Positions 1 to 64,000 of a stretch of 64,000 bases of DNA are shown here, piece by piece. Source of the DNA: Phycisphaeraceae bacterium (GTDB lineage: Bacteria; Planctomycetota; Phycisphaerae; Phycisphaerales; UBA1924); the NCBI GenBank assembly GCA_019636675.1, contig JAHBXC010000003.1, positions 1-64,000 of the forward strand, read 5' to 3'. The translations under genes were made by a program, and so were the position numbers. Below the pieces are notes generated by a model. The model was not told the DNA's origin. It searched no databases and saw nothing but the letters and a program-made list of their open reading frames with translations. The stretch's first letter is position 1, and each line of letters opens with the position of its first letter.

Positions 1-189
1 GCAGACAACCGACGCGCACGCGAGCACGCTGACAACAGAACCACACGAACGGAACTTCACGGCGCTGCTCCTCGGAACGGAGTGACTCGGATGCCGCGAC
101 GCCCTCCGGGGGTGCGGCCTGTGCCGCCGCAATGTACAGGAAACACTGGCGGATTGGAAGGTCTGAGAACCGGAAAGTTGCGAAATTCT
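1..189. other. Gene-free left edge
   Basis: No convincing coding sequence is visible in either strand here. The reading frames that cross it are unrelated to any family I recognise and run straight through the palindromic repeats that follow. The stretch may be the far end of an upstream intergenic region. Together with the repeats to 470 and the plain spacer to 649 it forms about 650 bases without a gene. Confidence 0.5.
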
Positions 190-223
190 GGGTGCCACTG
201 TCGGCTTGCCGACAGTGCTACCC
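190..223. repeat. Palindromic element, stem type A (copy 1)
   Basis: The inverted repeat has the inner arms CACTGTCGGC and GCCGACAGTG around a TT loop. The flanks GGGTGC and CTACCC extend the stem with two mismatched bases. The same inner stem recurs at 302-332. It resembles bacterial REP elements, but no REP-associated transposase is visible in the window. Confidence 0.85.
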
Positions 224-301
224 CTTCTTCCCATTCCCGGTCTGCTGTTCGTGCATCAAACTCGAATGTGCATCACTGCACCTCGAGGCTTGGAGGACAC
301 G

Positions 302-332
302 GAGCACTGTCGGCAAGCCGACAGTGGCACCC
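302..332. repeat. Palindromic element, stem type A (copy 2)
   Basis: The inner arms CACTGTCGGC and GCCGACAGTG are the same as at 190-223, but the loop is AA. The element is therefore the same palindrome in the opposite orientation. The right flank reads GGCACCC, the complement of the left flank of copy 1. Confidence 0.85.
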
Positions 333-353
333 GGATCATCTCGCTCTCTCTCC

Positions 354-384
354 GGTGCCACCACACAAAGTGTGGTGCTACACC
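354..384. repeat. Palindromic element, stem type B (copy 1)
   Basis: The arms CACCACAC and GTGTGGTG surround an AAA loop, with GGTGC on the left and CTACACC on the right. The outer flanks are those of the type A elements, but the inner stem is different. The same inner stem recurs at 446-470. Confidence 0.8.
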
Positions 385-445
385 TTCTTGGGGCTTCACT
401 TTCCTTCTCCCTGTCTTTCTCAGATCGAGGAAAGGAGGAGGGGTA

Positions 446-470
446 GGCACCACACTTGTGTGGTGGCGCC
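446..470. repeat. Palindromic element, stem type B (copy 2)
   Basis: The arms CACCACAC and GTGTGGTG surround a TT loop, with GG before and GCGCC after. This is the fourth palindrome within 280 bases. From 471 to 649 I see nothing beyond low-complexity purine-rich sequence. Confidence 0.8.
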
Positions 471-649
471 GGAGGGGGAGAGAGAAGATGAGAAGAGAAA
501 GGCAGAGGGTGGGGAGGGAAGCCCGGAGTTCGGGTAGCCCCCACCTGGCCTCCCCCACGCTGCGCGTAGGGGAAGGAGCGGATCAGAGCCGGGGCCAGGG
601 GGACGCGGGGCGCGAACATTCCCGCCCGCTCGCCCGATACCATCCGTCC

Positions 650-1321
650 ATGCGCGCCGAGACCACCCTCCACGATCCGTCCGACGCTCTCCCCCCGCCG
701 CCCAGGTGGGCGATGCTGCTCGCCGCCCTCGCGTGCGTGGGGCTGGCGTTGTTGTCGCTGCTGCGCGGGTTCCATGGGGTGACCGCCTCGCCCCCCCTGC
801 CCTTCACGATCGCGTTCGACTCGCTGGGCGTGCTGGCGGCCGTCTTCGGCGTGCTGGCCGGGCTGGGGCGGTTCAATCTGGCGCCGGCGATGGCGCTGGC
901 GTGCGTCGCCGGGGCGTCGGTGGTGGCGGCGGTGCTGGGCTATGACATCGCCGCGGGCGGCGGGCTCTCGGGCGCGCTGCGCGACCCCTTCGTGCTGGCG
1001 CGCGGCGCGATGAGCGCCGCGATCGTCGCCCTCGCCGGGGTGATCGTGCTGCTGCGCACGCCGGGTCAGTCGTTCAAGCGTCTGGGCGTGGGCGTCGTGC
1101 TGCTGATCGCGACCGCCGCGGTCTCGGCGGTCTGGGCCCTGCCCCCGATGCGCGCGTGGCTCGGGTCCGGCAATGTGATGGGGCTCGCCAGCGCCGTGGT
1201 CGCGCTGATCGCGACGGCGGTCGTCGGCGTCGGGCTGGTGTCGGCGGCGGGGCACAACCTCATCCGCGCGTTCGAGCTCGGCTCCGCCAAGGACGCCCCA
1301 CGCCCACCGGTCATCAAGTGA
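650..1321 (+). CDS. Hypothetical integral membrane protein
   Basis: The product is about 223 residues, dominated by Ala/Val/Leu-rich hydrophobic stretches that I read as five or six membrane segments, with a short Pro-rich cytosolic N-terminus. The ATG at 650 was preferred over starts near 206 because the extra N-terminus would be translated through the palindromic repeats and has no family character. Its stop codon overlaps the GTG start of the next gene in the sequence AAGTGA, so the two are probably translationally coupled. I do not recognise a named family. A role linked to the methyltransferase cannot be claimed beyond this co-transcription. Confidence 0.65.
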   Translation: MRAETTLHDPSDALPPPPRWAMLLAALACVGLALLSLLRGFHGVTASPPLPFTIAFDSLGVLAAVFGVLAGLGRFNLAPAMALACVAGASVVAAVLGYDIAAGGGLSGALRDPFVLARGAMSAAIVALAGVIVLLRTPGQSFKRLGVGVVLLIATAAVSAVWALPPMRAWLGSGNVMGLASAVVALIATAVVGVGLVSAAGHNLIRAFELGSAKDAPRPPVIK

Positions 1322-2478
1322 GCGAACGCCCCCTCATCGCCAACGAGTTCTTCGCCGGCATGGGCCTGGTGCGCCTCGCGCTCGAGCGCGCCGGGGTGCG
1401 CGTCGCGTACGCCAACGACATCGACGCGCTCAAGGAGCGCCTCTACAACGCGGTGTTCGCGGATGGCGGGCCCTCGCACTTCGACCGGCGCGACATCGCG
1501 CAGGTGCGCGCCGAGGACCTGCCCCACGCCGACCTGTGGACCGCGTCGTTCCCGTGCACCGACCTCTCGCTCGCCGGTGGGCGCGCCGGCATCCACGCCG
1601 GGCAGTCGGGCGCGGTCTGGGAACTGCTGCGCCTGCTGGAAGAGACGCCGCTCGACAGGCGCCCGCGCCGGCTGCTGTTCGAGAATGTCATGGGGCTGCT
1701 CTCGTCCAACGGGGGCGGCGACCTGCGCGCGCTCGTGCTGGCGCTCAACCACCTCGGCTACGGCGTCGACGCGGTGAAGGCCGACGCCGCGTGGTTCACG
1801 GCGCAGAGCCGCCCCCGCCTGTTCCTCATCGCGTCGCCGATCGACGAACTCCCGCCCGCCGATCTCGACACGATCAGGGCCGACAAGGTGCGCCACCAGT
1901 CGATCCTTGACGCGATGCGCAAGCACGACGACCTGCGCTGGCACGCGCGCGAGACGCCCCCCCTGCCGCAACGCGCCGTCACGCTCGCGTTCATCGTCGA
2001 AGACCCCCCGGAGAGCGACCCGCTCTGGTGGGACGACGAGCGCACGGCGTACTTCCTCGCGCAGGTGCACCCCGGGCACGCGTCCGTGGTCGAGCGCATG
2101 CGCGAGGGCGACGCGTTCTCGTACGCGACCGCCTTCCGGCGCGTGCGCGCGATCGGCAAGGGCAAGGACGCCGAGAAGAAAAGTCTCGTCGAACTCCGCA
2201 CCGATGGGCTTGCCGGCTGCCTGCGCCTGCCCAAGGGCGGCAGCGCGAAGCAGATGCTGCTGCGCGCCGGCAAGGGCGCGGCGAGGGTGCGCTATCTGAC
2301 GCCGCGCGAGTGCGCGTCGCTGCAGGGCGTGCCCCTCGATCGCGTGCCGACCGGCTTTCGCGCCGCGGAGATCCTCACGGGCCTGGGCGACGCGGTGTGC
2401 GTGCCGGCGGTGGCGTGGGTGCTGCGCTCGTTCGTGCTCGACGCGAATCCGGCGCTCAGCGAGGGCGCGTCGCGGTGA
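1318..2478 (+). CDS. DNA (cytosine-5) methyltransferase, orphan
   Basis: The 386-residue product carries the C5-methyltransferase motifs in order. These are the SAM-binding FFAGMG near residue 11, the catalytic PC motif (Cys near 80, context SFPCTDLSLAG), FENV near 121, QSRPRLFLI near 163, and the C-terminal RECASLQGVP followed by GDAVCVPAV. It transfers a methyl group from S-adenosylmethionine to C5 of cytosine in a DNA target that cannot be read from sequence alone. The last motif has Asp where Asn is usual (GNAV). No restriction endonuclease or Vsr repair gene lies nearby, so this is an orphan enzyme. The GTG start overlaps the upstream stop. The 3' end overlaps the opposing arsM by 23 bases. 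Confidence 0.88.
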   Translation: MSERPLIANEFFAGMGLVRLALERAGVRVAYANDIDALKERLYNAVFADGGPSHFDRRDIAQVRAEDLPHADLWTASFPCTDLSLAGGRAGIHAGQSGAVWELLRLLEETPLDRRPRRLLFENVMGLLSSNGGGDLRALVLALNHLGYGVDAVKADAAWFTAQSRPRLFLIASPIDELPPADLDTIRADKVRHQSILDAMRKHDDLRWHARETPPLPQRAVTLAFIVEDPPESDPLWWDDERTAYFLAQVHPGHASVVERMREGDAFSYATAFRRVRAIGKGKDAEKKSLVELRTDGLAGCLRLPKGGSAKQMLLRAGKGAARVRYLTPRECASLQGVPLDRVPTGFRAAEILTGLGDAVCVPAVAWVLRSFVLDANPALSEGASR

Positions 2479-3439
2479 TGTTCACGCTCGTGATGTAGTC
2501 CGCAGCCGTGGCACCGGCGGGCAGCATCGCGATGATCTTCTGATACAGCGGGTCGCTGCTCGAGACGAGCGCGTCGACATAGCCGGGCTTTTCTTCCAGC
2601 GTGACATCGGTGAGACCGGCGGCCTTCGCGTCGCGCTCGAGTTCGCTGAGCAGGGACGCGCCGGAGACGCAGCCGATCCACGCCTCGACCATCTGCAGCA
2701 CGCCCTCGGGCAGGGGCTTGCGCAGCGCGAGGTCGCTGATCGCGACGCGCCCGCCCGGCCTGAGCACGCGCGCGATCTCGTTCCACACCCGCCGCTTGTC
2801 GGGCGAGAGGTTGATCACGCAGTTGCTGATGACGACATCGGCGCTGGCGTCGGCGAGGGGGAGGTTCTCGATCTCGCCCAGGCGGAACTCGACGTTGTCG
2901 AGCCCGGTGCTCTGGCGGTAGTGCGCGAGGTTGGCGCGCGCCTTGTCAAGCATCTTGGGGGTCATGTCGACGCCGATGGCGCGTCCGATCGGGCCGACGC
3001 GAGGGCCGGCGAGGAAGCAGTCGAAGCCGGCGCCGCTGCCCAGGTCGACGACGACCTCCCCGGGGGTGAGGGAGGCGAGGGCGGTGGGGTTGCCGCAGGA
3101 CAGCCCGAGGTTGGCGTCGGCCGGGAGTCCGGCGAGTTCGTCTTTGGAGTATCCGATCTGCTGGGCGAGTGAGTCGGCGTCGAGGGTGGTGACGCCGCAG
3201 CAGCCCCCGCCGCCGGAGGATGACGATGCTTCGGCGTCGGATCCGCCGCAGCAGGAGGAGACCTTGAGGGTGAGGCCCTTGCGCGGGGCGGGGGCGGGGG
3301 TGCAGCAGCCGGACTTGGCCTGAGTTTCGGGGGTGTTCTCGCCGAGCCAGACGCCGCGTTCGGCGATGGCGGCGTAGCCCTCGCGGACCTTCTCGCGAAC
3401 GTCGTGCGCGGATTCCGGACGGTTGGGGGCGTCTGCCAT
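2456..3439 (-). CDS. arsM: Arsenite methyltransferase (ArsM type)
   Basis: The 327-residue class I SAM methyltransferase has the glycine-rich loop [16 protein letters not shown] and the ArsM cysteines in [18 protein letters not shown] and WIGCVSG. ArsM methylates As(III) to volatile or less trapped species in the cytosol. The N-terminus is unusual in carrying three vicinal Cys-Cys pairs (about residues 45-46, 63-64 and 80-81) in a Gly/Ser-rich linker, which could pre-bind arsenite. The ATG at 3439 was chosen because translation further upstream would enter the promoter. No arsR, arsB or arsC is visible nearby. A strong promoter with a palindrome lies just upstream. Confidence 0.9.
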
Positions 3440-3470
3440 AGCGGGGCTCCTTGGTGTTCGGCGACGCCTC

Positions 3471-3498
3471 ATTATTTCGCTGATTGACGAAATGTCAA
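3471..3498 (-). promoter_or_regulatory. Sigma70-like promoter with operator-like palindromes, for arsM
   Basis: Read on the minus strand, TTGACA (3498-3493) is followed after 16 bases by AATAAT (3476-3471), about 32 bases before the arsM start. The -35 region lies inside the inverted repeat TTGAC-N5-GTCAA (3484-3498), and ATTTCG (3474-3479) pairs with CGAAAT (3488-3493). The pocket is markedly AT-rich for this genome. A repressor site of ArsR type is an inference only. Confidence 0.65.
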
Positions 3499-3624
3499 CG
3501 CCCCGGAACGGTCGGTGCGAACCAAAGACTGGGCCGCCTGGACCATCCGAGGCGGCGCGAGACGGGCTGTCTCGGGCTCGGCGGTCGCGCTTCCAACGCC
3601 GCGGTCACGGGATGGTGATGGTCG

Positions 3625-4311
3625 TCAGGCGCGGGTGGCGGCGGTCACGCGCTCGCCGACCTCGACCTCGCGCGCCTCGCCGGTCTTGACGCTGGGAGAC
3701 CAGCGGATCTCGACATCGACCTCGAAGAGCGACAGCAGCGAGGTCAGGTGCTTCTCGATGGCGCGCTGCGCCTCCTGCTGGTACTTCGCGTCGTAGCGCC
3801 GGTAGAGCTCGGCCGCCTGCTCCTGGGCGCGCTTGATCAGTTCTTTCTGCGTCGTCGCGTTCAACTGGATCACGTCGAGGAGCATGAGCATGCGACCCGC
3901 CTGGATGTCGTAGGGCTCCAGATCGGTCAGGCGCAGCGCGCCCTCGATCGGGGGGAGTTTGATCGCGAAGCGTCGGCGCCCGTTGGCGCTCGGGAGCTCC
4001 TCGACATCCTTCGCGTCCACGCGCGAGAGCTCGACGGCGTACTGCTTCTCGAAGTGGAAGATGAACGCGACCCGCGCCTGCGACATCAGGATCGGGGGCA
4101 GCCACCCCCACCCCTTGGTGCTCGTCGCGATCTCCTTGGCGTAGACCTCGAGCCCGACCAGCTTGCCCACGCTGCGCACCCGCTCGGCGATCGTGGTGAA
4201 GGTCGAGACCTCGGGGGCGCTCTTGCCGGCCCGCCGCAGGAGCAGGAACCCGCCCCCCACGAGCAGACCCCCGAGAACCAGCCCGAGCGAGATGAGGATC
4301 AGTTCGGTCAT
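3625..4311 (-). CDS. DUF4230-like membrane-anchored protein
   Basis: The 228-residue product has one N-terminal membrane segment (about residues 3-24) followed by a soluble domain. The start MTELILISLG at 4311 places that segment at the very N-terminus. The soluble part contains a region beginning TFTTIAERVRSVGKLVGLEV and a charged helix with an ELYRRYDAKYQQEA segment, then a short beta-rich end. This layout resembles DUF4230 proteins, whose function is unknown. It is a single gene between arsM and deoC on the same strand, with gaps of about 100-185 bases, so it is probably transcribed separately. Confidence 0.6.
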   Translation of the reverse strand: MTELILISLGLVLGGLLVGGGFLLLRRAGKSAPEVSTFTTIAERVRSVGKLVGLEVYAKEIATSTKGWGWLPPILMSQARVAFIFHFEKQYAVELSRVDAKDVEELPSANGRRRFAIKLPPIEGALRLTDLEPYDIQAGRMLMLLDVIQLNATTQKELIKRAQEQAAELYRRYDAKYQQEAQRAIEKHLTSLLSLFEVDVEIRWSPSVKTGEAREVEVGERVTAATRA

Positions 4312-4409
4312 GTCCGTTCCATCGTAGAGAACCCGCGCCCGGGGCGTTGTTGGGGATCGCCCGGGGGGGATTCCTGCTCCCGCCTGGGCGTGGGGGCGGC
4401 GTGGGGGTC

Positions 4410-5222
4410 TTAATAGGCCCCGGTTCCCGTCCCCCCAGCGACGATCGCGACGCCCGACGAGCACCCCAGCCGGTCGGCGCCGGCGTCGAGCATGCGCAGC
4501 GCGTCGTCGCGCGTGCGGATGCCTCCGGACGCTTTGACCTTGAGCGCGCCCTCGCCCTGGCCGGCGTGTTTGCGCAGCAGGCGGACGGCGTCGACTGTGG
4601 CGCCGCCGGCGCTGTGGAAGCCGGTGGAGGTCTTGACGAAATCGCACCCGCTGCGTCGCGCGCCCTCGCAGCCGGCGGCGAGCATGGCTTCAAACTCGGC
4701 GTCGTTGCCGGCGAGGGCGCGCAGGGCGGCGGTCTCGAGGATGACCTTCACCACGATGGAGCGTGAAACGGCGCGCACCTGGCGCACGGTTTCGATGAGG
4801 TCGGACGCGAGGGAATCGGCGTCTTTGGCGAGCAGGTGCGGCAGGAAGGCGACGATGTCGATCTCCTGCGCGCCGAGCTTCGCGAGGTTGGTGCACTCGA
4901 GGGCGCGCCCGACGGGGGTCATCGCGCCGAGGGGGAAAGAGGCGACGACGCAGGCCTTGACGGCGTGCTTCTCGCCCTGCCGCTCGCCGGACAGAAGACC
5001 CTCCCCCTGCCCCCTCCCGCGAGCGGGAGGGGGGGATTCTGTCAGGCGCTGGACGACGCGTGGGAGGTAGTACCCGTTGACGCAGACGGAGGCGAAGCGG
5101 TGAGCGAGTGCCTCGTCGACGAGGCGGTCGATCTGGTCGGGGGTGGCTTCGGGCTTGAGGAGGGTGTGGTCGATGCGGGAAGCGAGGTCGTCGGGGATCG
5201 CGGCGTGGGGTTCTGGGGCCAT
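4410..5222 (-). CDS. deoC: Deoxyribose-phosphate aldolase with in-frame repeat insertion
   Basis: DeoC splits 2-deoxyribose 5-phosphate into glyceraldehyde 3-phosphate and acetaldehyde in deoxynucleoside salvage. Family landmarks are IDHTLLKP near the N-terminus, FASVCVN, the Schiff-base lysine in CDFVKTSTGF, and VKASGGIRT for the second lysine. At 270 residues it is longer than the usual 215-225. The excess is residues about 63-84, a Pro/Arg/Gly-rich segment encoded by a repeat that is also found at 31369-31409. The insertion lies between FASVCVN and the FPLG strand, away from the catalytic lysines, so the enzyme may still fold. No other nucleoside salvage genes adjoin. Confidence 0.9.
   Translation of the reverse strand: MAPEPHAAIPDDLASRIDHTLLKPEATPDQIDRLVDEALAHRFASVCVNGYYLPRVVQRLTESPPPARGRGQGEGLLSGERQGEKHAVKACVVASFPLGAMTPVGRALECTNLAKLGAQEIDIVAFLPHLLAKDADSLASDLIETVRQVRAVSRSIVVKVILETAALRALAGNDAEFEAMLAAGCEGARRSGCDFVKTSTGFHSAGGATVDAVRLLRKHAGQGEGALKVKASGGIRTRDDALRMLDAGADRLGCSSGVAIVAGGTGTGAY
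4994..5034. repeat. 41-bp GC-rich hairpin element inside deoC
   Basis: These 41 bases are identical to 31369-31409. The core is a near-perfect hairpin with arms CCCCCTCCCGC (5010-5020) and GCGGGAGGGGG (5023-5033) around a GA loop. Here it lies within deoC and is read in frame without a stop. Confidence 0.9.
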
Positions 5223-5270
5223 GGCGCGATGGTAGAGCTGGGCGGATGGTTCGTGTCGGGCGACGCTTGC

Positions 5271-5299
5271 TTGTTGACCCGGGGGGTGAGGTCTACACT
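5271..5299 (+). promoter_or_regulatory. Candidate promoter for tRNA-Thr
   Basis: TTGTTG (5271-5276) and TACACT (5294-5299) are separated by 17 bases and lie 53 bases upstream of the tRNA. TTGACC at 5274 is a better -35 hexamer but would give a 14-base spacer. Confidence 0.4.
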
Positions 5300-5352
5300 C
5301 ACCGACTCACGGCGGAGCCGGGCGGGGAATCCGTCCGGGACCGCTGGCGGGC

Positions 5353-5424
5353 GCCATCGTAGCTCAGTGGTAGAGCACACCCTTGGTAAGGGTGAGGTCA
5401 AGGGTTCAAATCCCTTCGATGGCT
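5353..5424 (+). tRNA. tRNA-Thr (GGT anticodon)
   Basis: The acceptor arms GCCATCG (5353-5359) and CGATGGC (5417-5423) pair fully, with discriminator T at 5424. The D arm contains AGCTCAGTGGTAGAGC. The anticodon stem ACCCT/AGGGT encloses TTGGTAA (anticodon GGT), and the T arm has GGTTCAAAT. The CCA end is not encoded. Its position just before tuf matches the tRNA-tuf arrangement common in bacteria. Confidence 0.95.
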
Positions 5425-5817
5425 TTGGCTGGTGTCGCCCCGCGAGGGCTCCCGGCGCGTCTTCGGAGAAGGCGCGTGGTCGGAGCAAACGCGGGGCGTA
5501 TCATGCCGGCTCATTGACCCCGTGTCTGACGGACGGGCGTCGCGGTCGCTGCCTTTCGCGCTGGTGCGAGGCGGCGGGGCGCGGCGCCGGCCCGAGAGTC
5601 GCGAGGGTCGTCCGACACCAGCGGTGGGCGCTGGATCGGTATGAGCACATGGCGCCGTTCGCGGAGAGTTCCGCGTGCGCCGAGCCGCGTGAGAGGGGAG
5701 GCCCTCTCGCACGGAACGATGTCCGGTCCGACGCAGGTCGGGGCCGGGGTTTGAGTAGGTTGCGCGCCGGCGCATGCTAGAGACCGCCCGGACGCGACTC
5801 GCTGGAGGTTCAGCACC
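5425..5817. other. Leader region between tRNA-Thr and tuf
   Basis: These 393 bases hold no gene that I can support. TTGAGT at 5751 lies about 65 bases before tuf and could be a weak -35 element, but no convincing -10 follows. GGAGG at 5804-5808 is a good ribosome-binding site for tuf. Confidence 0.5.
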
Positions 5818-7020
<1,203 letters not shown>

Positions 7021-7043
7021 TCGCCCCCACTGAATGAACCCCC

Positions 7044-7073
7044 ACGCGTCGGGGTCTCCCGGCCCCGACGCGT
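7044..7073 (+). terminator. Hairpin after tuf
   Basis: The 11-base perfect arms ACGCGTCGGGG (7044-7054) and CCCCGACGCGT (7063-7073) flank an 8-base loop, 24 bases after the tuf stop. The following sequence is only moderately T-rich (CTTCTGATCTTGTT), so termination may be partial. Confidence 0.65.
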
Positions 7074-7191
7074 CTTCTGATCTTGTTCGAGCCGCGTGAG
7101 TGCACCCCCGTCGGGCGTCGGGGGGCCCCCAGCGCGACTCCGAAACGCCCCTCACTCGTCGAACCCGACGCTCACGCCGGAAGAACCTCCC

Positions 7192-7374
7192 ATGGCAAAG
7201 AAAAAAGGCGAAGCCCGCGAGTCCGTGTGGCTCCAGTGCACCGAGACCGGGGCGCTCAACTACCGAACCAGCGTCAACGTGAAGGGCGGCATGCCCGAGA
7301 AGCTCAAGGCGGGCATGAACAAGTACTGCCCCGAGCTGCGCAAGCACACGCTCCATAAGATCAAGCGCAAGTAA
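7192..7374 (+). CDS. rpmG: 50S ribosomal protein L33
   Basis: The 60-residue basic protein has the L33 hallmarks [14 protein letters not shown] and [15 protein letters not shown]. Each half has one Cys where zinc-binding L33 forms carry a Cys pair (CxxC), so this is a zinc-free or partly degenerate form. The ATG at 7192 gives MAKKKGE, a typical L33 N-terminus. Starts further upstream would add an unrelated Pro/Arg-rich extension. It sits between tuf and tRNA-Trp in the conserved tuf-rpmG-trnW-secE-nusG order. Confidence 0.93.
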
Positions 7375-7429
7375 ACCGCCGTCGAAGCGCCGGTCGGCCC
7401 TCAGGGCTTCCCGTCCGACGACGCCCGGA

Positions 7430-7502
<73 letters not shown>

Positions 7503-7572
7503 CTTCTTTCCCCTGTCGCCCCCGACGCCTGCGTCGCGCGACGACCCCCTACGCGGAGTTCACCCAAGCGAC

Positions 7573-7983
7573 ATGGCCATCGGCGTTTACAAACCCGGTC
7601 AGGGATACTGGACTCGCGTCGGCACCGCCGTGGGCATCGCGATCGTCGGGCTGACCGGCGCGTTCTGGCTGTGGGGCGAGCTCGAGACGGTCCGCCTTGG
7701 CAACCTCGAGCCGGTGATCACCCAGGCCATCGCCGCGGGCGTGATCACGCTCTTCACCGCCCTGATCACCTACTACCTGGTCGGCCTCAAGCCTAAGACC
7801 AACGAGTTCCTGATCAGCGTCGACCAGGAGATGAAGAAGGTCAACTGGTCGACCCGGCGCGAGATCATCGGCTCGACCTATGTCGTGATCTTCATCGCCG
7901 CCGCCCTCGCGGTGATCATCTACACGATCGACCTGCTGCTCGCCGCGTTCTTCAACGCGATCGATCTGCTCCAGCTGGGCTGA
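7573..7983 (+). CDS. secE: Preprotein translocase subunit SecE
   Basis: SecE clamps SecY in the SecYEG export channel. The 136-residue product ends with the conserved SecE core: an amphipathic segment DQEMKKVNWSTRREIIGST followed by a final membrane helix. Unlike the minimal SecE of about 60 residues, it has two further hydrophobic segments at the N-terminus (about residues 15-34 and 48-70), as in the three-helix forms of some bacteria. It lies directly after tRNA-Trp and about 100 bases before nusG, with which it is probably co-transcribed. Confidence 0.93.
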   Translation: MAIGVYKPGQGYWTRVGTAVGIAIVGLTGAFWLWGELETVRLGNLEPVITQAIAAGVITLFTALITYYLVGLKPKTNEFLISVDQEMKKVNWSTRREIIGSTYVVIFIAAALAVIIYTIDLLLAAFFNAIDLLQLG

Positions 7984-8086
7984 CGCCCCGGCCCAGGCCC
8001 ATGCCCACGCCGGGCGCGCCCGTTCCGGCGCGACCCGACACACACCCTCGAGACGCCCGGCGCCACCGGGAAAAAGGGCGCGCACC

Positions 8087-8743
8087 ATGCCCGAAGACAC
8101 GACCCACGAGCACGAGACCTCCACCCAGCCCGAAGCCCCGGCCGAGCGCTCCGGCGTGATCGCCGCCGGCGAGGAGGTCACGCAGGCAGGGATGAACTGG
8201 TTCGTCCTGCGCGTCGCGTCCAACAAAGAGAGCCACGTGCGCGACACCCTGCTCCGCAAGGTGCAGATCGAGGGCATGACCCACCTCGTCGGGCGCATCC
8301 TCGTGCCCACAGAGAAGACCAAGACCATCAAGGGCGGCAAGCAGCGCATCACCGAGACCAAGCTCTACCCGGGCTACATCTTCGTCGAGATGCAGCTCGA
8401 GGACGACGGGCGCATCCCCCAGGATGTGTTCTTCCTGATCAAAGAGACCACCGGCGTGGGCGACTTCGTCGGCACCTCGGGGCGCCCGGTCCCCATGCAG
8501 TCCCACGAGATCGAGAAGATGCTCCTCGACTCGCGCAAGCCCGAAGAGCTCCCGGTCGTCAAGATGGCCTGGAACAAGGGCGACCACGTGATGATCAAGG
8601 AAGGGCCCTTCGAGAACTACGAGGGCACCGTCGACGAGGTCTTCCCCGAGAAGGGAACCGTGCGCGTCCTGGTCACCATCTTCGGTCGTCAGGCGCCCAT
8701 CGACCTCGAAGAGTGGCAGGTCGGCAAGGTGGATGAAGAGTAA
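8087..8743 (+). CDS. nusG: Transcription termination/antitermination factor NusG
   Basis: NusG binds RNA polymerase and links it to Rho or the ribosome. The 218-residue product has an acidic N-terminal extension (about 40 residues), the NGN domain starting NWFVLRVASNKE with the hallmark TKLYPGYIFVEM, and a C-terminal KOW domain with GDHVMIKEGPFENYEGTV. It follows secE as expected. The gene order then breaks: rplK does not follow. Confidence 0.95.
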   Translation: MPEDTTHEHETSTQPEAPAERSGVIAAGEEVTQAGMNWFVLRVASNKESHVRDTLLRKVQIEGMTHLVGRILVPTEKTKTIKGGKQRITETKLYPGYIFVEMQLEDDGRIPQDVFFLIKETTGVGDFVGTSGRPVPMQSHEIEKMLLDSRKPEELPVVKMAWNKGDHVMIKEGPFENYEGTVDEVFPEKGTVRVLVTIFGRQAPIDLEEWQVGKVDEE

Positions 8744-8817
8744 TTCACCGGCGGTTCGGGGTTTGCTTCATCTGCGCGCGGGATAGTTCGTTGTTCAACC
8801 ACAACGGAGACTTTCCC

Positions 8818-8961
8818 ATGTCTGCACGAATCATGAAACTTTGCTGCGTCTCGTTCGCCCTCGCCCTGTTCGCTGTCGCGTTCACCGGGTGCAACGCCGT
8901 CGACGGCGCCGGCAAGGACCTGCAGGAAGCCAGCGAGAACACCAAGAAGGCGTTCGACTAA
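8818..8961 (+). CDS. Entericidin-like small lipoprotein
   Basis: This 47-residue mini-gene encodes MSARIMKLCCVSF, a hydrophobic stretch, and the lipobox FTGC (lipidated Cys near 25). The mature part has the entericidin signature GAGKDLQEASE. Entericidins are tiny outer-membrane lipoproteins of uncertain physiological role, first described as a toxin-antidote pair in enteric bacteria. Only one member is present here. ACGGAGA lies about 8 bases before the ATG, and a strong terminator follows at 9001, so the gene is probably a self-contained unit. Third-position GC bias matches its neighbours. Confidence 0.8.
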   Translation: MSARIMKLCCVSFALALFAVAFTGCNAVDGAGKDLQEASENTKKAFD

Positions 8962-9000
8962 TCGCCCTCGCGCTCTTCGGGGCGCACCGATGACACTTTG

Positions 9001-9041
9001 ACAGGCCGCGTGTTCTTCGTGAACGCGCGGCCTGTTGCGTT
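9001..9041 (+). terminator. Rho-independent terminator after the entericidin-like gene
   Basis: ACAGGCCGCG (9001-9010) pairs with CGCGGCCTGT (9026-9035) and is followed by TGCGTTTT. It lies 40 bases after the stop codon. Confidence 0.75.
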
Positions 9042-9061
9042 TTGACGGAAGAGAGATTTCA

Positions 9062-9088
9062 ACGCGGAGGACGCAGAGGACGCGGAGG
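9062..9088. repeat. 9-bp tandem repeat, three copies
   Basis: ACGCGGAGG, ACGCAGAGG and ACGCGGAGG run in tandem directly before the large palindrome at 9102-9138. Confidence 0.8.
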
Positions 9089-9101
9089 GGAGAGAGGGTG
9101 G

Positions 9102-9138
9102 GGGTGGCGTGGCACGGCGACGCCGTGCCACGCCACCC
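9102..9138. repeat. Large perfect palindrome (18-bp arms)
   Basis: GGGTGGCGTGGCACGGCG (9102-9119) and CGCCGTGCCACGCCACCC (9121-9138) are exact complements around a single A. It contains the GTGGCAC/GTGCCAC word shared by the palindromes at 190-470, so it may belong to the same element superfamily. Confidence 0.9.
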
Positions 9139-9154
9139 GTCTTCACTTTCTCTT

Positions 9155-9189
9155 CCTGCTCCCCACTCCCTGCTCCCTGCTCCCTATTC
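9155..9189. repeat. Heptanucleotide array 1 (CCTGCTC type)
   Basis: Five consecutive 7-base units read CCTGCTC, CCCACTC, CCTGCTC, CCTGCTC, CCTATTC. The array ends where the rpsI terminator T-tract (read on the minus strand) begins. Confidence 0.85.
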
Positions 9190-9220
9190 AAAAAGAAAAC
9201 CGCCCTCGTTGCGAGGGCGG
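9190..9220 (-). terminator. Rho-independent terminator of rplM-rpsI
   Basis: On the minus strand CCGCCCTCG and CGAGGGCGG form a 9-base stem with a 3-base loop, followed by TTTTCTTTTT. It lies about 30 bases after the rpsI stop. Confidence 0.9.
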
Positions 9221-9250
9221 TCGGTGAATGCGTGGATGCGGGGTTGTCGA

Positions 9251-9790
9251 TCAGCGCTTCGAGAACTGGAAGCGACGACGGGCGCCGGCCTGGCCGTACT
9301 TCTTACGCTCGACCTTGCGTGCGTCGCGGGTGAGGAAGCCCTCGTCGCGGAGCGCCTCGAAGGTGCTGGGGTCGTAGGCGACGAGCGCGCGGGCGATGGC
9401 GAGGCGGGCGGCCTGGGCCTGGCCCATGTAGCCGCCGCCGGCGAGGCGGAGCTTCACGTCCATCTTGGACTGCGTGCCGGTGATCTTGAGCGGGGCGACG
9501 ATGTCGTTGCGATCGCGCTCTTCGGAGAACATCTCTTCGACCGGGCGGGCCTTCTTGCGCGAGACGATGATCTCGATGGTGCCGGTGCCGGGCTTGATGC
9601 GAGCGCGAGCGGTGGCGGTCTTGCGACGCCCGGTGCCGTGCCACCATCCCTGCGCGTCGGGCTCCTGGGCCTGACGGGCGGGGCGGGCCTCAACGACGGG
9701 CGTGCCGCTGGCGGCGGCGAGGGCAGCGGCCGCGGCGGTGGAGCCAAGCGAGCCGCCCAGTTCACCCGAGTTCATCTGAAAGTCAGCCAT
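9251..9790 (-). CDS. rpsI: 30S ribosomal protein S9
   Basis: The C-terminal 130 residues are S9: GTGRRKTATARARIKPG, YMGQAQAARLAIARAL, and the tRNA-contacting end RRRFQFSKR. The protein is 179 residues, about 45 longer than usual. The extra N-terminus is Ala/Gly-rich and low complexity, and it is retained because MADFQMNSG is the only plausible start with good context. It follows rplM in the conserved rplM-rpsI pair and is closed by a strong terminator. Confidence 0.95.
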   Translation of the reverse strand: MADFQMNSGELGGSLGSTAAAAALAAASGTPVVEARPARQAQEPDAQGWWHGTGRRKTATARARIKPGTGTIEIIVSRKKARPVEEMFSEERDRNDIVAPLKITGTQSKMDVKLRLAGGGYMGQAQAARLAIARALVAYDPSTFEALRDEGFLTRDARKVERKKYGQAGARRRFQFSKR

Positions 9791-9888
9791 GATGCGTTGT
9801 CATCCTGCGGGAGAAGCGAGAGGCGGCGTTCTCGAAGGCGCCCATCGCGAGAGTGTTCGTTCGGTGGCGTGGAACCGGTGGAAGAGAA

Positions 9889-10323
9889 TCAGACCTCGAG
9901 GGGCTGGGGCTGCTGCGCCTGGTGGGGGTGCTCGGCGCCCTTGTAGATCTTGAGCTTCTTGAGCATCTGACGCCCGAGGATGCCCTTGGGGAGCATGCGT
10001 CGGACGGCGTCCTCGACGAGCAGCTCGGGGCGACGGTCGCGGACCTGGTTGTAGGTCTCGGCCTTCAGCCCGCCGGGGTAGCGGCTGTAGCGCATCTTGA
10101 GACGCTGCTCGCCCTTGCGCCCGGTCATCTCCACCTTGTCGGCGTTCACGATGACGACGAAGTCGCCCGTGTCCACGTGCGCGGTGTAGGACGGCTTGTG
10201 CTTGCCCATGAGGACGGTCGCGACGCTGGAGGCCATGCGCCCGAGGCGCTGCCCGTCGGCGTCGACGATGTGCCAGCCCGCGGTGAGCTGGTCCTTGTTC
10301 GTGATGAATGTGGTCTGACGCAT
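9889..10323 (-). CDS. rplM: 50S ribosomal protein L13
   Basis: The 144-residue product has L13 hallmarks: WHIVDADGQRLGRMAS, TGDFVVIVNADKVEMTGRK, and AVRRMLPKGILGRQMLKKLK. AGGAAGG lies upstream of the ATG. It is the first gene of the rplM-rpsI pair, with about 100 bases between the two. L13 is an early-assembly protein of the large ribosomal subunit. Confidence 0.96.
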   Translation of the reverse strand: MRQTTFITNKDQLTAGWHIVDADGQRLGRMASSVATVLMGKHKPSYTAHVDTGDFVVIVNADKVEMTGRKGEQRLKMRYSRYPGGLKAETYNQVRDRRPELLVEDAVRRMLPKGILGRQMLKKLKIYKGAEHPHQAQQPQPLEV

Positions 10324-10679
10324 CGCGTCTGCCTTCCTGCGGTCAAATAGGTTCGGGCGCCGGGATCAGCCCCGAGCGCGAGAGCACAATTCGTCTCGCC
10401 TGTTCACCGGCGTCGTGCCGCATGAACCGCGATCTGAGGCGGCCTGAACAGGCGTCACACGCCTGCCCGCCTCGGCCCGTCGCCCTGTCCCTCTTCGCAG
10501 AGGGCGGCTCGACACGAGCGGTTGGTTTTGGATGTCGTCCGCCCCACCGACAGACCTCCCCTCAGGGGGCCCGCCAGGCGAACCGGGAAGAGTAGACCCC
10601 AGCCCCCGGATGTCAACGCCCGGAGCATCTCGCCCCGGCGCTGGCGACAACCGGCCCCCGAACGCCGAAGATAGGAGCG
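10324..10679. other. Divergent spacer between rplM and a CPBP protease
   Basis: No gene is visible in these 356 bases. A GGAG only a few bases before 10680 serves the rightward gene, and AGGAAGG serves rplM. I could not settle a promoter on either strand. Confidence 0.5.
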
Positions 10680-12269
10680 ATGCCCACCGACCACGAGCGC
10701 CCGACCCCTTTCCAGCACCCAACCGCCCAGCCCGAGTCGCCCCTGGCCGGCTTCGACGCGACCAAACCCCTGGGCGTCCCTCGCGACCCCGGCACCGGGC
10801 TGTCGCGACTCGTCGCGACGCTGGCCGCCCTCGCGCTCATCGTGGGCGTGGTCGCGATGCAGCGCCTGGGGGCAGAGCAGAGCGCCGCGACGGCGTCGGT
10901 GGTCGAAACGGTGCCAGAGCCCGACCTGCAGGTGCTCCTGATGGGGCGCATGGCGATGGGCGTGCGCTGGCTCAGCGTCACGGGCGGGCAGCCCGTCGGG
11001 CCCAACGGCGTCGGCGTCGTGTCGCAGCTGGACGAGCTGGCGAAGTCGTCGGTGCGCGACCGGCTTCGGGCCGCGATCATCGCCGGCGAGATCCTCGGCG
11101 CGGACGAGGCCCTCTCGCGCCTCGACAACGCGTCGATCGCCGCCGACGAGATCGACCGGGACATCATCCTGCGCGCCGCGCTGCCCGAGACCGACGCGAC
11201 CGAGCGCGAGCGCCGGCGCGACGAGGTCAACCTCAAGCGACTGCCCCTGCTGCGCGCCGACATCGCGGCGCTGCGCGCGATCTATTCGTCCGACTCCGCC
11301 GCCGATGCGCCCCTGACCCCCCAGCAGCGCGAGGCGCTGCGCGATCACCACGCGTGGTTCGCCGACGTCGCCTTCGCCTGGAACCTGCCCGATGCGGAGC
11401 CCGCGCGCTCGTCGGTGCTCTCCGACGGAGCGCGCACCCTTGTCACGCTCGTGAGCGCGTTCAGCGTGGGCGTGCTCGCGCTCCTCGCCGGGTTCGTGCT
11501 CTTCATCATCGCCCTCGTCAGGATCATGACCCGGGGATTCCGTCGCGCGTACGCGCCGGCGTCGCCGGGGGGCAGCGTGTACCTCGAGACGCTCGCGCTC
11601 TTTCTCATGGGGTTCATCGTCATCAGTCTCAGCGCGGGCGCGCTCCAGCGCCTCACCGGCGCGGACCTGTCCTTCGCGCTGGTCTGGCTGCTGCTGCTCG
11701 TGCCCTTCTGGCCGCTCCTGCGCGGGCAGCCCTGGACGCACCACCGCTTCGCGCTGGGCTGGACGAGCGGTCGCGGCGTCGTTCGCGAGGTCGGCGCGGG
11801 CGTCGTCGGGTATCTCGCATGCCTGCCCATCTTCATCACGGGCGTCCTGTGCACGCTCGTGCTCAGTCTCGTGATCTCGCAGGTCCAGTCCATGCTCGGG
11901 GGCGACCCCGATGGTTCGCCCATGAGCCACCCCATCATGGACCAGCTCGCCGGCGGATCGGTCGTCACGCTCGTCGTGCTGCTCGCGCTGGCCGCGATCT
12001 GGGCGCCGCTCGCCGAAGAGACCGTGTTCCGCGGCGCGTTCTACCACCACCTGCGCGGCGCCCGGGGCGTGATCCTCGCGTCGCTGCTGACGGGGTTCGT
12101 CTTCGCGGTGATCCACCCCCAGGGCTTCGCCGCCGTCCCGGCGCTGATGTCGCTGGGCGTCTCGTTCGCGCTGCTGCGCGAGTGGCGCGGCTCGCTGATC
12201 GCGCCCATCACGGCGCACGCGCTGCACAACGGCTTCCTCGTGACAATGCTCTGGCTGGCGCTGAGCTGA
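10680..12269 (+). CDS. CPBP-family intramembrane metalloprotease
   Basis: The 529-residue product has several membrane segments. Its C-terminal domain carries the CPBP (CAAX protease/Abi) motifs EETVFRG near residue 448, FAVIHPQG and TAHALHNG, whose Glu/His residues coordinate the active-site metal in this family. Members process prenylated or membrane-inserted peptides; the substrate here is unknown. The N-terminal half (about 1-250) has one membrane segment near residues 40-60 and a soluble Arg/Ala-rich region without recognised homology. It is monocistronic, and a weak GC hairpin follows the stop. Confidence 0.85.
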   Translation: MPTDHERPTPFQHPTAQPESPLAGFDATKPLGVPRDPGTGLSRLVATLAALALIVGVVAMQRLGAEQSAATASVVETVPEPDLQVLLMGRMAMGVRWLSVTGGQPVGPNGVGVVSQLDELAKSSVRDRLRAAIIAGEILGADEALSRLDNASIAADEIDRDIILRAALPETDATERERRRDEVNLKRLPLLRADIAALRAIYSSDSAADAPLTPQQREALRDHHAWFADVAFAWNLPDAEPARSSVLSDGARTLVTLVSAFSVGVLALLAGFVLFIIALVRIMTRGFRRAYAPASPGGSVYLETLALFLMGFIVISLSAGALQRLTGADLSFALVWLLLLVPFWPLLRGQPWTHHRFALGWTSGRGVVREVGAGVVGYLACLPIFITGVLCTLVLSLVISQVQSMLGGDPDGSPMSHPIMDQLAGGSVVTLVVLLALAAIWAPLAEETVFRGAFYHHLRGARGVILASLLTGFVFAVIHPQGFAAVPALMSLGVSFALLREWRGSLIAPITAHALHNGFLVTMLWLALS

Positions 12270-12273
12270 TTCA

Positions 12274-12299
12274 GAGCCCCGGGCGGCATCACGGGGCTC
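12274..12299 (+). terminator. Weak hairpin after the CPBP protease
   Basis: GAGCCCCG (12274-12281) pairs with CGGGGCTC (12292-12299) around 10 bases. There is no T-tract, so a terminator role is uncertain. Confidence 0.35.
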
Positions 12300-12414
12300 G
12301 AACCGTCGGAGTCCATTGATCGTTGTTTCGCAGGCCTCTCACGGGGACGCGTGCGTGATCGGCATCGCCGTGCGCGCCGCGTCGCTGGCCCCGTGCTCCC
12401 GCCCGGGGCTCTGA

Positions 12415-12942
12415 TCAGCGAGGCAACCCCTCCGGGTGCAGGAAGCTGAGGTGCATCGAGCAGTGCCCGAGTTGCAGTCGCAGCCACTCGTCGTGCGTCA
12501 GCGGGCCGAAGAGCGGGCTGGCGTGGGTGAACCGCTCGCCCGAACGGACGCGCCCCACCGCCGCGCGCATCGCGCTCATTCCCTCGTCGAACGACGCGCC
12601 GATCTTCGGGCCGAACGCGTCTTCCAGTCCCTTGGGGAACTTGATCCCGATGGGCGCCGGCTTGCCCGACACCGCCATCTTCTTGAAGAAGGTCTTGACG
12701 ACAAACTTCACGATGGCGGGCGGCTTCGCGTCGGGCGGGAAGCCGTCGATCGAGAGCAGCCAGGTCTTGGCGCAGTGGTGCAGGTTCTCGCCGGGCGTCC
12801 AGTTGCCGCTGGTGACGAGCGTGCCGGCGCGATGCCCGGCCTCGATGGCGTCGAGGTCGCGCGAGAGGTCGTCGAGGGAGTCGTACCGCAGCGCCCGCCG
12901 AGGCGCCGCCTTGAGTTCCTTCGGGGTCTTCTGCGCCGCCAT
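12415..12942 (-). CDS. DUF1569 (DinB-like) protein
   Basis: The 175-residue product has the conserved histidines GENLHHCAKTW and GHCSMHLSFL. These fit the DinB-like four-helix fold of DUF1569, a family frequent in planctomycetes, where such histidines can bind a metal. Function is unknown. The ATG at 12942 gives MAAQKTPKEL. It lies on the minus strand after atpD, but the atpD terminator at 13034-13058 separates the two. Confidence 0.75.
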   Translation of the reverse strand: MAAQKTPKELKAAPRRALRYDSLDDLSRDLDAIEAGHRAGTLVTSGNWTPGENLHHCAKTWLLSIDGFPPDAKPPAIVKFVVKTFFKKMAVSGKPAPIGIKFPKGLEDAFGPKIGASFDEGMSAMRAAVGRVRSGERFTHASPLFGPLTHDEWLRLQLGHCSMHLSFLHPEGLPR

Positions 12943-13033
12943 GGTGGCACGCTCCTTTCGGGGAAGCGTATCGCGTGCGAACGCAACGGTTGACTCCTGA
13001 GAGCACGCTCAACAAATGCGCACTTCCGGATAG

Positions 13034-13058
13034 AAAAAACCCCCGCTCATCGCGGGGG
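13034..13058 (-). terminator. Rho-independent terminator of atpD
   Basis: On the minus strand CCCCCGC (13046-13040 region) and GCGGGGG form a 7-base stem with a short loop, followed by six T residues. It lies just past the heptanucleotide array and ends the atpD transcript. Confidence 0.85.
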
Positions 13059-13072
13059 CTGTAAATCTCTTT

Positions 13073-13107
13073 CCTGCTGCCTGCTGCCTCTTCCCTGCTG
13101 CCTTCTT
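13073..13107. repeat. Heptanucleotide array 2 (CCTGCTG type)
   Basis: Five 7-base units read CCTGCTG, CCTGCTG, CCTCTTC, CCTGCTG, CCTTCTT. The array lies three bases beyond the atpD stop codon, between the stop and the terminator, so it is transcribed. Confidence 0.85.
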
Positions 13108-13110
13108 CGA

Positions 13111-16285
<3,175 letters not shown>

Positions 16286-16294
16286 ACCGCAGCG

Positions 16295-17704
16295 ATGACC
16301 ACACCTCCCCCTACGCTCAAAGCACTCAACGCGCGCCGCGTGGTGCTGCTCGCGCTGGGCGCATCGGCGGCGTTAGGGCTGCTGATCGTCGTGAGCGTTG
16401 CTGTGTTCGCGTACGCGAAGGTGCGCGCGCCTCGCGACCAGCCCGACCGGTACGCGTTGTTTCTCGCGTTGATGGACGAGCGCCACCCGGGCGGCGACGA
16501 CGCGCTCCGCTTCTACGAGTCGTTCCTGAGCGACGCGTCCAGCCCCCTCCTCCAACTCGGCGCCCCCGGCCAGACCGGCGACGAGATCATCAAGCACCTC
16601 CGGCACGCGACGCAGATGCTGGCGTACACCGGCTGGGACGACCCGACGCACGCGAGCGCGAGAGCGGCGCTCACAGGCGCCCTGCCCATGCTCGACGCGC
16701 TCTCGCCCCTCGTTGGCATGCCGCGTCTGCGCCCGCTCGACGAGCGTCGTGGCGACCCACAACCGGGCATGCTCGAGGCCCTGCACTACGGCAACCCATG
16801 GATAGAGACCGTGTCGGCGGTGTGGCGCCTCGCGGATATCAACACCTTCGCGATCGCGGACGCGGCGGAACGCGCCGACTGGGACGAGACACTCTCGCGC
16901 CTGCGCGTGTCGCGCGCGATCGCGGGGCACCTGGGGGGCGTGCCGCACTCCTCCACATCGATCACCGGCACGCACATCGAGATTCTCGCCGGTGTGGAGG
17001 CGGTCCGCGCCGCGCGAAACCCCAACGCCGACCTGCGCGCCGTCGAGGCGCTGATCCGCGAGATGGAGACCCCGCCGCGCTTCGACCCCGACGCCCAGCG
17101 GCTGTTCGAGGGCGAGACGCTCGTGATCCTCGACATCGCGCACGCGCGATACACGGGGCGCGCCATCTCCGTCGCGGCGGTGCTGCAGCCCGGGTTTGAC
17201 GACTTCCGCGCGCGCGTCGAGCGATTCCGTGCCGCGACGGAAGCGTGGATGCGCCTCCCCCCGGCCAGCCGCGGCGAGGGCCCGGCGTTCGACGACTACT
17301 TCGAGAAACACGATCCCCACGCCTTCCCGCCGCCGGTGGTGGAGCACTGGATGGCGCCGGGCTTCCCGATGCTGGCCCGCCGGATGTGGAGCGTCGAGAC
17401 ATACCACGCCGCCACGCTCGCGAACCTGCGCCTCGAACGCTTCCGGCGAACGCACGGGCGCCTGCCCGCCACGCTCGAGGAAGCCATGACGCGCGACCAG
17501 ACCCTCGACCCCGTCAGCGACGAACCGTTCGAGTACGAGATCAACTCCGACGGCAAGACCTATCGCCTGCTCGCCCCGCCCGGCGCGACGCACCTCAACG
17601 AGTCCGAACGCGATCTCTCGTTTGTCAGGCCCGAGATCCCCGCGTACATCACGGGCGTGCGCCCCGACCCGCTCGCGATCCCGGGTGAGCAGCCGCAGCC
17701 ATGA
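16295..17704 (+). CDS. Membrane-anchored hypothetical protein, paralogue B
   Basis: The 469-residue product has the same layout as its upstream neighbour: a cytosolic Thr/Pro-rich start, one membrane segment (about residues 17-39), a helical exported domain, and RLERFRRTHGRLPATLEEA near the C-terminus, followed by a DPVSDEPFEYEI segment typical of this family. Similarity to paralogue A outside these regions is weak by eye. This implies an old duplication or repeated recruitment of the same architecture. Function is unknown. Confidence 0.65.
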   Translation: MTTPPPTLKALNARRVVLLALGASAALGLLIVVSVAVFAYAKVRAPRDQPDRYALFLALMDERHPGGDDALRFYESFLSDASSPLLQLGAPGQTGDEIIKHLRHATQMLAYTGWDDPTHASARAALTGALPMLDALSPLVGMPRLRPLDERRGDPQPGMLEALHYGNPWIETVSAVWRLADINTFAIADAAERADWDETLSRLRVSRAIAGHLGGVPHSSTSITGTHIEILAGVEAVRAARNPNADLRAVEALIREMETPPRFDPDAQRLFEGETLVILDIAHARYTGRAISVAAVLQPGFDDFRARVERFRAATEAWMRLPPASRGEGPAFDDYFEKHDPHAFPPPVVEHWMAPGFPMLARRMWSVETYHAATLANLRLERFRRTHGRLPATLEEAMTRDQTLDPVSDEPFEYEINSDGKTYRLLAPPGATHLNESERDLSFVRPEIPAYITGVRPDPLAIPGEQPQP

Positions 17705-17743
17705 CGACGCGCGGGCGGCGTGCCGTGTGCGAGGCGACCGCCC

Positions 17744-19168
17744 TCACCCCCGCCCCATCCGCTCCGCGATCCGGAACGCCAACTCCATCGCCTGGTGGTA
17801 GTTGAGGCGCGGGTCGCAGGGGGACGCGTAGTTGCGCGTGAGGTCGGCTTCGGTCATGCCGCCGGCGCCGCCGACGCACTCGGTGACATCGTCGCCGGTG
17901 AGTTCGAAGTGGACGCCGGCCAGGGGGACGCCCGCGCCGTGGTGCAGGTCGAAGGACTGGTCGAGTTCGGCGCAGATGTCGTCGAACGAGCGGGTCTTCA
18001 CGCCGCTGGCGGTGGTCATGGTGTTCGCGTGCATGGGGTCGCAGAGCCACAGCGCGCTCACGCCCGCGTCGCGGACCGCGGCGAGCAGGCCGGGCAGCGC
18101 GCCGGCGATGCGCGACGCGCCCATGCGCGCGATGAACGCGAGGCGCCCCGGCTCGTTGCGCGGGTTGAGGGCGCGGGCGAGCGCCAGCACCTCGTCGGGC
18201 GTCGTCTTGGGGCCGACCTTCACCCCCACGGGGTTGGCGATGCCGCGGAAGAACTCGATGTGGGCGCCGTCGAGGGCGCGGGTGCGTTCGCCGATCCAGG
18301 GCATGTGGGTGGAGAGGTCGTAGTAGCCCTCGCGCCGGGGCACGCGCCGGGTCTGTGCGCTCTCGTAGGGCAGGTGGAGCCCCTCGTGGCTGGTGAAGAA
18401 CTCGACGCGCGACAACTCGTGGACGCTGTTCTCGCCGATGGCCTCCATGAAGCGGAGGGCGTTGGCGAGGTCGTCGCGCATCTTGACATACTTCGTGCGC
18501 AGCTCGGGGGTGAGGGCGGCGTGCGAGAAGAAGGAAAGGTCCCAGTATTCCGGGTGGTGGGCGTCGGCGAAGCCGCCGTCGACGAGGGAGCGGATGAAGT
18601 TGAGGGTGAGGGCGGCGTGCTGGTAGCCGGCGACGAGGAGCGCCGGGTCGGGGCGCCGGTCGTTCTCCGTGAAGGCCGCGTGGTTGATGAGGTCGCCGAA
18701 GTAGCTCGGGAGCGTTTCGGACCCTGCCGGGGTCATGCGGGTCTCGGTGAGACTGCTGCGCGGCTTGGCGTACTGGCCCGCGATGCGCCCGATGCGGACG
18801 ACGGGCTTCTTGCCGCCGTGGACGAGGACGAGGGACATCTGCAGGAGGATCTTGAGCTTGTTGGTGATGACCGAGGGGGTGCAGTCGGCGAAGGTCTCGG
18901 CGCAGTCGCCCCCCATAAGAACGAATCTCCGGCCCTGCTGGGCCTGAGCGAGCTCGCTCTTGAGGCGCTCGATCTCCCACGAGGTGACCAGAGGCGGCAG
19001 GCGGCGCAGCGTCTCGACGGCTGCGTCGAACGCGCGCTCGTCGTCGTAGCGGGGGCCGGCGGGGGCGGGCGCGTTGCGCCACGACTCTGGCGTCCACGAG
19101 TGCGCCGGGTCGTCGTGATGGTGCTGGTCGCTGTCGTTCACGGGTGTTTCAGAGGGGTGAAGGCGCAC
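17744..19168 (-). CDS. Class II 3-deoxy-7-phosphoheptulonate synthase
   Basis: The 474-residue enzyme joins phosphoenolpyruvate and erythrose 4-phosphate, the first step of the shikimate pathway. The class II (plant/mycobacterial) type is shown by MGGDCAETF with its metal-binding Cys, RIGRIAGQYAKPRSS, EFFRGIANPVGVKVGPK, and LCDPMHANTMTTASGVKTR. A His-rich N-terminus follows MRLHPSETP. A GTG ten codons in (VNDSDQHH) is an alternative start. aroC (35040) encodes the last step of the pathway elsewhere in the window, but the two are not linked in an operon. Confidence 0.93.
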   Translation of the reverse strand: MRLHPSETPVNDSDQHHHDDPAHSWTPESWRNAPAPAGPRYDDERAFDAAVETLRRLPPLVTSWEIERLKSELAQAQQGRRFVLMGGDCAETFADCTPSVITNKLKILLQMSLVLVHGGKKPVVRIGRIAGQYAKPRSSLTETRMTPAGSETLPSYFGDLINHAAFTENDRRPDPALLVAGYQHAALTLNFIRSLVDGGFADAHHPEYWDLSFFSHAALTPELRTKYVKMRDDLANALRFMEAIGENSVHELSRVEFFTSHEGLHLPYESAQTRRVPRREGYYDLSTHMPWIGERTRALDGAHIEFFRGIANPVGVKVGPKTTPDEVLALARALNPRNEPGRLAFIARMGASRIAGALPGLLAAVRDAGVSALWLCDPMHANTMTTASGVKTRSFDDICAELDQSFDLHHGAGVPLAGVHFELTGDDVTECVGGAGGMTEADLTRNYASPCDPRLNYHQAMELAFRIAERMGRG

Positions 19169-19493
19169 GGCTCGCGTCGTGATCTCGGGGCAATCGGGCG
19201 GACAGGGCGGGAACTGTATGTTGTTCGGCGCGGCGGGCGCGCAGAGGGCGGCGCCGGGGGAGCGACGGGGTCGAACATGAGCAGAAAGTGAAGAAAATTC
19301 GTGCGCGGCGCTTCAGCGATTTATGTTGGACCTGGGACAAGCCGATGGGCATCGTCGGACGGGCGTTATTCGGCGGTGAGTAGGCCGGCGCCCCCAACTC
19401 GACCCGAGCACAGACGGGCCGAGGGCACCGCATTGTGGCTGTCGCTGCGCACTGAATATGCAGCCGGCCCCTCACCCAGACACGGAGCATCCC
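19169..19493. other. Divergent spacer, no gene
   Basis: These 325 bases separate the DAHP synthase from the histone-like gene. An AT-richer pocket (19278-19335) probably holds promoters, but I found no hexamer pair that stands out. TTGTGG at 19433 with AATATG at 19455 is a weak candidate for the rightward gene. Confidence 0.4.
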
Positions 19494-20027
19494 ATGCCCA
19501 CGACTTCTCGCAGATCGTCCAAGACCCGCTCGACCCGCAAATCGACCGCCCGCAAGACCACCAAGCGCAAGACCGCTTCGAAGACCGGCGCCCGCAAGAA
19601 CACCGCCAAGAAGACCGCCAAGCGCAGCACCGCTCGCAAGACCGCGAAGCGCTCCACCGCCAAGCGCAGCACCGCGAAGCGCTCGACCGCCAAGAAGAGC
19701 ACCCGCAAGCCCGCCCGCAAGACGGCCTCCAAGACCGGCGCCCGCAAGAGCACCGCCCGGAAGACCGCCAAGCGCACGACCGCGAAGCGCAGCACCGCGA
19801 AGCGCTCGACCGCCAAGCGCACGACCGCTCGCAAGAGCGCCCCGCGCACCAGCGCGACGAAGCGCACCACGACCACCAAGTCGTCGCGCCCGGCCGCCAA
19901 GCGCACCAGCGCGAAGCGCTCGACCGCCCGCAAGACCACGAGCCCGAACCTGCGCCTCGTCGGCTCGACCCGCTTCGGCGCGTCGCGCACGACCCGCTCG
20001 CGCACCTGGGCCCGTCGCGCCGCCTGA
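19494..20027 (+). CDS. Histone H1-like Lys/Thr/Arg repeat protein
   Basis: The 177-residue product is almost entirely repeats of the form KRSTAK, ARKTAK and TASKTGARK, with very few acidic residues. This composition matches bacterial proteins resembling the C-terminal tail of eukaryotic histone H1, which bind and compact DNA. The last 30 residues (from NLRLVGSTRFGASR) lose the repeat pattern and may be a distinct tail. There is no signal peptide. The ATG at 19494 has CGGAGC before it. An upstream ATG at 19458 would add 12 non-basic residues and is less likely. A strong terminator follows. Confidence 0.8.
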   Translation: MPTTSRRSSKTRSTRKSTARKTTKRKTASKTGARKNTAKKTAKRSTARKTAKRSTAKRSTAKRSTAKKSTRKPARKTASKTGARKSTARKTAKRTTAKRSTAKRSTAKRTTARKSAPRTSATKRTTTTKSSRPAAKRTSAKRSTARKTTSPNLRLVGSTRFGASRTTRSRTWARRAA

Positions 20028-20058
20028 TCGGCCAGCGACCCCTCTCTCACGAAACACC

Positions 20059-20095
20059 GGCCGCGTCGGAGAGCATCCGACGCGGCCTGTTTTTT
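20059..20095 (+). terminator. Rho-independent terminator after the histone-like gene
   Basis: GGCCGCGTCGGA (20059-20070) and TCCGACGCGGCC (20076-20087) form a perfect 12-base stem with a 5-base loop, followed by TGTTTTTT. Confidence 0.93.
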
Positions 20096-20131
20096 CGCCC
20101 ACGGGTGGCCGGGGGCTGATACGCTTGCGTC

Positions 20132-21160
20132 ATGGCCCGCGCCGCGTCCAAACCAGCGTCTTCCGAGGTGGGCGCCCACACGCGCATCGCGGTGTACCAC
20201 GGCTCCGACCCCTTCCTGCAGGGCGAGCGGGTGCGCCAGCTGCGTGAGGCGCTGCAGGCCGCCCACGGGCCCGACGGGGTGGATGTGTTCGGCTTCGACG
20301 CGCAGTCGGCGCAGATCGCGGACGTGCTGGACGAGTGCCGCTCGTTCGACCTGATGCAGCGCCAGAAGCTGGTGGTCGTCGAGAACGCGGACAAGCTGGT
20401 GGCGGGCGACAACCGCCCCCTGATGGAGCGCTACGCCGCGGCGCCGGCCGAGCACTCGACGCTGGCGCTGAAGGCCGGGAAGTGGAACCGGGGCAACCTC
20501 GACAAACTCATCGAGAAGGTGGGCGTGATCATCAAGTGCGAGCCCCCCACGGCGGCTGACGCGGCGAAGTGGGCGTATTTCCGCGCGCAGAAGCGTCACA
20601 GGGCGGAGCTCGATCGCGACGCGGCGGTGGCGCTCGTGGAGCGCGTGGGCGCGGACCTGGGGCGGATCGACACGGAGATCGCGAAGCTGGCGTCGGCGGC
20701 GAGCGGGGACGACGCCACGCCTCGGATCACGCTGGCGCTGGTGCACGAGCTGGTGGGGCGCACGCGCGAGGACGAGGTGTGGTCGATCCAGTCGGCGATC
20801 GCGACCGGGGACGCGTCGGTGGCGCTGGGGGCTGTCCGGGACGCGATCCGGATCGCGCGCCACCCAGAGACGCTGGTGGCCTTCGCGTGCGTGGACCTGG
20901 TGAAGAAGCTGCACTCGCTGGCGTGCCTGATGGAGCAGGGCGTGCCGGCGATGCCGGCGACGAAGCGCGCCGGGTTCTGGAAGGACGGCGACGCGTTCGT
21001 GCCCCTGGCGCGCCGGGCGGGCCCGGAGCGTCTCGCGGCGCTGCTGTCGGCGGTGGTCGAGGTGGACAGGCGGAGCAAGACGGGCCTGACGGACCCGGAG
21101 ATCGGCTGCGAGGTGATGGCGGTGCGCATCGCGAGTTCGGGGGCGCGCGCCGGGGCGTGA
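20132..21160 (+). CDS. holA: DNA polymerase III delta subunit
   Basis: The 342-residue product matches the HolA clamp-loader subunit, which opens the beta clamp. It begins RIAVYHGSDPFLQGERVRQL, with the RSFDLMQRQKLVVVENADKL region and a C-terminal helical collar domain containing WSIQSAIATGD. HolA has no P-loop, consistent with what is seen here. It is monocistronic after the terminator at 20059. The ATG at 20132 is the only good start before the conserved region. Confidence 0.85.
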   Translation: MARAASKPASSEVGAHTRIAVYHGSDPFLQGERVRQLREALQAAHGPDGVDVFGFDAQSAQIADVLDECRSFDLMQRQKLVVVENADKLVAGDNRPLMERYAAAPAEHSTLALKAGKWNRGNLDKLIEKVGVIIKCEPPTAADAAKWAYFRAQKRHRAELDRDAAVALVERVGADLGRIDTEIAKLASAASGDDATPRITLALVHELVGRTREDEVWSIQSAIATGDASVALGAVRDAIRIARHPETLVAFACVDLVKKLHSLACLMEQGVPAMPATKRAGFWKDGDAFVPLARRAGPERLAALLSAVVEVDRRSKTGLTDPEIGCEVMAVRIASSGARAGA

Positions 21161-21272
21161 GCCGGGCGGGCGGGGTCGATTTCTGCGCTGCGTCTGGGAT
21201 TTCCGGGCGTTTTCTGCCGATGATGCGAGGAGACCACGGCGCGCGCGTTCCGCCGCGCCCCGACGACGAGGT

Positions 21273-22442
21273 GTGCCCGTGACGAGACTGCTCGGAATCG
21301 ACGCTGACCGGACGACCCTGACGCGCGTGGGCGCTCTGGCGCTGTGCGCCGGGCTGACGCTGTCCCTGGTGGGCTGCGCGTCGGGCGGGGGCGATCTCGA
21401 GAGCCCCACGGTCGCGACGCCTTCGCGCGAGGGCGCGCCGCCCGACGACGACCTGGAGGCCCAGCTCGCGGAAGACGCGTCGATGCTGGAGCAGTGGTTC
21501 GAGCAGGGCTCGCGCGAGGCGCAGTCGCGCCGCGACGCGGAGCTTTTCAACGACGAGACCGCGCGGACGATCACGCGTGCGCCGGTCGACCCGGTGATCG
21601 ACGACGCGCCGCCGCCCTCGGTGAACGCCGGGGTCGCGATCGCGGAGGACGAGGCCGAAGAGATGGAGATCAGCGTCCCGTCGCTGGAGCCCGAGCCGAC
21701 GCTGGACCAGCGGATCGAGCGCCTGACGCTGGAGCTTGCGACGCGCCTGCGCGAGCGTGCCGACGCCGGAGAGCAGCCCCTTCGCACGCTGGCCTCGCTG
21801 GCTGCGCTGGAGCTGATCCGCCCCGGCGCGTTCGACAACCCGGCGGCGGCATCGCTGCTGACCACGCGCGAGCGCGACGCGCTGGCCCTGTGGCGCGACA
21901 TGCTGCGCTACGCGGGTCGCACGCTGGAGGAACACGACTCGGCGACCTCGATCCTGCGCGCGCTGCGCGTCGCGAGCGAGCAGGCGCGCGAGTTCGCGAC
22001 GCTCGAACTGCCGCGCGTCGCGCTGTGCTCGCGCGTCGACGGGTTCGGGCAGTTCACGCCGATCCAGAACCGGGCCCTGCTCGCGAACGCGCGCCACCGG
22101 CTCGGGCTGTACGTCGAGGTCGACGGCTTCGGCGCGCGCCAGACGCTCGACGTCGCGGGCGAGCCGGCCTTCTCGGTCGAGCTGTCGCGCGAGCTGTCGC
22201 TCTACCACGACGCCGACGGGCTGCTGGCCTGGCGTCGCCCGGCGAGCGACATCACCGATGTCTCGCGCAACCGGCGGCGCGACTTCTTCCTCTCCGAGGT
22301 CATCGAGCTTCCCCAGACGCTCACCGTCGGGTCGTACCGGCTGAAGATCACCGTCACGGACCGCGTGACGGGGGCGATCGCCGAAACGATCGTGCCGATC
22401 GACGTGGTCGCGGATGTCGCGCTGACCCGCGGCACGCGCTGA
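21273..22442 (+). CDS. Lipoprotein of unknown function
   Basis: The 389-residue product has an N-terminal hydrophobic segment ending in the lipobox LVGC (Cys near 35), then an acidic low-complexity linker, a helical middle and a beta-rich C-terminus ending in a PIDVVADVALTRG strand. It is probably attached to the inner face of the outer membrane or the outer face of the inner membrane. The GTG at 21273 or the GTG two codons later is the start. It lies about 150 bases upstream of the MoxR/vWA cluster on the same strand and may belong to it. Confidence 0.6.
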   Translation: MPVTRLLGIDADRTTLTRVGALALCAGLTLSLVGCASGGGDLESPTVATPSREGAPPDDDLEAQLAEDASMLEQWFEQGSREAQSRRDAELFNDETARTITRAPVDPVIDDAPPPSVNAGVAIAEDEAEEMEISVPSLEPEPTLDQRIERLTLELATRLRERADAGEQPLRTLASLAALELIRPGAFDNPAAASLLTTRERDALALWRDMLRYAGRTLEEHDSATSILRALRVASEQAREFATLELPRVALCSRVDGFGQFTPIQNRALLANARHRLGLYVEVDGFGARQTLDVAGEPAFSVELSRELSLYHDADGLLAWRRPASDITDVSRNRRRDFFLSEVIELPQTLTVGSYRLKITVTDRVTGAIAETIVPIDVVADVALTRGTR

Positions 22443-22590
22443 TCGCGCCCGCCGGCGCGAACACAGTCCGAACAGGCCCGGGCCGATTGGAACCCGCGAA
22501 GGGTTCGGGCCGTTTACTATCGGGAAGGGAGCGCTCGCCCCGTGTCGGGGAGGGCGCGTCCAGGGCGTGCTGACGCCGGAGGGACGGGCC

Positions 22591-24366
22591 ATGCGCGAGA
22601 TTGAAACCGTGCTGCGAGGGGCCGCGTGGCGCCTGTTCACGACGCGCCTTCTGGCGTCGCTCGTGTGGGGCGCGACGGTAGCGTGCGCGGCGCTCGCGTT
22701 GCTGCTGGCGGCGCAGCGCGTGTTCGCGTTCACGGTTGACTGGTCAGTCGCGTGGGCGGCGACGGCGGCGGGCGTGCTGGTGTATGCGCTGGCGTCGGCG
22801 ACGCTGCGCCGGCCCGACAAGCAGGGCGTGGCGCGTGTGGTCGACGAGGCCGCCGGCCTGCGTGAGTCGCTCTCGACGGCGCTGTGCGTCGCGGGTCGCG
22901 ACGACGCGTGGAGCCGCTCGGCGGTCGAAGCGGCGGACGAGCGCGCGAAGACGGTCCGTCTGGACCGCGCGCTGCCGGTGCGTGCGCCGCGTTCGTGGTG
23001 GTCGCCGGTTGCGCCGCTGGGCGTGTTCGCGCTGGCGTGGTTCCTGCTGCCGCAGTGGGACCTGATGGGCGCGCTGGCGGCCAGGCAGGCCGAGCAGCAG
23101 CGCGAGGTCGAGCTCGTGAGCGCCGTGACCGAGTCTCGCGAAGCGGAGCGCAAGGTCGAGGCGGCGCTGCGCCAGCTCGGTCGCGAGGACCTGATCCCCG
23201 AGGACGGCGCTCATTCGGAGCGTCCGACGCCCAAGACGCCCGACGAGGTGCGTCGCGCGTCGATCCGGCGTCTGTCGAGCGTGGCGGAGAAGCTGGCCGA
23301 GCTGCAGAACACGCCGCAGGCGATGAGTCTGGAGCAGATGAAAAACCGCATGGCGGAGCTGCGCCAGCCGGGCCCGGGGCCGATGAACGAGATGATCGAG
23401 GCGCTGCAGCGCGGCGACTTCCAGGCGGCGCAGCGCGCGCTCGACCAGATGCAGGCGAAGATGGACGCCGGGCAGATGTCCCCCGAGGAGATGGCCGCCG
23501 CCCAGAAGCAGATGGAGGACCTGGCGAAGCAACTCGAGCGGCTCGCGAAGGACGCGCAGGAGCTGGCCGAGGCGCTCGAGAAGGCCGGGCTGGACCCCGA
23601 CCTCGCGAAGGACCTGGCGGCGCTCGACGAGATGCTGAAGAAGGACGGCGCCGGGCTGACCAGGGAACAACTCGAACAACTCCAGAAGATGCTCGAAGCG
23701 ACGCGCCTGTCGCAGGACCAGCTGCAGGGCATGTGCGAGAACATGACCATGGGCGGCATGGACGGGCTCGCGGGGATGATGGGCGGGCTCGCCGGGCAGC
23801 AGGGCAACGGCGCCGCGAACCGGGAGGCCCTCGGCGAGGCGCTGGCGCAGCTCGACGCGCTCGCGAAGCAGGGCGCGCTCGACGAGTTGCAGAAGATGCT
23901 CGAGCAGTGCGAGGAGTGCGGCGGCTCGTGCGACGCGGAGGGGAACTGCACGAACGGGATGTGCCCCCACGGGAAGATGGCGAAGCGTCCCGGGGGCGGC
24001 GCCGGGGTGGGGCATCGCATCGGTGATCCCGAGCAGCACGACAAGACCTTCACGACCAAGCTCGAGCAGGCGGCCGGGCAGGGCAAGGACGGCCCGGTGA
24101 TCGCGCGGACCTTCATCGAGGGCGTGCAGATCCGGGGCGAGTCGCGCGCGTCGTTCGAAGCGGTCGCGGTGGCGGCGGAATCGGCGGCGGCGGAAGCCAT
24201 CGACGACCGGCGCGTGCCGCGCGAGCACCACGACGCCGTCAAGCGGTACTTCGGTCGCCTGAAGAGCGCCGTCTCGGGCGCGCCGGCGCCTGCCCCGACC
24301 CCCGCCCCGGCCCCCGCGCCGGCCCCCGGGGACGCGGCGCAGGGCAGCGCGGGCGCCGGGAACTGA
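22591..24366 (+). CDS. Membrane coiled-coil protein of the MoxR/vWA cluster, with a Cys knuckle
   Basis: The product is 591 residues from the ATG at 22591, which has GGAGGG 7 bases upstream. Three membrane segments fall at about residues 15-75 and 135-155. A long Glu/Gln/Ala/Met-rich coiled coil (about 170-420) follows. Then comes a compact Cys cluster CEECGGSCDAEGNC and GMCPHG, which could bind zinc or another metal, and a helical C-terminus with RRVPREHHDAVKRYFGRL. A Pro-Ala tail ends the protein. Similar long membrane proteins occur beside MoxR ATPases in planctomycetes, but their role is unknown. The Cys cluster is the unusual feature. Confidence 0.65.
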   Translation: MREIETVLRGAAWRLFTTRLLASLVWGATVACAALALLLAAQRVFAFTVDWSVAWAATAAGVLVYALASATLRRPDKQGVARVVDEAAGLRESLSTALCVAGRDDAWSRSAVEAADERAKTVRLDRALPVRAPRSWWSPVAPLGVFALAWFLLPQWDLMGALAARQAEQQREVELVSAVTESREAERKVEAALRQLGREDLIPEDGAHSERPTPKTPDEVRRASIRRLSSVAEKLAELQNTPQAMSLEQMKNRMAELRQPGPGPMNEMIEALQRGDFQAAQRALDQMQAKMDAGQMSPEEMAAAQKQMEDLAKQLERLAKDAQELAEALEKAGLDPDLAKDLAALDEMLKKDGAGLTREQLEQLQKMLEATRLSQDQLQGMCENMTMGGMDGLAGMMGGLAGQQGNGAANREALGEALAQLDALAKQGALDELQKMLEQCEECGGSCDAEGNCTNGMCPHGKMAKRPGGGAGVGHRIGDPEQHDKTFTTKLEQAAGQGKDGPVIARTFIEGVQIRGESRASFEAVAVAAESAAAEAIDDRRVPREHHDAVKRYFGRLKSAVSGAPAPAPTPAPAPAPAPGDAAQGSAGAGN

Positions 24367-24472
24367 GCGGGGGTTCGCGCATCGGAAGCGTTCGCGGCGT
24401 GAGGGGGCTACTCTCGCGTCCGAGAATCGCCGATAGTTCGTGCCGCGCTGGGGTCGATGACGCCCCGGGCCG

Positions 24473-25579
24473 ATGAATGGCCGAACGCCTCAGTGGAGAC
24501 CCGCCTTGTCGCTACCTCGCCGCCGAATCGTGCTCGGGATTGCCGCCCTTCTCGCGTCTGTCGCGCTGACCGGGGCGTCGCCCGAGTCGGTCGCGCTGGC
24601 GTCGAGCGATGATGGGCTCGTGGTGTATCTGGCGGCGGACGAGCGGCTCGCGCGTCCGGTGATCGAGGCGTTCGAGCGCCGGGCGGGCGTGAAGGTGCGC
24701 GTGGTCGCGCACGACCCGACCTCGGTTGAGCCCCTCGCGGCCCGCGTGAAGGCGGCAAAGGCCGACGCGATCTGGTCGAGCGAGCCGTTGCGCGCCATCG
24801 CGCTGGCGCACGAGGGCGTGCTGGCCCGTCACGACACGGCGACCGCCCGGGCGCGCGACGCGCAGTGGATCGGTCGCGAGTCGCGCTGGCACGGGTTCGC
24901 GGCCAGTCTGGGCGGCTTCGCGATCAACTCGGCCGATGTGCTCGAAGCCCCCAAGGACGAGTTCTCCGAGGGTCGCTGGCAGTTCCGGCACGCGTCGTCG
25001 CCGGTGTTCTCCTACGGCATGTTCGTGATCGGTCGCCCGGAGACGAGCGATTCGATCGCGCACCTTGCGATGGTCCACTCGCTGTGGGGGACCCCCCACT
25101 TCCAGACATGGTGCTTCCAGAGTCGGCGCCAGGAGATGCGCGTGCTGCCCGACGACGCGGAGGTCGCCAGGGCGGTCGCGCGCCGCGAGGCGGGCGCCGG
25201 TCTGCTCGATTCCGCCAACGCGGCGATGCACGCGAGCGAGGGATCCCCGATGCGCTTCGTCGCTGTGGACCACGAGATCCCCGTCCCCGGGACGATGGAG
25301 GTCCAGCACAGCGGGCTGATGGTGATCCCCCAGGTGGTCGGCGTGGTCGAGAGCGGCGCGAACCGCGCCACCGGGGCCCGGTTCGTCGATTTCGTGCTCT
25401 CTCCCGACGCGGAGCGCCTCCTGATCGCCGGCGAGCGCGGGCTGGCGCCCCTGCATCGCGATCTCGCGACGGAGTTCAAGGCGAAGGTCCCCGGGCTGGT
25501 GTCGACGGTGAACCTCGACGGCGCGGCCGAGATGGTCCCCGAGACGCTGCGCATCTTCCGTCGCGCCTTCCCCGAGTGA
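24473..25579 (+). CDS. Periplasmic solute-binding protein (iron-type fold), orphan
   Basis: The 368-residue product has an export signal containing PRRRIVLGIAALLA, with a possible twin-arginine pattern, followed by LVVYLAADERLARPVIEAFE. That is the first strand and helix of a class II periplasmic binding protein resembling ABC iron or spermidine receptors. Other landmarks are SLGGFAINSADV and GLMVIPQVVGVVESGANR. No ABC permease or ATPase gene lies nearby, so the ligand and partner are open. It is embedded between two MoxR/vWA-cluster genes on the same strand. The start could be the TTG near LSLPRRR instead of the ATG at 24473. Confidence 0.7.
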   Translation: MNGRTPQWRPALSLPRRRIVLGIAALLASVALTGASPESVALASSDDGLVVYLAADERLARPVIEAFERRAGVKVRVVAHDPTSVEPLAARVKAAKADAIWSSEPLRAIALAHEGVLARHDTATARARDAQWIGRESRWHGFAASLGGFAINSADVLEAPKDEFSEGRWQFRHASSPVFSYGMFVIGRPETSDSIAHLAMVHSLWGTPHFQTWCFQSRRQEMRVLPDDAEVARAVARREAGAGLLDSANAAMHASEGSPMRFVAVDHEIPVPGTMEVQHSGLMVIPQVVGVVESGANRATGARFVDFVLSPDAERLLIAGERGLAPLHRDLATEFKAKVPGLVSTVNLDGAAEMVPETLRIFRRAFPE

Positions 25580-25749
25580 GCGCCGGGCCTCTCGCGTGGC
25601 CCCCCTCTTTGCTGTAGTCTGACGCTGAGCCCGCCCGTCGGCGGCCTGCGCGTTGGCGCGCCGAACCGGCGGGGCCCTCCGGGCGAATCAGTCTTCGAAG
25701 GGCCCGGCGTAGGGTTCGCGCAGGGGGGACTCGTCCCGAGCAGACCACC

Positions 25750-28700
25750 GTGACACTGGGGCCCTTTCAGTTCGACTCGCCTTGGTGGCTCGCGCTCGCG
25801 CCGGCGTTGTGGCTGGTCGCGTGGTGGATGAGCCGGCGCGCGATCGCCGGCCTGTCGCCCGGGCTGCGACGGGTCGCGCTGGGCATCCGGCTCGCGCTCA
25901 TCGCGGCGCTGGTGATGGCGCTGGCGAGGCCCCACTGGCGCACGCGCGTGGACGATCTCGCGGTCGTCGCGGTGCTGGACATGAGCGACTCGATGCCCCC
26001 CGGCAGCGCCGCGAGGGCCGCGACCTATCTCCGCGGGGGCGCGGAGCGCGCCGACGCGAACGACCGGCTCGGGCTCGTGCTGACGGCGGGGCGCCCGCTG
26101 GTCAGCGCGCTGCCCGGCGCGCAGGTGCGCGCCGTGGAGCCCTCGTACGAGTACGACACGGGCTCGACGGACCTGGCGGCGGCGGTGCGCCTGGCGACGG
26201 CGGTGCTGCCCGAGGACGCGGCGTCGCGGATCGTGCTGATCACCGACGGCAACGAGACCGAGGGCGGGCTGCTCTCGGCTGTCGAGGCGGCGCGGGCCGC
26301 CGGCGCGACGGTCGACGTGCTGCCGGTGCGCTACGACATCCGGCGCGAGGTGATCGTGGATCAGATCATCGCGCCGGCCAACGCGCGCCAGGGGCAGACG
26401 GTGAACCTGCGCTTCGTGATGACCTCGACTGCGCCCACGCGCGGGCTGCTGACCCTCTTCGCGGGCGACGCGCCCGTCGATCTCGACCCCGGCTCGCCCG
26501 GCGTGTCGGTCGCGGTCTCGCTGCGCGAGGGCGTGAACATCGAGAGCGTGCCGGTGACGCTGCCGGCGCAGGGGGCACAGCGCTTCCGCGCGGTGTTCGA
26601 GCCGTTCGATCCGGCCGACGACGCGATCGCCGAGAACAACGCCGCCGAGTCGGTGACTTTCGTCAGCGGCGAGGGTCGCGTGCTGGTGCTCGCGGATGCG
26701 CCCGACGAGCACGGCGCGCTCGTCGACGCGCTGGAGCGGGGCGGGATGGGCGTGGTGCTCGAGCAGACGCCGGCGTCGTTCGGCTCGCTGGTGGATCTGG
26801 CGGCCTACGACGCGATCGTGCTGGCCGGGACCGGGGCGTACGGCTTCTCGCTGAAGCAGCAGGAAGAGCTGCGCGCGTACGTGCACGACATCGGGGGCGG
26901 GCTGTTCGTGCTGGGCGGGCCGGGCGCGCTGGGCGCGGGCGGGTGGATCGGCTCTCCCCTGGCCGACGCGCTGCCGCTGAAGCTCGACCCGCCGCAGGAG
27001 CAGCGGACGCTCAAGGGCGCGCTGGCGATCGTGCTCGACGCGTCGGGGTCGATGAGCATCCCGGTGGGGAGCGTGTCGCAGCAGACCATCGCGAACGAGG
27101 CGGCGGCGGCGGCGGTGAAGACGCTGACGCGCTCGGACGAGGTGCTGGTGCTCGCGTTCGACTCGGTGACCAGGACAATCGTGCCGCTGGGCCCCAATGT
27201 CGACCCGGACGGGATCTCGCGGGCGATCCGGGGCATCGGGCCGGGCGGAGGCACGAACATGTTCCCCGCGCTGGCGCGTGCGGCGATCGAGCTGGAGAAA
27301 TCGGACGCGGCGTCCAAGCACATCGTCGTGCTCTCGGACGGGCAGACGATGGGCAACCCCGAGGACGGGCGGCGCGCGGCGCTGCGCATCCGGCAGTTGG
27401 GCGGGACGCTCACCGGCATCGCGGTCGGGCCGGGCGCGGATGTGCGCCTGCTCGAGGACCTCTCGAAGGCCGGGGGCGGGCGGTTCTTCGCGCTCACGAC
27501 CGAGCGCCTGGCGCAGACGCTGCCGGCGGTGTTCGTGCGCGATGTCCAGACCGCCCTGCGCACGCTCATCTGGGAGGGAGAGCAGGCGAACCCGACGATC
27601 ACCGCGATCTCCGAGGCGCTGCGCGGCATCCCGGGGCTGCCCCCCTATCGCGGCTATGTCGTCACCACCGAGCGCGAGGGGCTGTCGCTCGTCACCGCGA
27701 AGACGCACCAGGGCGACCCGCTGCTGGCGCAGTGGCAGCACGGGCTTGGGCGCGTCGTGGTGTTCACCTCGGACGGGACCTCGCGCTGGACTCCCTCATG
27801 GGGCGCGTGGGACGGGTATCGCTCGTTCGTCGAGCAGCACGTGCGATGGGCGATGCGCCCGACGGGCAGCGCGAACCTCAATGTCGTCACGCAGCAGCAG
27901 GGCGACTCGACGCGCGTCATCGTCGAGGCGCTCGACGCGAGCGGCGAGCCGCTGAACTTCGCGCGGTTCCAGGGGCGCATCGTCGCGCCCGACGGGGTGA
28001 GCGCCGAGGTCGACCTGCGCATGACCTCGCCCGGGCGCTACGAGGGGCGCGCGCCCACGCCGGGCGAGGGCGTGTTCACGCTCAACCTGCGCTACGACAC
28101 GACCGGATCGCCGGTCGATGCTGCGCCGGGCTCGCGCGAGCAGCTCGCGGATCGGGGGTCGGTGCAGGCCGCGATCGTCAAGCCCGCCGCCGCCGAACGG
28201 CGGACACTCACGAGCAACGACGCGCTGCTCGAGCGCGCGGCGATGCTGGGGGGCGGGCGCGTGCTCAGCGGCAACCCAGAGACCGACAACCTCTTCTCGC
28301 GCGAGGGCATGCCCCGCGCGTTCTCGGCGCGCTCGATCTGGCTGCCGCTGACGCTGCTGGCGCTGGTGGTGTTCCTGACCGATGTCGCGGTGCGGCGCGT
28401 GCGCATCGATCTGGAGACGATCCGCGCGCTGGCGGCGAAACTCTCGCGCAAAGAGGCGAAGGCCAGCGAGCAGCCCGTCGGCGCGCTGCGCACGGCGCGC
28501 GAGAAGGCCAAAGAGCGCATCGCGACGAAAGAGGCGGCGGCCGCCGCGGCGACCAAGTTCGAGGCGCGGCCTGCCCCGGTCGCGAAGCGCGCGAATACCA
28601 CGGACGACGACGACCTCATCCCCCTCGACACCAACCCCGGCGCGCGCGAGCAGGTTCTCGCGCAATCCACCAAGGCCCGGGCCGACGACGCCGAGCAGGG

Positions 28701-28794
28701 GGGCATGTCGCGCCTCATGCAGGCCAAGAAACGCGCCCAGCAGGCGCGCCAGAACCCCGACCACCGATCCCTGGGCCCCGACGACACGAACTGA
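25750..28794 (+). CDS. Large membrane protein with two vWA domains and a GATase1-like domain
   Basis: The 1014-residue product starts at a GTG. Two membrane segments (about residues 10-27 and 42-58) precede a first vWA domain with MIDAS motif DMSDSMP (about 77). A beta-rich region and a glutamine-amidotransferase-like domain (about 310-415, lacking an obvious catalytic Cys) follow. A second vWA domain with DASGSMS (about 430) and TNMFPAL comes next. A final membrane segment lies near residue 870, with a basic cytosolic tail. MIDAS motifs bind a metal and mediate protein contacts. The architecture is typical of proteins encoded with MoxR ATPases, and the tail could contact the ATPase encoded next. 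Confidence 0.85.
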   Translation: MTLGPFQFDSPWWLALAPALWLVAWWMSRRAIAGLSPGLRRVALGIRLALIAALVMALARPHWRTRVDDLAVVAVLDMSDSMPPGSAARAATYLRGGAERADANDRLGLVLTAGRPLVSALPGAQVRAVEPSYEYDTGSTDLAAAVRLATAVLPEDAASRIVLITDGNETEGGLLSAVEAARAAGATVDVLPVRYDIRREVIVDQIIAPANARQGQTVNLRFVMTSTAPTRGLLTLFAGDAPVDLDPGSPGVSVAVSLREGVNIESVPVTLPAQGAQRFRAVFEPFDPADDAIAENNAAESVTFVSGEGRVLVLADAPDEHGALVDALERGGMGVVLEQTPASFGSLVDLAAYDAIVLAGTGAYGFSLKQQEELRAYVHDIGGGLFVLGGPGALGAGGWIGSPLADALPLKLDPPQEQRTLKGALAIVLDASGSMSIPVGSVSQQTIANEAAAAAVKTLTRSDEVLVLAFDSVTRTIVPLGPNVDPDGISRAIRGIGPGGGTNMFPALARAAIELEKSDAASKHIVVLSDGQTMGNPEDGRRAALRIRQLGGTLTGIAVGPGADVRLLEDLSKAGGGRFFALTTERLAQTLPAVFVRDVQTALRTLIWEGEQANPTITAISEALRGIPGLPPYRGYVVTTEREGLSLVTAKTHQGDPLLAQWQHGLGRVVVFTSDGTSRWTPSWGAWDGYRSFVEQHVRWAMRPTGSANLNVVTQQQGDSTRVIVEALDASGEPLNFARFQGRIVAPDGVSAEVDLRMTSPGRYEGRAPTPGEGVFTLNLRYDTTGSPVDAAPGSREQLADRGSVQAAIVKPAAAERRTLTSNDALLERAAMLGGGRVLSGNPETDNLFSREGMPRAFSARSIWLPLTLLALVVFLTDVAVRRVRIDLETIRALAAKLSRKEAKASEQPVGALRTAREKAKERIATKEAAAAAATKFEARPAPVAKRANTTDDDDLIPLDTNPGAREQVLAQSTKARADDAEQGGMSRLMQAKKRAQQARQNPDHRSLGPDDTN

Positions 28795-28821
28795 GCAGAG
28801 AGCGATCCACGGAGCACCACG

Positions 28822-29876
<1,055 letters not shown>

Positions 29877-29880
<4 letters not shown>

Positions 29881-31367
29881 CGGTGGGCAATACCCAGCGA
29901 TTGCTGCAGAGTCTGGCGATAAGCTGCGGCCTTGCCCTCGGCTGTTCTGCGTCGGCGCACTTTCTGGAACCGAGTCAGGTTCCTGTCGACAGACTGGTCG
30001 ATCGCCTCAACGAATACCTTGCGGCAAACCCGAGTGATGCGGTGGCTCATTACCGACTGGCGAGAGTGCATTACCTCGCGTTCTCGATCGGGCAAGGCAC
30101 GGTTGCTGTGCTGGGGGAATCGACGCCCGCGCCTGAACCAGCGAGTGACGACCGCCAGGCGTGGCAGGGATTGCGAGAGGACGGCAACCCCCAGCCAACC
30201 GCGCCTCCCAGAACACCCGATCAGCAGATCGAGCATCTCAACGCCGCGATCGTGCACTTCAACCGCGCGATTCGGCTTGATGGTGACAACGGCCTGTACA
30301 AACTTGGGCTCGCGTGCCTCATGGAGGAGGCGGCAGAGCGCCTCGACACGGTGACGCAGATCCCGCTCGATCCTGCCGTGTTGCGCGAGGGAAGGGGCGT
30401 CGACCACGAGGAGTTCTCTCGCATCCGATCGGTGGAGCAAGTCCGAGGAGAACTCCTGAAAGACAAGGTGCGCGAACTGTTCGACTGTGACGACGCATTT
30501 TCGAAGGTGCTCAATCGCGACTCGACCATAACCGCGATGTATCACCTTCGGAACGACCCGGACACACGCGTGAACTCCGTGGCCCGACGGCTCGTTCGCG
30601 TTGACTGGCGTGACCAGACATCGGCGCTGTACTTCGCCGCGTTTACGGATGCCGCTGGGTTTGCGTCCGTACACGCGATGCAACCGATCGGGGGCTTTCG
30701 ATCGCTCGTGGCCTATCAGGCCGGCACATCCTATCTCCGTTACGCCGACTCCTTCGGCGAGCGCAACCGTGTGCGCAGGGACACAGTCGAAGCGGCGCTC
30801 GAGGCAATGCGGGCGCTCCCGCAATCAACCACGGTCACTCCCATCGTCTTCTCTCTCGACGAGCCACTCCCCCTCGCCGAACTCCTCTCCCCCGAGACGG
30901 TCGTGCGTTTCGACCTCGACGGCACGGGGCGTGGTCAGGCGTGGTCATGGGTCAGGCCCACCACCGGCATCCTCGTCTGGGACCCCACGCGCAGCGGCGT
31001 CGTCACAAGCGGACGCCAACTCTTCGGCAGCGTCACCTGGTGGATCTTCTTCGACGACGGCTTCCAGGCGATGCGCATGCTCGACGACGACGCCGACGGC
31101 GTGCTCTCGGGCGAGGAACTCGCCGGGCTGTCTGTCTGGTTCGATCTCAACGCCGACGGCGTGTCGCAGCCCGGCGAGGTCGTCCCCATCGAACGACTTC
31201 CTATCCGCTCCATCGCGACGACCTACGACTCGCGCCAGGGCGAGTCGTTCGTCAGCCACGCGGGGCTCACGCTCACCGATGGGCGCTCCCTGCCGGTGTA
31301 CGACTGGGTGACGGCGCCGGTGGACGACGACGCCACGACCGACGAGAGAAGCGGAGCGAACGACTAA
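29877..31367 (+). CDS. Exported TPR protein with EF-hand-like C-terminus
   Basis: The 496-residue product has a hydrophobic N-terminal signal (QRLLQSLAISCGLALGCSAS), a region with TPR-like helices (HLNAAIVHFNRAIRLDGDN), and two calcium-loop-like motifs near the C-terminus, DDDADGVLSGEE and DLNADGVSQPGE. The GTG start overlaps the moxR stop in GTGA. Codon choice in roughly 29900-30850 is noticeably less GC-biased than in the neighbouring genes (many codons such as ATA, AGA and TTT), while the remainder looks native. It separates moxR from the DUF58 gene, which are normally adjacent. I infer a later insertion or recombination. The function is unknown. Confidence 0.7.
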
Positions 31368-31368
31368 C

Positions 31369-31409
31369 GAAGACCCTCCCCCTGCCCCCTCCCGCGAGCG
31401 GGAGGGGGG
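31369..31409. repeat. 41-bp GC-rich hairpin element, intergenic copy
   Basis: This copy is identical over 41 bases to 4994-5034 inside deoC. It begins one base after the stop of the TPR gene and ends 10 bases before the DUF58 gene. Confidence 0.9.
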
Positions 31410-31418
31410 AAGAACAGC

Positions 31419-32387
31419 ATGCTCAGAACCACTGCTCCATCCCGGCCAAAGTCTCTCGACGAACTGCTCGACGCGCGGCTCGTGGCGCAGTTGTCGCAGT
31501 TGGATGTCGCGTCGCGAAAGGTGTTTTCGGGGAAGTTGCAGGGCGAGCGCCGCAGCAAGCGGAAGGGGCAGTCGGTGGAGTTCGCGGATCACCGGCAGTA
31601 CGCCGCGGGAGATGATCTGCGCCGGCTGGACTGGAACATCTACGCGCGCCTGGACCGGCTGTTCACCAAGTTGTTCCTCGAAGAGGAGGACCTGTCGCTG
31701 CACCTGGTGCTCGACGCGAGCGCGAGCATGGACTGCGGCGAGCCGTCGAAGTACCTGTACGCGCAGCGGCTGGCCGCGGCGCTGGGGTACATCGGTCTGG
31801 CGAACCTGAACCGCGTCGCGATCAGCGCGATGGCGGGCGAGACGGCGACGGCGAAGGACGACTCGGGCGCGTCGCCGGAGGATGCGCCCGGCGCAGCGCT
31901 GCGCGTTCTCCGCGATCTTCGCGGAAAGAGACGCATCCACGACCTCGGGCAGTTCCTCGTGAACCTCGAGCCGGCGGGGGGCGCGAACTTCCCCGACGCG
32001 GCGCGGCGCATCGCGCTCTCTCGGCGCGGGCGCGGCGTGATGGTCGTCCTCGCCGACTTCTTCTTCAAAGAGGGCTACGAGGAGGGGCTTCGCCTGCTCA
32101 AGGGGCGCGGGTACGACCTGTTCGTCATCCAGATCCTCAGCCCGCAGGAAGTGAGCCCCGAACTCGGCGGCGACCTGCGCCTCCGCGACACGGAGGACCG
32201 TGATCTGACGGAGGTGACGATCTCGGCGCCGCTGCTCAAGAAATACAAGCAGAACCTGGGCGCGTACATCGAGCAACTCCGGATGTTCTGCGCGCGGCGG
32301 GAGATCACCTTCCTCAGCGTGACGACCGACACGCCGGTCGAGTCGCTGCTGGTCGACTACCTGCGCACGAGGGGGCTGCTGTCGTGA
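31419..32387 (+). CDS. DUF58 domain protein
   Basis: The 322-residue product has the DUF58 signature FADHRQYAAGDDLRRLDWN near the N-terminus and a vWA-like DASASMDCG sequence. DUF58 proteins usually act directly with MoxR ATPases. No membrane segment is evident. The ATG at 31419 follows the hairpin element closely, so its ribosome-binding region may lie within repeat sequence (GGGGGAAGAACAGC). Its stop overlaps the next gene's GTG in GTGA. Confidence 0.9.
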   Translation: MLRTTAPSRPKSLDELLDARLVAQLSQLDVASRKVFSGKLQGERRSKRKGQSVEFADHRQYAAGDDLRRLDWNIYARLDRLFTKLFLEEEDLSLHLVLDASASMDCGEPSKYLYAQRLAAALGYIGLANLNRVAISAMAGETATAKDDSGASPEDAPGAALRVLRDLRGKRRIHDLGQFLVNLEPAGGANFPDAARRIALSRRGRGVMVVLADFFFKEGYEEGLRLLKGRGYDLFVIQILSPQEVSPELGGDLRLRDTEDRDLTEVTISAPLLKKYKQNLGAYIEQLRMFCARREITFLSVTTDTPVESLLVDYLRTRGLLS

Positions 32388-34429
32388 CCTGGCTGACGCC
32401 CATCCTGGCCGGGGCGGCGGCGGCGATCGCGATCCCGGCGCTGCTGATCCTGTATTTCCTGAAACTGCGCCGACGCGAGGTGGAGATCAGCACCACGCTC
32501 CTGTGGAAGAAAGCGATCGAGGACCTGCGCGCCAACGCGCCGTTCCAGCGTCTGCGCCGGAACATTCTTCTGTTCCTGCAGATGCTCGCGCTGATCGCGG
32601 CGCTGCTCGCGATCGCGCAGCCCGAACTCCGCGCGAGCCTGACCGGGGGCGAGCGCTTCGTGCTGATGATCGACCGCTCGGCGAGCATGTCGGCACGCGA
32701 CGGCGCGCAGCCGGGCGAGACGCGCCTGGACCAGTCGAAGCGCGAGGCGCGTGCGTTCGTCGAGTCGATGCGCGAGCCGGGGCTGATCCGCTCGCTGGGC
32801 GCGCTGGGCGGGCCGAGCGCGTCGGACGAGGCGATGGTGGTCGCGTTCGACACCGGCGCGCAGGTGGCGCACCCGTTCAGCGGGAACAAGCGTGCGCTGC
32901 TGGCGGCGATCGACGCGATCACGCCGACGGACGCGCCGGCGCGGATCGAGGAGGCGCTGCGCCTGGCGGGGGCGTACGCGTTGCCTTCGAGCGCTGATGA
33001 GAGCGTGCCGCGCGCGTCTTCGGTTGCGGGGATTCAGCTGTGGTCGGACGGGCGGATCGCCGACGCGCCGGGTGCGCGGGTCGGGCCGGAGTTGCCGATC
33101 ACGTATCGCGCGATGGGCGGGGCGGAGGCGTCGAACATCGCGGTGGTCTCGCTGGGTGCGGAGCGTCAGTTCGACGACCCTGCGCGCGTGAGCGTGTTCG
33201 TGGGGCTGCAGTCTTCGTCGGCGCGCGAGGCGACGGTGGACGTGGAGCTGTCGGTGGACGGGGTGGTGGCGTCGGTGCGTTCGATCGCGCTGCCGGCGCG
33301 CGACGGTGCGGGGCCTTCGGACTCGGGGATGGTGTTCACGATGAGCCAGCCGGGCGCGGCGCTGCTGCGTGTGCGCGTGGTGACGCCCGACGCGCTGCGC
33401 GGGGAGGACCTGCTCGAATCGGACAACACGGCGCACCTGTGGCTGCCCCCGGCGCGTCGTGCGAGCGTGCTGCTGGTGTCGAACGGGTCGCTGTATCTGC
33501 AGCTGGCGCTGGAGGGGCAGAACCTGGCGCGTCTGGACACGATGCGCCCGGAGGAGTTCGAGCGCGAGTCGCGCCGGCCCTCGGGCGTGCTGGCGAACTA
33601 CGACGCGATCGTGCTCGACGGCGAGGCGTCGACGCGCGGGCTGACGGCGCTGCCGCCGGGCCGGTACCTGTCGCTGGGTGCGTCGCTGCCCTTCGAGGGC
33701 GTGTCGTTCTCGGAGGACGCGGGCCCGACGATCGTGGTGGACTATCAGCGCGACCACCCGGCGCTGCGCCACGCGGGTCTGGATCGCGTGGTGATCGCGC
33801 GGGCGCACGCGCTGGGGCTGCCGCCTTCGGCGCGCGCGCTGGCGAGGGGCGAGCGCGGCGCGCTGATCGCGGAACTGGCGGACGCGACGGGCGAGGCGCT
33901 GCTGCTGGCGTTCGACCCGGCGCAGTCGGACTGGCCCTTCGACGTGGGGTTCGTGGTGTTCCTGGGCGAGGCGATCAAGCGTCTGGCGCAGGGCGGCGCC
34001 GAAGCGCAGGGGATGCTTCGCCCGGGCGTGGTCGGGCGGGCGACGCTGCCGGGCGACGCGTCGGGGGTGTCGCTGGTGGAGCCGGGCGGCGCGACGAGCC
34101 CGGTGGTGATGAACGACGCCGGGGTGGCGCTGTTCGGACCGCTGCGCCGGGCGGGCCTGTACGCGCTGCGCTGGGACGGGACGGCGGGCGCGACGGACAT
34201 GCGCGTGGGCGGGCGGGCCCAGCGACCGATCGCGGTGAACCTGCTCGACGCGTTCGAGAGCGATGTTCGCGCGAGCGCGACGCTGGAGCTGGGCGCACGC
34301 TCCGTGCAGGCGACGAGCGCGCGCGATTCGGGCGCCGGGCGCCGGGCGCTGTGGCCCTGGCTGATCCTGGCGTGTCTGGCGGTTCTGATGGTTGAGTGGT
34401 GGGTCTACAACCGCAAGGTGATGCTCTGA
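32384..34429 (+). CDS. BatA-like vWA membrane protein
   Basis: The 681-residue product begins with the BatA N-terminal module: a membrane segment, then YFLKLRRREVEISTTLLWKKA, then a second segment with LFLQMLALIAALLAIAQPEL. A vWA domain with MIDAS DRSASMS follows (about 95), then a long beta-rich region, and the protein ends with a C-terminal membrane segment before YNRKVML. It completes the MoxR-DUF58-vWA set. The GTG start overlaps the DUF58 stop by 4 bases. In other bacteria such sets have been linked to stress tolerance or to assembly of metal or periplasmic complexes. Confidence 0.88.
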   Translation: MTWLTPILAGAAAAIAIPALLILYFLKLRRREVEISTTLLWKKAIEDLRANAPFQRLRRNILLFLQMLALIAALLAIAQPELRASLTGGERFVLMIDRSASMSARDGAQPGETRLDQSKREARAFVESMREPGLIRSLGALGGPSASDEAMVVAFDTGAQVAHPFSGNKRALLAAIDAITPTDAPARIEEALRLAGAYALPSSADESVPRASSVAGIQLWSDGRIADAPGARVGPELPITYRAMGGAEASNIAVVSLGAERQFDDPARVSVFVGLQSSSAREATVDVELSVDGVVASVRSIALPARDGAGPSDSGMVFTMSQPGAALLRVRVVTPDALRGEDLLESDNTAHLWLPPARRASVLLVSNGSLYLQLALEGQNLARLDTMRPEEFERESRRPSGVLANYDAIVLDGEASTRGLTALPPGRYLSLGASLPFEGVSFSEDAGPTIVVDYQRDHPALRHAGLDRVVIARAHALGLPPSARALARGERGALIAELADATGEALLLAFDPAQSDWPFDVGFVVFLGEAIKRLAQGGAEAQGMLRPGVVGRATLPGDASGVSLVEPGGATSPVVMNDAGVALFGPLRRAGLYALRWDGTAGATDMRVGGRAQRPIAVNLLDAFESDVRASATLELGARSVQATSARDSGAGRRALWPWLILACLAVLMVEWWVYNRKVML

Positions 34430-34556
34430 CGCGGGTTGGCGTGGATGAGCGGGGATTCATCGCGGGTTCAGCGTGTCGTCACCGTGGTGTGCGAATGTTT
34501 CTGAAGGCGGCGACAGGCCCGGGATGGCCGGGTCGCCCCCTTGAAAGGAGACTTCC

Positions 34557-35015
34557 ATGACCACTTCGGCTTCGCAGACTTCACTCTCTCCCCACACGCA
34601 GCCGGGCGATGAGACGCACCCGGTGGACTTCATCGTCGAGGGCAAGGACATGACCTCGGGCGTGTGGAGGCGCCTGTTCGTGCACGCGGACGGGAAGAAC
34701 GCGGCGATGCAGGTCGCGTCGGCCCGCGGCGTGGAGGCGCACACCGTGCGTGAGGCGCACCCGGAGGACCGCCCGGAGACAGGCCCCGACGCGCCGCAGC
34801 GCGAGTTCGGCGTCGCGGGCTTCCTATCGGTGATCGTGGGTCTGCTGGGGGCGCTGACGATCCCCTTCGCGTTGACGATGCGTGCGGAGATGCCGACCTT
34901 TGCGCTGGTGACGGGGATTGCCGGGGTGTTGCTGCTGGTGTACGGGCTGGTGGGGACGGGGGTGTTCTACGCGATGCACCTGCGGAACCGTCGGCGGCGC
35001 GCCGGGGTCGCGTGA
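34557..35015 (+). CDS. Small membrane protein, unknown function
   Basis: The 152-residue product has a soluble N-terminus with the strand-helix segment FIVEGKDMTSGVWRRLFVHA and two membrane segments near the C-terminus (about residues 88-108 and 116-140), with a basic tail. AAGGAG lies 6 bases before the ATG, a strong ribosome-binding site. I do not recognise a family. It may be co-transcribed with aroC, 24 bases downstream. Confidence 0.65.
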   Translation: MTTSASQTSLSPHTQPGDETHPVDFIVEGKDMTSGVWRRLFVHADGKNAAMQVASARGVEAHTVREAHPEDRPETGPDAPQREFGVAGFLSVIVGLLGALTIPFALTMRAEMPTFALVTGIAGVLLLVYGLVGTGVFYAMHLRNRRRRAGVA

Positions 35016-35039
35016 GGTCGGGCGTGGTATCGTGTGACG

Positions 35040-36233
35040 ATGCCGCGACTTGACTACTCGACCGCTGGTGAATCGCACGGGCCGGCGATGCTGGCGCTGG
35101 TTCAGGGCCTGCCTTCGGGGCTGGCGCTGGACATGGGCCTGATCAACGGGGAGCTTGCGCGCCGGCAGGGCGGGTATGGTCGCGGCGGGCGTCAGCGGAT
35201 CGAGACGGACCGTGCGGAGTTCCTGTCGGGGGTGCGGCTTGGGAAGACGATCGGGGCGCCGCTGGTCGTGCAGGTGGTGAACAAGGATTCGCGTCTGGAC
35301 GATCTGGTGAAGACGCCGGCGATTTCGCGCCCTCGCCCGGGGCACGCGGACTTCGCTGGGAGCGTGAAGTGGCTGACGACCGACTGCCGCGAGACGCTGG
35401 AGCGTGCGAGCGCGCGCGAGACGGCGGCGCGGGTGGCGGCGGGGGCGATCGCGAAGTGTCTGCTGCGCGAGCTGGGGATCGAGGTGTTCGGGTTTGTGCG
35501 CCGGATCTACGACGCGGAGACGCCGATCGACCCGACGCCGGAGAACTGGCGAGAGTTGATGGCGAAGCGAGACGCGAGCGAGGTGTATTGCTACGACGAG
35601 GGGGTGGGCGCGCGGATGATCGCGGCGATCCGGCAGGCGAAGATCGACAAGGACACGGTGGGCGGGCTGGTGGAGGCGCACGTGTTCGGGTGCCCGCCCG
35701 GGCTGGGGTCGTGCGCCGACTGGCGCGACAAGCTGGACGCGCGCCTGGCGTTCGCGGTGATGGGCATCCAGGCATTCAAGAGCGTGGAGATCGGTTTGGG
35801 GAAGGAGTGCGCGTCGCGCGTGGGCAGCGCCGTGCACGACCCGATCGGGTACGACCGCTCGGCGCGCGGGACGACGACGCTGGGGTACACGCGGTCGAGC
35901 AACAACGCCGGGGGGCTGGAGGGCGGGATGACCAACGGGCAGCCGGTGGTGGTGCGAGGGGCGATGAAGCCGATCGCGACACTGCTTCGGGGGATGCCCA
36001 GCGTGGATCTGAACACCAAGCAGCCCGAGCAGAGCCAGTACGAACGGAGCGATGTGTGCGCCGTGTCGGCGGCGAGCGTGGTGATGGAGAACGTGGTGGC
36101 GTTCGAGATCGCGCGGGCGGCGCTGGAGAAGTTCGGGGGCGACTCGATGACCGAACTTCGGGCGAACCACGCGTCGTTTCTGGAGTTCGCGCAGGCGCTG
36201 CCCCTGGACCCTCCGACAGCGACGCTGGCGTGA
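35040..36233 (+). CDS. aroC: Chorismate synthase
   Basis: The 397-residue enzyme performs the last shikimate step, EPSP to chorismate, using reduced FMN. Hallmarks are STAGESHGPAM, RRQGGYGRGGRQRIETD, RPRPGHADFAG, ERASARETAARVA and SNNAGGLEGGMTNGQPVVVR. The ATG at 35040 (MPRLDYSTAG) is a better start than the GTG two codons upstream. The companion DAHP synthase lies at 17744-19168. Confidence 0.96.
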   Translation: MPRLDYSTAGESHGPAMLALVQGLPSGLALDMGLINGELARRQGGYGRGGRQRIETDRAEFLSGVRLGKTIGAPLVVQVVNKDSRLDDLVKTPAISRPRPGHADFAGSVKWLTTDCRETLERASARETAARVAAGAIAKCLLRELGIEVFGFVRRIYDAETPIDPTPENWRELMAKRDASEVYCYDEGVGARMIAAIRQAKIDKDTVGGLVEAHVFGCPPGLGSCADWRDKLDARLAFAVMGIQAFKSVEIGLGKECASRVGSAVHDPIGYDRSARGTTTLGYTRSSNNAGGLEGGMTNGQPVVVRGAMKPIATLLRGMPSVDLNTKQPEQSQYERSDVCAVSAASVVMENVVAFEIARAALEKFGGDSMTELRANHASFLEFAQALPLDPPTATLA

Positions 36234-36423
36234 TTGGGCGCTGGCGATGAGCAACCGGCCGGGCGGGCGGGGCGTAGGTTCGTGGGCGTTGGTTTGACGC
36301 CCGGAGGGCCCGGGGGTACAAGCCACGGGCGGGAGCGCGGCTGGCCTTGGGCGTCCGGTCGCCTACCCTGACAGACTAATCCGAGACCGGCGACGCCGGT
36401 CCGTTCCCTGGAGTGCGTTTCAG

Positions 36424-36672
36424 ATGCGGAAGAACAATCGCGGCATGGTGTTCGGGAGCGTCACCCTTCTGGGCGTCGCTGTGGTGGCGCTGGGCGGATG
36501 CCGCGCCGATCCGACCCCGGAGCTTCAGACGCTGTCGCAGCGTCCGGCGGATGTGAACAATCGCATCAACATCGTCGAGGACACGAACTGGCGCATGTTC
36601 AACCAGGACCTTGGCCGGGCGTTCTTCTATGACCGTCCGAGCCGCCTGACGCCGGGGCCTGTCCCCTACTGA
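36424..36672 (+). CDS. Small lipoprotein
   Basis: The 82-residue product has a hydrophobic signal and lipobox LGGC (Cys near 26). A mature part of about 57 residues follows, including NRINIVEDTNWRMFNQDLGR. That region looks conserved in character, as in small planctomycete lipoproteins, but I know no function. A 10-base-stem hairpin follows at 36714. Confidence 0.65.
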   Translation: MRKNNRGMVFGSVTLLGVAVVALGGCRADPTPELQTLSQRPADVNNRINIVEDTNWRMFNQDLGRAFFYDRPSRLTPGPVPY

Positions 36673-36713
36673 ACCGGCTTCGCGCCGGGGCGTGGGATTC
36701 ATCGAATGTGATC

Positions 36714-36741
36714 CAGGGCCGCGTCGCGAGGCGCGGCCCTG
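36714..36741 (+). terminator. Hairpin after the small lipoprotein
   Basis: CAGGGCCGCG (36714-36723) and CGCGGCCCTG (36732-36741) are perfect complements around 8 bases, followed by TTCGTT. It lies 42 bases beyond the stop and 36 bases before the next gene. Confidence 0.65.
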
Positions 36742-36776
36742 TTCGTTGATGGGCGACGGGCTATCCTGCCAGCCCC

Positions 36777-38141
36777 ATGACAGGGATAGGCGCCTTTCTG
36801 ACTCGGACCGTCGGGTCGTTCCATCCCAGGACGATCCCGCTGATGAGTCGGGAGTCGTACCGGTGGGAGATGCGCGGGGCGGCGTTTTTCCCGATGGCGA
36901 TCCCGTGCGTGGAGGCGGGCGTTCTGGGGATCATCGCGCAGAAGGTGTACGGCGCGCCGCCGTGGGTGGTGGCGACGATCAGCGCCGTGCCTCTGGTGGC
37001 GAACCTGACGAGTCTGCTGTGGGCGCGCCTGCTGCGTGGGCGGGACCGGGTGCGGTTCGTCAATACGCTGCAGATGGCGACGGTGGCGTGCGTGCTGCTG
37101 GCGGCGCTGGCGCCTGCGAGCCCGATCGGGCTGGCGATGCTGGTGGGGCTGATGGCGGTCGCGCGGTCGTGCCTGACGGGGATCATCACCGGGCGGAGCG
37201 ATGTGTGGCGCGAGAATTACTCGCGCGGGGTGCGCGCGAGGGTGACGGGGAAGCTGACGACGGTGGCGACGCTGGCGGCGAGCGCGACGACGATCGCGCT
37301 CGCGCTGGCGATGCGCGGGTACGAGCCGGGCGACCCCTCGCCGCATCGCGTGGTGTTCGTGGGCGCGGCGCTGCTGGCGCTGATCGGCGCGTGGTGCTAC
37401 TCGCATGTGCGCTGGCGCAGGCGATCGGGCGCGATGCTGTCGGAGCGCCGGGCGGACGAGGGCCTGCCGGGGTTCGGTCGCGGCACGCGCCAGATGCTCG
37501 ACGTGCTGCGCACGGACCGGGACTATCGGAGGTTCATGGTCGCGCAGTTCGTGCTGGGCGTGCCGAACCTGGCGGCGCAGCCGGCGTTCCTGATCGCGCT
37601 GGACGAGCAGACGGATCTGGGGGCGGGACAGTCGATCGTGCTGGCGCAGGTGCTGCCCTTCCTGATCCCGGTGCTGACGATCCCGCTGTGGGCGAAGATG
37701 CTCGACCGGATGCACGTGGTGCGGTTCCGGACCTACCACGCGTGGACCTTCGTGGTGAGCAACGGGCTGATGGCGCTGGGGTTCTTCGTCGACAGTCTGA
37801 CGGTGCTGTATATGTCGCGGATCGCGCTGGGGCTTGGCAACGCCGGGGCGATGATCGCGTGGAACATCGGGCACCACGACTTCGCGAAGCGCGACCTGGC
37901 GACGATCTACATGGGCGTGCATGTCACGCTGACGGGCGTGCGAGGGGCGATCGCGCCGTTCGTCGGGGCGGCCCTCTACACCGGCGTCGCGGTGTCGGCG
38001 ATGGGCCTGGACTTCGGCCTGCCGGCGCTGAACGAGTGGACCTTCGTCGTGCTGACGCTGGGGAGTCTGGCGGCGGTGTTCGTGTTCGTGTGGCTGGACC
38101 GCACGATGGGGCTGAGGGGAAAGCCGGTCAAAGATGCTTGA
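36777..38141 (+). CDS. Major facilitator superfamily transporter
   Basis: The 454-residue product has about 12 hydrophobic segments with an Arg-rich central loop (about residues 215-250), the usual MFS layout. The first helix is preceded by a 35-residue cytosolic start with SRESYRWEMRG. There is no motif specific enough to name a substrate. The downstream spacer is a heptanucleotide array followed by an (AG) repeat, so I infer separate transcription from the aldolase gene. Confidence 0.75.
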   Translation: MTGIGAFLTRTVGSFHPRTIPLMSRESYRWEMRGAAFFPMAIPCVEAGVLGIIAQKVYGAPPWVVATISAVPLVANLTSLLWARLLRGRDRVRFVNTLQMATVACVLLAALAPASPIGLAMLVGLMAVARSCLTGIITGRSDVWRENYSRGVRARVTGKLTTVATLAASATTIALALAMRGYEPGDPSPHRVVFVGAALLALIGAWCYSHVRWRRRSGAMLSERRADEGLPGFGRGTRQMLDVLRTDRDYRRFMVAQFVLGVPNLAAQPAFLIALDEQTDLGAGQSIVLAQVLPFLIPVLTIPLWAKMLDRMHVVRFRTYHAWTFVVSNGLMALGFFVDSLTVLYMSRIALGLGNAGAMIAWNIGHHDFAKRDLATIYMGVHVTLTGVRGAIAPFVGAALYTGVAVSAMGLDFGLPALNEWTFVVLTLGSLAAVFVFVWLDRTMGLRGKPVKDA

Positions 38142-38145
38142 AGAA

Positions 38146-38243
<98 letters not shown>

Positions 38244-38257
38244 AGGGAGAGGTGAGT

Positions 38258-39391
38258 ATGGGACGGGCGTTTCGGTCGGACAACAACGCGGGGATCACGG
38301 ACGAGGCGATGCGTGCGATGGTGGGGGCGAACGCCGCGCACGCGCCGGGGTATGGGGGCGACGAGTGGACGGAGCGCGCGGAGGCGGCGTTCCGCGACTT
38401 GTTCGGCGACGCGTTGCGCGGGGTGTTCTTCGTCGCGACGGGGACGGCGGCGAACGTGCTGGCGGTCTCGGCGCTGACGAGGCCGTGGCAGCGGGTGCTG
38501 TGCCACTCGCACGCGCACTGGAACGACGACGAGTCGACGGCGCCCGAGATGTACACGGGCTGCCGCACGACGACGATCGAGCCGAGCGCGCCGCCCCCGG
38601 GCGAGTGCGACGCGCGGTTCGCGCGACCCATCGCGAGCAAGCTGACGCCGGAGGATGTGGAGCGTGCGGCGATGGCGGCGAATCGTGGCGATGTGCACCA
38701 GCCGGCGCCGGGCGCGCTGACGGTCTCGACCTCGACGGAGTTCGGGGAGGTGTACACGCCCGAGGTGCTGCGCGAGGTGTGCGGCGTGGCGCACCGTCTG
38801 GGGTATCGGGCGCACGTGGACGGCGCGCGGTTCGCGAACGCGGTCGCGTCGGTGATGCGTCGTCTGGGGATGTCGTGGGACGATCGCGCGTCGGCGAGGC
38901 GTGTCTGCCGCGCGATGATCTCGGAGGCGGGCGTGGACGCGCTGAGTTTCGGGGGCACGAAGAACGGGCTGGCGCTCGGTGAAGCGGTGCTGCTGTTCGG
39001 CGACGCGGGCGTGCGGGCGAGCGAGGACCTGCCCTGGCTGCGCAAGCGGTCGGCGCACCTGCTGAGCAAGCACCGGTTCGTGAGCGCGCCGTTCGCGGCG
39101 ACGCTGGAGAGCGGTTCGTGGCTGGCGTCGGCGTTCCACGCGAACGCGATGGCCCGGGAGCTGGCGTCGGGGCTGTCGGCGCTGGGGCTGAAGACCCCCT
39201 ACTCGGTGGACGCGAACGGCGTGTTCATCCAGATGGACGCGGCGCTCGAAGAGTCTCTGCGGCGGCGCGGGTTCGGGTTCTATCTGTTCGGCGACCCGTC
39301 GTGGCGTCTGGCGAGGCTGATGTGCTCGTTCGACACGGAGCGGGGCGATGTGGACGCGCTTCTGGGCGCGGTGAAGGAGTCGATGGCGTGA
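38258..39391 (+). CDS. Threonine aldolase/beta-eliminating lyase family PLP enzyme
   Basis: The 377-residue fold-type I PLP enzyme begins with RAFRSDNNAGITDEAM and has the aldolase-type segments FFVATGTAANVLA, RAHVDGARFANAV and SFGGTKNGLALGEAV, with the Schiff-base Lys in the last. L-threonine aldolase (glycine plus acetaldehyde) is the likely activity; other beta-eliminating lyases are possible. The ATG at 38258 is preceded by AGGGAGAGGTG, itself at the edge of the AG tract. The stop overlaps the next start in GTGA. Confidence 0.82.
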   Translation: MGRAFRSDNNAGITDEAMRAMVGANAAHAPGYGGDEWTERAEAAFRDLFGDALRGVFFVATGTAANVLAVSALTRPWQRVLCHSHAHWNDDESTAPEMYTGCRTTTIEPSAPPPGECDARFARPIASKLTPEDVERAAMAANRGDVHQPAPGALTVSTSTEFGEVYTPEVLREVCGVAHRLGYRAHVDGARFANAVASVMRRLGMSWDDRASARRVCRAMISEAGVDALSFGGTKNGLALGEAVLLFGDAGVRASEDLPWLRKRSAHLLSKHRFVSAPFAATLESGSWLASAFHANAMARELASGLSALGLKTPYSVDANGVFIQMDAALEESLRRRGFGFYLFGDPSWRLARLMCSFDTERGDVDALLGAVKESMA

Positions 39392-40095
39392 CGCTGATCC
39401 TGTTCGATATCGACGCGACGATGCTGACGACCAAGCGGGCCGGGATCGAGGCGATCGAGGAGGTCGGGCGCGAGCTGTTCGGCACGCGGTTCGCGATCGA
39501 CGGCGTGTCGTTCGCCGGGTCGCTGGACCCGGTGATCATCGCGGAGCTGATCGCGCGTCACGGGGGCGAGCCCAGCGACGAGGCGATCCACGACTTTCGC
39601 GTGCGGTACACGGGGGCGTTCGAGCGTGCGCTCGCGTCGGAGCCGGGGCGCGTGCGTGCGCTGCCGGGCGTGCGCGACGCGATCGATTCGCTGCTCGCGC
39701 TGCGCGACAAAGAGGGGCTGACGCTGGGTGTGCTGACGGGGAACTATCCCGAGACGGGCGCGATGAAGATCGCGGGCGCCGGCATCGATCCCGCGATCTT
39801 CGAGGTGTGCGTGTGGGGGAGCGACTCGCCGCACAGGCCGCCGCGGCGCGAGCATCTTCCGCCGGTGGCGTTCGAGCGGTACCACGCGCGTCGGAGCGTG
39901 CGGATCGCGCCCGAGCGTGTGACGATCATCGGCGACACGCCGCACGACGTGTCGTGCGCGTTGCTCAACGGGTGTCGTTGTCTGGGGGTCGGGACGGGGA
40001 TGTTCAGCGCGGCGCAGCTGCTGGAGTCGGGCGCGCAGCACGCGGTGGACGATCTTTCGGACACGCGTGGCGTGGTGGACTGGCTGCTGCGATGA
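39388..40095 (+). CDS. HAD-superfamily hydrolase
   Basis: The 235-residue product has HAD motif I FDIDATML, motif II LGVLTGNYPETG, and motif III/IV ERVTIIGDTPHDV. These place it among phosphoglycolate-phosphatase-like HAD hydrolases, which cleave small phosphate esters. The GTG start overlaps the upstream aldolase stop by 4 bases, so the two are translationally coupled. The substrate is unknown. Confidence 0.85.
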   Translation: MTLILFDIDATMLTTKRAGIEAIEEVGRELFGTRFAIDGVSFAGSLDPVIIAELIARHGGEPSDEAIHDFRVRYTGAFERALASEPGRVRALPGVRDAIDSLLALRDKEGLTLGVLTGNYPETGAMKIAGAGIDPAIFEVCVWGSDSPHRPPRREHLPPVAFERYHARRSVRIAPERVTIIGDTPHDVSCALLNGCRCLGVGTGMFSAAQLLESGAQHAVDDLSDTRGVVDWLLR

Positions 40096-40113
40096 GCGCG
40101 GGCTGGCGGGGCG

Positions 40114-40596
40114 TCAGGGGCGTCCGTTCTCGCCGTTGACGACGGCGGCGGGGTCGCGTCCGTGCTCGATCTCGGCGAGTTTGCGCAGGCGTTTGGCGTG
40201 TCTGCCTCCCGAGAAGGGCGTGGAGAGGCAGATCTCGATGATTTTCTCGATGAGGCGCATGCCGAGGAGGTCGGCGGAGACGCAGACGATGTTGGCGTCG
40301 TTGTGGGAGCGCGACATCTGGGCGGTGATCTCGTCGTGGACGAGGGCGGCGCGGACGCCGGGGATCTTGTTGGCGGCGATGCAGGTGCCGATTCCCGTGC
40401 CGCAGACGAGGATGCCCATCTGCGCGTCGCCCCTGGCGATGGCGCTGCCGACGGCCCATGCGGCGTCGGTGTAGTCGCAGGATTCGCGGGTGCAGGGGCC
40501 CATGACCTTGACCTCGTGGCCGCGTGATGTGAGGTGCTCGGTGATGCGCTGGATGGCGTCGTAGCCCCGGTGATCGCCTCCGACGGCGAGTTTCAT
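40114..40596 (-). CDS. rpiB: Ribose 5-phosphate isomerase B
   Basis: The 160-residue enzyme interconverts ribose 5-phosphate and ribulose 5-phosphate. It starts MKLAVGGDHRGY and has the RpiB active-site segment GILVCGTGIGTCIAANK, then SRSHNDANIVC. The start at 40596 overlaps the upstream fusion gene's stop by 4 bases (ATGA), so the two are one unit. In Bacillus the order YrdC-protein, arginine phosphatase, RpiB is also seen (ywlC-ywlE-ywlF). Confidence 0.93.
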   Translation of the reverse strand: MKLAVGGDHRGYDAIQRITEHLTSRGHEVKVMGPCTRESCDYTDAAWAVGSAIARGDAQMGILVCGTGIGTCIAANKIPGVRAALVHDEITAQMSRSHNDANIVCVSADLLGMRLIEKIIEICLSTPFSGGRHAKRLRKLAEIEHGRDPAAVVNGENGRP

Positions 40597-41768
40597 TCGT
40601 GGTCTCCTGTGGACTTCGCGGGCGTGGCGGCGGGCTCGTCCCATTCGGCGGCGCGTCGCTCGATGAGTTCGCGCAGGCGCCGGGCGGTCTCGACATAGAC
40701 CTCGAAGGGGTGTCCGATCGGGTCGGGGATGGCGGCGCCCTCGGCGTCGAGGAGCTCGATCTTGTCGGCGTCCCAGGGGGCGAGTTCGACGGCGGCGCGC
40801 CGGTGCTGGGGCGTCATGACATAGACGCGTTCGGCGTCTTCGATGAGTTCGCGGGTGAGTGGCTGGCTCTGGTGGGGCCCGGGCGCGACGCCGATGGTTT
40901 CGAGGGCGCGGATGCCCTCGGGCGTCTGCGGGGCGCCGCGCATCGCGCCGGTCCCGGCGGATTCGGCGACGAGGGGCGCGTCGGTGGGGTCGGCGCCGGT
41001 CTGGGCGCGTCGCTTCTCGATGATGTCGTTGGCGATGGCGGCGGCCATGGGGCTGCGGCAGGTGTTGCCGGAGCAGACGAAGAGGATGGAGCGGAAGAGG
41101 CGTGCGCGGATGCGGCGCTCGTCGACGGCGCCCTCGCGCAGGACGGCGAGCGTGCCGTCGAGCGAGAGTTTGACGAGTGAGGACGGTCGCTGGAGGCGCG
41201 TGGGCCCGTCGTTGAGGACGAGGGCGAGTCGCGCGAGGGCGTCAGCGTCGAAGGCGAGTCGCGCGTCGACCGGGGGCGCGCTGCCGCGGGGGGCGGCGCC
41301 GGCGATGACGACGGGGTCGGCGACGGCGCGCAGGGCGTCGCGCAGGGTCTCGTGGGCCGGGATGCGCAGGAGGATGGAGGAGGCGTCGTCGATCGCGCCG
41401 GGGCGGACGCCCAGCGCGGCGCGGGCGCGCTCGAGCTCGTCGGGCCGGAGTTCAACGAGGAAGGTGACGGGGCCGGGTGCGAGGCGCTCGAGGGCGCGCC
41501 GGTGCAGGGCGGAGCGGAGCGGGACGACGGCGGCGACGGCGTCGGGGTCCGCGGCGTGCCAGGCGAGGGGGGCGGCGTCGGGCAGGCCGGTGAGGGCGCG
41601 CAGGGCGGCGAGTGGCGCGTCGGAGGACGCGAGGGCCGCGATGCCGTAGACGGTTTCGGTCGGGACGACGACGAGGCCGCCCTCTCGGAGAGTCTGGGCG
41701 GCGCGCCTGGCGGCGGCGGCGCGCTCCTGGGGGGGCGCGGCGCGGAGGTCGAGGACGGTCGTCGTCAC
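40593..41768 (-). CDS. YrdC-like domain fused to low-molecular-weight phosphatase
   Basis: The 391-residue product joins two domains. Residues 1-225 resemble YrdC/Sua5 (threonylcarbamoyl-AMP synthase), retaining VVVPTETVYGIAAL. They lack the family's KxR and SxN signatures, where it reads ALTGLPDAAPL and VIAGAAPRG. From about 226 a low-molecular-weight phosphatase domain carries ILFVCSGNTCRSP, with catalytic Cys near 232, and an IPDPIGHPF acid loop. The Thr at the fifth position of that loop (Cys-Ser-Gly-Asn-Thr) is the residue reported to favour phosphoarginine in Bacillus YwlE; tyrosine phosphatases usually have Ile. It is coupled to rpiB. Activity on phosphoarginine is an inference. Confidence 0.85.
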   Translation of the reverse strand: MTTTVLDLRAAPPQERAAAARRAAQTLREGGLVVVPTETVYGIAALASSDAPLAALRALTGLPDAAPLAWHAADPDAVAAVVPLRSALHRRALERLAPGPVTFLVELRPDELERARAALGVRPGAIDDASSILLRIPAHETLRDALRAVADPVVIAGAAPRGSAPPVDARLAFDADALARLALVLNDGPTRLQRPSSLVKLSLDGTLAVLREGAVDERRIRARLFRSILFVCSGNTCRSPMAAAIANDIIEKRRAQTGADPTDAPLVAESAGTGAMRGAPQTPEGIRALETIGVAPGPHQSQPLTRELIEDAERVYVMTPQHRRAAVELAPWDADKIELLDAEGAAIPDPIGHPFEVYVETARRLRELIERRAAEWDEPAATPAKSTGDHE

Positions 41769-41848
41769 GGATCGAGTGTATCGGAGGGAGCGGGCGCGTT
41801 CCCGATCGGGTGTCTGGGGGTCTCAGGCCGGTTTTCGGGGTGGTGGGG

Positions 41849-41876
41849 TTGCACGCGTGGTGAAACAGGGTAAATT
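41849..41876 (+). promoter_or_regulatory. Candidate promoter for the gene at 41937
   Basis: TTGCAC (41849-41854) and TAAATT (41871-41876) are 16 bases apart, 60 bases before the start. TAAATT stands out in this GC-rich sequence, but the -35 match is weak. Confidence 0.35.
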
Positions 41877-41936
41877 CGTCGTCGTCCAGCCCCCGAAGGG
41901 GCGCGTCGGTGCGTCACCGGCTCCGAAGGGAAAGGC

Positions 41937-42521
41937 GTGGAGTTCCTGAGCGCGAAAGAGCTGTTTCCCGACCTTCGCGCCGCTGGCGTGGTGGAGGTCG
42001 CGTCCGAGGGTCTGGTGCGCTTCGACCTGGAGCCCTCGAGCAAGCCGGTCCGCGAGGTGCACCGGGGCGTGGTGGGCTCGGAGCGCGCGCTGACGCGGGC
42101 CGGGCTCGACGGCACGCGCGTCGCGGACGCGAGCGAGCGCCTGCCCGCGCTCGTGGAGGACCTGCTGCACAAGCATCGCGTGGCGGAGGTCTACATCGTG
42201 CCGGTGGGGCTGTGGCGCAATGTGTGCGACACGCTGTCGTTCGAGTTGTCGAGCGACGAATCGTGGCTGGAGATCGACGCGGACGCGGCCCTGCACCTGA
42301 ACACGCGCGACCCGCTGGCGCTGTCGACGAGAGACTTTCACGTGCTGCCCACGATGCTCGGCGCGCTCTGCCGCGCCGCGTCGGACGACAGTTCGGGCGC
42401 GCACGACATGACGATCATCGCGCCGGGCGTGGGGATGGTGCTGGAGTTCTCGCCCTCGGGCCTGCTGCGCATGGCGGCGGTCAACGCGGTGTTCTGCGAG
42501 GAACTCGCGGAGATGGCTTGA
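41937..42521 (+). CDS. Hypothetical cytosolic protein
   Basis: The 194-residue product starts at a GTG with GAAGGGAAAGG upstream. It has no membrane segment or signal. Recognisable pieces are an amphipathic region VEDLLHKHRVAEVYIVPVGLW and an ending with GMVLEFSPSGLLRMAAVNAV. I do not recognise the family. Its end lies 19 bases before a heptanucleotide array. Confidence 0.55.
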   Translation: MEFLSAKELFPDLRAAGVVEVASEGLVRFDLEPSSKPVREVHRGVVGSERALTRAGLDGTRVADASERLPALVEDLLHKHRVAEVYIVPVGLWRNVCDTLSFELSSDESWLEIDADAALHLNTRDPLALSTRDFHVLPTMLGALCRAASDDSSGAHDMTIIAPGVGMVLEFSPSGLLRMAAVNAVFCEELAEMA

Positions 42522-42540
42522 GGGGAAGGCACGGGGGCCA

Positions 42541-42582
42541 GGCAATCGGCAATCGGCAATGGGCAATCGGCAATGGGCAATC
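42541..42582. repeat. Heptanucleotide array 5 (GGCAATC/GGCAATG)
   Basis: Six exact-phase units read GGCAATC, GGCAATC, GGCAATG, GGCAATC, GGCAATG, GGCAATC. This is a third unit family with the same 7-base period. Confidence 0.92.
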
Positions 42583-42639
42583 GGGGGAGAGTGGGAATGC
42601 GCGTGTGATCGCGCAACATGTCTTCTCTCTCTCTCTTCC

Positions 42640-42688
42640 TCTTGCCTCGTGCCTTGTGCCTCGTGCCTCGTGCCTCGTGCCTGCTTCC
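42640..42688. repeat. Heptanucleotide array 6 (TCGTGCC type)
   Basis: Seven units read TCTTGCC, TCGTGCC, TTGTGCC, three TCGTGCC, TGCTTCC. They are the complement of the GGCACGA family of arrays 4 and 7. The array ends 2 bases from the carboxypeptidase stop codon and is preceded by a short CT-rich run (42621-42640). Confidence 0.92.
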
Positions 42689-42690
42689 CA

Positions 42691-44265
42691 TCACAGCCCG
42701 TAGATGGGCTTGAGTTTGCGCTCGAGGTAGTTGCAGAGGGCTTCGTGGCCCAGGGGCTTGCCGGTGATGCGCTGGCAGAGGTCGAGCGCCGGGTAGCGTC
42801 GGCCGTGGGCGTGGATCTTCTCGCGCGTCCAGTCGAGGAGCGGCGCGAACTCGCCCTTCGTGATCTTCGCGTCGAGGTCGGGGATGTCGCGGTTGATGGT
42901 TTCCCAGAACTGCGCGCCGAAGAGGTTGCCCAGCGTGTAGGTCGAGAAGTACCCGATCGCGCCCATCGACCAGTGGACGTCCTGGAGGCAGCCGATGCGG
43001 TCTTCCTTGACCTCGAGGCCCAGGTCCTTGCGCATGCGCTCGTTCCAGACCGCCGGGACGTCCTTGACGGCGAGCTCGCCCGCGATGAGGGCGCGCTCGA
43101 TGTCGAAGCGCAGCATGATGTGCAGGTTGTAGGTGCACTCGTCGGATTCGACGCGGATGTAGTGGGGCTTGACGGCGTTGACGGCGCGGAACAGGTCGTC
43201 GGGCTTGTGCTGGGCGAAGGCGCCGCCCAGGCGGGCGTTCATCTCGGGCGCGCACCACTTCCAGAAGGCGAGCGAGCGTCCGACCATGTTCTCCCACATG
43301 CGGCTCTGACTCTCGTGGATGCCCAGCGAGATGTAGGACGCGAGGGGCTGGCCGAACTTCTCGCGCTTGGGCAGGCCCTGCTCGTAGAGCGAGTGGCCGG
43401 ATTCGTGGAGGGTGGTGAGCAGGGCCTCGGGCACGCCGTCGTCGCGGTAGCGCGTGGTCATGCGCGTGTCGCCGGGGCCGACGGTCTCGCTGAAGGGGTG
43501 GGTCGAGACATCGAGGCGTCCCCCGGAGAGGTCGAAGCCGACGGAGGCGGCGACGAACTTGTTGAATTCCTTCTGGAGCGTGACGGGGACTTTGACCTTG
43601 AGGGGCGCGTCGGAGGGGTGCTTGCCGCTGGTGCGGATCGCCTCGATGAAGGGGACAAGCCGGGCGCGAAGGGGCGCGAAGAGCGCGTCGACCTTGGCGG
43701 CGGTCATGCCGGGCTCGAAGTCCTCCATGAGGGCGTCGTAGAGATCGACGCCGCTGGCGCTGGTCCCGGCGTAGCACATGGCCTTCTTGCGGTTGAGGTC
43801 GACGACCTTGGAGAGCCAGGGGGCGAAGGCGGCGAAGTCGGACTTGGCGCGCGCGTCCTTCCAGGCGTCCATGGACTGGCTGAAGGTCTTGGCCATCTCG
43901 GCGACGAGGGCGGTGGGCAGGCGCGTAGCGCGGTCGTAGTCGTGGCGCACCCAGCGGAGGTTGGCCTGCGCGTCGGGGTCGGACTTGAGGGACGCGTCCT
44001 GCTCGCACTGGGCGAGGAGGTCGCCCAGGCGGGGGTGGGTGTGCTTCTCGTGGGCGATGGAGGAGAGGGCGGCCAGCTGGTCGGAGCGGAGCTCGGCCCC
44101 GGCCGGGGGCATCATCGTCTCCTGATCCCACCCCAGGAGGGAGCGGACCGAGTCGAGGACGGCGGCGTCGCGCAGGTGGGCGAGGAGCTCGCGGTAGGGC
44201 GCGCAGGCGGCGGCGGCCTCGGAGAGCGACGACTGGGGTGCTGAACCGGTGGCGAGGGTGCTCAT
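42691..44265 (-). CDS. M32-family metallocarboxypeptidase
   Basis: The 524-residue product has the zinc site HESGH, the GIHESQSRMWEN segment, and HIMLRFDIERALIAGEL, all M32 (thermostable carboxypeptidase 1) landmarks. It removes C-terminal residues from peptides in the cytosol. The start MSTLATGSAPQ at 44265 is preferred to the ATG five codons upstream. The 3' end abuts heptanucleotide array 6. Confidence 0.93.
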   Translation of the reverse strand: MSTLATGSAPQSSLSEAAAACAPYRELLAHLRDAAVLDSVRSLLGWDQETMMPPAGAELRSDQLAALSSIAHEKHTHPRLGDLLAQCEQDASLKSDPDAQANLRWVRHDYDRATRLPTALVAEMAKTFSQSMDAWKDARAKSDFAAFAPWLSKVVDLNRKKAMCYAGTSASGVDLYDALMEDFEPGMTAAKVDALFAPLRARLVPFIEAIRTSGKHPSDAPLKVKVPVTLQKEFNKFVAASVGFDLSGGRLDVSTHPFSETVGPGDTRMTTRYRDDGVPEALLTTLHESGHSLYEQGLPKREKFGQPLASYISLGIHESQSRMWENMVGRSLAFWKWCAPEMNARLGGAFAQHKPDDLFRAVNAVKPHYIRVESDECTYNLHIMLRFDIERALIAGELAVKDVPAVWNERMRKDLGLEVKEDRIGCLQDVHWSMGAIGYFSTYTLGNLFGAQFWETINRDIPDLDAKITKGEFAPLLDWTREKIHAHGRRYPALDLCQRITGKPLGHEALCNYLERKLKPIYGL

Positions 44266-44349
44266 GGTGGGATGGTACAACCCCTTGGCGGGGGCTGGCG
44301 CGCGCCGGGGCGGGAAAGAGGTTCACTGCGGGGGGTGCGGGAAAGGGGG

Positions 44350-44389
44350 TTGAATTAAGACAATTCAAAGTTTGATTTTGAGTTGTCTT
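44350..44389. promoter_or_regulatory. AT-rich operator-like region before the DUF4143 ATPase
   Basis: TTGAATT (44350-44356) and AATTCAA (44362-44368) form a perfect repeat around AAGAC. AAGACAA (44357-44363) also pairs with TTGTCTT (44383-44389). The two overlapping palindromes lie 25-65 bases before the start and are far richer in A and T than the surroundings. A regulator-binding site is plausible but unproven. Confidence 0.5.
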
Positions 44390-44414
44390 GAAGAATGACG
44401 ATAGTCTTGGGGCG

Positions 44415-45590
44415 ATGATTGAGCGTGATCTGGCCCCCAGACTGGTCGCGGCGGCGAAGGCGTTCCCGGCGGTGACGCTGACGGGGCCTCGCCAAAGCGG
44501 GAAATCGACGCTTTGCCGGGCCCTGTTTCCGGGCCATGCCTATGTGAATCTGGAAGCGCCTGACACGCGGGACTTTGCGCAGAACGACCCGCGCGGCTTT
44601 CTGTCTGGTTTGCGTGGCGGGGCGATTCTGGACGAGATCCAGCGCGTTCCGGAACTGCCCTCGTATCTGCAGCCGCTGATGGACGAGGATCCGACGCCGG
44701 GGAGGTGGATCCTGACGGGTTCGCAGAACTTCGCGCTGCTGGGTTCGGTGAGCCAGTCGCTGGCGGGTCGTTCGGCGGTGCTGCACCTGCTGCCTTTGTC
44801 GTACCCGGAGGTGACGCGGTTCGACGATCCGCCGCGGACACCAGACGGCGCGATGTTCACGGGTGGTTACCCGAGGATCTATGACCGGGAGATTCCCCCT
44901 TCGGACTGGCTGTCGGCGTATGTGGCGACCTACATCGAGCGCGATGTGCGGACGGTTTCGAATGTCGGGGACCTGACGGCGTTTCAGCGGTTCGTTGAGT
45001 TGTGCGCGGGGCGGACCGGGCAGTTGATCAACTACTCGTCGCTCGCGTCGGACGCGGGCGTGTCTCAGCCCACGGCGAAGGCGTGGCTGTCGATCCTAGA
45101 GGCAAGTTTCCTCGTGTTCCGGCTTCCGCCGTGGAGCGGGAACATCGGCAAGCGCCTGACGAGGATGCCGAAGCTGCATTTCTACGACACCGGGCTGGTG
45201 TGCTGGCTGCTGGGGATCCGCGAGCCGGAGCAACTGCGGGCGCACCCGCTGCGCGGCGCGATCTTCGAGTCGTGGGTGGTTTCGGAGGTGGTGAAGGCCA
45301 GGACCAACCGGGGCGAGCGCGGCGGGGTGTACTTCTATCGCGATCAGAACGGCGTGGAAGCGGACCTGCTCGTGGAGAACGCCGGGCGGTTGCGCATTGT
45401 GGAGGTGAAGGCGGGGCAGACCTTGGCGGGGGATGTCGCGTCAACGGCGTTTCGGGTGCGCTCGGCGCTGGGCGACCGGGCCGCCCCTCGCCCGGTGGTG
45501 GTCTACGCCGGGGATGAGGGGCAGACCCGGAGCGATATCGGCGTGCTGGCGTGGCCGAGGGCTGGCGAGGCGGGCGCGGGGCCTGCATAA
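44415..45590 (+). CDS. AAA_14/DUF4143 ATPase
   Basis: The 391-residue product has Walker A GPRQSGKST, Walker B GAILDEIQRVPEL, sensor ILTGSQNFALL, and a C-terminal DUF4143 domain with FYRDQNGVEADLLVEN. Such ATPases are widespread, patchily distributed and often horizontally transferred, and their function is poorly understood. The GC content of the upstream pocket is low. I chose ATG 44415 over TTG 44388, which falls inside the palindromes. The neighbouring nuoH gene is unrelated. Confidence 0.85.
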   Translation: MIERDLAPRLVAAAKAFPAVTLTGPRQSGKSTLCRALFPGHAYVNLEAPDTRDFAQNDPRGFLSGLRGGAILDEIQRVPELPSYLQPLMDEDPTPGRWILTGSQNFALLGSVSQSLAGRSAVLHLLPLSYPEVTRFDDPPRTPDGAMFTGGYPRIYDREIPPSDWLSAYVATYIERDVRTVSNVGDLTAFQRFVELCAGRTGQLINYSSLASDAGVSQPTAKAWLSILEASFLVFRLPPWSGNIGKRLTRMPKLHFYDTGLVCWLLGIREPEQLRAHPLRGAIFESWVVSEVVKARTNRGERGGVYFYRDQNGVEADLLVENAGRLRIVEVKAGQTLAGDVASTAFRVRSALGDRAAPRPVVVYAGDEGQTRSDIGVLAWPRAGEAGAGPA

Positions 45591-45657
45591 GAGGATTGCG
45601 GGCTCGCCCGGGCGTGACGCCGACTCTCGTGGGTCCCCCCCGCTACCATCCCGCCCC

Positions 45658-46959
45658 ATGGAGCACCTTCTCTCGGCCCAGAACTTCGTGAGCATCATCA
45701 CGCTCGTGATCGTGGTGCATGTGATCCTCGGGAACATCACGCTCCTGATCTATCTGGAGCGCAAGATCTCGGCGTACATCCAGGACCGCCTGGGCCCCAA
45801 CCGCACGGGGTTCTCGTTCGGGGTGCTCCCCATCAAGTTCGGGTTCTGGGGTCTGGGCCAGTCGCTGGCGGACGGCATGAAGTTCTTCCTCAAGGAGGAC
45901 TACGCCCCCAGCCGCGTCGACAAGGCGCTGTTCACGCTCGCGCCCATCGCGATCGTCATCCCGGCGCTCATCGGTTTCGCGATCATCCCCTGGGGCGGGT
46001 ACCTCGAGGTCCCCGACATCCGCTCGCCGATCGGCGACTTCCTGCTGGTCAAGGGCGGGACGGCGCAGGTCATCGGCGCGAGCATCAACATCGGGTTCCT
46101 CTACCTGCTGGCGGTCGCGTCGCTGGGCGTCTACGGCATCACGCTGGGCGGGTGGGCGAGCAACAACAAGTACTCGTTCCTGGGCGGGCTCCGCGCGACG
46201 GCGGGCATGATCTCGTACGAGATCCCCCTGGGCGCGAGCATCCTCGCGGTGGTCCTGCTCTCGGGCACGGTGCGCACCGACGAGATGGTCGAGCAGCAGA
46301 TCGGCGGCATGGGCTGGTTCGTGCTGTCGCAGCCCCTGGCGGCGCTGCTGTTCTTCGTCTGCATCCTCGCCGAAGCGAACCGCGCGCCGTTCGACAACGC
46401 GGAAGCGGAGCAGGAGCTCGTGGGCGGGTACCACACCGAGTACTCCTCGATGCGCTTCGCGCTGTTCTTCCTGGCCGAGTACGCCCACATGATCACGAGC
46501 AGCGCGATCCTCGTCGTGCTGTTCTTCGGCGGGTACCACCTGCCCTTCATCCCCTTCACCAGCCCCGAGTCCGTCGGCCTGCTGCCGGCGCTGGGCAAGT
46601 TCGCGGTGCTGTTCACCAAGGTGATGATGGTCGTGTGCCTGATGATGCTCATCCGCTGGACGATCCCGCGCGTGCGCTTCGACCAGGTGATGAAACTCGC
46701 CTGGGGCGGGATGATCCCGGTGTCGATCGGGCTGGTCGTCGCGACGGCGGTGTGGGTCGCCTTCGGGTGGACCGCGATCTGGCAGCTGCTGATCCTCAAC
46801 ATCCTCGTGGTCGCCGCCGCGATGGCTGCCATGCCCTTCATGCCCAAGGACAACGTCAACCGGCGCATCCCCATCGCCGGCTCGCGCTTCAGCCCGCTGC
46901 GCCTGGACGATGTGACCACCGCGCCGACGACGGCGGCGGCGCTGCGCGAAGGCGCCTGA
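45658..46959 (+). CDS. nuoH: NADH-quinone oxidoreductase subunit H, standalone
   Basis: The 433-residue membrane subunit of complex I sits at the quinone-channel junction. Hallmarks are YLERKISAYIQDRLGPNR, LADGMKFFLKEDYAP, AEANRAPFDNAEAEQELVGGYHTEYSSM, and about eight membrane segments. The ATG at 45658 gives MEHLLSAQNF. No other nuo gene is within the window on either side; the neighbours are a DUF4143 ATPase and ruvX. The gene is thus isolated, as is atpD. Confidence 0.95.
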   Translation: MEHLLSAQNFVSIITLVIVVHVILGNITLLIYLERKISAYIQDRLGPNRTGFSFGVLPIKFGFWGLGQSLADGMKFFLKEDYAPSRVDKALFTLAPIAIVIPALIGFAIIPWGGYLEVPDIRSPIGDFLLVKGGTAQVIGASINIGFLYLLAVASLGVYGITLGGWASNNKYSFLGGLRATAGMISYEIPLGASILAVVLLSGTVRTDEMVEQQIGGMGWFVLSQPLAALLFFVCILAEANRAPFDNAEAEQELVGGYHTEYSSMRFALFFLAEYAHMITSSAILVVLFFGGYHLPFIPFTSPESVGLLPALGKFAVLFTKVMMVVCLMMLIRWTIPRVRFDQVMKLAWGGMIPVSIGLVVATAVWVAFGWTAIWQLLILNILVVAAAMAAMPFMPKDNVNRRIPIAGSRFSPLRLDDVTTAPTTAAALREGA

Positions 46960-46966
46960 CGCGCGT

Positions 46967-47431
46967 ATGGCCTTCGCCCCTCGCGCACGGCGCTGGCTCG
47001 CGCTCGACCTGGGCGATAAACGCACCGGCGTCGCGGTCGGCGACGAGGGCTCGCGCATCGCGTCGCCCGTCGATGTCATCGAGCTGCCCATGAGCGAGGG
47101 CGCGCGCGGCGAGGCCCTGCTGCGCGCCATCGCGAAGGCGACCGACGATCACCGGCCCGACGGGATCGTGATCGGGCTGCCCCTGAACATGGAAGACGCC
47201 AGCGAGGGCGCGCAGGCGAAGAAGGTCCGCGCGTTCGGCGAGCGCGTGGCGCAGGCGACGGGGCTGGAGGTTCGCTACCAGGACGAGCGTCTGACGAGCG
47301 CGCAGGCCGACTGGCGGATGGCGCAGTCGGGTCTGACGCACAAGCAGAAGAAGGGCCGGCGCGACGCGCTGGCCGCGGCGGTGGTGCTGGAGGAGTTCCT
47401 CAACGCGATGGGTCGCGACGGGTCGTCATGA
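46967..47431 (+). CDS. ruvX: Putative Holliday-junction resolvase / rRNA-processing nuclease
   Basis: The 154-residue RNase H-fold protein starts with WLALDLGDKRTGVAVGDEG and has GIVIGLPLNMEDASEG and QDERLTSAQA, all RuvX/YqgF landmarks. In Escherichia coli YqgF is needed for 16S rRNA processing. It starts 8 bases after nuoH. Its 3' end overlaps the opposing gene by 6 bases. Confidence 0.9.
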   Translation: MAFAPRARRWLALDLGDKRTGVAVGDEGSRIASPVDVIELPMSEGARGEALLRAIAKATDDHRPDGIVIGLPLNMEDASEGAQAKKVRAFGERVAQATGLEVRYQDERLTSAQADWRMAQSGLTHKQKKGRRDALAAAVVLEEFLNAMGRDGSS

Positions 47432-47821
47432 CCCGGGCCCGGAGGCGGTGCGCGGGTCTTTCCGGAAGACCTCGCCCACGATGCCCATCGCCGCGAAGAG
47501 CATCACCAGCAGCGCCGGGCCGGCGAGGGTGAGGAGACTCACGGCGTCGCGGCCCGCGCCGGCCGGGAGCAGGCCGAGCATGAAGCGGTTGGGGATCTCT
47601 TCCATCGCGCCGGTGTTGTCTTCGAGGCCGGTGCCCTCGAAGAGGTCGGCGAGACTCTCTTCCTTCGCGTCGCGCTGCTGCTGGGCGCGGGCCTGGTCGT
47701 AGTAGCGCGTGAAGGTGTAGCCCTCGATGCGGGTCTCGCGCCAGAGCGTGTAGGACTGCAGGGCGATCGCGCCGGCGCAGACCACGACGATCAGGCGCGT
47801 GAAGATGCGGAGCGTGCGCAT
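47426..47821 (-). CDS. Small membrane protein with two membrane segments
   Basis: The 131-residue product has an N-terminal membrane segment (about residues 7-23), a charged exported loop with DQARAQQQRDAKEESLADLF, and a second segment (about 92-116). The family is unknown. It lies 10 bases downstream of yceI and is probably co-transcribed with it. Confidence 0.6.
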   Translation of the reverse strand: MRTLRIFTRLIVVVCAGAIALQSYTLWRETRIEGYTFTRYYDQARAQQQRDAKEESLADLFEGTGLEDNTGAMEEIPNRFMLGLLPAGAGRDAVSLLTLAGPALLVMLFAAMGIVGEVFRKDPRTASGPGS

Positions 47822-47831
47822 GCGGGATGCC

Positions 47832-48611
47832 TTACTCGCGGTTGGTCGGACGGCCGGGACGCTCGCCGCCGGCGCCCGGCGCGGCGCGCTGGGCGGGGTC
47901 GAAGGTGGTGAGCAGGAGGAAAGTGTCGAGCCCGAGCTCGTTCGAGACCATGCCGGACTCGATGGCCTGATCGCCCACGGCGACGCCGAAGTCGCTGAGC
48001 GTGATGGAGTACTGGGCGCGGATCGCGAGCAGATCGCCCGGGGCGCGGGCCTTGGTCCGGTCGCTCTCGGGCATGAAGGTCAGGCGCGCCGGGATCTTCA
48101 TCTCGCGCGTGACGCCCTTGACGGTCATGTCGCCGACCAGCGTCGCGTCGTAGGTGCGGAACCACGAATCCTCTCTGGCGAGGGTGACGCCCTCGGAGCC
48201 CTTGATGACGAAGGTGATGTTCGGGTGTTCCGCGGCGCCGAGCCAGCGGTCGCCCTTCATGTGCTCGTTGCGCATCGGGATGCCGGTGTCCATCGACGCG
48301 ACGGGCAGCTCGAACCTGCCGACCAGCAGCTCGCCCTCGGGCTTGTCGGCGCTGGACGAGGAGGGGTTGGGCGCGACGGCGTAGCCGCTGACGCGGTTGC
48401 TGATGCCCTTGATGTGCTCGAGGGCCGCGTCGGAGGTGAAGGTGACCTGCGCGTCCTTCACCGGGTGCACGCGGTAGACCTTGCCCTTCGCGGCGTGCTC
48501 GGCGGGGACCTCGACACGGGCCTGCTGCGCGCCCTGTTGCGCGAGGGCGAACGGCGCGAGGAAGAGGCACGAGGAGGACGCGAGGGCGAGCAGGACGCTG
48601 GCTGGGCGCAT
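47832..48611 (-). CDS. YceI-family periplasmic protein
   Basis: The 259-residue product has a signal peptide of about 24 residues ending AQQGAQQ. The lipocalin-like YceI domain includes MRNEHMKGDRWLGAAEHPN and TYDATLVGDMTVKGVTREM. YceI proteins bind lipid or isoprenoid molecules in the periplasm. An insertion containing PNPSSSSADKPEGE precedes the domain core. It heads a two-gene unit with the small membrane protein downstream. Confidence 0.88.
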   Translation of the reverse strand: MRPASVLLALASSSCLFLAPFALAQQGAQQARVEVPAEHAAKGKVYRVHPVKDAQVTFTSDAALEHIKGISNRVSGYAVAPNPSSSSADKPEGELLVGRFELPVASMDTGIPMRNEHMKGDRWLGAAEHPNITFVIKGSEGVTLAREDSWFRTYDATLVGDMTVKGVTREMKIPARLTFMPESDRTKARAPGDLLAIRAQYSITLSDFGVAVGDQAIESGMVSNELGLDTFLLLTTFDPAQRAAPGAGGERPGRPTNRE

Positions 48612-48883
48612 GAGGGGTCTCCGTGTGACGATCCGGGATCGGTGGGTTCAACCGTCCCGGCGGGAGTCGGTTCGACGCCGGGTCAGGATATGGATTCCCG
48701 GCGTCGGGAGTTTGTTCCCTCGCTCGCGCAGGGGGGGGAGCGAACAAAGCGGGGCGGCGGCGCGTCGGAAGTGAAGGTTGCGGCGAACATCGCCCAACCC
48801 TCGATCGGCGCCGAGCCGATGAATGGATCGGCCCGGGCGATTTGGTCCCGGAGTCGGGCAACGATGGTGCAAGGAGCCGGCCA

Positions 48884-49831
48884 GTGAGAGAGCGGACGAT
48901 TCGAACGGGCGTGCTGATCGCGGGCATCGTGATGACCGGGACTGTCGCGTGCGCGCAGATGGGGCGCCCAGCGCCCAGCAAGCCCGGCGACGAGCGCCAA
49001 CCCGCCCCGGCCCCCGCCCCCGCCCCCGGCGGCTCCCCCACTTCCGAATCGCAGGCGCAGCGCGCCGACGGGGAGTTCCGCACGGCGCGCGATCTGCTCG
49101 TGGCGCTGGAGCGCGCCGGCGACACGATGCGCACGCTCGAAGCGCCGGTGGTGTACGACCGGCGCTTCAAGCTGCAGGGCGACCGGCACATCCGTCGGGG
49201 CACGCTGTACTTCAGCAACCAGTTGAACAACGCTGGCCAGCGTTCGCGCGCGTTCGCGATCGTGTTCTCGTCGCTGCAGGTGGCGGGGCGGTACGAGGAC
49301 GACCCGCAGACCTGGGTGTTCGACGGTCGCTGGCTGGTGGAGATGCGTCCTGCGCAGAAGCAGTTCGTGAAGCGCGAGGTGTCGCGCCCCGGGCAGCCGT
49401 TCGACCCGCTGAAGATCGGCGAAGGTCCGATGCCGATCCCGATCGGGCAGGACGCGAACGAGATCCTGGCGCGCTACGACGCGCAGCTGCTGCCGGCGCG
49501 CGAGGGCCTGCCGGAGAGTTGGGGCGTGCCGGACTGGCTGCTGGGGACGTATCAGCTGCTGTTGACGCCGCGACCGGGCGTGAACGAGGACGACGAGTTC
49601 CGGACGATCCGGCTGTGGTACGAGAAGGGCACGCTGCTTCCCCGGATGGCGATCACGGTGAACCGTGGAGGCGATGAGTCGATCGTGTACCTCGAATCGC
49701 CCAAGGCGAACGCGCCGCTGCCCGAGGGGATGCTGAACGTGAAGGAGCCCCCGGCGGGGGCCGGCTGGCAGGTGCAGATCGAGGAGTTGCCCGCGCTCGA
49801 GGAGATGGAGATCGATGCGCCCTCGCGCTGA
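48884..49831 (+). CDS. LolA-like exported protein
   Basis: The product is 315 residues from GTG 48884, chosen because AAGGAG lies 7 bases upstream. An N-terminal signal with GTVACAQ suggests a lipoprotein. A Pro-Ala-Gly linker follows. The domain with TLYFSNQLNNA, VFDGRWLVEMRPAQKQFVKR and IRLWYEKGTLLPRMAI matches the LolA/outer-membrane lipoprotein-sorting fold found in planctomycetes. The 3' end overlaps the next gene by 17 bases. Confidence 0.7.
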   Translation: MRERTIRTGVLIAGIVMTGTVACAQMGRPAPSKPGDERQPAPAPAPAPGGSPTSESQAQRADGEFRTARDLLVALERAGDTMRTLEAPVVYDRRFKLQGDRHIRRGTLYFSNQLNNAGQRSRAFAIVFSSLQVAGRYEDDPQTWVFDGRWLVEMRPAQKQFVKREVSRPGQPFDPLKIGEGPMPIPIGQDANEILARYDAQLLPAREGLPESWGVPDWLLGTYQLLLTPRPGVNEDDEFRTIRLWYEKGTLLPRMAITVNRGGDESIVYLESPKANAPLPEGMLNVKEPPAGAGWQVQIEELPALEEMEIDAPSR

Positions 49832-52532
49832 CCGTTGCCGCGGACGCGGCGCGCTGGCGGCGGCGTTGGTCGCGCTGGCGGGCGTGTGCGCGCCGGCGTG
49901 GTCGCACGCGCCCGAGCAGGCCGAGCCCCGGCCGGCCGCGATCGCGGTGGCGCCGGCGGTGCAGCGTCTGATCGACGCGCCGTACACCACCGACGAGGAG
50001 CGCGGCGCGCTGCGCGTGTTCCACGGCGTGTGGACGGCGGCGGAGCTGCGCGACCCGGACCGGCGCGCGACGGCGGCGCTGCTGTCGGGCGTGTGGGACG
50101 ACCCGTCGCTGCGCCGTGTCGAGGCGCCGACCGCGCTGCGCGCCGAGGCGGCGCTGCGCCGGGGCGAGCCCGAGGCGGCGATCGCGCTGCTCGAGGGCGA
50201 CGCGTCGCTGGCTGCGGCGCGGGTCCGCACGCAGGCGCTGACCGATCTGGGCCGGTTCGACGACGCGCTGGTCGAGGCGGCTGCTGCTGAGGGCGCGCTG
50301 CGCGCCGACCGTTCGCTGACGGCGCCCGAGATCGTGGACGCGGTGCGCATGCTGCGCGTGCGCGCGCGCCTGCGCGGCGAGCCGGCGAGCGGGTATCAGG
50401 CGATGCTGGACCTGCTGGCGCAGGCGCGCCGGCTCGACCGGCTGTACTGGCCCGCGGCGCTGGCGGAGGCTGAGCTTCTCTACGAGAAAGACGCGCGCGA
50501 CGACGCGGCCAAAGCGCTGCAGGAGGTTCTCTCGCTGAACCCGCGGGCCGCCGACGCGTGGGCGCTGCTTGGCCGGCTGCACGTGGACGGCTTCAACATG
50601 GACGCGGCGAGGACCGTGGCCGGCACGCTCGACGACATGGCGTGCGATGTCTCGGGCGACCCGACCGATTCGTCGTTCCAGGGCGCGCTGATCCGTGCGC
50701 GCTCGTGGCTTCGTCAGAACGAGCCCGAGGTCGCGGACGAGGCGCTCGCGCCGTGGGCGGAGCGTCACCCGTTCCAGCGCGAGGGGCTGGCGATGCGGGC
50801 CGCGATCGCGGCGGTGCGGTATCAGCCGGGCAGACTCGAAGACCTGCTCGCGCTGTCGGACGAGTTGTCGCCCGGCGCGCCGGACACGCTGTTCGCGGTC
50901 GGCGCGGCGCTGTCGGAGGCGCGCCAGTACGAGCCGGCGGCGGAGTACCTGCGTCTGTCGAGCGATCGCCTGCCCAACTGGCCGGCGCCGCTGATCGAAC
51001 TGGGTCTTTTGGAGTTGCAGTCCGGACGCGACGCGAACGCGCTGGACGCGCTGCGGCGCGTGGCGAAGCTCGACCCGTACAACACGCGCGCGCGGAACAG
51101 TCTGACGCTGCTCGAAGAGCTGGTGACCTATTCGACGCTCGAGGGCGATCATTTCATCGTGCGCTACAAGCCGGGCGTGGACGAGGTGCTGGCGCGCGAG
51201 ATGCTGCCGATCCTCGACGAGATCCACGGGGTGGTCGCGACGGCGATCGACCACGAGCCGGCGGTGAAGACGACGCTCGAGCTGATGCCCAACCACAGCT
51301 GGTTCGCGGTGCGGATCACGGGCATGCCGGCGATCCACACGATCGCGGCGGCGACGGGGCCGGTGATCGCGATGGAGACGCCGCGCCTGGGCCCGAACCA
51401 TTCGGGCGTGTACGACTGGGTGCGCGTGGTTCGTCACGAGTACGTGCACACGGTGACGCTGTCGCGCACGAGGAACCGCATCCCCCACTGGTTCACCGAG
51501 GCGGCGGCGGTGTGGCTGGAGCTGGCGCCCCGGGATTACGACACCTGCGTGCTGCTGGCGACGGCGCTGGAGCGCCGCGAGTTGTTCAACCTTCGCGACA
51601 TCAACACGGCGTTCGTGCGTCCGAAGAAGCCGACGGACCGCGCGCAGGCGTACGCGCAGGGCCACTGGATGTACGAGTTCATGGTGGAGCGTTTCGGGGA
51701 GCGCGCGCCGCTGGAGCTGATGGACCTGTACGCACAGGGCGTGCGCGAGGAGGAGGCGTTCCGGCGCGTGCTCGGCATGGGCGGGGATGAGTTCTTCGCG
51801 CTGTTCCTGCCCTGGGCCGGCGAGCAGGTGATGGCGTGGGGCCTCTCGCCCGAGCCGGACCTGCGCGTGGTGCGTTTCGAGAGCTTCCTCGCGAGCGAGG
51901 AGGGCGCCGAGATCGTTCGCGCCCGTCTGCGCGACGCGGCGCGCGCCGGCGCGATGCGCGTCGCCGGGCTGGCGGCGCAGCGGGTGGAGCCGATCGAGCT
52001 GCCCCGGCCGACGATCGAGCAGGCGCAGGCGTGGGTTGCGCTCTACCCGGATCACCCCGGCGCGCTGGAGGCGCTGATCCAGCTCTCGCTGCGCGAGCGC
52101 GAGGGCGTCGCGACGCCCGACATGATCGAGACGCTCGAGCGCTACGCGAGGGCGCGCCCGGTGGACCCGACCCCCCACCGCCTGCTGGCGCAGCTGTACC
52201 TGGCCGGGGCGGACCCGGACGCGGCGATCCCCCACCTGGAATTCCTGGACGCGCGCGAGCAGCGCACCGCCGCGTACGCCGCCGCTTTGGCGCAGCGGTA
52301 CGAGGCGATCGACGACCTGTCGCGTGCCGCGGCCAAGGCGGATCGCGCGACGACGATCGCGCCGTACAACGCCGAGCTGCGCGAGCTGGCGGCGCGTATC
52401 GCGCTCGTGGGCGGCGACCTCGCGTCGGCGGAGCGTCATGTGTGGGCGCTGACGAAGCTGGAGCCCCAGCGCGAGCTGCACCGGCAGCGCCTCGATCGCG
52501 TGCGCGAGCTGCGCGCGTCGGCCGGGGAGTGA
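49815..52532 (+). CDS. TPR-repeat metallopeptidase
   Basis: The 905-residue exported protein has a signal peptide (about 12-30), TPR-like helices over residues 100-430, then a gluzincin-like domain. HEYVH (541-545) is followed about 18 residues later by HWFTEAAAVWLEL. A helical C-terminus of further repeats follows. The pattern HExxH plus downstream Glu fits the peptidase-MA clan. The start overlaps the upstream gene, so the LolA-like protein and this one are coupled and may act together at the envelope. The substrate is unknown. Confidence 0.75.
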   Translation: MRPRADRCRGRGALAAALVALAGVCAPAWSHAPEQAEPRPAAIAVAPAVQRLIDAPYTTDEERGALRVFHGVWTAAELRDPDRRATAALLSGVWDDPSLRRVEAPTALRAEAALRRGEPEAAIALLEGDASLAAARVRTQALTDLGRFDDALVEAAAAEGALRADRSLTAPEIVDAVRMLRVRARLRGEPASGYQAMLDLLAQARRLDRLYWPAALAEAELLYEKDARDDAAKALQEVLSLNPRAADAWALLGRLHVDGFNMDAARTVAGTLDDMACDVSGDPTDSSFQGALIRARSWLRQNEPEVADEALAPWAERHPFQREGLAMRAAIAAVRYQPGRLEDLLALSDELSPGAPDTLFAVGAALSEARQYEPAAEYLRLSSDRLPNWPAPLIELGLLELQSGRDANALDALRRVAKLDPYNTRARNSLTLLEELVTYSTLEGDHFIVRYKPGVDEVLAREMLPILDEIHGVVATAIDHEPAVKTTLELMPNHSWFAVRITGMPAIHTIAAATGPVIAMETPRLGPNHSGVYDWVRVVRHEYVHTVTLSRTRNRIPHWFTEAAAVWLELAPRDYDTCVLLATALERRELFNLRDINTAFVRPKKPTDRAQAYAQGHWMYEFMVERFGERAPLELMDLYAQGVREEEAFRRVLGMGGDEFFALFLPWAGEQVMAWGLSPEPDLRVVRFESFLASEEGAEIVRARLRDAARAGAMRVAGLAAQRVEPIELPRPTIEQAQAWVALYPDHPGALEALIQLSLREREGVATPDMIETLERYARARPVDPTPHRLLAQLYLAGADPDAAIPHLEFLDAREQRTAAYAAALAQRYEAIDDLSRAAAKADRATTIAPYNAELRELAARIALVGGDLASAERHVWALTKLEPQRELHRQRLDRVRELRASAGE

Positions 52533-52541
52533 GCCGGTCCC

Positions 52542-54122
52542 TCAGCGGATGAAGCGGACGCGCCCGGCGTCGGGCACGAGCGGCTTGCGCTCGCCGGCGA
52601 TGCGCAGCGCGTGGGGCGCCGGGAAGTAGACCATGAACGCGCGCCCGGACACGAGCGAGCGCGGGACGACGCCGATGGTGGGGTCGATCTGCGCCGCGAC
52701 GCGCGTGTCGACCGTGTCCCACAGGCGACCGTCGCGGCTGGCGGCGGAGTTGTCGCCCAGCACCAGCATCTGCAGGTCGTTCAGGCGCGCCGGGCGCATG
52801 GGGTGCGAGGCGAAGGCCATTTCTCCCGAGAACCGCCCCGCCTCGCGGTAGGCGGGCTGGAACGAGACATCGCGGTCGAGCCCGACGCGCGACAGCGTGA
52901 AGGCGGAACCCTCGAACGACGCGCGCACGCGCGCCTCGGCGTGTCGGTAGGTGGCCGGCTCGGCGAGGGCGCGCGAGTTGGCGTCGGCGAGGACCTGGGC
53001 CAGGCGCGTCTCGGTCATGCCCGTCGCGAAGCGCAGGCGATCGAGGGGTGACCAGTCGAGTTCGTGGCGCAGGACTGCGCGGCCGTCGAGCGAGACCTCG
53101 ACGCGCTGGTCGGCGTGCGAGAGCTGGAGGTCGTGCCAGCGCCCGGCGCGCAGGCCTGGGAAGGGTCGCTCGTCGAGCACGGTCCATCGCTCGCTGGCGC
53201 CCTCGCCCTCGGCGCGGCGCATCGAGAGGCGGAGAGCGCCGGGAGCGATGTCGACGAGGAACTCGTGCGCGCGAGCGCCGAGGACGATCGAGACCGCGAG
53301 GGAGTCGTCGTCGGGGCGCACGCCGGCGCGAAAGCGAGCATCGCCGGTGCGGAAGACGGGGAGGCCGCGGAGCGAGGGCGAGTCGTTGTACGGGTTGGCG
53401 TCGTCGACGGCGCGGAGCGCGTTGTCCCATCGCAGCGTGGCGCGAGCCGGCGTGTCGACGCGGACCGTGCGCCCCGAGGTGTCGATACGGGAGTTGTCGT
53501 CGAGGGTGAGCAGCCAGGGCGAGCGCCAGCGCAGCGAGGGGTCGCCGGCGTCGAGGGGCGCGTGCTCGGTGGAGTAGAGCGTGCGCCACAGGGTGCGCTG
53601 AACGCGATCGGGCTTGCGCGCGATGCGCCATTCTTCGTGGTCGCCGGCGCGGGTGAAGACATCGCCGTCGACGAGCCAGACCTGCTCGCCGGGGAGGCCG
53701 ACGAGGCGCTTGATGTAGTTCTCGTCGGGGTTCTCGGGGTTCTTGAAGACGACGACGGACCAGCGGTCGGGGTCGCGGAAGAAGGAGAGCGGCTTGAAGA
53801 CGAAGATGCGATCGCCGGAGCGGACTGGGGCGTCGTCGTCGATGGTGCGCAGGGCGGTGTAGGGGTCGTCGGCGTCGGCGCGCATCGCGGCGCCGGCGCG
53901 AGGGGCGGCGCCGATGGTCCAGGTCGCGCCGGTCTGGGGCGAATGGAGGCGCGCGTGGCGTCCGAGGAGGGTGGGCGCCATGGAGCCGGTAGGGATGATG
54001 AACGCCTCGACGACGAAGGCGCGGAAGACGAGGACGCAGACGAACGCGATGAGCATCGCGGTGATCGTGCCGCGGATGGAGCCGTGCTCAGGATGGGGTG
54101 CTCGAGACGGCTCGTCGTGCAT
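52542..54122 (-). CDS. lepB: Signal peptidase I with large inserted domain
   Basis: The 526-residue product has an N-terminal membrane segment (about 20-40), the catalytic Ser in PTGSMAPTL (Ser47), the catalytic Lys in ENYIKRLVGLPGE (Lys138), and the box E segment LGDNSAASRDGRLW (about 455). The Lys-to-box E distance is about 318 residues, against roughly 130 in Escherichia coli LepB. The extra 190 or so residues include a beta-rich region with GRWHDLQLSHADQRVEVSL that resembles a LamG/concanavalin-like fold. Catalytic elements are intact, so it probably removes signal peptides. The insertion is the unusual part. Confidence 0.88.
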   Translation of the reverse strand: MHDEPSRAPHPEHGSIRGTITAMLIAFVCVLVFRAFVVEAFIIPTGSMAPTLLGRHARLHSPQTGATWTIGAAPRAGAAMRADADDPYTALRTIDDDAPVRSGDRIFVFKPLSFFRDPDRWSVVVFKNPENPDENYIKRLVGLPGEQVWLVDGDVFTRAGDHEEWRIARKPDRVQRTLWRTLYSTEHAPLDAGDPSLRWRSPWLLTLDDNSRIDTSGRTVRVDTPARATLRWDNALRAVDDANPYNDSPSLRGLPVFRTGDARFRAGVRPDDDSLAVSIVLGARAHEFLVDIAPGALRLSMRRAEGEGASERWTVLDERPFPGLRAGRWHDLQLSHADQRVEVSLDGRAVLRHELDWSPLDRLRFATGMTETRLAQVLADANSRALAEPATYRHAEARVRASFEGSAFTLSRVGLDRDVSFQPAYREAGRFSGEMAFASHPMRPARLNDLQMLVLGDNSAASRDGRLWDTVDTRVAAQIDPTIGVVPRSLVSGRAFMVYFPAPHALRIAGERKPLVPDAGRVRFIR

Positions 54123-54157
54123 CGTTGGTCATCGTAGAGCGTGGCGACGAGTGCGCG

Positions 54158-55621
54158 TCACGCGCCGGGGGCGGGGCCGGGCGAGTCGCCGCGGCCGTCG
54201 CGCCGCCTGCGCCCCCGCTTGCTGCGCCGGTTGCGACCGGGGCGCGAGGAGGAGGCCCGCTCGTCGCCGGGCGCGCGATCGCCGGCGCGTGGCTCGCGGG
54301 GTTGTCGCGGCTGCGCGTCGGGCGGGGCGCTGGGCGCGGGCGGGCCGGCCTGCGCGTCGCCCGGGGCGGCGGGCTTTTTCTTGCGGCGGCGCTTGCGCTT
54401 TTTGGGCGCGGGGCCCTGCCCCGGCTCGCCGGGGGTTGCGCCGGGTGGCGCGTCGGCGTCGAGGCCCGACATGATCTCGTCGATTTCGCTGGCGGGCCCG
54501 CGGGGCTTGGGGCCTCGCTGCTGGCGCGCGTCGTCGCGCTGGGCGCGTTCGCGATAGGCGTCCTGCTGGGCGTCCTTGGCGTCGGGGGACGGTGCGACGC
54601 GGCGCTCGACCTTGGCCTGGCGCATGCCGCGGAAGGGGTCGCTGGCGCGCTTGGGCGCGTCGGCGGGGTCGACGAGGTCTTCGACGGGGACGGCGACCTG
54701 CTTGCGCTGTGGGTTGGGGTCGCCCTCGGGTGGGTCGAGATCGACGAGGACGAGCTGGGTGAGGATCTGGGTGTCGATGACGACGCCGACGCCCTCGGGC
54801 GTGCCGACGCGCGTGCCTCGCCTGGGGAGGTTCTTTTTGAGGGAGTCGTAGGTCTCGTCCTCGTAGCGGAGGCAGCACATGAGCCGGCCGCAGCGTCCGC
54901 TGATTTTGAGCGGGTCGAGGGTGGCCTTCTGGACCTTGGCGGACTTCATGGAGACGGGCTTGAGGACTTTGAGGAAGTTCTTGCAGCAACAGTGCTGGCC
55001 GCAGCGTTCGTAATCGGCGATGAGGCGTGCCTCGTCGCGTGCGCCGACCTGGCGGAGCTCGATGCGCGCGTGGAACTCGCGTGCCATGGCGCGGACGAGC
55101 TCTCGGAAGTCGATGCGGTGTTCGGAAGTGAAGAAGAGGGTGAGGACCTCGCCCCCGAGGATGGGCTCGGCGTCGACGATCTTCATGGGCAGGTCGTGCT
55201 CGTCGACGAGGGCCCGGGCCTTGCGGACGATGTCCGGGCGGGTCGCGTCGAGGGCGCTCTGGCGGTTGAGGTCGTCGATGGTGGCGATGCGGATGACCCG
55301 GCCCTCGGTGGTGAAGGGGTAGTCGGGCCCGCCGGAGTTCTCGATGTACTCGAGCATCTGCTGGCGCGTGACGCTCTTGGAGCAGCCTGAGTTGGGGCAG
55401 GTGCTGGTGAGCATCTCGCCGACTTCGACGCCTCGATGGGTCTTGACGACGAGTTTGGAGCCGCAGCCGGGCTTGGCGTCCCCGTCGTAGGGGAACTCTC
55501 CGACCATTTTCATCGATCCGAAGCGGACGACGATGGAGGTGGGCGGCTTGAGGCGTTCGTAGGCCTCGCGGTCGGCCTCGGCGAGGTCTGCCTCGAACTG
55601 CTGGAGGGGGAAGATGGACAT
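54158..55621 (-). CDS. PSP1-domain (RicT/YaaT-like) protein with basic tail
   Basis: The 487-residue product has a PSP1 core (residues about 25-300) with Cys clusters CGQHCCCKNFL and SGRCGRLMCCLRYE, as in Bacillus RicT, a component of an iron-sulfur-binding complex affecting mRNA processing via RNase Y. Residues about 330-487 form a disordered Pro/Arg/Lys-rich tail, including KKRKRRRKKKP, that is not part of the usual family and could bind RNA. RicA and RicF are not visible nearby. Confidence 0.85.
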   Translation of the reverse strand: MSIFPLQQFEADLAEADREAYERLKPPTSIVVRFGSMKMVGEFPYDGDAKPGCGSKLVVKTHRGVEVGEMLTSTCPNSGCSKSVTRQQMLEYIENSGGPDYPFTTEGRVIRIATIDDLNRQSALDATRPDIVRKARALVDEHDLPMKIVDAEPILGGEVLTLFFTSEHRIDFRELVRAMAREFHARIELRQVGARDEARLIADYERCGQHCCCKNFLKVLKPVSMKSAKVQKATLDPLKISGRCGRLMCCLRYEDETYDSLKKNLPRRGTRVGTPEGVGVVIDTQILTQLVLVDLDPPEGDPNPQRKQVAVPVEDLVDPADAPKRASDPFRGMRQAKVERRVAPSPDAKDAQQDAYRERAQRDDARQQRGPKPRGPASEIDEIMSGLDADAPPGATPGEPGQGPAPKKRKRRRKKKPAAPGDAQAGPPAPSAPPDAQPRQPREPRAGDRAPGDERASSSRPGRNRRSKRGRRRRDGRGDSPGPAPGA

Positions 55622-55798
55622 GGGGTGCTCGCGCGTTGGGAAAGCGTGCGCGGAAGAGCCGCGCGTGGGGGAGGAGGCGTTTGTCGTCGGTCTGGAGGTT
55701 TCGGCCCCCTGCGTCGGCCGACGGGCGCAGGGGTGTTCACGCGAGCAAAGGCCCGGCGCGCTCGGAGCGTGCGCGGCGGGCCGAGGGAGTGTATCGGC

Positions 55799-56143
55799 TC
55801 AGCGACCGGGGCGGGTGAAGCCGCCGGGTGCGCGCTGGTTGCGCGCCTGGGTGAAGAATTCGGTGAGCTTGATGTTCTGGTAGAGCTCGACGCGGTTGCG
55901 GTTCTCGACGCCGTAGATGAGGAGCGCGTCGGAGCGGGCGTCCATGACGAAGACGATGTCCTCGCGGTTGCCGGTGTCGGAGGTGAGGATGGTGAGCTCG
56001 CCGACGCTGGAGACATCGGCCCTGGCCTGGGCGCCTGCGCCGAGGCGTCCGGCCTGGACGACGACGAGGGCGGCGAGGACGAAGGCGCTGGCCCAGAGGG
56101 CGCCGACGCCGGGCTGCACGCGGTGTCGCGCGGTGGTGTTCAT
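55799..56143 (-). CDS. Small exported protein, paralogue 1
   Basis: The 114-residue product has a membrane segment or uncleaved signal (about residues 12-30) and a beta-rich domain with GELTILTSDTGNREDIVFVM and DARSDALLIYGVENRNRVEL. It resembles the next upstream gene in domain layout. The start at 56143 (MNTTARHRV) was preferred over one seven codons upstream. Function is unknown. Confidence 0.65.
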   Translation of the reverse strand: MNTTARHRVQPGVGALWASAFVLAALVVVQAGRLGAGAQARADVSSVGELTILTSDTGNREDIVFVMDARSDALLIYGVENRNRVELYQNIKLTEFFTQARNQRAPGGFTRPGR

Positions 56144-56160
56144 GGCGTGGTCTCCGTGCG

Positions 56161-56472
56161 TCATCGCGGGCGCGTCTGGGTGTTGCGGATATCGGCGTTG
56201 AGGTCGCGGAAGCCGATGAAGTCGAGGGAGCGTCGTGAGATGTCCCAGGAGCTGACGATGAGCTCCATGTTGGCGGCGTCGACGATGTAGACGCCTCGCG
56301 GGTTGAGGCCCTGGATCTGGCCCGAGACCATGGTGTATTGGCCGCGGACGCGCTGGGCGGGCTGCTGGGCGTCGGCGCTGGGCGCAAAGGTGGTCGCGGC
56401 GAGGGCGGCGAGCAGGGCGGCGTTGAGGAGGATGAGCGAGCGGTACGGGCGGTGTGATCGAGCGCGCTGCAT
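56161..56472 (-). CDS. Small exported protein, paralogue 2
   Basis: The 103-residue product has a signal (about 12-36, ending DAQQ) and a short domain with TMVSGQIQGLNPRGVYIVDA and AANMELIVSSWDISRRSLDF. The VYIVDAANMELIV strand aligns by eye with VFVMDARSDALLIY of the next gene downstream, so the two are likely paralogues. It lies 17 bases upstream of that gene. Confidence 0.6.
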   Translation of the reverse strand: MQRARSHRPYRSLILLNAALLAALAATTFAPSADAQQPAQRVRGQYTMVSGQIQGLNPRGVYIVDAANMELIVSSWDISRRSLDFIGFRDLNADIRNTQTRPR

Positions 56473-56498
56473 GGGTGCGCCTCCGACGGGGTGGTGGG

Positions 56499-56735
56499 TC
56501 AGTCGAGGTGGCCGCGCTTGCTGGGGAGGAGACTCGCGCCGACGGTGGCGGCGACGAGGAGCCCGACGATGATGAAGTAGAGCCAGGTCGGTGGCTCGTC
56601 GGCGGCCTGCGGGAGCGGGGGTCCCGAGCCGCTCTGCGCGAAGGCCTGCGACGCGGCGAAGAGCGCGAGCGCGGAGGCGGCGGCGAGGGGTCGCGCGGCG
56701 CGGGCGGGGGCGTGGGTGTCGGCGTCGTTGGTCAT
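56499..56735 (-). CDS. Small exported membrane protein
   Basis: The 78-residue product has a signal-like segment (about residues 15-34) and a second membrane segment WLYFIIVGLLVAATVGASLL near the C-terminus. It lies 26 bases upstream of paralogue 2 and 5 bases downstream of the HYExAFE gene. The four genes 55799-57325 are probably one unit. Function is unknown. Confidence 0.6.
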   Translation of the reverse strand: MTNDADTHAPARAARPLAAASALALFAASQAFAQSGSGPPLPQAADEPPTWLYFIIVGLLVAATVGASLLPSKRGHLD

Positions 56736-56740
56736 CGTCT

Positions 56741-57325
56741 TCACGGTACGAGGGAGTCGAGGGGGTGTAAAGCGTGGTTCGCGTGCGGGGCGGTGTCGGT
56801 TCCAGCCGGGCAGAAGGGCGTGCTGACGCGCTGGAAGGCGCTGGCTCCCAGGTGGACGGTGCCCCATCGCGGCGAGCGTGGGCGCATGTTCGCTTCGTAT
56901 TCGGGCAGCGAGACGCATCGGACGGAGTACCAGCGGTCGCGATGGGTGAAGACCTCGTGGAAGAGCCCGTCGGGGGGCTGCTCGTCGCACCAGTAGACGA
57001 AGACGAAGCATGCCTCGAACCCCTCGCCGAAGAGGGTGCGCCAGGCGCGCAGGGAGTCGATGTCGTCGAGGGTGACCCAGTTCTGCAGGGCGCTCCACGC
57101 GCCCGAGCCGGACCGGCGCGCGATTTTGCGTCCCTTGATGTCGAGGAGGAGGTTGTCGCGCCGGCCGTAGACAACGAAGTCGAAGGACTTGAGTGCCTGG
57201 GCGGGCTGCGCGGCGCTGGCCGGGAGGAGGGTGCGGCGTGCCTCGTCGACGGCGACATAGGGCACGCGCCGGGCGCGCAGGTAGTGTTCGAACGCCTGCT
57301 CGTAGTGGTGCCGGCGCTGCGCCAT
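56741..57325 (-). CDS. HYExAFE family protein
   Basis: The 194-residue product starts with RHHYEQAFEHYLRARRVPYV, the motif that names this planctomycete family. It also has KSFDFVVYGRRDNLLLDIKG, a region reminiscent of PD-(D/E)xK nuclease strands (D-x(n)-D-I-K), but this is only a visual similarity. It lies 29 bases downstream of the pseudopilin gspH gene. Confidence 0.8.
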   Translation of the reverse strand: MAQRRHHYEQAFEHYLRARRVPYVAVDEARRTLLPASAAQPAQALKSFDFVVYGRRDNLLLDIKGRKIARRSGSGAWSALQNWVTLDDIDSLRAWRTLFGEGFEACFVFVYWCDEQPPDGLFHEVFTHRDRWYSVRCVSLPEYEANMRPRSPRWGTVHLGASAFQRVSTPFCPAGTDTAPHANHALHPLDSLVP

Positions 57326-57354
57326 GGGCGCAGTGTACCATCGCGCGAGGGGGC

Positions 57355-57891
57355 TTATTCGATGTAGGCGTCGCCCGTTTCGGCGCGGATGCGCACGACG
57401 AGGGCGTCGTTCTCGGTGGAGAGCTCGAAGCGCACATCGACCGCCGGGGCGAGACGCCCGAAGGCGTCGAAGCGGACGAAGGGCAGCGCGCCGGCGACGA
57501 TGGTGTCGGGGTCGACGCCGCCCGGGGCGAGCCGCACGCTCCAGAGGTTGGAGGCGGGGCCCTCGCCGAAGACGATGCGCCAGTCGCCCCCGACGCCGCT
57601 GGGGAGCGTCATCGGCGTGTCGGGATCGGAGTGCCGGGCGAGATACCAGCCGGCGCCTGCCGGGCTGACGACGACGCGGACGGGGTCGCCCGGGTCCTGC
57701 ACGGTGAGCATGCGCGCGTTCTGGAGGTCTGCGGTGAAGAGGTTGGCGGCGGCGACGAGTCGCGTCCGATCGTCGCGCGAGAACGCGGGGATGACGGCGA
57801 AGAGCACGATCGACAGGACCGCCATGACGACGAGGACATCGATCAGCGTGAAGGCGCGCGGGGTGGGGTTGCGTCGTGGCATGCGGGTCAT
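57355..57891 (-). CDS. Minor pseudopilin, GspH-like
   Basis: The 178-residue product has a prepilin leader ending NPTPRA before FTLIDVLVVMAVLSIVLF, then a beta-rich domain. The mature residue 5 is Asp rather than the near-universal Glu, and the residue before the cleavage site is Ala rather than Gly. The start is ATG 57891 (overlapping the gspK-like stop in ATGA) or the ATG three codons later. It is the last gene of the pseudopilin operon. Confidence 0.75.
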   Translation of the reverse strand: MTRMPRRNPTPRAFTLIDVLVVMAVLSIVLFAVIPAFSRDDRTRLVAAANLFTADLQNARMLTVQDPGDPVRVVVSPAGAGWYLARHSDPDTPMTLPSGVGGDWRIVFGEGPASNLWSVRLAPGGVDPDTIVAGALPFVRFDAFGRLAPAVDVRFELSTENDALVVRIRAETGDAYIE

Positions 57892-59687
57892 GGCGTGACG
57901 GAGACGATCCCGCCTTCCGACGCTTCCTTGTCGGCGTGTGCGTTCTTGCGGACGGTCGACGGGTTCGAGCGCTGCGTCGAGGCGAGCCCCTTCACGGTTG
58001 TGGCGAGCGTGCTGTCGTCGCCGGCGGCGAGGGTGGCGCCGAAGAAGGTGGCTTCGGGGAGCGCGCCGGCCTCGATGGCGCGGACGGCGCCCAGGAAATC
58101 GGCGACGACGATGTTGCGCAGCGGGTCGCGCGGGTCGGGGAGTGTGGCGCTGATGACGCGCGCGTCGTCGTCGGGGTCTGGCTCGACGCCCTCGCCCTCG
58201 AAGACGGTGACGATGTGGGCGATGAGCGAGTTGAGCCCCTGGGTGTTGTCGAAGGTGGCGAGCGCCTTGCGCAGGACGGGGAAGCGCTCGGGGTCGTAGA
58301 CGGGGCCGAGGGTGTCGGCGATGCCGCCGCCGCGGTTGAGGGCGTGGTCGTAGAGGATGGACGCGTTGTCGCGCATGCGGAGGTCTCGCGCGGCGGCGCG
58401 CCCGATGACGGCGGAGTTGGACGCGATGTCGACGAAGGCGCCGGGCGCGTGGATGGCGCCGGCGACGAGCGCGCGGGAGGAGAGGGAGACGACCTGGTCG
58501 GCCTCGCCGCCGCCGTGGGTGTCGATGACGAAGATCTTGACGCGCGAGGAGTCGACGACGCCGGAGACGCTCTGGTAGGTGCGTGAGGTGTTGTTGCCGA
58601 GGGACTTGGTGAAGCCGACGACGGAGTTGGCGATGGTGACATCGTCGTAGACATAGATCTCGACGCGTGAATCGGCGCCGATGAGTTCGAGCGCGGAGCG
58701 GTCGTAGAGCTCGAAGTCGTTCCGGACGAGGATGCGGACATCGCCCGAGACGCGGATGGTGCCGTTGTTGGCGGTGAGGTTGTGGACGGAGTAGTTGCGC
58801 CCGAGCGCGCCGTTGAAGGTCACGACGCCGCCGCTGCTGGCGGAGACGTTGGCGGTCGGGCCCGGCGCGACGGTTGCGGGGAGCAGGGCGGTGATCGACG
58901 AGACGCCCAGGATGCCCGGGGCGATGGAGGTGAGGGCGGAGGGGACCCGCACGCTGGCGGAGGGGAAGACCAGGTCGCTGACGACGCCTCCGGCGAAGGG
59001 GGCGGCGGACGCCGCGTCGCGCAGGGATGCTGTGGCGTTGTCGCTGACGACGAGTCGCGCGTTCGCGAGCGTGCTGGCGCCGGAGACGCTGAGCTGTCCC
59101 GACGGGGCGAAGGCGACGCCGACGTTGGCGGTATAGAGGGATGGCCCTCGCACGCTGTCGGGCCAGGGGGCGATGAAGGCGCCGCTCTCGACGCGGAGGC
59201 GATCGACGGCGAAGGCGGCGAACTCTGGGAGCGTGGGGTCGATGGCTTCGGTGAGCCGGTTGGTGGGTCGGCGGATGACGCGCTTCTGCTGGATGGAGCC
59301 GATCTGGCCGGCGCCGCCGATGGCGCTGACGAGGTAGAAGCGGTCGGTGGCGGCGACCTGCTCGCCGGAGGTGTTGGTGACGAAGGCGTCGGTCTCGCCG
59401 AGGCGGAAGGCGGCCTTGGCGACGATCGCGCCGTCCGTGAGGTCGTCGCTGGGGGCGACGGAGGTCTGGAGGATGGCCATGGCGAGGTTGGCGCCGGACT
59501 GGGCGGCCCACTTGGCGTTGCTGGAGACCTCGGCGTTGGCGGCGATGGCCGGTGCGGCGTCGCGGCTGGCGACATAGGCGGAGCCCATGACGGTCGCGGT
59601 GCCGAGCGCGACGAGCACGAGGAGCATCGCGACGCCGCGGCGGGAGGCGCGCGGGCGAGCGGCGGTGGTGCGTCGTGTGGCGTTCAT
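57888..59687 (-). CDS. Large pseudopilin-like protein, GspK type
   Basis: The 599-residue product starts with a leader ending ASRRG before VAMLLVLVALGTATVMG. The lack of Glu at mature position 5 is characteristic of GspK-like tip pseudopilins. A large domain follows that is beta-helix-like in composition, with SALELIGADSRVEIYVYDDV, and a low-complexity end. At about twice the usual GspK length, the added domain is unusual. It overlaps gspJ and gspH by 4 bases each. Confidence 0.72.
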   Translation of the reverse strand: MNATRRTTAARPRASRRGVAMLLVLVALGTATVMGSAYVASRDAAPAIAANAEVSSNAKWAAQSGANLAMAILQTSVAPSDDLTDGAIVAKAAFRLGETDAFVTNTSGEQVAATDRFYLVSAIGGAGQIGSIQQKRVIRRPTNRLTEAIDPTLPEFAAFAVDRLRVESGAFIAPWPDSVRGPSLYTANVGVAFAPSGQLSVSGASTLANARLVVSDNATASLRDAASAAPFAGGVVSDLVFPSASVRVPSALTSIAPGILGVSSITALLPATVAPGPTANVSASSGGVVTFNGALGRNYSVHNLTANNGTIRVSGDVRILVRNDFELYDRSALELIGADSRVEIYVYDDVTIANSVVGFTKSLGNNTSRTYQSVSGVVDSSRVKIFVIDTHGGGEADQVVSLSSRALVAGAIHAPGAFVDIASNSAVIGRAAARDLRMRDNASILYDHALNRGGGIADTLGPVYDPERFPVLRKALATFDNTQGLNSLIAHIVTVFEGEGVEPDPDDDARVISATLPDPRDPLRNIVVADFLGAVRAIEAGALPEATFFGATLAAGDDSTLATTVKGLASTQRSNPSTVRKNAHADKEASEGGIVSVTP

Positions 59688-60331
59688 CGCGAAGGGCTCC
59701 TGTGATCGGCGAGGCCGAACGCCGCGAGCATGGTGGTCGTGGTCGCGTCGCCGGGGTCTGCGGCGATCAGGTCGAACTCGACGCGGAGGCGCGCGGAGTT
59801 TCTGAGATTCGCCTCGTCGCTGACGGACCAGCGGACAGCGTCGATGCCGGAGGCGAGGACGACCTCGCGCGTCATGCCCATGGAGCGGAAGGCCTCGATC
59901 ATCGCGATCGGGTTCATGGCGCTGGTGATGACGCTGTTGGAGTTCTGCTTGAGGACGGCGTGCCAGACCTCCGGGAACGCGACGCGCTCGGCGAGGATGC
60001 GCTGGCCGGCGCTGTCGAAGCGGATGAGTCGCAGCTCGAGGAGGTTCGCGAAGCCGGGGGACACATCGTCCTCGAGCCAGAGCGCCACGGACGACGCGTC
60101 GGCCGAGAGCTGCACGGGCGCGAGCGAGGGCTCGACATAGGCGCGGAGCGATTCGCGCACGGCGTGGGCGCGCAGGAGCGACGAGCGGTTCTCGCGGTCG
60201 CCCTGCGCGACGCTGCTGACCGAGGTCATCATCGACGCGATGGCCATCGCGACCATGGCGGTGACGGCGGACGCGAGGAGCAGCTCGACGAGGGTGAGGC
60301 CGCGGCGTGATGGGGCGTGCGCGCGGGTCAC
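59684..60331 (-). CDS. Minor pseudopilin, GspJ-like
   Basis: The 215-residue product has leader APSRRG before LTLVELLLASAVTAMVAM, with Gly at -1 and Glu at +5, so it is a normal substrate for prepilin peptidase. A beta-rich C-terminal domain follows. The GTG start at 60331 overlaps the upstream stop by 4 bases, and its own stop overlaps the gspK-like ATG. Confidence 0.78.
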   Translation of the reverse strand: MTRAHAPSRRGLTLVELLLASAVTAMVAMAIASMMTSVSSVAQGDRENRSSLLRAHAVRESLRAYVEPSLAPVQLSADASSVALWLEDDVSPGFANLLELRLIRFDSAGQRILAERVAFPEVWHAVLKQNSNSVITSAMNPIAMIEAFRSMGMTREVVLASGIDAVRWSVSDEANLRNSARLRVEFDLIAADPGDATTTTMLAAFGLADHRSPSR

Positions 60332-60858
60332 GACGCGGGCTCCGCGATGAAGAGGGTGGCGGAGCAGAGCTCGCCGGTGTCGTCGAAGGCGAAGACGGTG
60401 ACGGAACGACCACGGATGATCGCGCCGCTGGCGGATTCCTTGATGGTGACGTCGAGGACCTCGACGCGCCGCCCGACGGGCCAGTAGGCCTGGGGGTAGG
60501 GCGCGCCGTCGACGGTCTCGAGGGCGCCGGGGTTCTGGACGAGCTCGTCGAAGTCGGGCAGGTCGTCGTAGGGGACGCCGGAGAGCTCGCTGAGCAGGTC
60601 GTCGATGACCATGGCGCCCAGGAAGAGCTTCTGGCTGACGAGGGAGGCGGCCTGGCCGGCGGCGATGGCGCTGGTGAGGGCGAGGACGGTGATGAGAAGG
60701 ATGGCGCTGGCGAGGAGCGCTTCGAGGAGCGTCACCGCCGCGCGCTGGGCGCCCCGGAAGTTTCGGGATGAGCGGGTCGTGGGTCGCACGAGTGAATCGC
60801 TCTCGCCTGGGGTGCGTGCCTGGTGGGATGTCCGAACGGGGTGTGGACCTTCCTCCAT
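60328..60858 (-). CDS. Minor pseudopilin, GspI-like
   Basis: The product is 176 residues from ATG 60858. GTG 60789 would give 153 residues and a more typical 18-residue leader. The prepilin helix begins after QRAA with VTLLEALLASAILLITVL. Ala replaces Gly before the cleavage site. It heads the I-J-K-H operon, whose order matches a type II secretion or type IVa-like pseudopilus tip complex. No pilus ATPase, platform or prepilin peptidase genes lie nearby. Confidence 0.75.
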   Translation of the reverse strand: MEEGPHPVRTSHQARTPGESDSLVRPTTRSSRNFRGAQRAAVTLLEALLASAILLITVLALTSAIAAGQAASLVSQKLFLGAMVIDDLLSELSGVPYDDLPDFDELVQNPGALETVDGAPYPQAYWPVGRRVEVLDVTIKESASGAIIRGRSVTVFAFDDTGELCSATLFIAEPAS

Positions 60859-61068
60859 GACCGAGTGTCGGCGTTCGGTGGTCGCGGGTTTGGGCGAACG
60901 CCCCTCGCGCCGGGGATCGGCCCGAAAGAACCGGTGTGACTTGCCCAAACCCCGGAGAAACCGGGACCCTGACGGGGGAGAACCCCGGGACGCGCGGTTC
61001 CCGGTCCCGAACGGGATTCGTCCGAGAACGCGCGGCCCGGCTTGCCGCGAGGGGTCGGGGAGCGCAGG
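60859..61068. other. Divergent promoter region between the pseudopilin operon and lptF, with a structured element
   Basis: Within these 210 bases GGGTTTGGGC (60886-60895) and GCCCAAACCC (60943-60952) are perfect 10-base arms enclosing 47 bases. Those contain two smaller hairpins, including CCCC with GGGG (60901-60915 area) and CGG with CCG. This gives a three-way-junction-like fold on either strand. Further GC hairpins follow to 61018. It could be an RNA leader for either operon or overlapping operators. Confidence 0.5.
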
Positions 61069-62868
61069 ATGCACACACGCATGCGCCCGCGGATACCCCG
61101 GACCATCCTGAAGATGCTGAGCGCCGACCTGCTGCGTCTGGTGGTGGTCAGCGCGTCGGTGCTGGTGTCGATCGTGGCGTTCTCGACGGCGGTGAAGCCC
61201 CTGGCGGAGGGCACGCTGACGGCGGGGCAGGCGCTGAGCTTCATGGCGCTGGCGGCGCCCCCGATGCTGCAGTACGCCCTGCCCTTCGCGGCGGGGTTCG
61301 CGGCGACGCTGGCGTACCACCGCTTCGCGTCGGACAACGAGGCCAACGCCGCGTACGCCGGGGGGATCGGGCATCGGACGCTGCTGCTGCCGGCGCTGAG
61401 CGTCGGCGCGCTGCTGCTGATCGTGATGCTGGTGCTGCAGCACAGTCTCATCCCCCGGCTGCTGCGCCAGATGGAAGAGCTTGTGACGCGCGACATCGCG
61501 CAGCTGCTGGTGAACGCGGTGGAGCGGGGCGACTCGCTGCGCATCCAGGACGCGATCATCCACGCCGACACGGCGGACCGGCTCGGGCCCGACCCCGTCT
61601 CGGGCGCGCGCGAGCGTCTGCTGCTGGAGGGCGTGCTGGCGATCAGCCCGAACCCGGCCGGGGGCCTGTCGTGGGAAGCCACCGCCCAGCGCGCCGTCGT
61701 TTGGCTGTTCGACGGCGAGGTCGGGCCCGGCGCGGCGGGGGCGGCGGGAGCGAGCGGGACGCTGCTGTCGTCGACGAGCGGCGTGCCCGACGCGACGACC
61801 GAGGGCGCGCAGCGCGGCGCGAGCACGACGACGGTCGTGCTGCAGCTGATCAATCAATCGATCGTGCGCGAGGGGCAGGGGTCGTCGCAGACCGCGGGGG
61901 ATGTCTACCGCTTCGCGGTGCCGGGGGCGTTCCGCGACAAGCCGAAGTTTTATGACTGGAAGGGGCTGCGCGAGCTGCGTCGCAACCCCGACTCGGTGAC
62001 GGGCGTCGACCGGCAGAAGCGCGAACTGGCTCAGGCGCTGGCGATCGACGAGACGCGGCGCGCCATCCGGCTGAGCATCGAGGGCGACGGCGTGCTGCCG
62101 CTGGTCGACCCGGAGGGCCAGTGGGCGCGGCTGACGGCGGGCGGCCTGCGCTGGGATGAGTCGCGCTCGCGTTATGAGCTGCTGCCCCCTCGCGGCGAGG
62201 GCGGCGTCGAGGTGCTCTGGCGCCTCGAGGACGGGCGCGCGCGCATCCAGCGCGCCGAGCGGGCGTGGATCCGCGTCGAGGAATCCCGGGGCGTCGCGGG
62301 CGTGCCGACCATCACGCTCGACCTCGAGGGCGTGGCGACGCGCGAGCCGGGGTCGGCGTCGGCGTCGGCGCCGGGCGAGACGGTTCGCACGCGCCTGGAG
62401 CTGCGCGACCTGGGGCTGGCCGGGGCGGACCTCGCGTCGCTGTTCCGGCTCGGCTCGGACGGGCTGCTGGCGAAGGCGGACTCGCGCGTGGGGCTTGGCG
62501 CCGCGCCGAACTCGACGGACGCGGCGACGGTGGAGGACATCCGGTCGCGCGCGAAGAGCCTGCGCAAGCGCGTGCTGACGGCCAAGAACGAGGCGCTGGC
62601 GCTGATGCACGAGCGCGTCGCGATGTCGTTCGCGTGCCTGGTGATGCTGATGGCGGGCGCGGTGGCGGCGCTGCGCCTGCACGAGGCGCGCCCGCTGCTG
62701 GTGTATCTGAGGAGTTTCTTCCCGTCGCTGGCGACGGTGATCGCGATCAGCTCGGGGCAGAACGTGGCGACCGAGCGGGGGCCCGTGGGGCTGGCGCTGC
62801 TGTGGGGCGCGCTGCTGATCCTGGGCGTGTTTACACTGGTCGAGTATGTCCGCCTGGCGAGGCGATGA
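61069..62868 (+). CDS. LptF/LptG-family permease, lptF-like
   Basis: The 599-residue product has membrane segments near both ends (about residues 22-115 and 515-590) flanking a large periplasmic domain. The family pattern is seen in LVVVSASVLVSIVAFSTAV and LPFAAGFAATLAYHRFASDN, and the C-terminal LVMLMAGAVAALRL. LptF and LptG form the inner-membrane part of the lipopolysaccharide exporter. It is much longer than usual LptF (about 360), mainly in the periplasmic region. The ATG at 61069 has GGGGAGCG upstream. The lptG-like gene follows 18 bases later. Confidence 0.82.
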   Translation: MHTRMRPRIPRTILKMLSADLLRLVVVSASVLVSIVAFSTAVKPLAEGTLTAGQALSFMALAAPPMLQYALPFAAGFAATLAYHRFASDNEANAAYAGGIGHRTLLLPALSVGALLLIVMLVLQHSLIPRLLRQMEELVTRDIAQLLVNAVERGDSLRIQDAIIHADTADRLGPDPVSGARERLLLEGVLAISPNPAGGLSWEATAQRAVVWLFDGEVGPGAAGAAGASGTLLSSTSGVPDATTEGAQRGASTTTVVLQLINQSIVREGQGSSQTAGDVYRFAVPGAFRDKPKFYDWKGLRELRRNPDSVTGVDRQKRELAQALAIDETRRAIRLSIEGDGVLPLVDPEGQWARLTAGGLRWDESRSRYELLPPRGEGGVEVLWRLEDGRARIQRAERAWIRVEESRGVAGVPTITLDLEGVATREPGSASASAPGETVRTRLELRDLGLAGADLASLFRLGSDGLLAKADSRVGLGAAPNSTDAATVEDIRSRAKSLRKRVLTAKNEALALMHERVAMSFACLVMLMAGAVAALRLHEARPLLVYLRSFFPSLATVIAISSGQNVATERGPVGLALLWGALLILGVFTLVEYVRLARR

Positions 62869-62886
62869 ATCGGAGCTGAGTGTCTC

Positions 62887-63966
62887 GTGCGGATCCTCGA
62901 TCGCTACATCGCGCGTCAGTTCGTCGTGAATCTCGCGACGCTGCTCGTGCTGCTGATGTCGCTGACGGTGGCGATCGACGTGCTGCTCAACCTGAACCGC
63001 TTCGTGCGCGTGGGCGCCGAGCTGGCGGGCGAGAGCGGGTCGGTGCGCCATGTCGTGAACACCACGCTGTGGGTGATCGACCTGTGGGGCCCGCGCCTGC
63101 TGCAGTTGTTCAACGCGATCGCGGGTCTGACGATGGTGATCGCGATGGGGTTCACCTGCTCGCAGCTGGTGAAGCGGCGCGAGCTGGTGGCGGCGCTGGC
63201 GTCGGGGGTGAGTCTGCAGCGTCTGGCGGCGCCCTTCCTAGTCGTGGCGCTGGGCGTGACGGCGCTGCAGGCGCTGAACCAGGAGCTGGTGATGCCCAAG
63301 GTGGCGCACCTGCTGACGCGCGGCTCGACCGACGCGCTGCGCCGCGAATTGCGCCCGTTCGAGACGCCGGTAGTGAAGGACGGCTCGGGCCGGCTGTGGT
63401 ACGCGCGGGTGTTCGACGCCGACACGGAGACGCTCGAGGGCGTCTTTGTGTGGGAGCGCGACGAGCGTGGGCGCGTGGCGCGGCGGATCCAGGCGGACCG
63501 GGCGTCGTGGGACGGGGGCGGGTGGCGGTTCGAGAACGGTCGCGCCGGGCCCGACGCGGTCGATCGGATCGCAACGAGTCTCAACCCGCGCGTGCTCGTG
63601 ACCAGACGGTTCGAGGGCTACGGGAACAACCTGTCGTGGAGACAGATCGGCGACATGTTCGAGGGCGCGCCGATGGAGCCCCAGACGCGCGAGCGGTTCG
63701 AGCGCATCCGCTGGGGGCGCTACGCGACGATGGCTGGGAATCTGCTGGCGCTGGTGCTGGTGCTGCCGGCGTTTCTGGTGCGCGAGCCGCGGAACATGCT
63801 GACGCAGTCGATGCGTGCCGCGCCGATCGCGGGGCTGGCGCTGGGCGCGTCGGCGTTCGCGCCGGCGTTCGCGTTGCCCGGCGCGCCGCCGCAGGTCGGC
63901 GTGTTCGCCGCGGCGTTGATCCTGGCGCCGCTGGCGCTGGCGGCGGCGGTGAGTGTGAGGACCTGA
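62887..63966 (+). CDS. LptF/LptG-family permease, lptG-like
   Basis: The 359-residue product starts RILDRYIARQFVVNLATLL, the usual LptG/LptF N-terminus, and has membrane segments at both ends, with LVKRRELVAALASGVSLQRL in between. Length is normal for the family. It is encoded with lptF and is thus probably the second permease subunit of the LPS-export complex. LptB, LptC and LptA are not in the window. A heptanucleotide array starts 5 bases after its stop. Confidence 0.88.
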   Translation: MRILDRYIARQFVVNLATLLVLLMSLTVAIDVLLNLNRFVRVGAELAGESGSVRHVVNTTLWVIDLWGPRLLQLFNAIAGLTMVIAMGFTCSQLVKRRELVAALASGVSLQRLAAPFLVVALGVTALQALNQELVMPKVAHLLTRGSTDALRRELRPFETPVVKDGSGRLWYARVFDADTETLEGVFVWERDERGRVARRIQADRASWDGGGWRFENGRAGPDAVDRIATSLNPRVLVTRRFEGYGNNLSWRQIGDMFEGAPMEPQTRERFERIRWGRYATMAGNLLALVLVLPAFLVREPRNMLTQSMRAAPIAGLALGASAFAPAFALPGAPPQVGVFAAALILAPLALAAAVSVRT

Positions 63967-63970
63967 AGAA

Positions 63971-64000
63971 GGCACGGGGCACGAGGCACAAGGCACACGG
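63971..64000. repeat. Heptanucleotide array 7 (GGCACGA type), cut by the window edge
   Basis: The units read GGCACGG, GGCACGA, GGCACAA, GGCACAC and continue to the window edge. Unit family and phase match arrays 4 and 6. Confidence 0.85.

Follow-up and report, generated by a model that had tools for sequence, protein, structure and literature searches.

What is a repeat that also lies between genes doing inside the reading frame of a conserved enzyme? The question is raised by the minus strand of positions 4410–5222 in the 64,000-nt stretch of planctomycete DNA that we analysed (the window). This is deoC, encoding a deoxyribose-phosphate aldolase of 270 amino acids: its TIGR00126 score is 157.8 bits against a curated cut-off of 117.3, Pfam supports the same identity, and its best PDB relatives are DERA structures. 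Within the gene, 41 bases at 4994–5034 are exactly identical to 31369–31409 on the plus strand, where a sister copy lies between two genes and outside called genes. An identity of this length is far above chance, and in deoC the bases are read in frame. The sequence-only reading that first pointed to this locus held that a palindromic repeat had inserted into deoC without loss of frame and had been domesticated as coding sequence. The insertion is well supported by what follows; nothing that we found points to recruitment for a function.

The insert in DeoC

The segment SPPPARGRGQGEGLLSG, residues 63–79 (4986–5036, minus strand; ~51 nt, with edges uncertain by a few residues), is absent from all 14 aligned DeoC homologues, taken from the same genome family and from named contigs, planctomycete and other. 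Nine of the 14 (L047–L052, L078, L079 and L082) show a gap of 17 residues but keep the linker next to it, and the gap is longer in the other five. Consistent with this, phmmer alignments of DeoC to DERA structures are interrupted between query residues 60–64 and 83–91. As had been proposed, the inserted segment sits between FASVCVN and FPLG and away from both catalytic lysines. D122, K197 and K230 are invariant alignment columns outside the inserted segment, and we take them to correspond to the known catalytic aspartate and two lysines of DERA.

The Pro/Arg/Gly-rich extra stretch is real, and it is 17 residues long rather than the ~22 (63–84) first claimed for it. Similarly, the element accounts for only part of the 45–50 residues by which this DeoC was said to exceed the family norm. 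The remainder is at the termini, in a slightly longer loop near 172–180 and in a few residues near 221, and is unrelated to the element.

The insert is somewhat longer than the element, which is ~41–45 nt. Its exact boundaries, and any target duplication, are not visible because identity to the nearest DeoC is just 66% (the closest homologues span 60–66%) and there is no empty site: a scan of the genome contigs for a nearer DeoC gave a closest match of only 60%, and hence no empty site from the same species. No direct repeat longer than 6 nt flanks the insert at offsets of 36–74 nt. In the deoC of the closest relative (L047, genome G109) there is one in-frame TGA, near position 2200 and near the end of the matched stretch; it may reflect a premature stop, a frameshift or a mistake in the assembly.

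A structure prediction places the insert in a disordered loop and leaves the barrel intact. The AlphaFold model has a mean pLDDT of 86, with values above 90 for most of the barrel and below 50 for residues 69–84, and its TM-score against DERA structure 6d33 is 0.94 (target-normalised). In the model, the insert occupies the loop between helix 50–62 and strand 89–94 of the barrel. Loops that lead from a helix to a strand in a TIM barrel are on the opposite face from the active site.

A three-block repeat

The element in deoC occupies 4994–5036 on the minus strand and has a conserved end, GAAGACCC when read on the plus strand. Forty-two copies together give the consensus GAAGACCCTCCCCCTGCCC-CCTCCCGCNNGCGGGAGG-GGGga. 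On the minus strand the deoC copy consists of a C-tract, a 6-nt loop (GCTCGC), a G-tract, a 2–3-nt loop and a third block that mirrors the second. A three-block pattern match at 4999–5031 (minus strand) assigns block 1, the C-rich CCCTCCC, to 5025–5031; block 2, the G-rich GGGAGGGGG, which is the Watson-Crick complement of block 1, to 5010–5018; and block 3, the G-rich GGGGGAGGG, which is the mirror of block 2 and the third strand of the proposed triplex, to 4999–5007.

Triplex motifs (TMs) of class II are defined by a C-rich, a G-rich and a mirror G-rich stem (C-G-G), in that order and each of 6–15 nt, with loops of 1–6 nt (PMC4666352). The deoC copy has this stem order, and both of its loops fall within this range. 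Furthermore, block 3 is exact in 42 of the 46 copies whose palindrome core is exact, though a hairpin does not need block 3. The second loops of variant copies, those with the stem CCCTCCC/GGGAGGG, include TTA and CCG, the loops of E. coli TM types A and B (PMC4666352). Judged on these sequence features, the element is a three-block putative intrastrand triplex motif of the TM/boxC kind rather than the simple palindrome first described; its description as a dispersed repeat holds. Compared with shuffled sequences of equal composition, the hairpin was no more stable (z -1.29), and we dropped stability as proof of structure.

The likeness to the TM/boxC repeats of E. coli extends to the succession of C-tract, G-tract and mirror G-tract, the short loops, the TTA and CCG loops, a number of copies in the tens, and inverted doublets, which also occur among the E. 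coli TM coordinates (PMC4666352). There are two differences. The E. coli consensus is CCCTCNCCC-N3-6-GGGNGAGGG-N3-GGGNGAGGG (Holder et al. 2015, PMC4666352), whereas the deoC stem is CCCTCCC/GGGAGGG, and thus the deoC copy does not match the literal consensus. In addition, E. coli TMs are described as always intergenic (PMC4666352), whereas here 12 variant copies and at least two canonical copies lie inside genes.

Copy number and distribution

In the genome to which the window belongs (3.31 Mb, 8 contigs, 98.6% complete), the repeat family numbers about 50. There are 46 exact matches to the core palindrome CCTCCCGCNNGCGGGAGG, or 56 when one mismatch is allowed, and the pattern CCCTCCC-N4-7-GGGAGGG-N2-6-GGGAGGG is found 49 times; reversed-pattern controls gave 0 in both cases. 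The sequence-only reading had named two findings that would count against it, these residues in DeoC homologues lacking the repeat and a pair of copies outside any family; neither was obtained. The literal E. coli consensus has 10 further copies, and the deoC copy is not among them. The remaining 162 genomes of the family have at most one copy each of the CCTCCCGCNNGCGGGAGG core, and the canonical TM consensus is matched in 41 of the 163. Across the class, 24 of 397 genomes have the variant pattern, and the lineages in which its counts are high are scattered. One relative, G098, has 33 variant copies, and its DeoC (L049) is without the insert.

Three inverted doublets (C1:1565898/1565960, C3:128195/128256 and C4:1227/1288) each join one TTA-loop copy and one CAG-loop copy across an identical 29-nt gap, an arrangement that is REPIN-like, and in several further pairs of copies the cores are exactly 74 nt apart. 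Tandem repeats of the 7-bp unit CCCATTG start just past the hairpin end in 11 of 65 copies (C2:32703, C3:93553, C3:333043, C3:363935 and C3:364830, among others); in a restriction-modification-like gene these heptamers are apparently translated too. The window also holds other repeats. An unrelated second family is present at 187–335, where the palindrome CACTGTCGGCAAGCCGACAGTG stands at 196 and again, inverted, at 305, the pair having arms of 33 nt, and minisatellite-like dispersed CCCTGCTCCCTGCTCCC repeats occur in both orientations at 9151–9185, 14720–14754 and 38173–38229.

Copies inside other genes

The insertion is not confined to deoC. Among the 49 copies of the variant pattern, 11 exact copies lie inside genes and, with one mismatched copy, make 12, in frame in ten genes; the genes were called by codon-use scoring of frames over 192 kb around the copies, a procedure that favours in-frame copies. 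Besides deoC, the hosts are ileS, argS, mutS, tsaD, dxr, parB and the genes for a ligase-associated exonuclease and an MBL-fold hydrolase, all eight named by NCBIfam, and a restriction-modification/methylase-like gene at C1:1401689 that was judged by eye. The element is open in all six frames, with zero stop codons. Hence, wherever a site is tolerant, the frame stays open after any insertion of a multiple of three bases. The same element-derived peptide appears in unrelated proteins and in several reading frames.

As in DeoC, relatives and known structures argue that the segments are additions. In dxr the peptide is missing from eight relatives, with gaps of 11–16 residues, and the parB copy is within a loop of variable length. 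For dxr, tsaD, parB and argS, alignments to PDB chains, which are without the segment, break at the insert sites. There is a single argS gene in the genome, and the profile matches on either side of its inserts share one frame; since there is only this one, and provided that the assembly is correct, the ArgRS with its inserts must be functional. Stretches of canonical or near-canonical TM sequence are additionally present in mutS, tsaD and argS, giving PSPQPSPQRGEG-like peptides, and the canonical copies are within mutS and tsaD. In mutS (C1:702821–704866; L009, L016 and L105), one canonical and two variant TMs form three successive insertions near the C-terminal part, ~60 residues in all.

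In relatives, too, canonical TMs are found in frame, in a cytochrome-c-biogenesis-like gene (L116, ~1501, genome G006) and in an SDR-like gene (L119, ~1501, genome G020), both named from sequence reading. In-gene TMs are thus not confined to the genome of the window. Among the G098 copies that were read (L144–L151), no convincing in-gene case was found.

How often does the element enter genes? With a coding share of 0.877 in the window, random insertion constrained only by frame predicts ~70% of copies inside genes, against the 11 of 49 observed. This deficit implies either that selection removes most in-gene insertions, even in-frame ones, or that insertion avoids genes. Either cause argues against a general benefit.

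The orientation of in-gene copies is biased. The C-G-G strand is the coding strand in all 11 exact in-gene copies, as compared with 16 of 30 intergenic copies between codirectional genes (Fisher p = 0.007). When the mismatched, oppositely oriented tsaD copy is counted, the bias is 11 of 12 copies (p = 0.03) or nine of ten genes (p = 0.06). The opposite orientation is seen in both canonical copies (mutS and tsaD), and the bias may therefore be a property of the variant only. It may have arisen because a stable purine triplex on the template strand is avoided during transcription, or because selection favours the peptides encoded in this orientation (PPPARGRGQGEG and PPSRSREGAGGG), which are more hydrophilic.

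Alternative explanations

The alternative that survives best, although we consider it improbable, is that the element is an ordinary GTAG/CGTC REP moved by a RAYT transposase. REPs are likewise small and palindromic, the inverted doublets and in-gene copies would suit them, intragenic REPs are known (PMC3733652), and the genome has two Y1_Tnp (RAYT-type) genes. However, the element ends in the conserved GAAGACCC, and no GTAG or CGTC terminal tag was found in the 42-copy column consensus, on which ground we rejected the REP class. Moreover, the mirror third block is conserved. A link to the RAYT transposase was rejected since neither of the two Y1_Tnp loci (3.2 kb each) has a copy of the element within ~1.5 kb of the gene. 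No transposase was found adjoining the element; nor, according to Holder et al., are mobility genes found near E. coli TMs (PMC4666352).

True domestication, in which the 17-residue loop would serve this DeoC in, for example, an oligomer contact, regulation or localisation, is very unlikely. An element intact and free of stops and frameshifts in deoC and several other enzymes is what domestication would leave. Against it stand the same peptide in unrelated proteins and in other frames, the predicted disorder of the loop (pLDDT < 50) and its absence from relatives. The 41-bp identity of the deoC and intergenic copies also suggests recency rather than tuning of the peptide. With no functional sign, we set domestication aside.

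Even less credible is removal of the element before or during translation, by ribosome bypassing or RNA splicing, to give a protein without the peptide. Known ribosome-bypassing elements form hairpins, as this element does, and some copies lie within highly constrained enzymes. Yet all in-gene copies found are in frame and stop-free, whereas removal would need no multiples of three; this evidence is tempered by the gene caller, which could easily find only in-frame copies. Finally, an artefact of assembly or consensus at the repeat, conceivable for a genome in 8 contigs, where repeats may mislead assemblers, is hardly tenable given ten genes that each have a clean in-frame insert, in different frames, and the in-frame copies in other genes of related genomes.

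Probable insertion and tolerance

The simplest account is insertion, then preservation of the frame, then tolerance. Very probably, a G/C-rich repeat of the TM/boxC kind multiplied in this planctomycete lineage and was copied into deoC, where it is a tolerated passenger of an enzyme that keeps its fold and not a recruited part. We infer that the deoC insertion survived because its net length is a multiple of three, the element brings no stop codon in any frame, and the peptide that it encodes, rich in Pro, Arg, Gly, Ser and Glu, would form a disordered surface loop between helix 50–62 and strand 89–94, away from the active site. The same course of events would apply to at least nine other genes.

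Residence of this kind has precedents. Palindromic repeats in frame within protein genes are known from Rickettsia (RPEs) and, as GTAG/CGTC REPs, from many species (PMC3733652); the latter decorate coding genes, including those for repair proteins and tRNA synthetases, and form dimers and clusters (Di Nocera et al. 2013, PMC3733652). What the element described here shares with RPEs is that of a short palindromic repeat residing in frame in numerous unrelated genes, which probably still work, and its in-frame insertion into several unrelated conserved genes is residence of the RPE type. The likeness is one of mode of residence: RPEs come from another phylum, and RPE-1 is described as a longer palindrome (PMC3733652). 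With intragenic GTAG/CGTC REPs, it shares dimers, clusters and residence in coding genes that include repair genes and tRNA synthetases, whereas here the tag is absent and a flanking RAYT gene was not found. TM repeats and in-frame palindromic repeats are both known. Our literature search found no report of TM repeats inside genes, which is not proof of absence.

What is the significance of TM-kind repeats inside genes? TM/boxC repeats have been known for years without a function or a means of spreading, and the E. coli copies are reported only between genes. In-gene copies permit comparison with empty sites in a conserved background, which gives the unit of insertion, and they make a bias in orientation relative to transcription readable. 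Tentatively, and as a possibility rather than a probability, we suggest that the TM-kind repeats of Phycisphaerae may be active mobile elements that insert in genes, are kept mainly where the putative triplex-forming strand is the coding (non-template) one, and continue to supply core enzymes with new disordered loops, at times two or three to a protein, as in mutS, argS and tsaD. The in-gene copies are also natural experiments on the tolerance of core enzymes to loop insertion. For annotation they carry a warning: peptides like PPPARGRGQGEG are derived from a repeat and are not features of the protein families in which they are found.
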